Source of the DNA: an uncultured Bacilli bacterium
GTDB lineage: Bacteria > Bacillota_I > Bacilli_A > ML615J-28 > CAG-313
Length of the DNA stretch: 36,529 nt
Assembly: GCA_944326155.1 (NCBI GenBank)
Contig: CALVCV010000013.1
Span: forward strand, 1 to 36,529
Direction of reading: 5' to 3'
Shown: positions 1 to 36,529 of the stretch, piece by piece
Layout of the letters: each line of letters begins with the position of its first letter
Position numbering within the stretch: position 1 is the first letter of the stretch
The notes under the pieces: model-generated
Databases searched by the model: none
Told to the model about the DNA's origin: nothing
The model's input: the letters and a program-made list of their open reading frames with translations, nothing else
Program-made: the position numbers and the translations under genes

Positions 1-2
1 AA

Positions 3-296
3 ATAGCAAGTGATAGTACAATTGGTTTTGCCAATGCTATAGAAAAATATGATGAAGAGTACTTTAAAAATAGTTCAATAATTATTGCAATTTTAGAAGA
101 AAATAGTGGTAGTTATAGACATAAATATGATGGTTATAGTGTAAATAAAATAGGTACACTAACTGTGAATATCAAGACCACTTGTGATAGTGATTATGCA
201 ACTTGTGATATGGCTGGTTGGCATGTGATTATAGAAACAAATAAACTTGATAATATTAAAGAAACTAAACTTTGTAAAACAGGACTCCATCAATAG
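3..296 (+). CDS. C-terminal part of an unknown protein (97 residues, cut by window start)
   Basis: The frame is open from the first complete codon and ends at TAG; the start lies outside the window. The visible tail contains YDEEYFKNSS, a hydrophobic strand, LEENSGS, then a beta-rich stretch (LTVNIKTTC) and CDMAGWHVIIE, ending in a charged segment. From memory, this pattern (FF-K-SL, LEE-SGS, LTVNI, D-MA-WH) occurs at the end of clostridial secreted or lipoprotein hypothetical proteins, but I cannot name a domain. A hairpin terminator overlaps the stop codon, so the gene is the last of its transcript. Coding character is good (typical AT-rich codons, balanced composition). Function is unknown. 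Confidence 0.6.
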   Translation: MASDSTIGFANAIEKYDEEYFKNSSIIIAILEENSGSYRHKYDGYSVNKIGTLTVNIKTTCDSDYATCDMAGWHVIIETNKLDNIKETKLCKTGLHQ

Positions 297-310
297 TGGA
301 GTTCTTTATT
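282..310 (+). terminator. Rho-independent terminator overlapping the stop of the first gene
   Basis: GGACTCCA (282-289) pairs with TGGAGTTC (297-304) across a 7-base loop that contains the TAG stop. The T-rich tail TTTATT follows. One pair is G-T. It would end transcription of the partial gene. Confidence 0.6.
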
Positions 311-335
311 ACATTATTATGGGGTATGAAAAGCA

Positions 336-622
336 ATGAAGTTAAATGAATTATCAAAAAGGATAGCCAACCACTTAGCAGTAGAAGAACTTGAAATAAA
401 GTTTGATAAAATTATTGATGATAGTAGATTATATCCAAAAGACGGACTTATTGTTATTAATGGAAAGTACAAAGACAATTATATTGAGTGTGCTAAATCT
501 TTGGCACATGAATATAGACACGTATTTCAAATATATTATGCTAATTTAATGAATGATGAGTTAGCAAAATATCAATAGAAAGCATTAAAATATTTAAAGA
601 TAAGTTAGAAAATCATAAATAA
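336..622 (+). pseudogene. Truncated HExxH-type metalloprotein (decayed)
   Basis: An 80-codon frame (336-578) begins MKLNELSKRIANHL and reaches a zinc-binding-type helix AHEYRHVFQIYYANLMND (HEYRH = HExxH) before stopping at TAG. Right after the stop, a shifted frame (578-622) reads ESIKIFKDKLENHK and stop. This looks like the original C-terminus joined out of frame after an internal deletion. Full-length relatives that I recall from low-GC phage-like and accessory regions are longer and carry a further acidic zinc ligand after the HExxH helix; none is present here. The Shine-Dalgarno is weak (GGGG at 321-324). It is probably inactive, though the helix could still be translated. The protease assignment rests only on the motif. 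Confidence 0.55.
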
Positions 623-665
623 CTTTATAATTAAAATATAAAATTAATCGAAATTGGAGAACAAT

Positions 666-1484
666 ATGCAACAGTACAAAAAGTCACCATTTTTAAGATA
701 TATAGAAACAAATTTTGATAAAGTAATAACAAAAAAGTTAGAGGAATTTGTAGATATAAAAAAGGATTTATTTTTAGACAAAATAGATAAAATCTCTCAC
801 ATTTCGGAAGTGACTATACCAGAGTCAATAGATTACAAAACAGTATGGATTGAAAACAATCCTCACGAAGATATATTAAAATTTGATGTTGCTTTTGCCA
901 CAACCGTTAATGTAACTGGATATGGAAGATATGGAATGTTGACTGAATCTATATTCAAATGGTTTGTTGCTTTTTGCGAGGGAGATTTATCTTCAGGATT
1001 AAAGAAGATAGATGTTGTTATAGATGAATATTCGTGTAAATCTCGATTTAAAAATGCTCTTAATGGAGATTTGGTGCCAATTATTAAGAAAGAACAATAT
1101 GATGCTATTGCAGAATCAATAATTCTAAAATATTATGATGAAATTCCTAGAAAAGTAAAAATAATTGAACTTGCAAATAGAATGGGCCTTAAGGTATATA
1201 ACAGAAGAATAACTAAAGATGCTTCAATATTTGGACAAATATACTTTACTGATTCATATCAAGATTTATATGATGAAGAAAGTGACTCTTATAAAAAACA
1301 CAAAGTAAAAGCTAATTCAATATATTATGATGAAAAAGCCATATTTTTATATGCAGTTGGTTCGAAAAAACTTACAATAGCACATGAATGTGTTCATTAT
1401 GCGATACATAAAAAAGCGTTTCTTTTTGCTAAATTCATTAGATTTGTATGCTTTTATAAGTTTTCCTGTACCACTTTCAATTGA
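666..1484 (+). pseudogene. ImmA/IrrE-like metallopeptidase, C-terminally truncated
   Basis: The real start is ATG 666, six bases after GGAG (656-659); an in-frame TTG at 654 overlaps that Shine-Dalgarno. The protein opens MQQYKKSPFLRYIETNF. The later part carries the hallmarks of ImmA/IrrE-family phage or conjugative-element peptidases: YYDEIPRKVKIIELANRMGL, GQIYFTDS, a DEES linker, and the zinc helix AHECVHYAIHKKAF (HExxH) near residues 239-253. Homology stops around 1415-1425, just after HKKAF. The remaining roughly 20 codons, to TGA-free stop TAA/TAG region at 1484, are antisense to an hsdS fragment and read as unrelated sequence. Family members continue well beyond the HExxH helix to supply the third zinc ligand, so this copy is probably dead. 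Its usual role is cleaving repressors or acting in stress responses of mobile elements. Confidence 0.6.
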
Positions 1485-1631
1485 ATCCATTTCAATATCT
1501 ATTACTTGTTCATTATTTGGCTTACTTTTTTTATTAGAGACATTTATTATTTTTCCAAAAATAGAATTATTCCATGTAGCTTCAAACTCAGGAAACCTTA
1601 ATTTCGGTACCTTATTGTTTTTATTTGAGGA
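1415..1631 (-). pseudogene. hsdS: Fragment of a type I restriction specificity subunit (HsdS N-terminus)
   Basis: Read on the minus strand, the frame entering at 1631 gives NNKVPKLRFPEFEATW, the classic opening of HsdS proteins. It continues GKIINVSNKKSK, NNEQVIDIEMDSIESGTGKL and YKSNEFSKKKRFF, matching the start of the first target-recognition domain. The frame has no start codon, because a stop codon (1632-1634) lies four codons before the homology. Homology ends near 1420, where the plus-strand peptidase homology also ends. HsdS directs a type I methylase/restriction complex to its DNA target; this piece of about 70 codons cannot. A start-less hsdS fragment beside a tyrosine recombinase is the standard layout of invertible hsdS loci, in which silent cassettes are swapped in. 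No hsdM, hsdR or complete hsdS is in the window. Confidence 0.65.
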
Positions 1632-2531
1632 TTAAGTTATCTAAGGTTTTAACAGCCTTTCTCTTGGTATTAAATTCACTATGTACATATATGGAAATAG
1701 TTATGTTTACTGATGCATGGCCTAAAAGTTCCGATATAGTTTTAATATCAACTTTGTTTTCAATAAGCCTTGTTGCAAAAGTATGTCTTAATGCATGAAA
1801 AGAAGTTTTATTTATTTTTAATTTTTTTAAAAGTGTTAAATAAATTTTTCTGTAATTTCTTGGCTCAGTAGGAACAGAAGTAGAAGTTAAAAAATAAATA
1901 TTTCGCTTTGCTGGTTTTAATTTTATTAGAAAATCATATAGCGTATTTGATAGGGGTATTTCTCTAAGACTATTGCTTGTTTTAGGTGTTGTTATTGTTA
2001 TTTTAGATTTTTTCCTTTTTCACATATTCTTTGTAAAGTTTTATTAACAACAATAATTCGCTTTTTTAAGTCAATATCAGACCATTTAAGAGCACACAAC
2101 TCACCAATACGCAAGCCTGTCATTAATGATAGGATAATCCCACAATACTTTTGGTTATTGTTACTAAGAATATAGTTCATAATGGATTTTTGATCAGTTC
2201 TACTTAGAATTATCACTTTCTTTTTTTTACTAGTAGCAGGTAAATCTAAATCAATAAACAGTGGCTGGTAGCTATTTATTTTTGCATCACGTTTTAATGA
2301 AAGCTTAATAAGCAAAACCATTTCATGAATAACTATTGTAGATACTTTATTTTGTAGTAAAAAATCGCAATATTCTTGAATAATTTTATTTGTTAAATCA
2401 GATATGGGGATTTTTCCTTTATCTTCATCTAAATGATTTTGAATAAGATTTGAATATCTCACGTATGTTGACTCCTTAAGATAAGTCTTTTTTGCTTGAA
2501 CATACGAAATCAAGCATTCTTTTAATGTCAT
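1621..2531 (-). pseudogene. Tyrosine recombinase/integrase, one frameshift
   Basis: The gene starts at ATG 2531-2529, after a strong AAGGAGG (2546-2540). The first 177 codons hold an N-terminal core-binding domain (MTLKECLISYVQAKKTYLKES) and box I with its catalytic Arg (TGLRIGELCALKWSD). At an A6 run (plus-strand T6, 2004-2009 region) the frame is lost and stops at 1998. One extra A would restore a frame that continues with TPKTSNSLREIPL, the box II motif HALRHTFATRL, LLGHASVNITISIYVHS with the nucleophile Tyr, and a stop at 1621. The repaired protein would be 303 residues, normal for phage-type or hsdS-shuffling recombinases. All catalytic positions (R, HxxR, H, Y) are intact. It could be a recent mutation, a slippage switch or a base-call error in a homopolymer. 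Confidence 0.8.
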
Positions 2532-2682
2532 AAGTTTTTCCTCCTTAGACTTTTTATAAATGTTAATATAAAAGTACCCTTGAAACTCATGAAACTGGGG
2601 AATGTTTTATGAACATTTTTGGGAAATTTTTCATTAACATTTATATGAAGTAATTAATAGTGAAAAATAGTGTACATATAAC

Positions 2683-2713
2683 TTGATATTAGACCTCTTT
2701 AGAGTGATATATA
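2683..2713 (+). promoter_or_regulatory. Possible promoter of the rubredoxin cluster
   Basis: TTGATA (2683-2688) and TATATA (2708-2713) are separated by 19 bases, longer than ideal. The site lies just before the AAGGAGGA at 2721-2728. No palindromic PerR- or Fur-like box was recognised nearby. Confidence 0.3.
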
Positions 2714-2735
2714 TACACACAAGGAGGACAATAAA

Positions 2736-2864
2736 ATGACATTAGAAAAACTTAACAAGATTCTAAAAAATTTAAAGAAAGAAACAACAAAACTTTATAA
2801 CGAGCTTGATGAAAAAACTGATGGAAAACACAAAATTGGAATAAACAACATTTATAAAAGATGA
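2736..2864 (+). CDS. Small basic protein, 42 residues, unknown function
   Basis: ATG 2736 follows a near-perfect AAGGAGGA (2721-2728) by seven bases. The frame ends with TGA at 2862-2864, which supports TGA being a stop here. The product opens [17 protein letters not shown], an amphipathic Lys/Leu-rich helix, followed by [12 protein letters not shown] and a basic end. There are no cysteines. It sits 14 bases before the start of the rubredoxin-helix-rubredoxin gene and is probably cotranscribed with it. I do not recognise the family. It could be a real small partner protein or the surviving start of a lost gene; the strong ribosome binding site favours translation. Confidence 0.5.
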
Positions 2865-2878
2865 GAAAGGAGATTATA

Positions 2879-3517
2879 ATGAAAGAATACGTATGTAGTG
2901 TATGTGGATATATCCACAAAGGTGAACTGCCTGATGATTTTGTTTGTCCTATATGCGGGGCAGGTAAAGATGCCTTTATTTTAAAAGATGAAAAGACCGA
3001 GGATGTAAAAAGTGTATCTGAAAAAAGTGTAATTGCTTTAGATGATACCCATGATGAAAAAGAATTATCACCAATGGAGATTAGTATTATTTGTTCAAAT
3101 TTAGCAAGAGGGTGCGAAAAGCAATATCTATTTGATGAAGCTGCATCTTTTAAAAAAATTGCTGAATATTATAGATTAAAAGCAACCCACACTGAAGAAA
3201 AGACATTTAGTGCTATTTTAGATTATGTTAACAAAGATTTAGAAATAAATTATCCATATGCTAATCAAATTGCAGATGACATAGCAGATAGAGGTGCAAA
3301 AAGAGCATTAGTTTGGAGTGAAAAAGTAACACGAATGTTACAATCTCTTCTAAAAAAATATGAAATTGAAGGCGATAAAATGCTTGAAAATGTTAGTGTT
3401 TACGTTTGTACGATTTGTGGATATGTTTATATAGGAAATCATGTTCCTGATATTTGTCCGGTATGTAAAGTACCTTCTTGGAAATTCGAAAAAATAGAAA
3501 AAGGAGGAAATTTATAA
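2879..3517 (+). CDS. Rubredoxin-helical-rubredoxin protein (rubrerythrin-like), 212 residues
   Basis: Start ATG 2879 is preceded by AAAGGAGA (2866-2873); the ATG at 2861 lies upstream of that site and is rejected. An N-terminal rubredoxin has Cys 6/9 (CSVCGY) and 23/26 ([11 protein letters not shown]). A mainly helical middle (about 64-165) includes [20 protein letters not shown], which resembles one helix of rubrerythrins. A second rubredoxin has Cys 177/180 ([10 protein letters not shown]) and 193/196 ([11 protein letters not shown]). Each CxxC pair would hold one Fe. Rubrerythrin-family proteins pass electrons from rubredoxin centres to a diiron site that reduces peroxide; I cannot confirm that the diiron ligands are complete here. 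The stop overlaps the next start by one base (TAATG), so the two proteins are translationally coupled. Likely a cytosolic electron carrier in oxygen or peroxide defence. Confidence 0.7.
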
Positions 3518-4113
3518 TGTCTGAAAATTATGCAGTTAGAAATTTAAGACTTTGTACAAAAGATTGTTTATGCCTTTATGTTTGTCCAACAGGTGCGACA
3601 GATACTGAAAATAGTATCATTGATGTGAACAAGTGCATTGGTTGTGGGAAATGTGCAGCATCTTGTCCATCAGGTGCCATTACAATGATGCCAAAAAAGC
3701 TTCCTCCTCAACAAAAAAAAGATAGTAGTGTAGTTAATGCTTTAAAGACGATTATTAGAAGTAAGATTATGCAAGAACAAATTGCCGCAAACTTGCCAAA
3801 TGAACTTGCTGAAGCTATCCATAAGTCAAATCGTTTGATGAGTGAAGACTTGGTACGTGAGACAGGATTTATGTTACCACAAAGTGCCAATACTTTTGAC
3901 TTTTTAAATACTCTAAAAAAGACCAAATATGCACCAGTTGATGAAATTGATAAATTATTAGACAATATTCAATTTAATGAAAAAAAGGAGCCGCAAAAAA
4001 TGGAAAAATGGAAATGTACAGTATGCGGATATATTCATGAAGGTGCAATGAGCGATGATTTTAGATGTCCAATTTGTAATCAACCCGCTAGTAAATTTGT
4101 AAAAATTGAATAA
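3517..4113 (+). CDS. 4Fe-4S ferredoxin-rubredoxin fusion protein, 198 residues
   Basis: ATG 3517 follows AAGGAGGAAA (3501-3510). The N-terminus has two cluster motifs. The first is atypical, Cx3CxCx3CP (Cys 13, 17, 19, 23 in LCTKDCLCLYVCPTGA). The second is standard, Cx2Cx2Cx3CP (Cys 40, 43, 46, 50). A helical region with no recognised domain follows (about 60-155). A short C-terminal rubredoxin has Cys 167/170 (CTVCGYIHEG) and 184/187 (CPICNQPASKF). I recall proteins with the same N-terminal motif beside rubrerythrins in anaerobic Firmicutes. The protein would relay electrons between a low-potential donor and rubredoxin or rubrerythrin partners. It overlaps the upstream gene by one base, and a broken rubrerythrin begins immediately after its stop, in the same reading frame. 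Confidence 0.7.
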   Translation: MSENYAVRNLRLCTKDCLCLYVCPTGATDTENSIIDVNKCIGCGKCAASCPSGAITMMPKKLPPQQKKDSSVVNALKTIIRSKIMQEQIAANLPNELAEAIHKSNRLMSEDLVRETGFMLPQSANTFDFLNTLKKTKYAPVDEIDKLLDNIQFNEKKEPQKMEKWKCTVCGYIHEGAMSDDFRCPICNQPASKFVKIE

Positions 4114-4359
4114 GAAGTAAAAAAGAATCCATATGTAGGAACAAAGACTGAAAAGAATTTATGGGAAGCTTTTGCAGGGAAAAGTCAATCAAGAAATTAA
4201 TATACATATTTTACAGCAATTGAAAAATATTGAGAATAAACAACTATTTGAAAATGTCACAATTGTGATCATATTGTAGTGGTGAAAAATGCTCCTAAAG
4301 TTTACCCTGTATGCGATTATTTATAAAGTAATTTCGAAGTTAGAAAAGAAAACTATTAA
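4114..4359 (+). pseudogene. rbr: Rubrerythrin remnant with internal deletion
   Basis: Directly after the preceding TAA, the same frame reads VKKNPYVGTKTEKNLWEAF, then AGKSQSRN, stop, YTYFTAIEKY, stop. This is the rubrerythrin N-terminus, normally with TEKNL-EAFAGESQARNKYTYF. About 20 codons later another frame gives KCHNCDHIVVVKNAP, KVYPVCDYL, stop, SNFEVRKENY, which is the C-terminal rubredoxin domain. Most of the four-helix diiron domain is deleted, in-frame stops interrupt both ends, the start codon is lost (GTA at 4117), and a Cys of the second knuckle is replaced (VYPVC for VCPVC). Rubrerythrin is an NADH-linked peroxidase in the anaerobe oxygen-stress pathway. This copy is clearly non-functional. 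Confidence 0.8.
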
Positions 4360-4372
4360 TTGAAAAAATTAC

Positions 4373-4406
4373 AAAAAGTGTTAAAGATTATTTCAACACT
4401 TTTTAT
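4373..4406 (+). terminator. Rho-independent terminator of the rubredoxin cluster
   Basis: AAAAAGTGTT (4373-4382) pairs with AACACTTTTT (4395-4404) across a 12-base loop, with T-rich sequence in and after the right arm. Confidence 0.75.
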
Positions 4407-4435
4407 TACATATTCATAAAAAATTATAAAAAAAA

Positions 4436-4464
4436 TTGCAAAAGTAACAAAAAAGTAATATAAT
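4436..4464 (+). promoter_or_regulatory. Promoter of the 739-residue membrane protein gene
   Basis: TTGCAA (4436-4441), a 17-base spacer and a perfect TATAAT (4459-4464) lie 63 bases before the ATG and downstream of the previous terminator. Confidence 0.7.
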
Positions 4465-4527
4465 ATATAAGTATTTATTTATGCAACTATGATATAAAAA
4501 TTAAAGGCAAAAGGAGAATTTATAATT

Positions 4528-6747
4528 ATGGAAAAAACAATCTTGAAAACGTATAGATTTGATCGGGTGTTGTCGGTAATATACTTAATAGCTATTTGTT
4601 ATATTTTAGGTGTATTAATTTTTTTTGATACTTCACTCATTTCGTTAATGATTAAAAATAGTGAAATACCTTTTTCACCATTTATGTTAATTGGTCTTAT
4701 ACAATTGTTTTTTTTAGTTTATACTTTAAGTTTAATCATTAAAAGTAAAAAAATTAGTATTCGAAAATATAAAAAATTAATTACCTTGGGAAGCTTTTTC
4801 TGTTTTTTTGCTTTTATTTTTATGATTTTTGCCATTGCTATGCCAAATCTATCTTTTAATGGAATTCCCTACGAAATATCTTCAAAAATAAATGAATTAT
4901 ATAAATCTAAAATTCTTTTATTTGCAGAATTTTCACTATTTTTTGGTATGCCTTTGTTTTTGATTATCTTGCCTATCCTATGTGCAGTTAAACATCGAAA
5001 TTATAAAAAAGTTGGGTATGAAGCATCACAAAAGATATTAGCTAATCATTTTGCTGCAATAGCTTCTTTAAAACAAAAAGCACAACTTACTAAAGCGGAG
5101 AATAGTAAGATAAAACAAATGGAAAAAGCCCAAATCATAAAACAAAAGCAACAAGAGCAAGAAAATAATCGTAAGCAAAAAGAAGAACAAATGGTTGCAA
5201 TTCGTAAGCAAAAAGAAGAAAAACAAGCAGTTTTAAGTGCTAAAAAAGAGCAAGAAAGAAAACTTCATAAGGAAGAAGTAGTTAAGAAAAATCAAATAAA
5301 ACAAGCAGCATTATCGAACAAACTTACATCTTTTCATTTGATTATTTGGATTGTACAGTTTTTAATGGCAATTTTTTATACAATGCTATTATATGCTAGA
5401 GTTTCTAATCATATTTTTTATACGTTTTCTTATAGATTTCCTATTCTTATACGAAATTTAACGCTTCAGTTATGGATATCAATTATTTTTATCACTTTTA
5501 TTTGGATTGTTCTTTTGATAATTTTATTTGTCAATTATTTGTTAAAAGATCCTATTAAGAAAATGTTGGCATTTGTAATTCTTAATGTTATATATGTTCT
5601 TTCTCTTCTTATTTCTTTATATTTTATTATTAGTTTTGTTGATATGTTATTTGCTCGTTCAGTCTCTTTTGGGAATATGGGCGATATAATAAGTCTTATT
5701 ATATTAAGTATATTGTTTATCGTACAAATGATTATTGCAATTATCCATTTGGTAAAGAGTATTAAAGATTATGTAGTTAAGAAAAATAATGAATTGTTTA
5801 TTCAACAAGCACTAATGTATAAGGAAGAAAGAGCAAAAGCTAAAGAAATGGCAAAGCAGAATGCAATCCTTATGAAAGAACAAAAGATCAAGATTGAAAA
5901 ATTGATTGCGATGTATAAAGCCAAAGATAAAGCATCTAAAGTTGGCAACTATGATGAAGTACAAAAGATTGCCACTGAAATAGTTCTTTATCAGCAACAA
6001 AATGGTTTGGATAAAGCGAGTTATTTTGATGGTACACTGCTACAATTAATTGGTTATCGTATCCTTTCAAATATTATTATTATGTTTAGTTTAGGTATTG
6101 CTTATCCATGGGCTTTATGTATGATGAAGAAATGGGAAATTGTACATACAGTAGTTGATGGCAAACGTCTTTCTTTTGATGGTACAGGTGGCGAATTATT
6201 TGGTAAATATATTATTTGGTTATTATTATCTTTTATTACGCTTGGAATATATGGTTTATGGCTAGGTATTAATGTTAAAAAATGGATTGTTTCCCATACT
6301 TATGATTGTAGTGAAGAAGAAAGAAAAGCATACTTAGAACTTACTTCACAACTTGAAAATGCCATTCGAAGTAATGAAATTGAAAAGATTCAACTATATA
6401 GAACTAAAGTAGAAGATTACCAAAATACGCATCAAATTAAAGGTCTTAGTAAATTTGATGCAGGGTTGTTAAAATTAATTGGTACTAATTTATTGAATAT
6501 GTTAATTCTTTTATGTACACTTGGTATTATGTTACCATGGGCAATTTGTATGAAACAAGAATTTTTTGTTAAACATACAATTATTCTTGGTAAAAGACAA
6601 AACTTTGATGGTAAAGGAATACAATTCTTTGGTTTGTGGATAAAATATGTCTTATTGATCATTGTAACTTTAGGCATATATAGTTTTTGGATACCAATTA
6701 GTTTAAAACGATGGATTGTAAGTCATATTCATTATGTTGAAGAATAA
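4528..6747 (+). CDS. Multi-pass membrane protein with two C-terminal DUF898-like repeats
   Basis: The start follows AAGGAGAA. Four hydrophobic helices lie near residues 14-33, 50-71, 86-106 and 130-153. A long, highly charged coiled-coil-like stretch (about 165-260, Gln/Lys/Glu-rich) contains an exact RKQKEE repeat. More helices follow (268-290, 311-338, 346-372, 386-410), then a second charged helix (420-490). The end holds two related units of about 93 residues (498-591 and 642-734). Both contain SLGI/TLGI-PWA-CM, a T-GKR--FDG core, LGIY--W and KRWIVSH. This pattern resembles DUF898 (YjgN family), whose function is unknown. The gene is alone between its own promoter and terminator. A role in envelope or membrane sensing is a guess. 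Confidence 0.65.
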   Translation: MEKTILKTYRFDRVLSVIYLIAICYILGVLIFFDTSLISLMIKNSEIPFSPFMLIGLIQLFFLVYTLSLIIKSKKISIRKYKKLITLGSFFCFFAFIFMIFAIAMPNLSFNGIPYEISSKINELYKSKILLFAEFSLFFGMPLFLIILPILCAVKHRNYKKVGYEASQKILANHFAAIASLKQKAQLTKAENSKIKQMEKAQIIKQKQQEQENNRKQKEEQMVAIRKQKEEKQAVLSAKKEQERKLHKEEVVKKNQIKQAALSNKLTSFHLIIWIVQFLMAIFYTMLLYARVSNHIFYTFSYRFPILIRNLTLQLWISIIFITFIWIVLLIILFVNYLLKDPIKKMLAFVILNVIYVLSLLISLYFIISFVDMLFARSVSFGNMGDIISLIILSILFIVQMIIAIIHLVKSIKDYVVKKNNELFIQQALMYKEERAKAKEMAKQNAILMKEQKIKIEKLIAMYKAKDKASKVGNYDEVQKIATEIVLYQQQNGLDKASYFDGTLLQLIGYRILSNIIIMFSLGIAYPWALCMMKKWEIVHTVVDGKRLSFDGTGGELFGKYIIWLLLSFITLGIYGLWLGINVKKWIVSHTYDCSEEERKAYLELTSQLENAIRSNEIEKIQLYRTKVEDYQNTHQIKGLSKFDAGLLKLIGTNLLNMLILLCTLGIMLPWAICMKQEFFVKHTIILGKRQNFDGKGIQFFGLWIKYVLLIIVTLGIYSFWIPISLKRWIVSHIHYVEE

Positions 6748-6754
6748 TAAATAA

Positions 6755-6779
6755 GGCTATCTTTTAAGATAGTCTTTTT
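6755..6779 (+). terminator. Rho-independent terminator
   Basis: GGCTATCT pairs with AGATAGTC around a TTTA-type loop, followed by TTTTT. It sits 7 bases after the membrane protein stop. Confidence 0.85.
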
Positions 6780-6806
6780 ATTTTAGACATTCATAAGATT
6801 ATAAAG

Positions 6807-6835
6807 TTGAAAAATGGTAAAAAATTTGCTATAAT
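6807..6835 (+). promoter_or_regulatory. Promoter of the nucleotidase-degV transcript
   Basis: TTGAAA (6807-6812), a 17-base spacer and TATAAT (6830-6835), 38 bases before the ATG of the lipoprotein gene. Confidence 0.75.
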
Positions 6836-6873
6836 AATACTATATTTAGAATAATTTAGTAAGGAGAATATGT

Positions 6874-8331
6874 ATGAAAAAGCCATTTTATATCTTTTTG
6901 ATATTATGCTTTGCATTATTTATTTCAAGTTGTGAAAAAACGAATAAACTAATTAGTGAATTAACAATTATTTCTGTTAATGATTTCCATGGTGCATTAG
7001 ATGAAACAGATGGAAAATATGGAATGGCAAAACTTGCTAGTGCAATTGCAAATGAAACTAAAAAATCTGAAGCATCTGTTTTAATATCAGCAGGTGATAT
7101 GTTTCAAGGAACAGCTTTATCTAATTATGATTATGGTAGAACCGTTACTACTATTATGAATGAAATGCAATTTGATGCTATGGTTTTAGGTAATCATGAA
7201 TTTGATTGGGGATTAGATACCATATTAGAATATGTGGATGGACAACAAGATAATGGTGAAGCGAATTTTCCTTTCTTAGGCTGTAATATTATTGAAAAAG
7301 ATACAAAAATGCGTCCTGATGGTGTTGATGCTTATCAAATTATTAATCGTGGTGGTCTAAAAATTGGTATTGTTGGCTATATGGGTGAAGGTAACGAAAA
7401 TAGTATTGCCGAAGCGATGGTAGCAGATTATGAATTTGTCAATCCTATTTCTGATATCAAAAAGACAATTTCTGAATTAAGAACTAAAGAAGGTGTTGAT
7501 GTTGTTATTGTAGCTGGACATGAAGGCAATGAATCCAATCAAATCTTAGCTTCACTTGAGGGAAATGAACGTGTTGATGCGATTATCAATGCTCACACTC
7601 ATTCTACTTATAGTGGAACAATTACAAGAAGTGATGGGGTAAAAATTCCATATGTTCAAGCAGGTTCAGCAGGTGAAAAATTTGGTTTAATTAAATTAAC
7701 CATTGACCAAACAACTAAACAGGTAACTGCTGGAACTGCAGAAGTTCGTTATAATCTTGCAAATTCGGAAGATTCAACAGTTAAAACAATTATTTCTCAG
7801 TTAAAAGAGGAGACGCTACCTGTTTTTGGTAGAGTTATTGGTGTTGCGCAGGAAACAGTTGATCGATATGGTGGTGCAGATTGGGCAGCTACAGCGCTAA
7901 TGCGTTATGCAAATACAGATGTTGCCGTTATCAACATTGGTGGTATCAGATCACAAGCTTTCCCGATTCAAATGAATTCTAGTATTACTGTTTCAACAAT
8001 TTATGAAATCATGCCATTTGATAATGTTTTAAAGACGGTTGATTTAAAAGGTTCAGATGTTAGAACTTTGGTTAGTAAAAGTGATTTTGTTATGAGCGCC
8101 AATGTTTATATCAATCGGACAACGGGCCAAATTTATATCAATAATGAGCTTTTAGATAATGATAAAGTTTATTCAGTTGCAACGATAGACTATATTTTTG
8201 ATAAACCAACTAATCCATTTTTAGGTGGTACAAATATTTCTAATACAGGTATTTTATTTAGAGATATCTTAATTCAAACCGTTGAAAAGGACAAAACAAT
8301 AATTATTCCAGTTAGAGGTAAAAATGAATAA
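6874..8331 (+). CDS. 5'-nucleotidase/cyclic phosphodiesterase family lipoprotein
   Basis: A 485-residue surface lipoprotein of the UshA/YfkN/CD73 metallophosphoesterase family, which removes phosphate from extracellular nucleotides for salvage. A signal peptide ends in the lipobox FISSC with Cys 20 as the lipid anchor. The N-terminal phosphoesterase domain shows the dimetal motifs in order: NDFHG (Asp 37, His 39), GDMFQGT (Asp 75), GNHEFDWG (Asn 107, His 108), AGHEGN and NAHTHS. The C-terminal half (about 310-475) matches the 5'-nucleotidase substrate domain, with NIGGIRS and a YEIMPFDN motif close to the family consensus. ATG 6874 follows AAGGAGAA. It overlaps the following degV gene by 8 bases, so the two are cotranscribed. 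Substrate preference cannot be read from the sequence. Confidence 0.88.
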   Translation: MKKPFYIFLILCFALFISSCEKTNKLISELTIISVNDFHGALDETDGKYGMAKLASAIANETKKSEASVLISAGDMFQGTALSNYDYGRTVTTIMNEMQFDAMVLGNHEFDWGLDTILEYVDGQQDNGEANFPFLGCNIIEKDTKMRPDGVDAYQIINRGGLKIGIVGYMGEGNENSIAEAMVADYEFVNPISDIKKTISELRTKEGVDVVIVAGHEGNESNQILASLEGNERVDAIINAHTHSTYSGTITRSDGVKIPYVQAGSAGEKFGLIKLTIDQTTKQVTAGTAEVRYNLANSEDSTVKTIISQLKEETLPVFGRVIGVAQETVDRYGGADWAATALMRYANTDVAVINIGGIRSQAFPIQMNSSITVSTIYEIMPFDNVLKTVDLKGSDVRTLVSKSDFVMSANVYINRTTGQIYINNELLDNDKVYSVATIDYIFDKPTNPFLGGTNISNTGILFRDILIQTVEKDKTIIIPVRGKNE

Positions 8332-9211
8332 TAAAGTAGTTATATTAAGCGATAGTACATGTGACTTAGGTGAAGAATTATTAAATAAATATGACATTCA
8401 CGTACTTCCTTTACATGTAAATTTTGATGATGAATCTTATTTAGATGGAAAAGAAATTCAATTGGAGCAATTGTATCAAAAAGTTGAAACCAAACAAAAA
8501 TTACCTACAACCTCTGCTGCATCTTATGGGGAAATGCGTGACTTTTTTGAAAAATATTTAAATGAAGGCTATGATATTGTTTATACAGGAATTAGTTCAC
8601 AAATGTCAGTTACTTATAATGTTGCATGCACAGTTCGTGAAGATTTAGATGAAAAGCGTATTTTTTTAGTTGATAGTGGTAATTTATCAACTGGTATAGG
8701 ATTGATTCTACTTAAAGCTGCCAAATTTCGTGATCAAGGATTATCAGCAGCTGAGATTGCAAAAAAATTAAATGATATTGTTCCACGAGTTAAATCGCAA
8801 TTTGTAATTGATACGTTAGAGTATTTATATAAAGGTGGTAGATGTAGTGGTGTTGCATATGTTTTTTCTAAAGTGTTAAAAGTTAAACCTTTGATTGTAG
8901 TAAGAGAAAAAACATTACAAGTAGGCGCAAAATTTGTTGGTAGTATTGCAAAAGCGCAAAAGGGAATGACAAATATCTTTTTAAAAGACTTTCCCAATAT
9001 TGATAAGGAATTTGTATTTATTACACATACTTTTTCGTATGATGGCGCAAAATACATTAAATCTTTGATTTCGGATGTTAGTAATCAAATTGAGAACCTG
9101 TATGAGACAGTTGCTGGATGTGTAATTGGTTCACATTGTGGAAAAAATACCATTGGTATTTTATACATAATGAAAGATGAAATTGTAAAAAAACAAGAAA
9201 ATATAGCTTAA
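8324..9211 (+). CDS. degV: DegV family fatty-acid-binding protein (FakB type)
   Basis: The 295 residues match the usual DegV length. It opens KVVILSDSTCDLGEELL (the S-DST fatty-acid-binding signature), followed by LPLHVNFDDESYLDG, TTSAASYGE, GISSQMSVTYN and DTLEYLYKGGR. The C-terminal half holds KPLIVVREK and GSHCGKNTIGI. In Firmicutes, FakB proteins bind a fatty acid and present it to the kinase FakA, which phosphorylates it for phospholipid synthesis. No fakA is in this window, so the substrate and partner are inferred from the family. The start overlaps the nucleotidase stop by 8 bases and uses AGAGG inside that gene. The protein is cytosolic, with no signal peptide. Confidence 0.9.
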   Translation: MNNKVVILSDSTCDLGEELLNKYDIHVLPLHVNFDDESYLDGKEIQLEQLYQKVETKQKLPTTSAASYGEMRDFFEKYLNEGYDIVYTGISSQMSVTYNVACTVREDLDEKRIFLVDSGNLSTGIGLILLKAAKFRDQGLSAAEIAKKLNDIVPRVKSQFVIDTLEYLYKGGRCSGVAYVFSKVLKVKPLIVVREKTLQVGAKFVGSIAKAQKGMTNIFLKDFPNIDKEFVFITHTFSYDGAKYIKSLISDVSNQIENLYETVAGCVIGSHCGKNTIGILYIMKDEIVKKQENIA

Positions 9212-9218
9212 AAATAAA

Positions 9219-9250
9219 TATACCATTAGATAAAATTATCTAATGGTATT
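9219..9250 (+). terminator. Long hairpin between degV and the U32 gene
   Basis: AATACCATTAGAT and its exact complement ATCTAATGGTATT form a perfect stem. The bases after it (ATTTTA) are only modestly T-rich, so termination may be partial. The AGGAGG of the next gene begins 6 bases later. Confidence 0.55.
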
Positions 9251-9265
9251 ATTTTAGGAGGATTC

Positions 9266-11470
9266 ATGGAACGTGTTGAATTACTAGCCCCCGCAAAAGA
9301 TTTAGAAACTGTTAAATTAGCAATTGAGGCAGGTGCTGATGCGGTATACTTGGGGGGAAAACAGTTTAGTGCTCGTTTTTTTGCGACAAATTTGACTGAA
9401 GAAGATTTAAAAGAAGCGGTAATTTTCGCTCATCAAAGAGGAAAGAAAATTTATGTAACAGTCAATACAATTATTTATCAATCGGAATGGGATGCACTAT
9501 CTAGTTATTTAGATTATCTGCTTGATATAAAAGTAGATGCTGTTATTGTACAGGATTTAGGTGTTTTATATTATCTTAGAACTAATTATCCCACTCTTAC
9601 AGTTCATGTTTCTACACAAGTCAATATTTATAATCAAAGAGGTCTTGACATACTGGCAATGCTTGGAGTAAAACGCGTTGTTTTAGCAAGAGAAACATCA
9701 ATTGATGAAATTAAAAATATGAATCATTCTGTTATCGAACTTGAAACATTTGTGCATGGGGCCCTTTGTTTTTGCGCATCAGGCAATTGCTTGATGAGTT
9801 ATAGCATCGGAAATCGTAGTGGTAATCGTGGAAGATGCGCTCAACCTTGTAGAAAAACGTATACGCTAACTGAAAATCACAAACCACTTGCAAGAGAACA
9901 AGCTTTGATGTCAATGAAAGATCTTTGTACAATTGAAGAGCTTGACAAATTAATAGAAGCGGGTATTACTTCATTTAAAATTGAAGGTCGTATGAAAAGC
10001 CCTCAGTATGTTTTTACAATTGTACAAGCTTATCGTAAAGCAATAGATGACTACTATACTAGAAAACTCATCCATATTACATCAGATGATTTAAATAAGA
10101 TGAAGGTTGTTTATAATAGAGAATTCACTAAAGGTTTTATTTTAAATGAAAAAAATGCTTTATTGACGAATGTTCATCATGTAAATCATCAAGGAATTAA
10201 AATTGGTAACATCATAAGATGGAATCCTAAGTCAATTGAAATTCAATTATTTAAAAGTTTAGCACAACATGACGCCATTAGAATTGAAAATGAAGATGAT
10301 ATTGGTTTTGAAATACAAAAAATGTTTGTCAACGGGAAAGAAAAAACACTTGCTACAGCAGGTGAAATTGTAAAAATACCGATAACAATAAACCGATGTC
10401 TAGGAAAAGACGTTTTAAAGACCAAATCAGCAGAAATTACTACTGAAATTAAAAATTTTATGTTAAAAGAACATGTGAAAATTCCTTTGAAAGGAGCTTT
10501 TTATTTAAAATGGGGAGATTTGGCTAAACTAGAAATCACTGATGGTAAACATACAGTTTGTGTTTTTACAACTGAAAAATTAACGAATCTAGCTAATAAT
10601 CCACAAACTGATGAATTTTATTTTAATGTCTTTAATAAATTAGGTAATACACCTTTTTATTTTACTGATATCAAGTTTGTAAACGATTATAAAACTTTTA
10701 TTAGCATTAAAGATTTAAATCAGTTACGAAGAGATGCAGTTATGCAATTATTAGAAAAACGAAGTAAAATATCTTTGAATCATGATGCACCACTTCTTAT
10801 TAAAGAAATTACATATTCTAAGTTACCTACTACTTTTGAAGCAATTGTGCATACAAAAGAACAATATGAAATATGTAAAAAAAATGGAATAGAGACAATT
10901 TATACCGATTATCCTTCTCCATTGATGGTTGCCTCAAGATTATCAAAAAAAAGTATACCAAATGCTATGATTCACAATCTTGGTCAGTTTACAAAGAATA
11001 ATGTAGTATCTCCTTATTTTAATGTAGTCAATCAAAAGGCAATTCAATTTTTAAAGAATATGGGTGCGAAAAAGATTTATCTTTCTTATGAAGTAGAATT
11101 ATCAATGCTCAAAGATCTTAATTTAGCGAAATTTGCAACTAATATTGGTATACCTATTTATGGAAAGATGGATGTAATGACTTTTAAACATTGTATTATT
11201 GCAAAGGCTAAGGGATATGAAAATAAAAATTGTCATACTTGTATTAATAATCATTATGAGTTAGAAGATGCATATAACAATAAATTTGCGATATTTACAA
11301 ATCCAATGGAGGGTTGTACTTCAAGATTAATTGATTCCAAAATACGAAATTTAACAAGCCATATTGATGATTTAGAAAAAAGAGGAATTCATCTTTTTCT
11401 ATTTACTTTTACAACTGAAACGGTTGAAGAAATAGAGGCCATTTTAAATCAAAATATCAAAATAAAATAA
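9266..11470 (+). CDS. U32 family peptidase-like protein (RlhA/TrhP type), 734 residues
   Basis: The N-terminal half is a typical U32 protein: VELLAPAKDLETVKLAIEAG, ADAVYLGGKQFSAR, VHVSTQVNIYN and the family signature ETFVHGALCFCASGNCLMS (about 160-178). GRCAQPCRK (Cys 191, 195) follows. The clustered Cys 168, 175, 191 and 195 are candidates for an Fe-S site. Despite the name, E. coli members RlhA and TrhP hydroxylate 23S rRNA or tRNA rather than cut proteins. The length and the extra C-terminal region (about 380-734) fit the long RlhA-type form with a DUF3656-like insertion better than the short TrhP type. A further Cys set (CHTC, GCTS) lies near the end. The start has AGGAGG at 9256-9261. 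The gene may be partly read through from degV. The exact RNA target is unknown. Confidence 0.8.
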   Translation: MERVELLAPAKDLETVKLAIEAGADAVYLGGKQFSARFFATNLTEEDLKEAVIFAHQRGKKIYVTVNTIIYQSEWDALSSYLDYLLDIKVDAVIVQDLGVLYYLRTNYPTLTVHVSTQVNIYNQRGLDILAMLGVKRVVLARETSIDEIKNMNHSVIELETFVHGALCFCASGNCLMSYSIGNRSGNRGRCAQPCRKTYTLTENHKPLAREQALMSMKDLCTIEELDKLIEAGITSFKIEGRMKSPQYVFTIVQAYRKAIDDYYTRKLIHITSDDLNKMKVVYNREFTKGFILNEKNALLTNVHHVNHQGIKIGNIIRWNPKSIEIQLFKSLAQHDAIRIENEDDIGFEIQKMFVNGKEKTLATAGEIVKIPITINRCLGKDVLKTKSAEITTEIKNFMLKEHVKIPLKGAFYLKWGDLAKLEITDGKHTVCVFTTEKLTNLANNPQTDEFYFNVFNKLGNTPFYFTDIKFVNDYKTFISIKDLNQLRRDAVMQLLEKRSKISLNHDAPLLIKEITYSKLPTTFEAIVHTKEQYEICKKNGIETIYTDYPSPLMVASRLSKKSIPNAMIHNLGQFTKNNVVSPYFNVVNQKAIQFLKNMGAKKIYLSYEVELSMLKDLNLAKFATNIGIPIYGKMDVMTFKHCIIAKAKGYENKNCHTCINNHYELEDAYNNKFAIFTNPMEGCTSRLIDSKIRNLTSHIDDLEKRGIHLFLFTFTTETVEEIEAILNQNIKIK

Positions 11471-11507
11471 AAAAACTATTATTATGAAAACATAATAATA
11501 GTTTTTT
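11471..11507. terminator. Bidirectional terminator between convergent genes
   Basis: AAAAAACTATTATTATG and CATAATAATAGTTTTTTT flank an AAAA loop. Both strands show a stem plus T-run, serving the U32 gene (+) and the MFS gene (-). Confidence 0.9.
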
Positions 11508-11510
11508 TAT

Positions 11511-12944
11511 TTAGTCGACATCAAGTGCGTCAAAACCTTTTTTTGTTGATACTTTGGTGTGTTTTTTTTCTTTAAAAAATAACATAACTCCAAAAGCAAG
11601 TAACATAATAATAGCAGAATAAATATATAGAAGTTTCAAACTTGCATCACTCTTATACATAATTAAACCAACAAGAACAGGAGTAATAGTTTGAGCTACC
11701 ATCGAAATCGTGTAGTAATAACCAGTATATTTACCAATATTATTTTGCGATGACATTTCCACCACCATTGGATAAGAATTAATGTTAATTAGAGCCCATC
11801 CAAATCCACAAATAGCAATACAAATATAAACTGGTATAATGCTAAAAGGCAGTTTATTATCATTTGCTTCAATCAATTTTAGAAAATCATCACTGAAAAC
11901 TTTATTGAAGTAAAAATAAAGCAAAATGACACAAAAACCTACAATAAGAGAAAAAATGCCAAGTAACACAGTATTTTTACGACCAATTTTTGAGGCAAGG
12001 CCGGCAGCAGTAATAAAAGTTATAATGGAAGAAATTGTTAAAATTATAACGATTGTTGAGGCTATTCCTTCGTCGCCAAGAATTTTTTTACAAAAAAGAC
12101 TATTAAAAGTTTCAATTGCATTAAATGACATAAACCATAAAAGTACCGCGATTAATATAATAATAATATTTTTTTTGTCACCTTTACTAAGGGGTTTTCC
12201 ATCAGATATTTCACCGAGGGTTTCACTTAACTTTTCACCATATTCAATATCTGCTTTATTTTCAGCAATTAGTTTATTTTCGTTCACTTTTAAAATTAAA
12301 ATGATCATTGCAAGTAACATAAAAAAACTAGCGATACAAAAGGCAATAATTGCATTTGCTTTATTGGTTGGTTCCCAATCGACAACACTTGAATCTTTGG
12401 CAATCTTTAAGAAAAGAGCAAGGCCACCTGCTAAAATTGCACCTATGTAACCGACAAAATTAATAATTCCGTTACCTTTTGAACGAAGTGGTTTAGGGGT
12501 AACATCAGGCAAAAGGGCAACAGCTGGGTTACGATACATATTCATAATAATTAAGATGAGTCCCATCATGACAATAACGCCAAGTAAGGATTCAATATAA
12601 AACATAATTGCAATCAGTGGAAAAAAGATAGCTGATAGAGCCATACCTGTAATGACATAAGGCATTCTTTTACCAAATTTTGATTTTGTTTTATCGGATA
12701 AAGCCCCAAAAAGTGGTAGCATAAAAATCGCAATTGCGTTATCGGCAGCCATTATAATACCAATAATAAATTCATTACTTTCACCATATTTTTTTCGAAT
12801 TAAGTAGTCCAAGAATAAAGGACAATAGTTATTGTACATTTGCCATAACATTAAAATTGAAAAAAAAGCGCATCCAATATAGAGGGTATTCTTAATATTT
12901 AGTTTTAAAGTTCTTTCAGTTTTAACTGGTATATTTGTTTGCAT
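11511..12944 (-). CDS. MFS transporter of the SLC45/GPH sugar-transporter type
   Basis: The 477-residue protein has about 12 hydrophobic helices. The loop after helix 2 reads GALSDKTKSKFGKRMPYV, the MFS signature in its SLC45/GPH form. RNPAVALLPDVTPKPLRSKG after helix 4 is also typical of that group. A charged central loop (about 225-255) separates the halves. Relatives move sugars with H+ or Na+; the substrate here is unknown. The start chosen is ATG 12944, preceded by GGAG (9 bases). An in-frame TTG at 12983 touches the -10 box of the promoter and must lie upstream of the transcript. It shares the bidirectional terminator with the U32 gene. The MATE gene lies 100 bases upstream on the same strand, but this gene has its own promoter. 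Confidence 0.85.
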   Translation of the reverse strand: MQTNIPVKTERTLKLNIKNTLYIGCAFFSILMLWQMYNNYCPLFLDYLIRKKYGESNEFIIGIIMAADNAIAIFMLPLFGALSDKTKSKFGKRMPYVITGMALSAIFFPLIAIMFYIESLLGVIVMMGLILIIMNMYRNPAVALLPDVTPKPLRSKGNGIINFVGYIGAILAGGLALFLKIAKDSSVVDWEPTNKANAIIAFCIASFFMLLAMIILILKVNENKLIAENKADIEYGEKLSETLGEISDGKPLSKGDKKNIIIILIAVLLWFMSFNAIETFNSLFCKKILGDEGIASTIVIILTISSIITFITAAGLASKIGRKNTVLLGIFSLIVGFCVILLYFYFNKVFSDDFLKLIEANDNKLPFSIIPVYICIAICGFGWALININSYPMVVEMSSQNNIGKYTGYYYTISMVAQTITPVLVGLIMYKSDASLKLLYIYSAIIMLLAFGVMLFFKEKKHTKVSTKKGFDALDVD

Positions 12945-12982
12945 ATTCAATACTCCAATCTTATATTTATCTAAACAATACA

Positions 12983-13011
12983 ATTATAACAAAAAAGCAA
13001 AGTTTTTGCAA
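12983..13011 (-). promoter_or_regulatory. Promoter of the MFS transporter gene
   Basis: On the minus strand, TTGCAA (13011-13006), a 17-base spacer and TATAAT (12988-12983). The spacer also contains a small GCAAA-AAC-TTTGC hairpin followed by T6, which could act as the upstream MATE gene's weak terminator. Confidence 0.75.
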
Positions 13012-13044
13012 AAAAAATTTAATAAATTTGATTTTTTTTATTAT

Positions 13045-14424
13045 TTATTTAATATTATTGAAAAGTTTCTTAAGAGTTTGAATCGTAATAAAAATAAAAA
13101 TTAGGCAACATAGTGTTTCTGATATGGGATATGCCCACCATACGGAATCATCAGTTTGTGTAATAATTTTTAGAACTAAAGCAATGGGAATTAAAATAAT
13201 TGCTTGTCGTAAAATGCTCATTAAGGTTGATTTATAACCATGACCTACAGCTTGATACATTGAGGAAAAAATAATCGAAATCGCTGCTGGAACAAAACAA
13301 AGTGAAATAATGCGAAAAGCGTGAATTGCTGGAGTTGAAAGTATGCCTAATTTAAAAGAAGATGTAATAAATTGTGAACCAAATTGAATAACTATAAAAC
13401 CTACACTCATAATAATAAGCGATGTGAATAGTGTCAATTTAAAAGTTCTATTGAAGCGATCTTTTTCTCTAGCTCCATAATTATATCCCATGATAGGCAT
13501 AGCCCCTTGAGTTAGACCAAATACTGGCATAAAAATAAAAGATTGAACTTTAAAATATGTACCAAGAATTGTCACACCATTAGAAGATAAAATCTTATTT
13601 AGGATGATGGTGGTTAAAGCATTAATAGAATTCATAATGGTTACGGCTAGACCGACGCTAAAGATTTCTTTAATAATAATACTTTCAATTTTATAATTTT
13701 TAAAATTAAAGGAAACATCATGTTTTTTAAATAAAATAATTGATGTAACAAAAAGTCCAGAAATACATTGTGCAATAACGGTTGCAATTGCAGCACCACG
13801 TACACCAAGACCAAGACCGAAAGGCAGTCCAAGTCCTTCATGAGCATTAAAAATAAAAATAGGATCAAGGATAATATTTGTAATAGCTCCAATCAATTGT
13901 GAAATCATTGGTACAATCATATTACCAGTACCTTGAAGAATTTTACTGATTACTACTTCAAAATAAGAACCAATACTAAAAGCCATAACAATTTGCAAAT
14001 ATTGAATAGATAAATTTTCAATTTGAATGCTATCGTTATAAATCATCATAAAAAGCTTTGGTACAAAAAAACTACAAATTAGAGTTATAACGTAACCAAT
14101 TAGAGTAATTAAAAGGCCTGTTTTGGCTGCAAAGTCTGCTTTTTGTTGATTTTTTGCTCCTAGACATCTCGAAATTACGGAGCTTGTACCTATTCCAATA
14201 CCAAGTGAGATAGCAAGAACAATCATTTGAATAGGAAAAGCGTAGTTTAAAGCAGTTAATTCATTATTGGTTTCGCTAATTCTTGAAACATATAGACTAT
14301 CAACAACATTATAAAGTGCTTGGATTAGCATGGAAAAAATAGCTGGCAAGCTCATTGAAAATAGTAATTTACCAATAAATGGTGAATCCATTTTTTGTTT
14401 TTGTATTATCTTTTCAGTATTCAT
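13045..14424 (-). CDS. MATE family multidrug/Na+ (or H+) antiporter
   Basis: The 459 residues form 12 predicted membrane helices in two related halves. Diagnostic MATE motifs are present: SLPAIFSMLIQALYNVVDSL at the N-terminus, GIGIGTSSVISRCLGA after helix 2, LQGTGNMIVPM, and in the second half PVFGLTQGAMPIMGYNYGA. The family exports cationic drugs or metabolites using ion gradients; the MepA/DinF-like branch fits best. ATG 14424 is preceded by GAGG (10 bases). It is transcribed divergently from the response regulator, from a separate promoter. The substrate is not predictable. Confidence 0.9.
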   Translation of the reverse strand: MNTEKIIQKQKMDSPFIGKLLFSMSLPAIFSMLIQALYNVVDSLYVSRISETNNELTALNYAFPIQMIVLAISLGIGIGTSSVISRCLGAKNQQKADFAAKTGLLITLIGYVITLICSFFVPKLFMMIYNDSIQIENLSIQYLQIVMAFSIGSYFEVVISKILQGTGNMIVPMISQLIGAITNIILDPIFIFNAHEGLGLPFGLGLGVRGAAIATVIAQCISGLFVTSIILFKKHDVSFNFKNYKIESIIIKEIFSVGLAVTIMNSINALTTIILNKILSSNGVTILGTYFKVQSFIFMPVFGLTQGAMPIMGYNYGAREKDRFNRTFKLTLFTSLIIMSVGFIVIQFGSQFITSSFKLGILSTPAIHAFRIISLCFVPAAISIIFSSMYQAVGHGYKSTLMSILRQAIILIPIALVLKIITQTDDSVWWAYPISETLCCLIFIFITIQTLKKLFNNIK

Positions 14425-14449
14425 TTTTATAAACCTCGCAAACCCTCAT

Positions 14450-14478
14450 ATTATACAGAAAAAAAAGCAATTAGTCAA
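14450..14478 (-). promoter_or_regulatory. Promoter of the MATE gene with flanking inverted repeat
   Basis: Minus strand: TTGACT (14478-14473), a 17-base spacer and TATAAT (14455-14450). The -35 box is enclosed by the inverted repeat AGCAATT (14466-14472) / AATTGCT (14482-14488), a possible operator. Confidence 0.75.
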
Positions 14479-14553
14479 AAAAATTGCTATCTTCAAATTT
14501 ATAAAAAAATTATCTAATTTTCAGTTAAATTTCACGATAAATTGAATGAAATA

Positions 14554-14562
14554 TGTTATAAT
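14554..14562 (+). promoter_or_regulatory. Extended -10 promoter of the response regulator operon
   Basis: TG-T-TATAAT (TG 14554-14555, -10 14557-14562) is an extended -10 element. There is no good -35 box at 16-18 bases. It lies 31 bases before the response regulator ATG. Confidence 0.6.
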
Positions 14563-14593
14563 TATTATAAATTAATATGATTGAGAGGAATTT

Positions 14594-15280
14594 ATGCCTA
14601 AAATTTTAATTGTAGATGATGAATTAAACATTAGAGAATTAGTAAAAAAATATGCCACTTTTGAAAATTATGAATCTGATACAGCTACAAATGGACTTGA
14701 AGCCATTGAAATGTGCAAAATTAATCAATATGATTTAATAATTATGGATATTATGATGCCAGAACTTGATGGTTTTTCAGCCGTAAAAGAAATCAAAAAA
14801 ATAAACGATATTCCGGTTATTATGCTTTCAGCAAGATCAGAAGAATATGACAAATTATATGGCTTTGATTTAGGAATTGATGATTATGTAACAAAACCAT
14901 TTTCACCAAGGGAATTAATGATGAGAGTAAATGCTATAATGAATCGTGTTCATGTCAAAAATAAAAAAACAGAATCGCTAGACGTATGGAATTATCAGAC
15001 ACTTAAAATCGATTTTAGTGCTCATATCGTCTATATAGATGGGGATAGAGTTGAACTTACACCTAAAGAATATGAGTTGCTAGTTTATTTAACTAAAAAT
15101 GCCAATATTGCTATTACGCGGGAACAATTATTAGAAAAGGTATGGGGTTATGATTACTATGGGGATGATCGTACATTAGATACACATATGAAATCGCTAC
15201 GTAAAAAACTAGGCAGTTATGCAGATAATATTATCACAATAAGAAGGGTTGGATATCGATTTGAAACTGAAAACAACTAG
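14594..15280 (+). CDS. OmpR/PhoB family response regulator
   Basis: The 228 residues comprise a receiver domain (1-120) with the acidic pair in VDDE (Asp 8, 9), phospho-acceptor Asp 52 in LIIMDIMMPELDG, the Ser/Thr switch in MLSARS, and the Lys in TKPFSP. A winged-helix DNA-binding domain (about 130-225) shows VELTPKEYELLVYLTKN, REQLLEKVWGYDYYGDDRT and VDTH-type LDTHMKSLRKKLG, ending RRVGYRF. Phosphorylation by the adjacent kinase should turn DNA binding on. The start follows GAGAGGAA. The gene overlaps the kinase start region. Which genes it controls is unknown; the downstream htrA-like gene and the divergent MATE gene are the nearest candidates. Confidence 0.92.
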   Translation: MPKILIVDDELNIRELVKKYATFENYESDTATNGLEAIEMCKINQYDLIIMDIMMPELDGFSAVKEIKKINDIPVIMLSARSEEYDKLYGFDLGIDDYVTKPFSPRELMMRVNAIMNRVHVKNKKTESLDVWNYQTLKIDFSAHIVYIDGDRVELTPKEYELLVYLTKNANIAITREQLLEKVWGYDYYGDDRTLDTHMKSLRKKLGSYADNIITIRRVGYRFETENN

Positions 15281-16787
15281 TTTAATGTGGAAATTGTTTT
15301 TTACATTTTTAATTTTTGCTAGTGCGATTGTGCTTGTATTTATTATTTTTCAAATAGCACTTTTGGGTGATTTTTATCGTACTAATAAAATTAATCGTAC
15401 AAATCAATTAATTTATGATGTTAGTGATGCAATTGAGAATCAAGACATTCAAGATTTCACTCAAAATGAAAGCTTATTACTGAAAAACCTTGAAAAAATA
15501 TCAATTGATGAAGAAGCAGCAATTTATCTTTATGCCAAACCTTATAGTAGTAGCATTGTTGGTGCAACTAATGATACTCTTATTTATAAAACGATTAGTG
15601 GTGGCACTTTCAGTAAATTAGATTCGAATTTGATAGATGAGATTTGGGAAAAAGCTAAATTAACAACTTATGATAAGTTTTATGCAATCATTTCAGTTAA
15701 TCCCGTTCCTACTTTTAACCAAATTCAAATTTTAGATGTGAATAGTTCTGTTAGAAATTTGACAAGAGATTTATCTAGTCAAAATGATTCCATTATGTGT
15801 TGCTCATTTGTAAGATTAAGCGATGGTGATGAATATTTATTGGTATTAGATAATAAAATTATTCCGGTTGAATCAGCTGTTGCTACATTAAAATTACAAC
15901 TTACTTATATAGCATTTATTGTAGTAGTATTTACGATTGTTGTTGCCATTTTAATTTCTAGATATATTTCTAAACCATTATCTGTGATGAATGAAACAGC
16001 AAAATTAATGGCTAAAGGAAATTATGATGTAGTATTTGAAGGAAAAGGATATCAAGAAGTTAACGAGTTAAATCAAACGTTGAATAATACAATTGCTGAA
16101 CTTCGTAAAACTGAAACTTTAAGAAGGGAATTAATGGCTAATGTTTCACATGATTTAAGAACACCTCTTACAATGATTAAAGGTTATGCAGAGATGATGC
16201 AAGATATACCAGGTGAAAATAATCCAGAAAACTTGCAAATTATTATTGATGAAGTAAACCGACTAAATGTTTTAGTAAATGACATGTTAGATCTATCAAA
16301 GATATCGAGTAAAACGATTGAACTTCATCCACAACTTTATTCGATAACTGACAATTTAATTGAGATTGTTGATCGTTATCAAAAGTTTCAAGAAAATAAT
16401 GAATTCCAATTTATTTTAAATTATGATCAAAATATCAATGTGATAGCTGATGAAAGCAAAATTGATCAAGTTATTTATAATTTTATTAATAATGCTATTA
16501 ACTATAGTGGAAATTCTAAAAAAATTGAAATAAATCAAATAGTTGATGGTAGTTACGTTACTATTTCTGTTAGGGATTATGGTGTAGGTATTAAAAAAGA
16601 AGATTTAGTTTGCATTTGGGATCGTTATTATCGAATTGACAAAGGGCATAAACGTTCTATTCAAGGATCTGGTCTTGGTCTATCTATAGTTAAAGGAATT
16701 TTAGAATATCATAATTTTGAGTATGGAGTTGATTCTAAAGTTGGTGAAGGTAGTACTTTTTGGTTTAAAATACCTTTAAAAGAATAG
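15261..16787 (+). CDS. Membrane sensor histidine kinase
   Basis: Two membrane helices (about residues 11-35 and 212-233) flank an extracytoplasmic sensor region of roughly 175 residues. A HAMP-like linker follows, then the H-box ANVSHDLRTPLTMIKGY with phosphorylated His 297. ATP-binding boxes are N (YNFINNAINYSG), G1 (RDYGVGIKKEDL) and G2 (GSGLGLSIVKGI). Start choice is uncertain. TTG 15261 (used here) lies 12 bases after AGAAGGG. TTG 15249 is directly against that sequence. ATG 15285 has no Shine-Dalgarno. All choices overlap or abut the response regulator, so the two form a cotranscribed pair. The sensor domain has no recognised family. Layout with a downstream HtrA protease suggests a cell-envelope or secretion-stress sensor. 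Confidence 0.88.
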   Translation: MKLKTTSLMWKLFFTFLIFASAIVLVFIIFQIALLGDFYRTNKINRTNQLIYDVSDAIENQDIQDFTQNESLLLKNLEKISIDEEAAIYLYAKPYSSSIVGATNDTLIYKTISGGTFSKLDSNLIDEIWEKAKLTTYDKFYAIISVNPVPTFNQIQILDVNSSVRNLTRDLSSQNDSIMCCSFVRLSDGDEYLLVLDNKIIPVESAVATLKLQLTYIAFIVVVFTIVVAILISRYISKPLSVMNETAKLMAKGNYDVVFEGKGYQEVNELNQTLNNTIAELRKTETLRRELMANVSHDLRTPLTMIKGYAEMMQDIPGENNPENLQIIIDEVNRLNVLVNDMLDLSKISSKTIELHPQLYSITDNLIEIVDRYQKFQENNEFQFILNYDQNINVIADESKIDQVIYNFINNAINYSGNSKKIEINQIVDGSYVTISVRDYGVGIKKEDLVCIWDRYYRIDKGHKRSIQGSGLGLSIVKGILEYHNFEYGVDSKVGEGSTFWFKIPLKE

Positions 16788-16791
16788 TTTG

Positions 16792-16883
16792 AAGGAGGTA
16801 ATAAAATTTATATTAATGTTCACATTGGTGGATTAAAATTTATGATAGTATTGAATAGAAAAGAGGTAGTGAAAAATGTTTAA
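16792..16883 (+). other. Strong Shine-Dalgarno followed by a 25-codon frame lacking a normal start
   Basis: AAGGAGGT (16792-16799) is the best ribosome binding site in this neighbourhood, yet no ATG, GTG or TTG lies at working distance. Six bases on, ATT (16806) opens a 25-codon frame (YINVHIGGLKF, MIVLNRKEVV) that overlaps the htrA start by 8 bases and ends at 16883. It may be a remnant of a lost gene, a leader peptide with a rare ATT start, or noise. Confidence 0.25.
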
Positions 16884-18105
16884 AAAAATTTTTAAAAGAA
16901 GTATTTTGGTTTTAGTATTAAGCGTAATTTTTTTCCTTTCTAGTTGTACAGAATTTCAAAGTTCCCAAAAAGAGCAAAATAAAATTGAAAATCAAATAAC
17001 GAATACAGTTGTTAATTATGAAAACATCACGATTGATGATTTAGAAAACTGTATTATTAATACAACAAATATGTTAGAAAATTCAGTAATAGGTATAACT
17101 TTAAAAGCAAATTATAGTACAATTATTTTCGGTAGACCTGTTCAATCTGAAGACACTGAAAGTATTGGTAGTGGCGTAATTTATAAAAGAATAGAAAATA
17201 AGAATGCTGATGGTGTAATTACAAGTTATACTTATTATGCGGTTACAAATCGCCATGTGATTACAGGTAGTAATAGTAATTATACTTATAAAGTGTATGC
17301 TTATTTAGGTTATGAAGATATTGAAATTGAAGCCAAAATTATAGGATATGATTCAAAAGTTGATATGGCTGTGATTGCTTTTGATCATACAACTTTAATT
17401 CAACCAGTTGAATTTGCAGATAGTGATGAAGTTGAAAAGGGTCAATTAGTAATTGCAATTGGTAATCCAGATGGATATGATTATTATGGCTCTGTAACTT
17501 TTGGCGTAGTTAGTGGTGAACTTCGATACATTAGTGATGATACGGATGGTGATAATATTAATGATTTTAATGCCACTTATATTCAACATGATGCTTCAAT
17601 TAATCCAGGTAATTCAGGTGGTGGATTATTTACAATTGATGGTAAATTGATTGGTATAAATACTTTGAAAATCATTAGTGATGATGTGGATAATATGGGC
17701 TTTGCAATTCCATCAAATGTAATTAAAAGTCTAATTGAAAATTATATTGAAAAAGGTGTGGATATTGAAAGACCAACATTAGGCATAACAGGTTCAAATG
17801 TTCGCGAGTTGACAAATGCTCAAATTGTATCTAGTGGCTTACTAGAAATTCCTGACATTTATGGCTCTGATAGAGCATATGGAATTTATGTTGTAAGTGT
17901 CACTAGCGATGGTTCTTTAAGTGAAAGTGGGGTAAAAAAGGATGATATTATATTGACTTTCGATGGTGAAAAATTAACAAATATGAATGTTTTATCATCA
18001 AAGTTGAATACACTCACCGAATATTTTATAGGCTCAGAAGTAGAGATTACTTATTATTCTCGCAGTCAAAATAAAGTAGTTACAGAAACAATTGTTTTAA
18101 AATAA
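16876..18105 (+). CDS. HtrA/DegP-like serine protease, lipoprotein form
   Basis: The 409-residue protein starts with a signal peptide and lipobox FLSSC (Cys 24), so it is predicted to be lipid-anchored outside the membrane; most Firmicute HtrA proteins use an N-terminal membrane helix instead. The trypsin-like domain shows the catalytic triad His 127 (TNRHVI), Asp 163 (KVDMAVI) and Ser 247 (NPGNSGGG). A single PDZ domain (about 300-400) has YGIYVVSVTSDG and GVKKDDIILTFDG. HtrA proteins degrade or refold misfolded exported proteins. It lies 88 bases after the kinase and ends at a strong terminator, so it probably belongs to that operon. GAGGTAGTGAAAA precedes ATG 16876. The N-terminal spacer (25-60) is polar and flexible. 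Confidence 0.88.
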   Translation: MFKKIFKRSILVLVLSVIFFLSSCTEFQSSQKEQNKIENQITNTVVNYENITIDDLENCIINTTNMLENSVIGITLKANYSTIIFGRPVQSEDTESIGSGVIYKRIENKNADGVITSYTYYAVTNRHVITGSNSNYTYKVYAYLGYEDIEIEAKIIGYDSKVDMAVIAFDHTTLIQPVEFADSDEVEKGQLVIAIGNPDGYDYYGSVTFGVVSGELRYISDDTDGDNINDFNATYIQHDASINPGNSGGGLFTIDGKLIGINTLKIISDDVDNMGFAIPSNVIKSLIENYIEKGVDIERPTLGITGSNVRELTNAQIVSSGLLEIPDIYGSDRAYGIYVVSVTSDGSLSESGVKKDDIILTFDGEKLTNMNVLSSKLNTLTEYFIGSEVEITYYSRSQNKVVTETIVLK

Positions 18106-18111
18106 CTTTTG

Positions 18112-18147
18112 AAACGCTGATTGATTAAAATCAGCGTTTATTTTGTT
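18112..18147 (+). terminator. Rho-independent terminator after the protease gene
   Basis: AAACGCTGATT (18112-18122) pairs with AATCAGCGTTT (18129-18139), with a T-rich tail following. Confidence 0.85.
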
Positions 18148-18172
18148 TTTTTAGCACTAAATATGGTATAAT
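18143..18172 (+). promoter_or_regulatory. Promoter of the murI-polC operon
   Basis: TTGTTT (18143-18148), an 18-base spacer and TATAAT (18167-18172), 34 bases before the murI ATG and just after a terminator. Confidence 0.6.
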
Positions 18173-18206
18173 AAATACAAAGTTTAGATAAATAGAGGAT
18201 GATATA

Positions 18207-18962
18207 ATGACAGATTTTATAGGTGTTTTTGACTCAGGAATTGGTGGTTTAACTGTTTTTTCGGCAATAAAAGAAGCCTTTAAAAATGAAAATATTGTCT
18301 ATTTAGCTGATACCAAAAATTGTCCTTATGGTGTAAAATCGATGAGTGAAGTAAGAGAAATTACTTTAAAAAATATTTCTTATTTAAAGGCATTAGGTGC
18401 AAAAGTGATTATAATTGCTTGTAATACGGCAACTTCCACTATCATAGATGTAATAGAAAATAGCAATAATTATATAATAGGTGTAATTCAACCAACTGCT
18501 TTAGAAGCTTTAAATCAAAGTAAAACGAAAAAAATAGGACTTTTTGCGACAAATCTTACTGTTGCAAGTCATATTTATGACCAATATTTACAAAAAGCAA
18601 CCCTTTATAGTGAAGGATGTAGTGATTTTGTTATGCTAATTGAAAAAGGAGAATTTCATTCAAAAAGAATGAAAGAATTAATCAAAAATCATGTAAATCA
18701 TATTGGTGAAGTTGATACATTGATTTTAGGATGTACACATTTTCCTTATATAAAAGATGAAATTCAAGAAATTTTGCCCGGTGTGCAAATGATCGAAAGT
18801 GGAAAAGCAACTACTAATTATTTAAAACGATATTTAACACCATTAGAAAAGAATACAAAAAGAAAACTGTTTTTTCTAACAACTGGTGACTTGACAACTA
18901 GCCAAAAACAAATTACAATGTTGAATTTAACATTTGATGAAGTCAAAAAAGTTGAAATTTAA
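18207..18962 (+). CDS. murI: Glutamate racemase
   Basis: Converts L-glutamate to D-glutamate for peptidoglycan, so the cell probably makes a wall, unlike wall-less mollicutes. The 251 residues have the family landmarks: GVFDSGIGGLTV (Asp 9, Ser 10), YLADTKNCPYG, catalytic Cys 72 in ACNTATS, and the second catalytic Cys 176 with His 178 in LGCTHFP. Length is slightly below the usual 260-270. It is the first gene of a run of six plus-strand genes with gaps of 1-25 bases. AGAGGATGATATA precedes the ATG. Confidence 0.93.
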   Translation: MTDFIGVFDSGIGGLTVFSAIKEAFKNENIVYLADTKNCPYGVKSMSEVREITLKNISYLKALGAKVIIIACNTATSTIIDVIENSNNYIIGVIQPTALEALNQSKTKKIGLFATNLTVASHIYDQYLQKATLYSEGCSDFVMLIEKGEFHSKRMKELIKNHVNHIGEVDTLILGCTHFPYIKDEIQEILPGVQMIESGKATTNYLKRYLTPLEKNTKRKLFFLTTGDLTTSQKQITMLNLTFDEVKKVEI

Positions 18963-18980
18963 TTAAGGAGTAAAAAAACT

Positions 18981-19481
18981 GTGAAGTATAATGGACCACG
19001 ATATAAAAAAGTAAATTTGCCTTTTCAAGAAGATGATAAACCTAGAGGTGGAGTAGTAGGTGTAAAATTTTTAGAAATTGTCGATGGTGATACAGCTCAT
19101 TTTTTAGTATACAATGAAGATGTGACAGTACGCTTTTTAGCAATTGATACACCAGAACTTCATCCTAGCGCAATGCCTTTTGCCAAAGAAGCTAAAGAGT
19201 TTACAAATAAAATTTTATCTCATGCCAAAAGTATTCAGTTACAGTCTGATGTAAGTGATTCCTTATATGATGATACCGAATCACATAGACTCTTGGCATG
19301 GATTTGGGCTGATAAAAAATTATTAAATTATCAATTAGTAGAAGAAGGTTTTGCAACAGTTCGATATGTTTATTCTGATAAACTTTTATATTTAGATGAT
19401 TTGTATTATGCACAAAAACGTGCTATTGCAAATAAAAAAGGAATTCATAGCATCAAAAATGATGAAAGGATGTCCGCATAA
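18981..19481 (+). CDS. Staphylococcal-nuclease-like (TNase) protein without signal peptide
   Basis: 166 residues with a GTG start, 10 bases after AAGGAG. The SNase fold is shown by VDGDTAHFLV (metal-binding Asp 35, 37), VRFLAIDTPE (catalytic Arg 51 and Glu 59), AKEAKEFTNKIL, HRLLAWIW (Arg 103, the third catalytic position) and LNYQLVEEGFATVRYVY. All key residues are present, so it should be an active Ca-dependent nuclease. Classical members are secreted; this one starts with a basic stretch (KYNGPRYKKVNLP) and no hydrophobic leader, so it is predicted cytosolic. It lies 18 bases after murI and 1 base before the ABC-F gene, so it is a member of the operon. Confidence 0.85.
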   Translation: MKYNGPRYKKVNLPFQEDDKPRGGVVGVKFLEIVDGDTAHFLVYNEDVTVRFLAIDTPELHPSAMPFAKEAKEFTNKILSHAKSIQLQSDVSDSLYDDTESHRLLAWIWADKKLLNYQLVEEGFATVRYVYSDKLLYLDDLYYAQKRAIANKKGIHSIKNDERMSA

Positions 19482-19482
19482 T

Positions 19483-21039
19483 ATGTTACTAATGGTTGAA
19501 AATCTTTGCTTAAGTTATGATAAAAAAGTGATTTTTAATAATGCTTCTTTTCGCGTTTTACCAAATGAAAAAATTGGTATTGTAGGTAATAATGGTGTAG
19601 GAAAAACGACGCTTGTTAATGTGCTTTGTGGAAACGTAATTCCAGATAGTGGCAGTATTACCTTTGATAAATCCATTCGAGTCGGATATTTAGACCAATA
19701 TATGCATGTTGATGGTAAAATTTCAATTGATACCTATTTAAAAGGGGCTTTTTTACCACTTTATCAAAAAGAAAGTGAAATGAATACCATGCTTGATGAG
19801 TTATGTACAGAAACTGATATGGTCAAAATTAATCGTTATGTAAGGCTTACTACTCAAATGCGAGAAGAACTAGAAAGCAAAGATTTTTATGCGATTGATT
19901 CTAAAATCGGTCGAATTGTAAGTGGATTGGGTATTGTCAAGTATGGTATGCATACATTGATATCGCATTTATCTGGTGGACAGAAGATGAAAGTTATTTT
20001 AGCAAAATTGCTACTTGAAGAGCCAGACTTATTAATATTAGACGAACCAACAAATTTTTTAGATACCTCCCATGTTGAATGGTTGGTTAAATATTTAAAA
20101 GAATATAAAGGTAATTTTCTAATTGTTTCTCATAATCAAGAATTCTTAAATGATGTGGTGAATGTTGTTGTGGAATTAGAATTTGGTAAGATTACTAAAT
20201 ATAAAGGCAATTATCAAGAATATATAAAAAAGAAAATGATGTTAGATGCCGATTATGAAAAAAGATATTTGTCACAACAGCGTGAGATTAAAGAATTAAG
20301 AAATTACATTGAAAAAAATAAAGTGAAGACATCTACGGCAAGACAAGCCCAAAGTAGGATAAAAAAATTAGAAAAAATTGAAGTACTTGATAAGCCCAAA
20401 AGTAATGATATTCACATCAATCTAACCTTTAATTATCAGCCTATTCATTCTAGTCGTTTTTTGATTGTTGACCAACTTGAAATTGGTTATGATAGAAGCT
20501 TACTACCACCTATTAGTTTTGAAATTAGAAGTGGTGTAAAACTTGCCATCACAGGCTTTAATGGGATTGGTAAAACCACTTTATTAAAAACTTTAGTTGG
20601 CGAGTTAAAGCCACTTGCGGGAAAATTTCATTTTGTAGATAATGCAAAAATAGCTTATTTTGAACAAGAACATCATTTTGATAATCCTAATTTAACCCCT
20701 CTTGAAGAAATTCAATTATTATATCCGAAGATGGACAATGTAACTGTGCGTAGTTGTTTAGCAAAGTGTGGAATAACGGGTAATCTTGCAATTTCACCGA
20801 TAAAAAAATTATCTGGTGGTGAACAATCTAAGGTAAAATTATGTAAAATCATGTTACAAAAGGCAAACGTTTTAATTTTAGATGAACCTACCAATCATTT
20901 AGATAAACTTGCAAAAGTTGGTCTCTTAGAAGCTTTAAAAAAATATGAGGGTACCATTATTTTTGTTAGTCATGAAACTGATTTTATTCAACAATTATCA
21001 ACTCAAGTATATAGTATAGAAGACTTATTAATTCAGTAG
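19483..21039 (+). CDS. ABC-F family ATPase (ribosome-associated type)
   Basis: 518 residues with two ATP-binding cassettes and no membrane segment. Walker A GNNGVGKTT (35-43) and GFNGIGKTT (about 358); signatures LSGGQKMKV (about 163) and LSGGEQSKV (about 443); Walker B LLILDEPTNFLD and VLILDEPTNHLD. The linker between cassettes (about 255-320) is basic and helical (REIKELRNYIEKNKVKT), as in translation-factor ABC-F proteins that enter the ribosomal E site. Members act as translation factors or antibiotic-protection proteins, and the subfamily cannot be fixed by eye. The start chosen is ATG 19483, 12 bases after AAAGGA; earlier in-frame starts lie inside the nuclease gene without a site. Confidence 0.88.
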   Translation: MLLMVENLCLSYDKKVIFNNASFRVLPNEKIGIVGNNGVGKTTLVNVLCGNVIPDSGSITFDKSIRVGYLDQYMHVDGKISIDTYLKGAFLPLYQKESEMNTMLDELCTETDMVKINRYVRLTTQMREELESKDFYAIDSKIGRIVSGLGIVKYGMHTLISHLSGGQKMKVILAKLLLEEPDLLILDEPTNFLDTSHVEWLVKYLKEYKGNFLIVSHNQEFLNDVVNVVVELEFGKITKYKGNYQEYIKKKMMLDADYEKRYLSQQREIKELRNYIEKNKVKTSTARQAQSRIKKLEKIEVLDKPKSNDIHINLTFNYQPIHSSRFLIVDQLEIGYDRSLLPPISFEIRSGVKLAITGFNGIGKTTLLKTLVGELKPLAGKFHFVDNAKIAYFEQEHHFDNPNLTPLEEIQLLYPKMDNVTVRSCLAKCGITGNLAISPIKKLSGGEQSKVKLCKIMLQKANVLILDEPTNHLDKLAKVGLLEALKKYEGTIIFVSHETDFIQQLSTQVYSIEDLLIQ

Positions 21040-21055
21040 AAGGTAGGTAAGGTGT

Positions 21056-21538
21056 ATGAAAACAATTCATTTAATGATAGGCATCCAAGGAAGTGGAAAA
21101 ACGACACTTGCAAAAAAACTTGCTACAACATATCATGCTAAGATTATATCCACTGATGAAGTAAGAAAGAATTATCCTCATATTGAAGAAAAAATGGTTT
21201 GGCCTACTGTCTATAAAATGTGTGCAATAGAGTTAGAACAAGGTTTAGATGTTATCTTTGACGCAACAAGTATTACTCCTAAAGTTAGAAAAAGATTAGT
21301 TGATAACATTATTCAGTATACGAGTGATTTTAAGATTGGTTGCCACTTTTTAGATGTACCAGTTGAAATTTGTAAAACAAGAGTGATAAAACGCAATCAA
21401 TTAGCAGGGGAATTATTTTTACCAATTGAAGTAATTGATAATTATTTTGAACAACTCATTCCCCCAACTATTGATGAAAACTTTTGTTTTATCAAAATTT
21501 ATGATGAAAATCAAAATTTAATAAAAGAAATAAAATAA
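21056..21538 (+). CDS. P-loop kinase of the AAA_33/polynucleotide-kinase-like group
   Basis: 160 residues. Walker A GIQGSGKTTLAKKL (9-22) is followed by STDEVRKNYP, the acidic acceptor-site motif typical of small P-loop kinases. VIFDATSITPKVRKRL (Walker B and base-binding region) and a lid-like KTRVIKRNQLAGELFLP with Arg residues come next. The family phosphorylates nucleic-acid ends or small metabolites such as sugars or nucleosides; the substrate is not predictable. It sits between the ABC-F gene (16-base gap) and polC (25-base gap), so it belongs to the operon. The cytosolic location is inferred from the absence of hydrophobic segments. Confidence 0.75.
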   Translation: MKTIHLMIGIQGSGKTTLAKKLATTYHAKIISTDEVRKNYPHIEEKMVWPTVYKMCAIELEQGLDVIFDATSITPKVRKRLVDNIIQYTSDFKIGCHFLDVPVEICKTRVIKRNQLAGELFLPIEVIDNYFEQLIPPTIDENFCFIKIYDENQNLIKEIK

Positions 21539-21563
21539 AAATGAACAAAGAAAGGAGGTAATT

Positions 21564-24500
21564 ATGGAAGAAAATAAACTCTATACGATTTTTAAAAGTA
21601 GTGGTGTTATATTAGATGATAATTTAGTAACTTGTGAGTTAAATTCTGTGAAGGTCAATGAAGCCACCTCAACTTGGCGTCTTTGTATAACTAGTAAAGA
21701 AATTATTCTCCTTGAAAAATTAAAAGAAATTAATGAAAAAGTTTCTAAATATATTTGTGATACTTTTCAAATTAAAACCGTCAAATTTACAATTGATTAT
21801 CCGTTAGAAAAAAAGTCTACTTATAAATTTAGTGAAAAAGCTTTAAAAGCTTATTATGATTATGCGATTTCTGTTTGTATGGAAGTTAAAAAAGGTGTTA
21901 TCATATTAAATGAATATTATAAAAGATTTTTGGATAATGAAATTATTTTTATGGTAGCAAGTGAAGAAGAAAAAAAAGCTGCAGAAGATAATTTGATAAT
22001 GATCAAACGTTTCTTTTTAAATTATGGTCTAGATTTTGTAAAGATGACCATTCGAATCAGTGATAGTGTTAAAAACTACAAAACACTAAGTGATGTAAAA
22101 AAACAAAATCAGGAAATTCTTGATGAAACCAAAAGTATTGAAGATTATCGTTTGAAAGAGCAAAAAAACCGTGAGAATAACTTTAGAGGTACATTTAGTT
22201 ATACTATGAATTCGCAACCCATATATAAAGAAATAGATGAATTGCCAATTAGTAGCATGGAAATTGAAGAATTTAAGCAAACTGAAGGTACAGATCGTGT
22301 TGATGTTTTGGGAACCATTGTAACATCAGAAATCAAAAATTTTCGTTCGCGTCAAGGACGTGACTTTACTTTACTAACGGCAACGATTACGAATTTTAAA
22401 GACTCCATTCTAATTAAACGCTTTATCAAAGAGTTTGAGAAGAAAGAATATGCGGAAAAACTTGTTTCTAATACCAAAATTAAAGTCAAAGGACGTATTC
22501 AGTGGGATGATTTTGCTAAAGATGTGGTCATAATGTGTGATGAAATTACTTATTTTGGTAATGATGTATCGCGTGTTAAAATCGATGAAGCTCCAATAAA
22601 AAGGGTCGAATTACATGCTCATACGAAAATGAGCGTCTTAGATAGTATTTTATCGGTTGAAGACTATGTTTGGCAAGCCAATAACTATCAGCATAAAGCA
22701 ATTGCAGTAACAGATCATGCGAATTGTCATATTTTACCTGAACTATTTAAGTTATGTCAAAAATATAAGATTAAACCGATTGCAGGTGTTGAAGGATATT
22801 ATATCAATAATGAAAGCCTAAATATAGCTTTTACAAACGAAGATATTGAGTTAAAAAATGCGACTTATGTTGTTTTTGATATAGAAACAAGTGGACTATA
22901 TATTCCTTTTAATGAAATCATTGAAATTGGTGCGGTTAAAATCAAAAATGGCATTATAATTGACGAATTTGCGAAACTTGTTCGACCAAAACGTAAATTA
23001 TTCAAACAAATTACTGATATTACACATATTACCAACGAAATGTTAAATGATGAATTACCAATTGAAGAAATTCTACCTGATTTTAAAAAATTCATTGAGG
23101 GATCAATTCTAGTTGCGCACAATGCTCATTTTGATAGTGATTTTATCTATGCTGAATTAGAAAAAATGAATCTTTTTGATGGACCGATGCCTTGTATTGA
23201 TACTATGATGTTTGCTAGAGGTTTATATGGTTCTGAATATAAACAAAATAATTTGCGTGCAGTTGCTAAATTCTTAAAAGTTGAAATCGAACCTAATGAA
23301 CAACATCGTGCTGTCTATGATGCAAGAACTACTGCTAATATTTTTTTAAAATTATTAGCAGAAGCACTTGATCGCAATTATTCCAATTACAATAATTTGA
23401 ATGATATGGTAGAAAAAAATCAGTTGTTTAGATATAAAATACCAAATCACATTAATTTACTTGTTAAAAATAAAAAAGGTTTAAAAAATTTTTATAAGAT
23501 TATATCCGAATCTCATACAACTTATTTTCAAAAAGACGCAAGAATTCTTAAAAGTTTAATCGAAAGCAATCGTGAAGGAATTCTAGTTGGTAGTGGATGT
23601 GGTTATGGAGAAATTTTTTCTTGTGCTCTAGAAAAAACTCCTAGACAATTAGAAGAATTAATCGATTTTTATGATTATATAGAAGTCCAACCTCCAGAAA
23701 ATTATCTTAATTTTTTTGAGATGTGGAATAAAGATGAAGCTCTTAAAATGATTAGAGGTCTTATCAAACAAATTATTACGATTAGTAAGAAACATCATAA
23801 ACTTGTTGTTGCAACAGGCGATGTGCATGAATTAACTTATGAAGATGCTGAGTATCGTAAAATTTATTTAAGTGTTGCAAGACCAAATGGTGGTGGGCCT
23901 CATGAACTTTCGAAATATGAAGGCACGCTTGATATGCACTATCGCAATACTAGCGAAATGTTAGAAGCTTTTGATTTTTTAGATAATAACGAAGCATATG
24001 AAATAGTAGTGACCAATACGAATTTAATCAATGATATGATTGAGGAATATGAACTTTTTCCTAAAAAATTATATGTACCACGTGATGATTTCATGGCCGA
24101 TAAGAATGGTGTGCTATCAATGAAAAATGCAGTATATGATATCTCCTACCAAAAAGCGTATGAGATTTATGGCAATCCATTACCTAAATATGTTCAAGAA
24201 CGACTAGATCGCGAGTTAGGTGCAATTATTGGAAATGGTTATTTTTCTGTTTACTATATTTCGCATCTCCTTGTTAAAAATTCAAATGATGCGGGCTATA
24301 TTGTAGGTAGTAGAGGTTCAGTAGGAAGTTCCTTTGTTGCAACATTGATGGAAATTACAGAAGTTAATCCATTAAAAGCTCATTATGTTTGTCCAAAATG
24401 CCATTTTACGGCTTTTAAATTTTCAGAAGAAGAAAAAGAAAAATACCCACAAGACATTCCTAGTGATTTTGAAAATGAACTTGAGAAAGTCAGTGTAGGT

Positions 24501-26093
24501 AGCGACCTATTGCCATTAAAATGTCCTCATTGTGGAACAGAATTGATGCGAAATGGTTTTGATATTGAGTTTGAAACCTTTTTAGGGTTTAATGGTGAAA
24601 AAGTACCCGATATTGATTTGAATTTTTCAGGTGAATATCAGGCAAAAGCTCATCTATTTTGTCAAAAGACATTTGGTATTGATAATGCTTTTAGAGCAGG
24701 TACTGTAAGTACGGTTCAAATTAAAACTGCTTATGCTTATGCGCGAGATTATTATCAAACAAAAGGTATTTTTAAAAGACAAGCAGAACTTGAAAGATTA
24801 GCAAAGATGTTATCTGAATCCAAACGTACAACTGGTCAACATCCAGGTGGCATCGTTGTTATACCAGATGATATTGAATATACTGATATTATCCCTGTCC
24901 AATATCCACCTATCTCTGATACTGAAACCGATGATTTAAACTGGCGAACTTCCCATTATGATTATCATAAGTTTGAAAGTAATCTCTTAAAATTAGATAT
25001 TCTAGGCCATGATGATCCGACTGTTATGAAATGTCTAATGGATTATGTTAGTCAAAACCCTGATGAGTTTCCTTTCTCAGTCGTTGAAGATATTCCATAT
25101 TTTGACAAAGATGTAATCTCTTTATTCAGCAGTAAGGATGCTCTTAAACTAAATGGTGATGATGTTGATAATTTATCAAGTGGTACCATTGGTATTCCTG
25201 AATTTGGTACCCAATTTGTTAGAGGAATGTTAGAAACCATTAAACCAAATTCCGTAAGTCAGATTATCAAAGTATCAGGTCTTTCACATGGTACTGATGT
25301 TTGGATGAAAAATGCTGAAGACCTTGTTAAAGGTACCAATTTAAAATATCCTAAGATTTTATTCAATGATGTAATTGGTTGTCGTGATGACATTATGGCT
25401 TACTTGATTGATAAAGGACTTCCTTCATCAGACGCATTTAATATTATGGAAAAGGTGCGTAAGGGGAAAGGACTTACAATTGAACATGAAGAATTACTTT
25501 TGCAGTATAATATTCCTGAATGGTTTATCGATTCATGCAAAAAAATTAAGTATCTATTTCCCAAAGCGCATGCAACAGCCTATGTCATAATGGCTTTACG
25601 TATTGCATGGTTTAAAGTGCATCGACCTATTTATTATTATGCGGCTTACTTTTCTAAAAGAGCTAAAGAATTTGATGCAGAAGCTTTTGCAATGGGAAAA
25701 AATGCTATTCGTAATCGAATAACCGAAATTGAAAGTAAAATTCAAAAGCATGACAATGTATCTAATAAAGAAATTGACTTATTAGATGAATTAAAAATAG
25801 CTTTAGAAATGACATTACGTGGATACACTTTCAAGCAAATTGATGTTAATATTTCGGATGCAACAAATTTAGTTATTTCTAAGGATCATAAATCTTTATA
25901 TTTACCATTTGTTGCGGTTGAATCTTTGGGTGAGACAGTGGCTTTATCAATCGTAGAAGCGCGCAAAATGCGTCCTTTTACATCGAAAAAGGATTTTGAA
26001 TTAAGAACAAGCATTAATAAAAAACAATATGCCAATCTTTTAAAACTTGATGCTTTTGGTGATTTAATTGATGATGATACAAAATTATTATAG
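21564..26093 (+). CDS. polC: DNA polymerase III alpha subunit, Gram-positive PolC type
   Basis: The replicative polymerase, with built-in 3'-5' exonuclease. 1509 residues, a little longer than the roughly 1440 of Bacillus. An N-terminal region is followed by an OB-fold (about 245-330, VLGTIVTSEIKNFRSRQGRD). A PHP domain starts at about 346 (VELHAHTKMSVLDS, VTDHANCHILPE) and is split by the DEDDh exonuclease (about 430-600: VVFDIETSG, AHNAHFDSDF, HRAVYDARTTANI). The polymerase core has GSRGSVGSSFVATLMEITEV, a zinc site CPKC (about 942) / CPHC (about 986), and the palm motif PDIDLNFSGEYQ with catalytic Asp near 1016-1018. FRAGTVSTVQIKTAYAYARDY follows. The exonuclease acidic residues are all present. 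AAAGGAGGTAATT precedes ATG 21564. Confidence 0.97.
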   Translation: MEENKLYTIFKSSGVILDDNLVTCELNSVKVNEATSTWRLCITSKEIILLEKLKEINEKVSKYICDTFQIKTVKFTIDYPLEKKSTYKFSEKALKAYYDYAISVCMEVKKGVIILNEYYKRFLDNEIIFMVASEEEKKAAEDNLIMIKRFFLNYGLDFVKMTIRISDSVKNYKTLSDVKKQNQEILDETKSIEDYRLKEQKNRENNFRGTFSYTMNSQPIYKEIDELPISSMEIEEFKQTEGTDRVDVLGTIVTSEIKNFRSRQGRDFTLLTATITNFKDSILIKRFIKEFEKKEYAEKLVSNTKIKVKGRIQWDDFAKDVVIMCDEITYFGNDVSRVKIDEAPIKRVELHAHTKMSVLDSILSVEDYVWQANNYQHKAIAVTDHANCHILPELFKLCQKYKIKPIAGVEGYYINNESLNIAFTNEDIELKNATYVVFDIETSGLYIPFNEIIEIGAVKIKNGIIIDEFAKLVRPKRKLFKQITDITHITNEMLNDELPIEEILPDFKKFIEGSILVAHNAHFDSDFIYAELEKMNLFDGPMPCIDTMMFARGLYGSEYKQNNLRAVAKFLKVEIEPNEQHRAVYDARTTANIFLKLLAEALDRNYSNYNNLNDMVEKNQLFRYKIPNHINLLVKNKKGLKNFYKIISESHTTYFQKDARILKSLIESNREGILVGSGCGYGEIFSCALEKTPRQLEELIDFYDYIEVQPPENYLNFFEMWNKDEALKMIRGLIKQIITISKKHHKLVVATGDVHELTYEDAEYRKIYLSVARPNGGGPHELSKYEGTLDMHYRNTSEMLEAFDFLDNNEAYEIVVTNTNLINDMIEEYELFPKKLYVPRDDFMADKNGVLSMKNAVYDISYQKAYEIYGNPLPKYVQERLDRELGAIIGNGYFSVYYISHLLVKNSNDAGYIVGSRGSVGSSFVATLMEITEVNPLKAHYVCPKCHFTAFKFSEEEKEKYPQDIPSDFENELEKVSVGSDLLPLKCPHCGTELMRNGFDIEFETFLGFNGEKVPDIDLNFSGEYQAKAHLFCQKTFGIDNAFRAGTVSTVQIKTAYAYARDYYQTKGIFKRQAELERLAKMLSESKRTTGQHPGGIVVIPDDIEYTDIIPVQYPPISDTETDDLNWRTSHYDYHKFESNLLKLDILGHDDPTVMKCLMDYVSQNPDEFPFSVVEDIPYFDKDVISLFSSKDALKLNGDDVDNLSSGTIGIPEFGTQFVRGMLETIKPNSVSQIIKVSGLSHGTDVWMKNAEDLVKGTNLKYPKILFNDVIGCRDDIMAYLIDKGLPSSDAFNIMEKVRKGKGLTIEHEELLLQYNIPEWFIDSCKKIKYLFPKAHATAYVIMALRIAWFKVHRPIYYYAAYFSKRAKEFDAEAFAMGKNAIRNRITEIESKIQKHDNVSNKEIDLLDELKIALEMTLRGYTFKQIDVNISDATNLVISKDHKSLYLPFVAVESLGETVALSIVEARKMRPFTSKKDFELRTSINKKQYANLLKLDAFGDLIDDDTKLL

Positions 26094-26104
26094 AAGGAAA
26101 GAAT

Positions 26105-26884
26105 ATGATGAAATTAGGAAATAACTTTGCTTTTAATAAGCTTAAAAATGAATCTATAAATATTGAATTTAATTATGAATGTGCAACAACACAGGGTGTA
26201 TGCTTTAAAACTGGTATTTTATTAGGCATAACATTTTTGACAAGTCTATTTATGCTAGCTATTATTTTAAAAACAGGTAGTTTTTCACTCTTTCTTTATT
26301 TAATCGTAGGAATTGTTGCAACAGTTTTACAAATTATAATTAATATCAATCCTTTAAAAGCGAAATCCCTCGCCATTCCTTATGCAATATCAGAAGGGCT
26401 TGTGATTAGTTGTTTATGTGGTCTAGTTGAACTTGCTTTTCCAGGAAATGGACTTGTCATTTCTGGACTTGCTCTATTAATTACCTTATCAATTTTTTTA
26501 GCAGCAGTATTTTTATATAGCAAAAGAATAATTACTGTCGGGTTTCGTTTTAGAAGTTTTCTTCTCATAGCTGGTCTTGGTGTAATTGTTTTTTCAGTTT
26601 TTTTCTCACTATTAGCAGTAGCACTCTTTTTTATAAATGGTATGAATTTATATTCAGTATTTTATTTTTCAGGTCTTGGAGTAGTTGTATCTTTATTTAT
26701 GTGCTTACTTGCATCGATGTATGTAATCTATAGTTTATCAGTTGCAGATAATTTAATCAGTTTAGGTGTTGAAAAAACAATGGAGTGGTATGCTGCTTAT
26801 GCTATCACGTTAAATGTTATCTATTTATATATAGAAATCTTACGATTATTGATAATTCTTTTTGGTAGAAGAAATAATAATTAG
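26105..26884 (+). CDS. Bax inhibitor-1-like membrane protein (PF12811 type)
   Basis: 259 residues with about seven hydrophobic helices after a polar N-terminus (1-38). The C-terminal pattern LGVEKTMEWYAAYAITLNVIYLYIEILRLL matches the long bacterial Bax1-I-like group, which typically ends G-P--MEWY-A--L---LVWLYLEILRLL. YAISEGLVISCL and KRIITVGFRFRS also fit. Related BI-1 proteins such as Bacillus YetJ conduct Ca2+ in a pH-dependent way; a transport role here is inferred only. It starts 11 bases after polC with AGAAGGAAAG and closes the operon. No clear terminator follows, although an inverted repeat (26919-26945) lies before gap. Confidence 0.75.
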   Translation: MMKLGNNFAFNKLKNESINIEFNYECATTQGVCFKTGILLGITFLTSLFMLAIILKTGSFSLFLYLIVGIVATVLQIIININPLKAKSLAIPYAISEGLVISCLCGLVELAFPGNGLVISGLALLITLSIFLAAVFLYSKRIITVGFRFRSFLLIAGLGVIVFSVFFSLLAVALFFINGMNLYSVFYFSGLGVVVSLFMCLLASMYVIYSLSVADNLISLGVEKTMEWYAAYAITLNVIYLYIEILRLLIILFGRRNNN

Positions 26885-26918
26885 ACTAAAAAAATTATGA
26901 AAATGATAGCATTTGAAA

Positions 26919-26958
26919 TGGTAAAATAGTTGCATAATTTTACCATAAGTGCTAAAAT
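26919..26958 (+). promoter_or_regulatory. gap promoter with overlapping inverted repeat
   Basis: TTGCAT (26930-26935), a 17-base spacer and TAAAAT (26953-26958). A perfect 9-base inverted repeat, TGGTAAAAT (26919-26927) / ATTTTACCA (26937-26945), brackets the -35 box. No T-run follows it, so an operator is more likely than a terminator. Confidence 0.65.
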
Positions 26959-26997
26959 ATACTTGTAAAAAAAGTCCATTTAAGGAGGTTATTAAAA

Positions 26998-28011
26998 ATG
27001 GCTGTAAAAATTGCAATTAACGGTTTCGGACGTATCGGTCGTTTAGCATTCCGTCTTATGTTTGGCAATGATGATTTTGATATTGTTGCTATTAATGATT
27101 TAACTGGCGCAGAAGATTTAGCATATTTATTAAAATATGATACTGCTCAAGGTCGTTATGTTGGTCATGATGTAAAAGCTACTCAAGATTCTATCATTGT
27201 TGATGGAAAGGAAATCAAAATTTATGCTATTAAGGATGCAAATGAATGTCCTTGGGGCGAACTTGGTGTTGATGTAGTAATTGAATGTACAGGTTTCTAC
27301 ACATCAAAAGAAAAAGCAATGGCACATATTAATGCTGGCGCTAAAAAAGTTATTATTTCTGCACCTGCTAAAGGTGTTGATATGACTGTTGTATACAATG
27401 TTAACCATGAAAAATTGACTGGTAAAGAACAAATTATCAGTGCTGCATCATGTACTACAAACTGTCTTGCGCCAATCGCAAAAGTATTGAATGATAATTT
27501 TGGTATAGTTAAAGGCTTTATGACTACAGTTCATGCATATACAGGAGATCAAAACACATTAGATGCTCCACATAAAAAAGGCATTCAATCACGTCGTGCA
27601 CGTGCTGCAGCTGCCAACATTGTACCTACTACTACAGGTGCTGCAAAAGCTGTTGCTGAAGCATTACCTGAATTAAAAGGCAAACTTGATGGTATGGCTT
27701 TACGTGTTCCTACAATTACTGGTTCAGTTGTTGATTTAGTTTGGGAACCTGCACGCCCTGTAACAGTTGAAGAAGTTAATGCTGCTGTAAAAGCTGCTGT
27801 TAATGAGACTATTAACTATACAGAAGATCCAATTGTATCAAGTGATGTTATTGGTCAAACATGCGGTACTTTATTTGATGCTCAATGTACGAAGATTATG
27901 GAAGTGGATGGTAAACAATTAGTTAAAATCATTTCTTGGTACGATAATGAAATGAGTTACACTGCTCAAATGGTTCGTACTGCTAAATATTTAGTAGAAA
28001 ATTTCAAATAA
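26998..28011 (+). CDS. gap: Glyceraldehyde-3-phosphate dehydrogenase
   Basis: The NAD-dependent glycolytic enzyme converting glyceraldehyde-3-phosphate to 1,3-bisphosphoglycerate. 337 residues, the normal length. The Rossmann opening [16 protein letters not shown] is followed by AINDLT with Asp 34, favouring NAD. The catalytic loop [12 protein letters not shown] has Cys 152, and [10 protein letters not shown] supplies the partner His 179. C-terminal [14 protein letters not shown] is canonical. AAGGAGG lies 9 bases before the ATG. Codon use is noticeably more biased than its neighbours, with frequent GCT/GCA, GTT and CGT, as expected for a highly expressed gene. It is monocistronic, between its own promoter and a strong terminator. 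Confidence 0.98.
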
Positions 28012-28020
28012 ACATAAATA

Positions 28021-28056
28021 AAAAAAAGAATAATCAAATTTGATTATTCTTTTTTT
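28021..28056 (+). terminator. Rho-independent terminator of gap
   Basis: A perfect 36-base palindrome: AAAAAAAGAATAATC (28021-28035), AAATTT centre, GATTATTCTTTTTTT (28042-28056). It could work in both directions. Confidence 0.9.
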
Positions 28057-28121
28057 GTTTTAAAAGCATAAAATTGTCATAAACTAAACTATAGAGAAAT
28101 CATAATTTAGGATGTGAAAAA

Positions 28122-29168
28122 ATGCAAAGAATATATAAAATACTAGAAATTATCGGTATATTAATTATCTTCTTAATCGTTTATCGTTTATTTCCTTTTC
28201 TTCATGTGGTATTAACATATCTTTTTAAAATACTTATGCCTTTTTTGGTTGCTTTTGCGATTGCTTTTATTTTTGAACCCTTTATTCTTTATCTAGAAAA
28301 AAGAAAAATTCAAAGAAAAATTGCCATTGCATTTATTACTATCTTTTTTATCTTTTGTGTCTTTTTATTAATTAGATTTGCTATTCCGCTTTTTACTAAG
28401 CAATTAGGTATGCTCATTGAAATGTTACCTGAATATTTAAATAAATTAGAAGTATTAATGCAAAATATATCGCTTAAATTTCAAAAGTTGCCAGATAATT
28501 TTAAAATTAATTATGATCAATTAGAAAGTTATTTAAATGATAAATTAACTAGTTTAATTGAAAAAATGACATCCTCTTTACAAAGAAGTTTTTCCTATAT
28601 TATTCAGTTTTTAATAACTCCTATTTTAGCCATTTATTTTATGAATGACTATCCTAAAATCGAAGAATTAATTAAAAAAATATTGCTTAAAAAGGAAAAA
28701 ATAGTTATTTATAATACTTTAATTGAAATTAAAAAAGCCTTAAGACATTATGTTAAAGGAGTTTTTGTCATCATGTCTATTTTGACTTTGTCTGCAAGTT
28801 TTTGCTTTTTGGTAGTAGGATTAGATTATGCTTTTTTGTTCGGTGTAGTAATAGGTATAACTGATATTATTCCCTATATTGGACCATATATTGGTGGAGC
28901 CATTGTGGCCATTTTTACTATTGTTTCTAATCCTTCAAAAGTATTGATTGTTCTTTTAATTATTATAATTTTGCAATTCTTAGAAGGTAACTTTTTAGTG
29001 CCAAAAGTACAAAGTAAAACACTTAAAACGCATCCTATTATTGTTTTATTTTCAATAGCTATTTTTAGTCAGTTACTAGGAATTTTTGGTATAATAATTG
29101 CAGTACCAATGGAAAAAATTGTTGAAATATCGATAAAATCAGTAATTACTTATAAAAATCGTAAATAA
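28122..29168 (+). CDS. AI-2E family membrane transporter
   Basis: 348 residues with about eight hydrophobic helices: a pair at 12-32 and 34-54, one at 68-90, then a long amphipathic extramembrane stretch (about 100-155), and further helices from 158. The family hallmark ITDIIPYIGPYIGGAIVAI is near residues 247-265, and LEGNFLVPKVQSKTLKTHPI follows. Family members (PerM, YtvI, TqsA) are proposed to export small molecules or ions; the link to autoinducer-2 holds for only some. AGGATGTG precedes ATG 28122. No clear promoter was seen between the gap terminator and this gene, so its transcription start is open. Confidence 0.87.
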   Translation: MQRIYKILEIIGILIIFLIVYRLFPFLHVVLTYLFKILMPFLVAFAIAFIFEPFILYLEKRKIQRKIAIAFITIFFIFCVFLLIRFAIPLFTKQLGMLIEMLPEYLNKLEVLMQNISLKFQKLPDNFKINYDQLESYLNDKLTSLIEKMTSSLQRSFSYIIQFLITPILAIYFMNDYPKIEELIKKILLKKEKIVIYNTLIEIKKALRHYVKGVFVIMSILTLSASFCFLVVGLDYAFLFGVVIGITDIIPYIGPYIGGAIVAIFTIVSNPSKVLIVLLIIIILQFLEGNFLVPKVQSKTLKTHPIIVLFSIAIFSQLLGIFGIIIAVPMEKIVEISIKSVITYKNRK

Positions 29169-29181
29169 AAGATAATATCAA

Positions 29182-29210
29182 TTTACAAAAAAATCAATTC
29201 ATGATATAAT
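29182..29210 (+). promoter_or_regulatory. Promoter of the tandem membrane-protein pair
   Basis: TTTACA (29182-29187), a 17-base spacer and TATAAT (29205-29210) preceded by TGA, giving an extended -10. The 5' untranslated region is about 60 bases. Confidence 0.75.
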
Positions 29211-29223
29211 ATGTCTAGAATAG

Positions 29224-29254
29224 TATTGTAAAAATTCATGTAATATTTACAATA
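29224..29254 (+). repeat. 9-base inverted repeat in the 5' untranslated region
   Basis: TATTGTAAA (29224-29232) and TTTACAATA (29246-29254) are exact complements with 13 bases between. The repeat lies between the -10 box and the AAGGAG of the next gene. It could be a repressor site or an RNA hairpin. No T-run follows. Confidence 0.45.
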
Positions 29255-29277
29255 TCATAAAAAGAAGGAGTGAGCAT

Positions 29278-30900
29278 ATGCTATCGAAAAAGCAAAAAAT
29301 TATTATGGCAATTTTGGGCTCAATAGGTATTTTATTTGGACTAGTCGTAGCAGTTCCATTTAGAGCTATTCCTGGCCTTAATGAAGTCAAAAACATTTTG
29401 ACAATTGAATTGATAATTAAATTAGTATTGGGAGTACTAACACTTTTACTTGTAATTTATCCGTTTGTAAAGAAATATAAACTGGTTCAGAGTTATCGTG
29501 AACATTCAAAAACAATAATTGTAATGTGCTATTTTCCCATTTTTGTCTATATTTTTGGGTCGGTAGTTAACGTAATTTACACATTGTCTTTTGATTACAC
29601 TTCTATAGCAATGTTAAGTACTTTATCTGATAAATTATTGGGAATTGTTGTTGCGGTATTAACTGTTTATTTAGTTTTTACTATTTATTGTCTTGTTAGA
29701 ATCCAAGATATTGTGGCAAGATTAGATAAAGGATCTAATATTTTATTTGATAGTTTTATGCTAGTAATTTATATTTGCTTTGTAATTTTACTATGGCGTA
29801 CAAACTACGCATACAATCGCGCATATTCTACAGTTGATGAATATTTTGTTGGTAGCCCATTATTATTCTGCATTTATATTGCATTGTTTATTACAATAGT
29901 ATGTGCTTTTAAATATCTTTTTGTTACCATCAAAAAAGATAAGACTTTGATTTATTATATTGAAGGTAATTTATTTGATGATTTAATCAGTCAGGCTGAA
30001 TATAATCGTGCTTACAATGATACACTTGATGATTTCGAAAATTATTTTGAAACCAATTACACTGATTATGAAAATTTAGATATTGAAGAAATCGTTTCTA
30101 AAACAGAAGATGTTCCTGCAAAACAAGAAACTCCTATTTCTATTGAAAAAAATATTTTTGCGGATTTAAATGATGTTGATGTTACAGAACTTGCAGAAGT
30201 TGATGAAAAAATTGAACTTGTTGAAACTGATGAGTTAAAAGAGGTTCATCAACAAAAAGATGAAGTTTTAGCACATATTAAGACAAAGAATGAAGCATTA
30301 GCATTAATTCGTGAGAAAAAGAATGGGTTAGAACAAAAAGAAAATGATTTAAAAGCAGCAAAAGATGCATATGATGCTGCCCTTGCTGAATTTACACAGT
30401 TTAAACTTGATTATTCAAATGTAAATGAAGTAGATGAAAAAGAAAATATTAAGAAAGTTAAGAAATTTACACCTACTTTTGAGAAGGTTGTTGAATATGC
30501 CAATAGTTTTAGCGATCGTCAAGGCTTTAAAGTTAATGCTAATCCTAAAGGTACTTTATTAAAATTTTACCTTGGTAAAAAAATGTATTTAGTATTACAA
30601 GCTACTAAGAGCGACTATCGAATAAGTTTTATCACAAATCCTGATAAATTTGTTGAATATGTTACATCAAGACCTGGTGAATTAATTGTACCAAAGAATT
30701 TAAAAGATAATAATTGGATTCGTCTTACAAATAAAGGTAAAGAAGATCCAAAACTAATTCGACAAATTATAAAACAAGCTGTTGAGACTGCTGAAAAACA
30801 ACTTGCTGATGCTGCAGCCGTAAAATTAGCTGAAAAGAAGGCCAAAGCAGCCGAACGTGCAAGAATGCGAGCTGAGCAAAAAGCAAATGCTAACAAATAA
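29278..30900 (+). CDS. Six-helix membrane protein with C-terminal MmcQ/YjbR-like domain (paralogue 1)
   Basis: 540 residues of unrecognised family. Six hydrophobic helices (about 8-26, 41-61, 80-104, 118-140, 159-175, 193-215) are followed by an acidic linker (230-325), a helical coiled-coil-like stretch (325-375), a compact domain (about 400-505) and a Lys/Ala-rich tail ending KANANK. The compact domain reads KGTLLKFYLGKKMYLVLQ, SDYRISFITNPDKFVEYV, PGELIVPK, NNWIRLTN, then a final helix. This order (basic strand, GK-y---l, f---p, kgnW--l, helix) resembles the MmcQ/YjbR or CyaY-like fold; that is fold-level inference only. Its neighbour repeats the same design, so the pair arose by duplication. 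AGAAGGAG precedes the ATG. Confidence 0.6.
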   Translation: MLSKKQKIIMAILGSIGILFGLVVAVPFRAIPGLNEVKNILTIELIIKLVLGVLTLLLVIYPFVKKYKLVQSYREHSKTIIVMCYFPIFVYIFGSVVNVIYTLSFDYTSIAMLSTLSDKLLGIVVAVLTVYLVFTIYCLVRIQDIVARLDKGSNILFDSFMLVIYICFVILLWRTNYAYNRAYSTVDEYFVGSPLLFCIYIALFITIVCAFKYLFVTIKKDKTLIYYIEGNLFDDLISQAEYNRAYNDTLDDFENYFETNYTDYENLDIEEIVSKTEDVPAKQETPISIEKNIFADLNDVDVTELAEVDEKIELVETDELKEVHQQKDEVLAHIKTKNEALALIREKKNGLEQKENDLKAAKDAYDAALAEFTQFKLDYSNVNEVDEKENIKKVKKFTPTFEKVVEYANSFSDRQGFKVNANPKGTLLKFYLGKKMYLVLQATKSDYRISFITNPDKFVEYVTSRPGELIVPKNLKDNNWIRLTNKGKEDPKLIRQIIKQAVETAEKQLADAAAVKLAEKKAKAAERARMRAEQKANANK

Positions 30901-30922
30901 TAGAAAGGAAAGTTAGATAATT

Positions 30923-32710
30923 ATGATTGATAACAAAACATATAGAAAATCTTTATTTATCTTATCTACTATATCAGTAGTTTTAAACATTTTAATGTTT
31001 ATTCCTTTTGGTAAAACTTTTACGAATGCTGAATCATTGATTAAATTTCTTCTTTTACCTATTGTGGTTGGATGTTTAAACCTTGTTATTACGCTTAAGA
31101 AATTTAGTGAATATAGACCAACAAGTAGATTTCAATCTTATGCTAGTTATTTGCCAATTTTCTCATATCTTGTCGCTACTTTTGTTTATGCAATTTTTAT
31201 GATGAATCGTGCTGATCCAATGGCTGTTTTTTCATATAACAAATATATTTTTTTAATGATTGGTTTTGCTATTCTTGCTGTAGGACTTTCTTTCTTACTT
31301 TGTATCATGGATAAAGTCAATTTATATTTAACAAAAAATCAAATTAATGTTTTGGATATTGCTATTTATGTAGCCTTCATTCTCGATGTTATTTTAGTAA
31401 AAACAACCGTTTTAAATCCATATGTTGATGTTGAACTTGCAAACAGTTCTGCTTTAAATATTATCTTTGGTATCGTCATAGGCATAGCTGTATTATATTT
31501 GTTATTTGCAAGAGCATTTAGATTCTATCGAGCAAATGAGGAATTTACAATGCGCAATAAAGATGAATTAATTGAAAAATGGTCTAAAAAACGTGATGAA
31601 GCATATTCAGATGCTGAATTAGTTATTCTATATTCATTACATAATTACGCCAATACACGTTTTGAAATTGAAGATACTGAAAATAAAATTGTAACTCCTG
31701 AAGGATACGTTAGCGTAAATAGTGAAGAACTTACTGAATTAAAGAAAAAATATAAAGATTTAGTTGCTAACAAAAAAGTTGTTGATAAACAACATGAAAA
31801 ATTGAAAGATGAATATATTGCACTTCAAAATAAAGTTAAGTTAGATGTTGCACAAGCAGAATTAGAAGGTTTGAAAAAACAAAAAGATTTATTAGATGCA
31901 AGTATTAAAGAAGAAAACACGCGTTTAGAAGATGATGTAAAACAATATGAAGAAGAATTAGCTGCTTTTGAAGAGAAAAAAGCTCAACTTGAAAAAGAAC
32001 GTACAGCTTTACTTGCCGAACTAAATTTTTCATCAATATCTGAAGCAAGAGAAAAAGAAAGACTAGAAGCTGAGGCTAAAGCGATGAATGCAAGACCTGC
32101 AAGGCCTAAAGTTGAAAAGGTATTTAAACCTTCTTATGAAGACATGATAAATTTTGCTAAAACAATTAAAGGTGAAAATTTAAGTGTTATTAGTAACGAG
32201 GCAGGTACTTCACATAAATTCTTAGTTGGAAAGAAACCATATTTATTATTACAAAAAACCAACAGTGATTATCGTGTTACTTTCTGTGTCAAAGAAGAAG
32301 CTATTATTGATTATTTACAAAGTTATCCTGGTGAAATTTCTGTTGCTAAATCACCAAAAGGTGGCAATTTCTTAAAGATTGCTAATACTGGTGAATTAGA
32401 TGAGGATTTATTAAAAAAGGTTATTTCTGAATCACTTGCAGCTGAACTTGATGCTGAAAAGAAAGCTCAAGCTGCCAAAGATGCTGAAAAGCAAGCAAAA
32501 CTTGATGCAAAAGAACAAGAAAAGCGCAATCGTGAATTGTTAAAAGAAGCTGAAAGAATTGTAGCTAAAGCAAAACGTGAAGAAGAAAAAGCAGCTTTAA
32601 GAGCAAAACGTGAAGAGGAAAAGCAAGCAGCAAAACTTGCTGCTGAAGAAGCTAAATTAGCAAAAGCTACTTCAGAAAAAAATACTAATTCAAATGAAGA
32701 AGCAGCATAA
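30923..32710 (+). CDS. Six-helix membrane protein with C-terminal MmcQ/YjbR-like domain (paralogue 2)
   Basis: 595 residues, sharing the architecture of the gene just upstream (22-base gap, same transcript). Membrane helices lie near 10-28, 39-57, 75-95, 107-128, 142-160 and 178-196. A long charged coiled coil (about 265-395) carries many Lys/Glu/Leu heptad-like stretches. The compact domain (about 400-505) has SHKFLVGKKPYLLLQ, SDYRVTFCVKEEAIIDYL, PGEISVAK and GNFLKIAN, aligning with the first copy. An exaggerated Lys/Ala/Glu tail (506-595) follows. Membrane sequences of the two copies differ much more than the C-terminal domains. Function is unknown; the build suggests a membrane scaffold that holds a small ligand- or nucleic-acid-binding domain in the cytosol. 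A ribosome site AGAAAGGAAAG precedes ATG 30923. Confidence 0.6.
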   Translation: MIDNKTYRKSLFILSTISVVLNILMFIPFGKTFTNAESLIKFLLLPIVVGCLNLVITLKKFSEYRPTSRFQSYASYLPIFSYLVATFVYAIFMMNRADPMAVFSYNKYIFLMIGFAILAVGLSFLLCIMDKVNLYLTKNQINVLDIAIYVAFILDVILVKTTVLNPYVDVELANSSALNIIFGIVIGIAVLYLLFARAFRFYRANEEFTMRNKDELIEKWSKKRDEAYSDAELVILYSLHNYANTRFEIEDTENKIVTPEGYVSVNSEELTELKKKYKDLVANKKVVDKQHEKLKDEYIALQNKVKLDVAQAELEGLKKQKDLLDASIKEENTRLEDDVKQYEEELAAFEEKKAQLEKERTALLAELNFSSISEAREKERLEAEAKAMNARPARPKVEKVFKPSYEDMINFAKTIKGENLSVISNEAGTSHKFLVGKKPYLLLQKTNSDYRVTFCVKEEAIIDYLQSYPGEISVAKSPKGGNFLKIANTGELDEDLLKKVISESLAAELDAEKKAQAAKDAEKQAKLDAKEQEKRNRELLKEAERIVAKAKREEEKAALRAKREEEKQAAKLAAEEAKLAKATSEKNTNSNEEAA

Positions 32711-32717
32711 ATATTAA
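32689..32717 (+). promoter_or_regulatory. Possible promoter of the T-box-alaS operon
   Basis: TTCAAA (32689-32694), a 17-base spacer and TATTAA (32712-32717), overlapping the end of the upstream gene. Spacing is right but both boxes are imperfect. Confidence 0.35.
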
Positions 32718-32727
32718 AATCGCAAGA

Positions 32728-32952
32728 TAAAGACTAGTAAAATTATTTATCTTTTTAGAGAGTGATTGGTTGGTGAAAAATCATAAGTAGATAATTTGAA
32801 GCTCCTTTATAGAGGAACTAATCCTTCCCGCAAAAAATGAATTGCGTTAAAAAATATAAAGTGACAATCAAGTTTCTTTTACTTGGTTGTAATTAGGATG
32901 GTACCACGTTTAAAATCGTTCCTTGTTGCTTGGGGGACGATTTTTATTTTTG
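32728..32952 (+). promoter_or_regulatory. T-box riboswitch (tRNA-Ala) upstream of alaS
   Basis: AGAGAGTGATTGGTTGGTGA (32757-32776) is the conserved AG-bulge and apical region of Stem I. TTTGAAGCTCC places the specifier codon GCT (Ala) at 32801-32803. The T-box sequence AATTAGGATGGTACCACG (32891-32908) differs from the consensus GGGTGG at one base. The terminator stem is AAAATCGTTCC (32912-32922) with GGGACGATTTT (32934-32944), followed by a T-rich run. Uncharged tRNA-Ala would bind the specifier and the T-box bulge, form the antiterminator and switch alaS on. Confidence 0.95.
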
Positions 32953-32973
32953 AATTTTTGAAAGAGGTAAAAT

Positions 32974-35673
32974 ATGAAATATTTAACAGGTAACCAAATT
33001 AGACAATTATGGTTAGACTTTTTTAAAAGTAAAGGACATGAAGTAATTCCTAGTGCATCACTCATTCCTGATAATGACCCCACACTTTTATGGATTAATG
33101 CTGGAGTTGCTCCACTAAAAAAATATTTTGATGGTCGTGAAAAACCAATTAATCCTCGTATGTGTAATGCTCAAAAATCAATTCGTACCAATGATATTGA
33201 GAATGTTGGTAAGACGGCAAGACATCATACTTTTTTTGAAATGTTAGGTAATTTTTCTGTTGGCGACTACTTCCGTAATGAAGCATTAACATGGGCTTAT
33301 GAATTACTATTTTCTCCTCAATGGTATGGTTTTAATAAAGATTTAATCTATATTACCTATTATCCAAATGATGAAGAAACGTATAATAAATGGATTTCAC
33401 TAGGTATTGCTAAAGAACATTTAGTACCAATTGATGATAACTTTTGGGAAATAGGTGAAGGACCATGTGGACCAGATACCGAAATCTTCTATGATCGCGG
33501 TAGTGAATATGATCCTCAAAATTTAGGAATAAAATTGTTAAAAGAGGATATTGAAAATGATCGATATATTGAGATTTGGAACATTGTATTTAGTCAGTTT
33601 AATTCAGTAAAAGGGTTAAATCGCAATCAATATCCTGAACTTCCTAGTAAAAATATTGATACAGGAAGTGGCCTTGAACGACTTGCTTGTATTTTTCAAC
33701 ATACTAAAACCAATTATGAAACTGACTTATTTATGCCAATGATTAAATTCTTAGAGGATTATACACATCACTCCTATAATGAAGAACAATATCAAATGGC
33801 ATTTAGAGTAATTGTCGATCATATAAGAAGTGTAAGTTTTGCGATAGCTGATGGAGCAATTCTTTCTAATGAAGGCCGTGGCTATGTTTTAAGGAGAATT
33901 TTACGTCGTGCAGTTCGTTATGGCAAAATACTTGGCATTAAAGAACCTTTTTTATATAAAATGGTTACTATTGTTATTGATACAATGAAAGAATTCTATA
34001 GTTATTTGGTTGAAAAACAATCTATTATTGAAAAAATTATCAAAACTGAAGAAGAAAATTTTTTACGTACCCTAAGTTCTGGTGAAAAGAAATTAGAAGA
34101 AATTTTGCAAACTTCTAAAGCTAACATTGTAACTGGTGAACAAGCTTTCTTATTATATGATACATTTGGTTTTCCGATTGAACTTACTGAAGAGATTTCA
34201 AATGATCATAATGTCAAAGTTGATTTAGAAGGTTTTAAAAAAGAACTTGCAAAACAAAAGGAACGCGCGCGTAACGCAAGAGTAGCCAATCAATCTATGA
34301 ATGTTCAAAATGAAGAATTTTTAAAATTTAATCTTCCGTCTAGTTTTGTAGGATACAATCAGCTTACGAATGATAGTCAAGTAATTGGAATTTTTAAAGA
34401 CGGGAAATACACTAATAGATCTAGTGGTCTTGTTGAAGTAGTACTTAATGTTACACCATTTTATGCTGAAATGGGTGGTCAAATTGGTGACCAAGGTATT
34501 TTAACTATAGGTGGTATGAATTTTGAAATCATCAATACAATTAAATTGCCAAATGGTCAGCATTTACATATCGTTGATATGAAAGATACTACACTTTCAG
34601 TGGGTGATAAGATAACTGTTAGTGTAAATGAAGAATTTCGACGAGGCGTATGTCAAAATCATTCTGCAACACATTTATTAAATGAAGCCTTAAGAAAAGT
34701 ATTGGGGAATCATGTTGTTCAGCATGGTTCTCAAGTAACAAATGAAAATCTTCGTTTTGATTTTAACCATTATGAAAATATTACAACGGAACAACTTTTA
34801 ACAATCGAGCAATTGGTGTGTGATGTTATTGCTAAAAACTATCCAGTTTGTATTACTGAAACAACTCTTGAAAAAGCCAAATCTTTAGGCGCACAAGCTA
34901 TATTTGGTGAAAAATATGGCAATGCAGTTCGTTTAGTTGATATGAAATTTAGTAAAGAATTATGCGGTGGTACCCACGTAAAATCAACTGGTGATATCAA
35001 GCAATTTGCCATTTTAAGTATTGAATCAAAAGGTTCTGGTATTTTTAGGATAGTTGCAGTTGCAAGCGACAATTTGTTTGAAGAAATAGAAAAAACAGTT
35101 AGCAATATCAAAGATGATATTTTAAGTATTATTCAAAAAATTGATGATATTTATCAAAAAGCACATCTTGATGGATATCATGTTGCAAAACCAAATATCA
35201 CCATCCCCCCACTTACTGGTAGTTATCAAGATGTGCTTACTTATCGTAAGTGTGATGAGAATGCAAAAAAGATTCAAAAAGAACTTGAAAAGAATTATGA
35301 GCAATTTAAACGCACAAATGAATCTGCAAATTATAAGGAATTCTTGTCTAGACGAATTAAAACATCACTTGGTGATGTCATTGTTGAAGAAGTAAAGGGT
35401 ATGAATGTGGATGCTCTTAAAGATACCATTGATAAGATTGCAAGTGAAATAGATAAAGGTGTGATATTCTTTGCGGATATTGTTGATGAAAATAAAATAA
35501 TTTATATTGCCAAAAATAAGAATACTATTGCAAATTGTGGCATTTTAGTAAAAGAAGCTGCCCAAAAAACTGGTGGTAATGGTGGAGGAAGACCTGACTT
35601 TGCCCAAGCTGGTGGTAGAGATGTTTCAAAAGTGCCAGAAGTATTAGTTGAAATTAAGGAAAAATTACGATGA
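32974..35673 (+). CDS. alaS: Alanyl-tRNA synthetase
   Basis: Attaches alanine to tRNA-Ala. 899 residues, a little longer than the usual 870-880. The class II catalytic core has IRQLWLDFFKSKGHEVIPSA, the motif 2 region ARHHTFFEMLGNFSVGDYF and GSGLERL (motif 3). The editing domain has HSATHLL (His 563/567 region) and CGGTHVKSTGDI (about 664-675), the four zinc or editing ligands. The C-Ala domain ends GGNGGGRPDFAQAGG (about 867-881). The gene ends in TGA, overlapping ruvX by 4 bases (ATGA). AAGAGGTAAAAT precedes the ATG. Expression is controlled by the T-box upstream. Confidence 0.98.
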   Translation: MKYLTGNQIRQLWLDFFKSKGHEVIPSASLIPDNDPTLLWINAGVAPLKKYFDGREKPINPRMCNAQKSIRTNDIENVGKTARHHTFFEMLGNFSVGDYFRNEALTWAYELLFSPQWYGFNKDLIYITYYPNDEETYNKWISLGIAKEHLVPIDDNFWEIGEGPCGPDTEIFYDRGSEYDPQNLGIKLLKEDIENDRYIEIWNIVFSQFNSVKGLNRNQYPELPSKNIDTGSGLERLACIFQHTKTNYETDLFMPMIKFLEDYTHHSYNEEQYQMAFRVIVDHIRSVSFAIADGAILSNEGRGYVLRRILRRAVRYGKILGIKEPFLYKMVTIVIDTMKEFYSYLVEKQSIIEKIIKTEEENFLRTLSSGEKKLEEILQTSKANIVTGEQAFLLYDTFGFPIELTEEISNDHNVKVDLEGFKKELAKQKERARNARVANQSMNVQNEEFLKFNLPSSFVGYNQLTNDSQVIGIFKDGKYTNRSSGLVEVVLNVTPFYAEMGGQIGDQGILTIGGMNFEIINTIKLPNGQHLHIVDMKDTTLSVGDKITVSVNEEFRRGVCQNHSATHLLNEALRKVLGNHVVQHGSQVTNENLRFDFNHYENITTEQLLTIEQLVCDVIAKNYPVCITETTLEKAKSLGAQAIFGEKYGNAVRLVDMKFSKELCGGTHVKSTGDIKQFAILSIESKGSGIFRIVAVASDNLFEEIEKTVSNIKDDILSIIQKIDDIYQKAHLDGYHVAKPNITIPPLTGSYQDVLTYRKCDENAKKIQKELEKNYEQFKRTNESANYKEFLSRRIKTSLGDVIVEEVKGMNVDALKDTIDKIASEIDKGVIFFADIVDENKIIYIAKNKNTIANCGILVKEAAQKTGGNGGGRPDFAQAGGRDVSKVPEVLVEIKEKLR

Positions 35674-36107
35674 GATATATAGGTTTAGATTTAGGCAACC
35701 GAACATGTGGTATTGCAGTTAGTGATCCTATGGAAATTGTGGCAACTGCCATTACAACCGTTCATTTTGGTGAAAAAGATTTGCAAAAATGTTTAGAATA
35801 TGTTAAAATGTACATTGCTGATAGAAAAATAGAAAAAATTGTATTAGGTTTGCCAAAAAATATGAATGGAACTTTAGGCCCACAATCCGAATATGTTTTG
35901 AAATTTAAAAAGATGCTTGAAAAAGCGACTAATTTAGAGGTCATCTTATATGATGAGCGCCTATCAACTGTCGAAGTAACTAAAGTTATGATATCAGCCG
36001 ATTGGAGTAGGAAAAAAAGAAAAACCAAAGTTGACACTTTATCAGCAACTTTAATTTTGCAGTCCTACTTAGATAGTAAAAAAATAAAGGAGAATAATTA
36101 TGAATAA
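35670..36107 (+). CDS. ruvX: Putative Holliday junction resolvase, YqgF/RuvX family
   Basis: 145 residues, standard length. The RNase H-like fold opens RYIGLDLGNRTCGIAVSD with catalytic Asp 6. IVLGLPKNMNGTLGPQSE and LYDERLSTVEV (Glu in the catalytic set) follow, then DTLSATLILQSYLD with the final Asp. The family processes the 5' end of 16S precursor rRNA in E. coli and was first proposed as a Holliday junction nuclease. The start overlaps the alaS stop by 4 bases and uses AAGGAAAAATTACG inside alaS. The alaS-ruvX-DUF1292 order is conserved in Firmicutes (compare alaS-yrzL-yrrK-yrzB in Bacillus). Confidence 0.93.
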   Translation: MRYIGLDLGNRTCGIAVSDPMEIVATAITTVHFGEKDLQKCLEYVKMYIADRKIEKIVLGLPKNMNGTLGPQSEYVLKFKKMLEKATNLEVILYDERLSTVEVTKVMISADWSRKKRKTKVDTLSATLILQSYLDSKKIKENNYE

Positions 36108-36435
36108 CCAAAATCCAATTGATGGACAACTTACAATTATTGATGCAGAAGGTAATGAAAAATTATGCCAAATCCTATTTACATTAGATTCAGATGAATT
36201 CAATAAAAAGTATGTTGTTTTTTATGAAATTTCAACTCTGAGTGATTCTGATGATGATTCCGAAATTCCACTTATGGCAGCAAGTTATGTTGAAAATGAA
36301 AATGGTGAAGGTGAATTATCCGAAATCGAAACAGATGAAGAATGGGCTTTCATTCAGGCGGCTGTAAACGATTTTGACTCACAATGCTCTGGCGACTGTA
36401 GTGTTTGTGATGAAGAATGCGAAAATAGGGAATAG
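36100..36435 (+). CDS. DUF1292 (YrzB family) protein with added Cys-rich tail
   Basis: 111 residues. The DUF1292 domain (about 8-90) is recognised by LTIIDAEGNEKLCQILFTLD, YVVFYEI, an acidic loop, and ETDEEWAFIQ near the end, as in Bacillus YrzB. The role of this family is unknown. The C-terminus is longer than the domain and carries a Cx3CxxCx3C set (Cys 96, 100, 103, 107), which might bind a metal or form disulfides. The start overlaps ruvX by 8 bases, with AAAGGAGAA inside ruvX. The product is strongly acidic. Confidence 0.88.
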   Translation: MNNQNPIDGQLTIIDAEGNEKLCQILFTLDSDEFNKKYVVFYEISTLSDSDDDSEIPLMAASYVENENGEGELSEIETDEEWAFIQAAVNDFDSQCSGDCSVCDEECENRE

Positions 36436-36529
36436 AAAAAAAGCTAGTGAAAAGAACATGTTTGATTAAAACAGACAAGTTAAAAAAAGATACTATTAAG
36501 AGTTGACTCCCTAAATTGAAAAGGAGTTA
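36436..36529 (+). other. Intergenic end of window with a small hairpin and a ribosome-site-like AAAAGGAG
   Basis: No ORF is complete. GACTCC (36505-36510) can pair with GGAGTT (36523-36528). The right arm could instead be the Shine-Dalgarno of a gene starting just outside, or the hairpin could be a terminator whose T-run is cut off. Confidence 0.3.

Follow-up and report, generated by a model that had tools for sequence, protein, structure and literature searches.

A tandem pair of six-helix membrane proteins with a predicted YjbR-fold domain in an uncultured Bacilli lineage and single-copy relatives in Izemoplasmatales

Organization of the locus

The window, that is, the whole stretch of 36,529 nucleotides analysed here, corresponds to contig 13 of a genome which measures 1.44 Mb and has a completeness of 96%. 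At positions 29278-32710 it carries two open reading frames, A and B, which lie on the plus strand, are separated by 22 bases and are the only two copies found in this genome. The initial annotation had read them as tandem related membrane proteins. This is borne out, as both reading frames are in place and the proteins are paralogous with a nearly full-length alignment. The features of the locus are as follows.

29182..29210, plus strand: promoter of the A-B operon, TTTACA - 17 - TATAAT, the -10 preceded by TG; ranks first among the promoter-like sites of the region (11/12) and is the same in sequence in front of A in four congeners and in genome G010
29278..30900, plus strand: open reading frame of protein A, 540 aa; orthologues in 5/5 genomes of the genus
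29278..29952, plus strand: six-helix membrane module of A, residues 1-225; from hydropathy and AlphaFold2 (pLDDT 83); no clear known fold
29953..30063, plus strand: cytoplasmic helix of A, residues 226-262, in which the E-N-AYN-FE positions do not vary between A orthologues; modelled as a helix at 231-260
30064..30459, plus strand: acidic variable linker of A, residues 263-394; mean identity 28%, 18 Lys/Arg versus 36 Asp/Glu
30460..30786, plus strand: YjbR-fold domain of A, predicted, net charge +10, residues 395-503; 36% identity to the domain of B; the orthologue at locus L022 matches Pfam YjbR (E 0.01)
30787..30897, plus strand: Lys/Ala-rich tail of A, residues 504-540; by composition; missing from Izemoplasmatales relatives
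30923..32710, plus strand: open reading frame of protein B, 595 aa; 27% identical to A, E=3e-32
30923..31549, plus strand: six-helix membrane module of B, residues 1-209; from hydropathy; aligns with the modules of A and of Izemoplasmatales
31550..31657, plus strand: cytoplasmic helix region of B, residues 210-245; W, Y and L conserved among B orthologues
31658..32116, plus strand: charged linker of B, possible coiled coil, residues 246-398; mean identity 26%, heptad-like period not significant
32117..32443, plus strand: YjbR-fold domain of B, predicted, near-neutral, residues 399-507; AlphaFold2 pLDDT 92, pTM 0.85, YjbR structures as top matches
32444..32707, plus strand: Lys/Ala/Glu-rich tail of B, charge-balanced, residues 508-595; by composition, 23 Lys/Arg versus 22 Asp/Glu
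32721..32944, plus strand: T-box leader with a terminator-like hairpin in front of alaS, marking the boundary and lying outside the pair; Rfam RF00230 at 32721-32926 (101.3 bits), hairpin at 32912-32944

The promoter in front of A is of the extended -10 type and is kept in congeners. Because a T-box leader and a terminator-like hairpin precede alaS, this gene is controlled separately from A and B. The T-box leader is also the sole Rfam match in the window.

The C-terminal domain

A domain of about 105 residues with matching motifs had been noted in both proteins, and all four named motifs are indeed found in A (GKKMYLVLQ, SDYRISF, PGELIVPK and NNWIRLTN) and in B (GKKPYLLLQ, SDYRVTF, PGEISVAK and GNFLKIAN). 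The structure of the domain was modelled with AlphaFold2 for B alone, using 19 aligned sequences, and the domain of A is linked to this model through its 36% identity to B. YjbR structures ranked first in both structural searches, so that the predicted fold is related to YjbR. In Foldseek the list is headed by E. coli YjbR, DR2400 and PSPTO_3016 as the top three (E 1.7e-3 to 1.1e-2, probability 1.00). VIA-align gives Z values of 12.1, 11.3, 10.5 and 8.5 to YjbR-family entries (PF04237, DUF419; 2fki, 2a1v, 3h9x and 2kfp), the three best of which match over 103-112 residues with Z 10.5-12.1. The next family is DUF1801/YdhG-like (2oc6, 9t2w), soluble proteins of a related fold which score below YjbR with Z 7.8 and 7.0.

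At the level of sequence, Pfam YjbR is the commonest family match and is obtained for 8 of the 19 relatives' domains (best E 1.4e-4, 22.9 bits). The curated cut-off of PF04237, 30.1 bits, is reached by no member, and neither window domain is among the matches listed. The single weak Pfam match to DUF1801 comes from window A (14.3 bits, E 0.056), does not reach the curated cut-off of 27.2 bits, and has no counterpart listed for B. Comparison of profiles with nine YjbR sequences from other genomes gave a weak match, in register with the profile end at the C-terminal Trp motif. This motif, K-x-x-N-W, is kept in A and in most relatives; window B has GGNFLKI, without the Trp, and the profile-profile match there is weak. 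A search of the PDB sequences with the domain profile returned weak matches alone (best E 0.24), with no YjbR among them, and no other YjbR was found in the window's genome. Since no member reaches the Pfam cut-off, the domain is, as modelled, a distant YjbR-fold relative and not a formal member of PF04237. The earlier designation as MmcQ/YjbR-like is thus right for the fold, for which YjbR/DUF419 entries are the best structural matches and Pfam YjbR the commonest one, and does not extend to membership of the Pfam family.

The YjbR/MmcQ proteins found here are soluble, standing alone or fused to soluble domains (see also PMC7641849), whereas the domain of A and B sits on a six-helix membrane module. 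YjbR domains do occur in larger proteins, namely in the MmcQ/YjbR-EVE and DUF1831-MmcQ/YjbR fusions which are common in Firmicutes (PMC7641849). Unlike A and B, however, these fusions are soluble, carry a modified-base reader and lie near defence genes. Searches of Pfam and NCBIfam with full-length A and B found no described family, in agreement with the initial annotation, and with the PADLOC models neither A and B nor three relatives gave a match at E up to 0.1. A literature search for a membrane-bound YjbR domain, which covered few subscription journals, found no paper. The kind of domain is known; the architecture and the gene pair appear to be undescribed.

Membrane module, linker and tail

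Hydropathy predicts six membrane segments per protein, and the distribution of Lys and Arg in A and B places both the N- and the C-terminus inside. An AlphaFold2 model of residues 1-262 of A, for which 30 related modules were aligned, has a pLDDT of 83 and contains six membrane-length helices and an extra helix at 231-260, whose core positions are invariant among the A orthologues. The six N-terminal helices first proposed from the sequence are therefore confirmed by hydropathy for both proteins and by the model for the N-terminus of A.

No clear known fold emerged when structures were searched with the membrane module. GPCR and receptor entries appear among the matches without being prominent (best Foldseek E 0.09, best Z 7.0), and we read this likeness as generic helix packing. 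The helices match Ferric_reduct, DUF6057, AmaP, Tetraspanin and other families below the cut-offs, with different families for different proteins; we ascribe these matches to composition.

It could be imagined that the domain binds a nucleotide, a metal or a lipid, as suggested for the CyaY-like fold group to which YjbR belongs (PMC7641849), and that it controls a transporter or channel for which the six helices form the pathway. However, the membrane module has no clear match to a transporter or channel, and P27, E44, K48 and P87 are its only positions which are nearly invariant across all lineages. Moreover, the functional residues of CyaY are not conserved in YjbR (PMC7641849). We consider a small-ligand or metal protein of this type improbable.

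The linker is the least conserved part of A and B. In A a hydrophobic period of 3.5 residues stands at about the 5% level of shuffled sequences, which is marginal, and in B a heptad-like hydrophobic period was not significant against shuffles. From the proposed charged or coiled-coil section we therefore retain a charged, in A acidic, variable linker and regard the coiled coil as tentative. Likewise, the Lys/Ala-rich tail is present in A and B but does not belong to the core of the proteins: its net charge is +5 in A and balanced in B, and the Izemoplasmatales proteins terminate directly after the domain. Tail length varies widely among relatives. In genome G008 the tail of the B protein (L030:8559-9700) consists of several hundred residues of repeats like KEKEKLAAQKA.

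Distribution and gene order of the pair

Tandem pairs also occur across relatives. Each of the five genomes of the genus has the A-B pair, as do G008, G009 and G010, which represent three other genera of the family, and the two genes are adjacent wherever both are found. The usual order is what we take, from the families of the products, to be polC, a Bax-inhibitor-like gene, gapA, an AI-2E transporter gene, A, B, alaS, ruvX and a yrzB-like gene. In genome G006 (97% complete) the AI-2E gene directly adjoins alaS at a distance of 301 bases, with the site otherwise identical, and no copy of A or B was found elsewhere in the genome. A and B are thus either both present or both missing.

A different arrangement is realized in G005, where one protein of 710 aa combines two membrane modules with one domain. 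Its first half prefers A (85 versus 58 bits) and its second half neither (52 versus 50). In the other family of the order, single-gene relatives are found in 3 of 28 genomes, one of which also has a single-helix version. The designation as a candidate undescribed system is hence fair for the A-B pair in the family of the window; other lineages carry one gene.

The single-copy form in Izemoplasmatales

When the whole class was searched with a profile, the domain turned up in one more family. Most of the named records of this family belong to Candidatus Izemoplasmatales or to unplaced Bacilli and Tenericutes, and they include the complete genome of Mycoplasmatota strain zrk2 (CP076020.1). These are wall-less bacteria. 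Their proteins have the six-helix module in common with A and B, including the four nearly invariant residues, and carry the domain at the end. In family f24 of Izemoplasmatales a match is present in 32 of 34 genomes, the two without being 63% and 77% complete; in family f17 all seven match in the domain, and family f9 gave no match. A scan of named genomes with B alone gave no match.

The upstream sequence is readable for 17 Izemoplasmatales copies, and every one of them has TTGAC(A/T)-17-TA(T/A)AAT before the start, a pattern which occurs 0.15 times per kb in the same loci. Near-consensus promoters, here and in the congeners of the window, together with the near-universal presence of the gene in the Izemoplasmatales family suggest that A and B are steadily expressed. 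The neighbours in Izemoplasmatales are a divergent TetR-type regulator, an acyl-CoA ligase and in many cases lipoate ligase and glycine cleavage genes. As these differ from the neighbours in the window's family, gene order gives no functional partner.

The layout of a membrane part followed by a putative DNA-binding domain, and the divergent orientation to a TetR-type gene in Izemoplasmatales, would suit a one-component membrane-bound regulator, in which the helices sense a membrane signal and the double-wing domain binds promoter DNA. We think this unlikely. The promoters are steady and near-consensus, and the operator search upstream of the Izemoplasmatales genes found no shared palindrome. 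In addition, a fast-evolving membrane module joined to a frozen domain is the reverse of what a lineage-specific regulator with changing targets would show.

Conservation and evolution of the domain

It had been claimed that the domain is more conserved than the helices and hence carries the function. Between A and B within one genome, the helices are 22-29% and the domains 31-46% identical. Among orthologues within the window's family the difference is small, with 40 versus 44% for A and 33 versus 40% for B. It is large in nine Izemoplasmatales proteins, where the domain reaches 79% identity and has 64 residues which are invariant, as against 35% and 12 for the membrane module. This disparity in Izemoplasmatales is the best evidence for the claim, and the view of the domain as the working part of the protein is well supported by it.

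The strong conservation would also suit a quite different role, that of a protein scaffold. Here the YjbR-fold domain would have turned into a protein-binding adaptor which, without any nucleic acid, keeps at the membrane a conserved cytoplasmic complex that serves division, shape, the ribosome or the envelope. A conserved protein partner could explain the extreme conservation of the domain in Izemoplasmatales, and the neutral B domains and a near-universal, steadily transcribed gene would fit as well. The weak structural matches include type III secretion chaperones of the same fold group, which bind proteins. On the other hand, the domain of A is strongly basic, and the neighbourhoods contain no co-occurring partner gene. 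We regard a scaffold as a possibility to be taken seriously, at distinctly less than even confidence.

Trees of the membrane module separate A and B into two clades with full support, so that the duplication predates the genera. The domain trees disagree with this: in G008 and G009 the A and B domains cluster according to genome rather than gene. A tree constrained to agree is worse by 18 log units (p-AU 0.051, short of significance), which suggests that the A and B domains may have been homogenised by gene conversion in these two genomes.

A possible role as membrane anchors

As the best explanation we tentatively suggest that A and B are a steadily made pair of membrane anchors which act together, and that the YjbR-fold domain grips a cytoplasmic partner, likeliest a nucleic acid; our confidence in this reading falls short of even. 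Both proteins would be co-transcribed and steadily expressed as inner-membrane anchors. The six helices would hold each protein in the membrane such that its two ends face the cytoplasm, and the linker would serve as a stalk which carries the domain on the cytoplasmic side, where, as the working part, it could bind its partner. The reading as anchor and stalk suggests itself because of the six helices, the positive-inside pattern and the variable linker.

Most likely A and B would form one complex, with the strongly basic domain of A as the main binder and the neutral domain of B as a diverged partner. That they act together is suggested because they are adjacent wherever both are found, are both missing in G006, and because two membrane modules are fused in one protein in G005. 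Against such a partnership, the fused protein is without one of the two domains and its modules are not cleanly A plus B.

The nature of the partner is our guess. YjbR has been predicted to bind DNA from its fold resemblance to the double-wing DNA-binding domain of the phage T4 factor MotA (PMC7641849); DNA binding by YjbR itself is thus a structural prediction. In our comparison the MotA C-terminal domain (1kaf, 5jlt) has a similar arrangement, with Z 5.7 and 5.3, a weak structural match without a shown sequence relation, and MotA, unlike A and B, is a soluble phage transcription factor. Because of the double-wing fold and of the charge of the A domain, which lies between +9 and +13 in G010 and the genus, we take a nucleic acid as the likeliest single partner, which would amount to tethering the nucleoid or RNA to the membrane. 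The charge of A fits this role and that of B does not: the B domains range from -3 to 0 in the same genomes, and window B lacks the Trp of the C-terminal motif. The basic charge of A is also compatible with binding lipid or acidic proteins. Weighing these points, we rank tethering to nucleic acid slightly above a protein scaffold. The most specific version, in which reduced-genome Bacilli and Izemoplasmatales steadily express a tether from the membrane to the nucleoid or to RNA, and in which this tether uses a YjbR double-wing domain and was duplicated to a heteromeric pair in the window's lineage, seems doubtful to us as a whole.

YjbR domains are widespread. As their binding is so far predicted, the near-universal and constrained membrane-anchored form in the Izemoplasmatales family offers a natural setting to find the partner. 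If this partner were DNA, the proteins would represent a novel means by which bacteria with small genomes attach their nucleoid to the membrane.

Variant loci

Several loci deviate from the common arrangement. In G014 (65% complete) the A domain is a separate open reading frame of 232 aa; its start codon and the stop codon of the membrane part overlap (TAATG), and a sequencing error is possible. At this locus (L028:7026-9031) the membrane part has many EEAPAEE repeats and is followed by the reading frame for the coiled coil and domain. We did not count as a relative a repetitive protein of 3568 aa from G391, whose match to the domain is weak (E=7.6e-6). The single-copy relative in G015 (L119:4460-5998) is followed by a gene which, judged by eye, resembles a GdpP-type c-di-AMP phosphodiesterase. 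In G002 (L023:13334-16483) three extra genes, by their look an ABC ATPase and membrane proteins, are located between gapA and the AI-2E gene, upstream of the pair.
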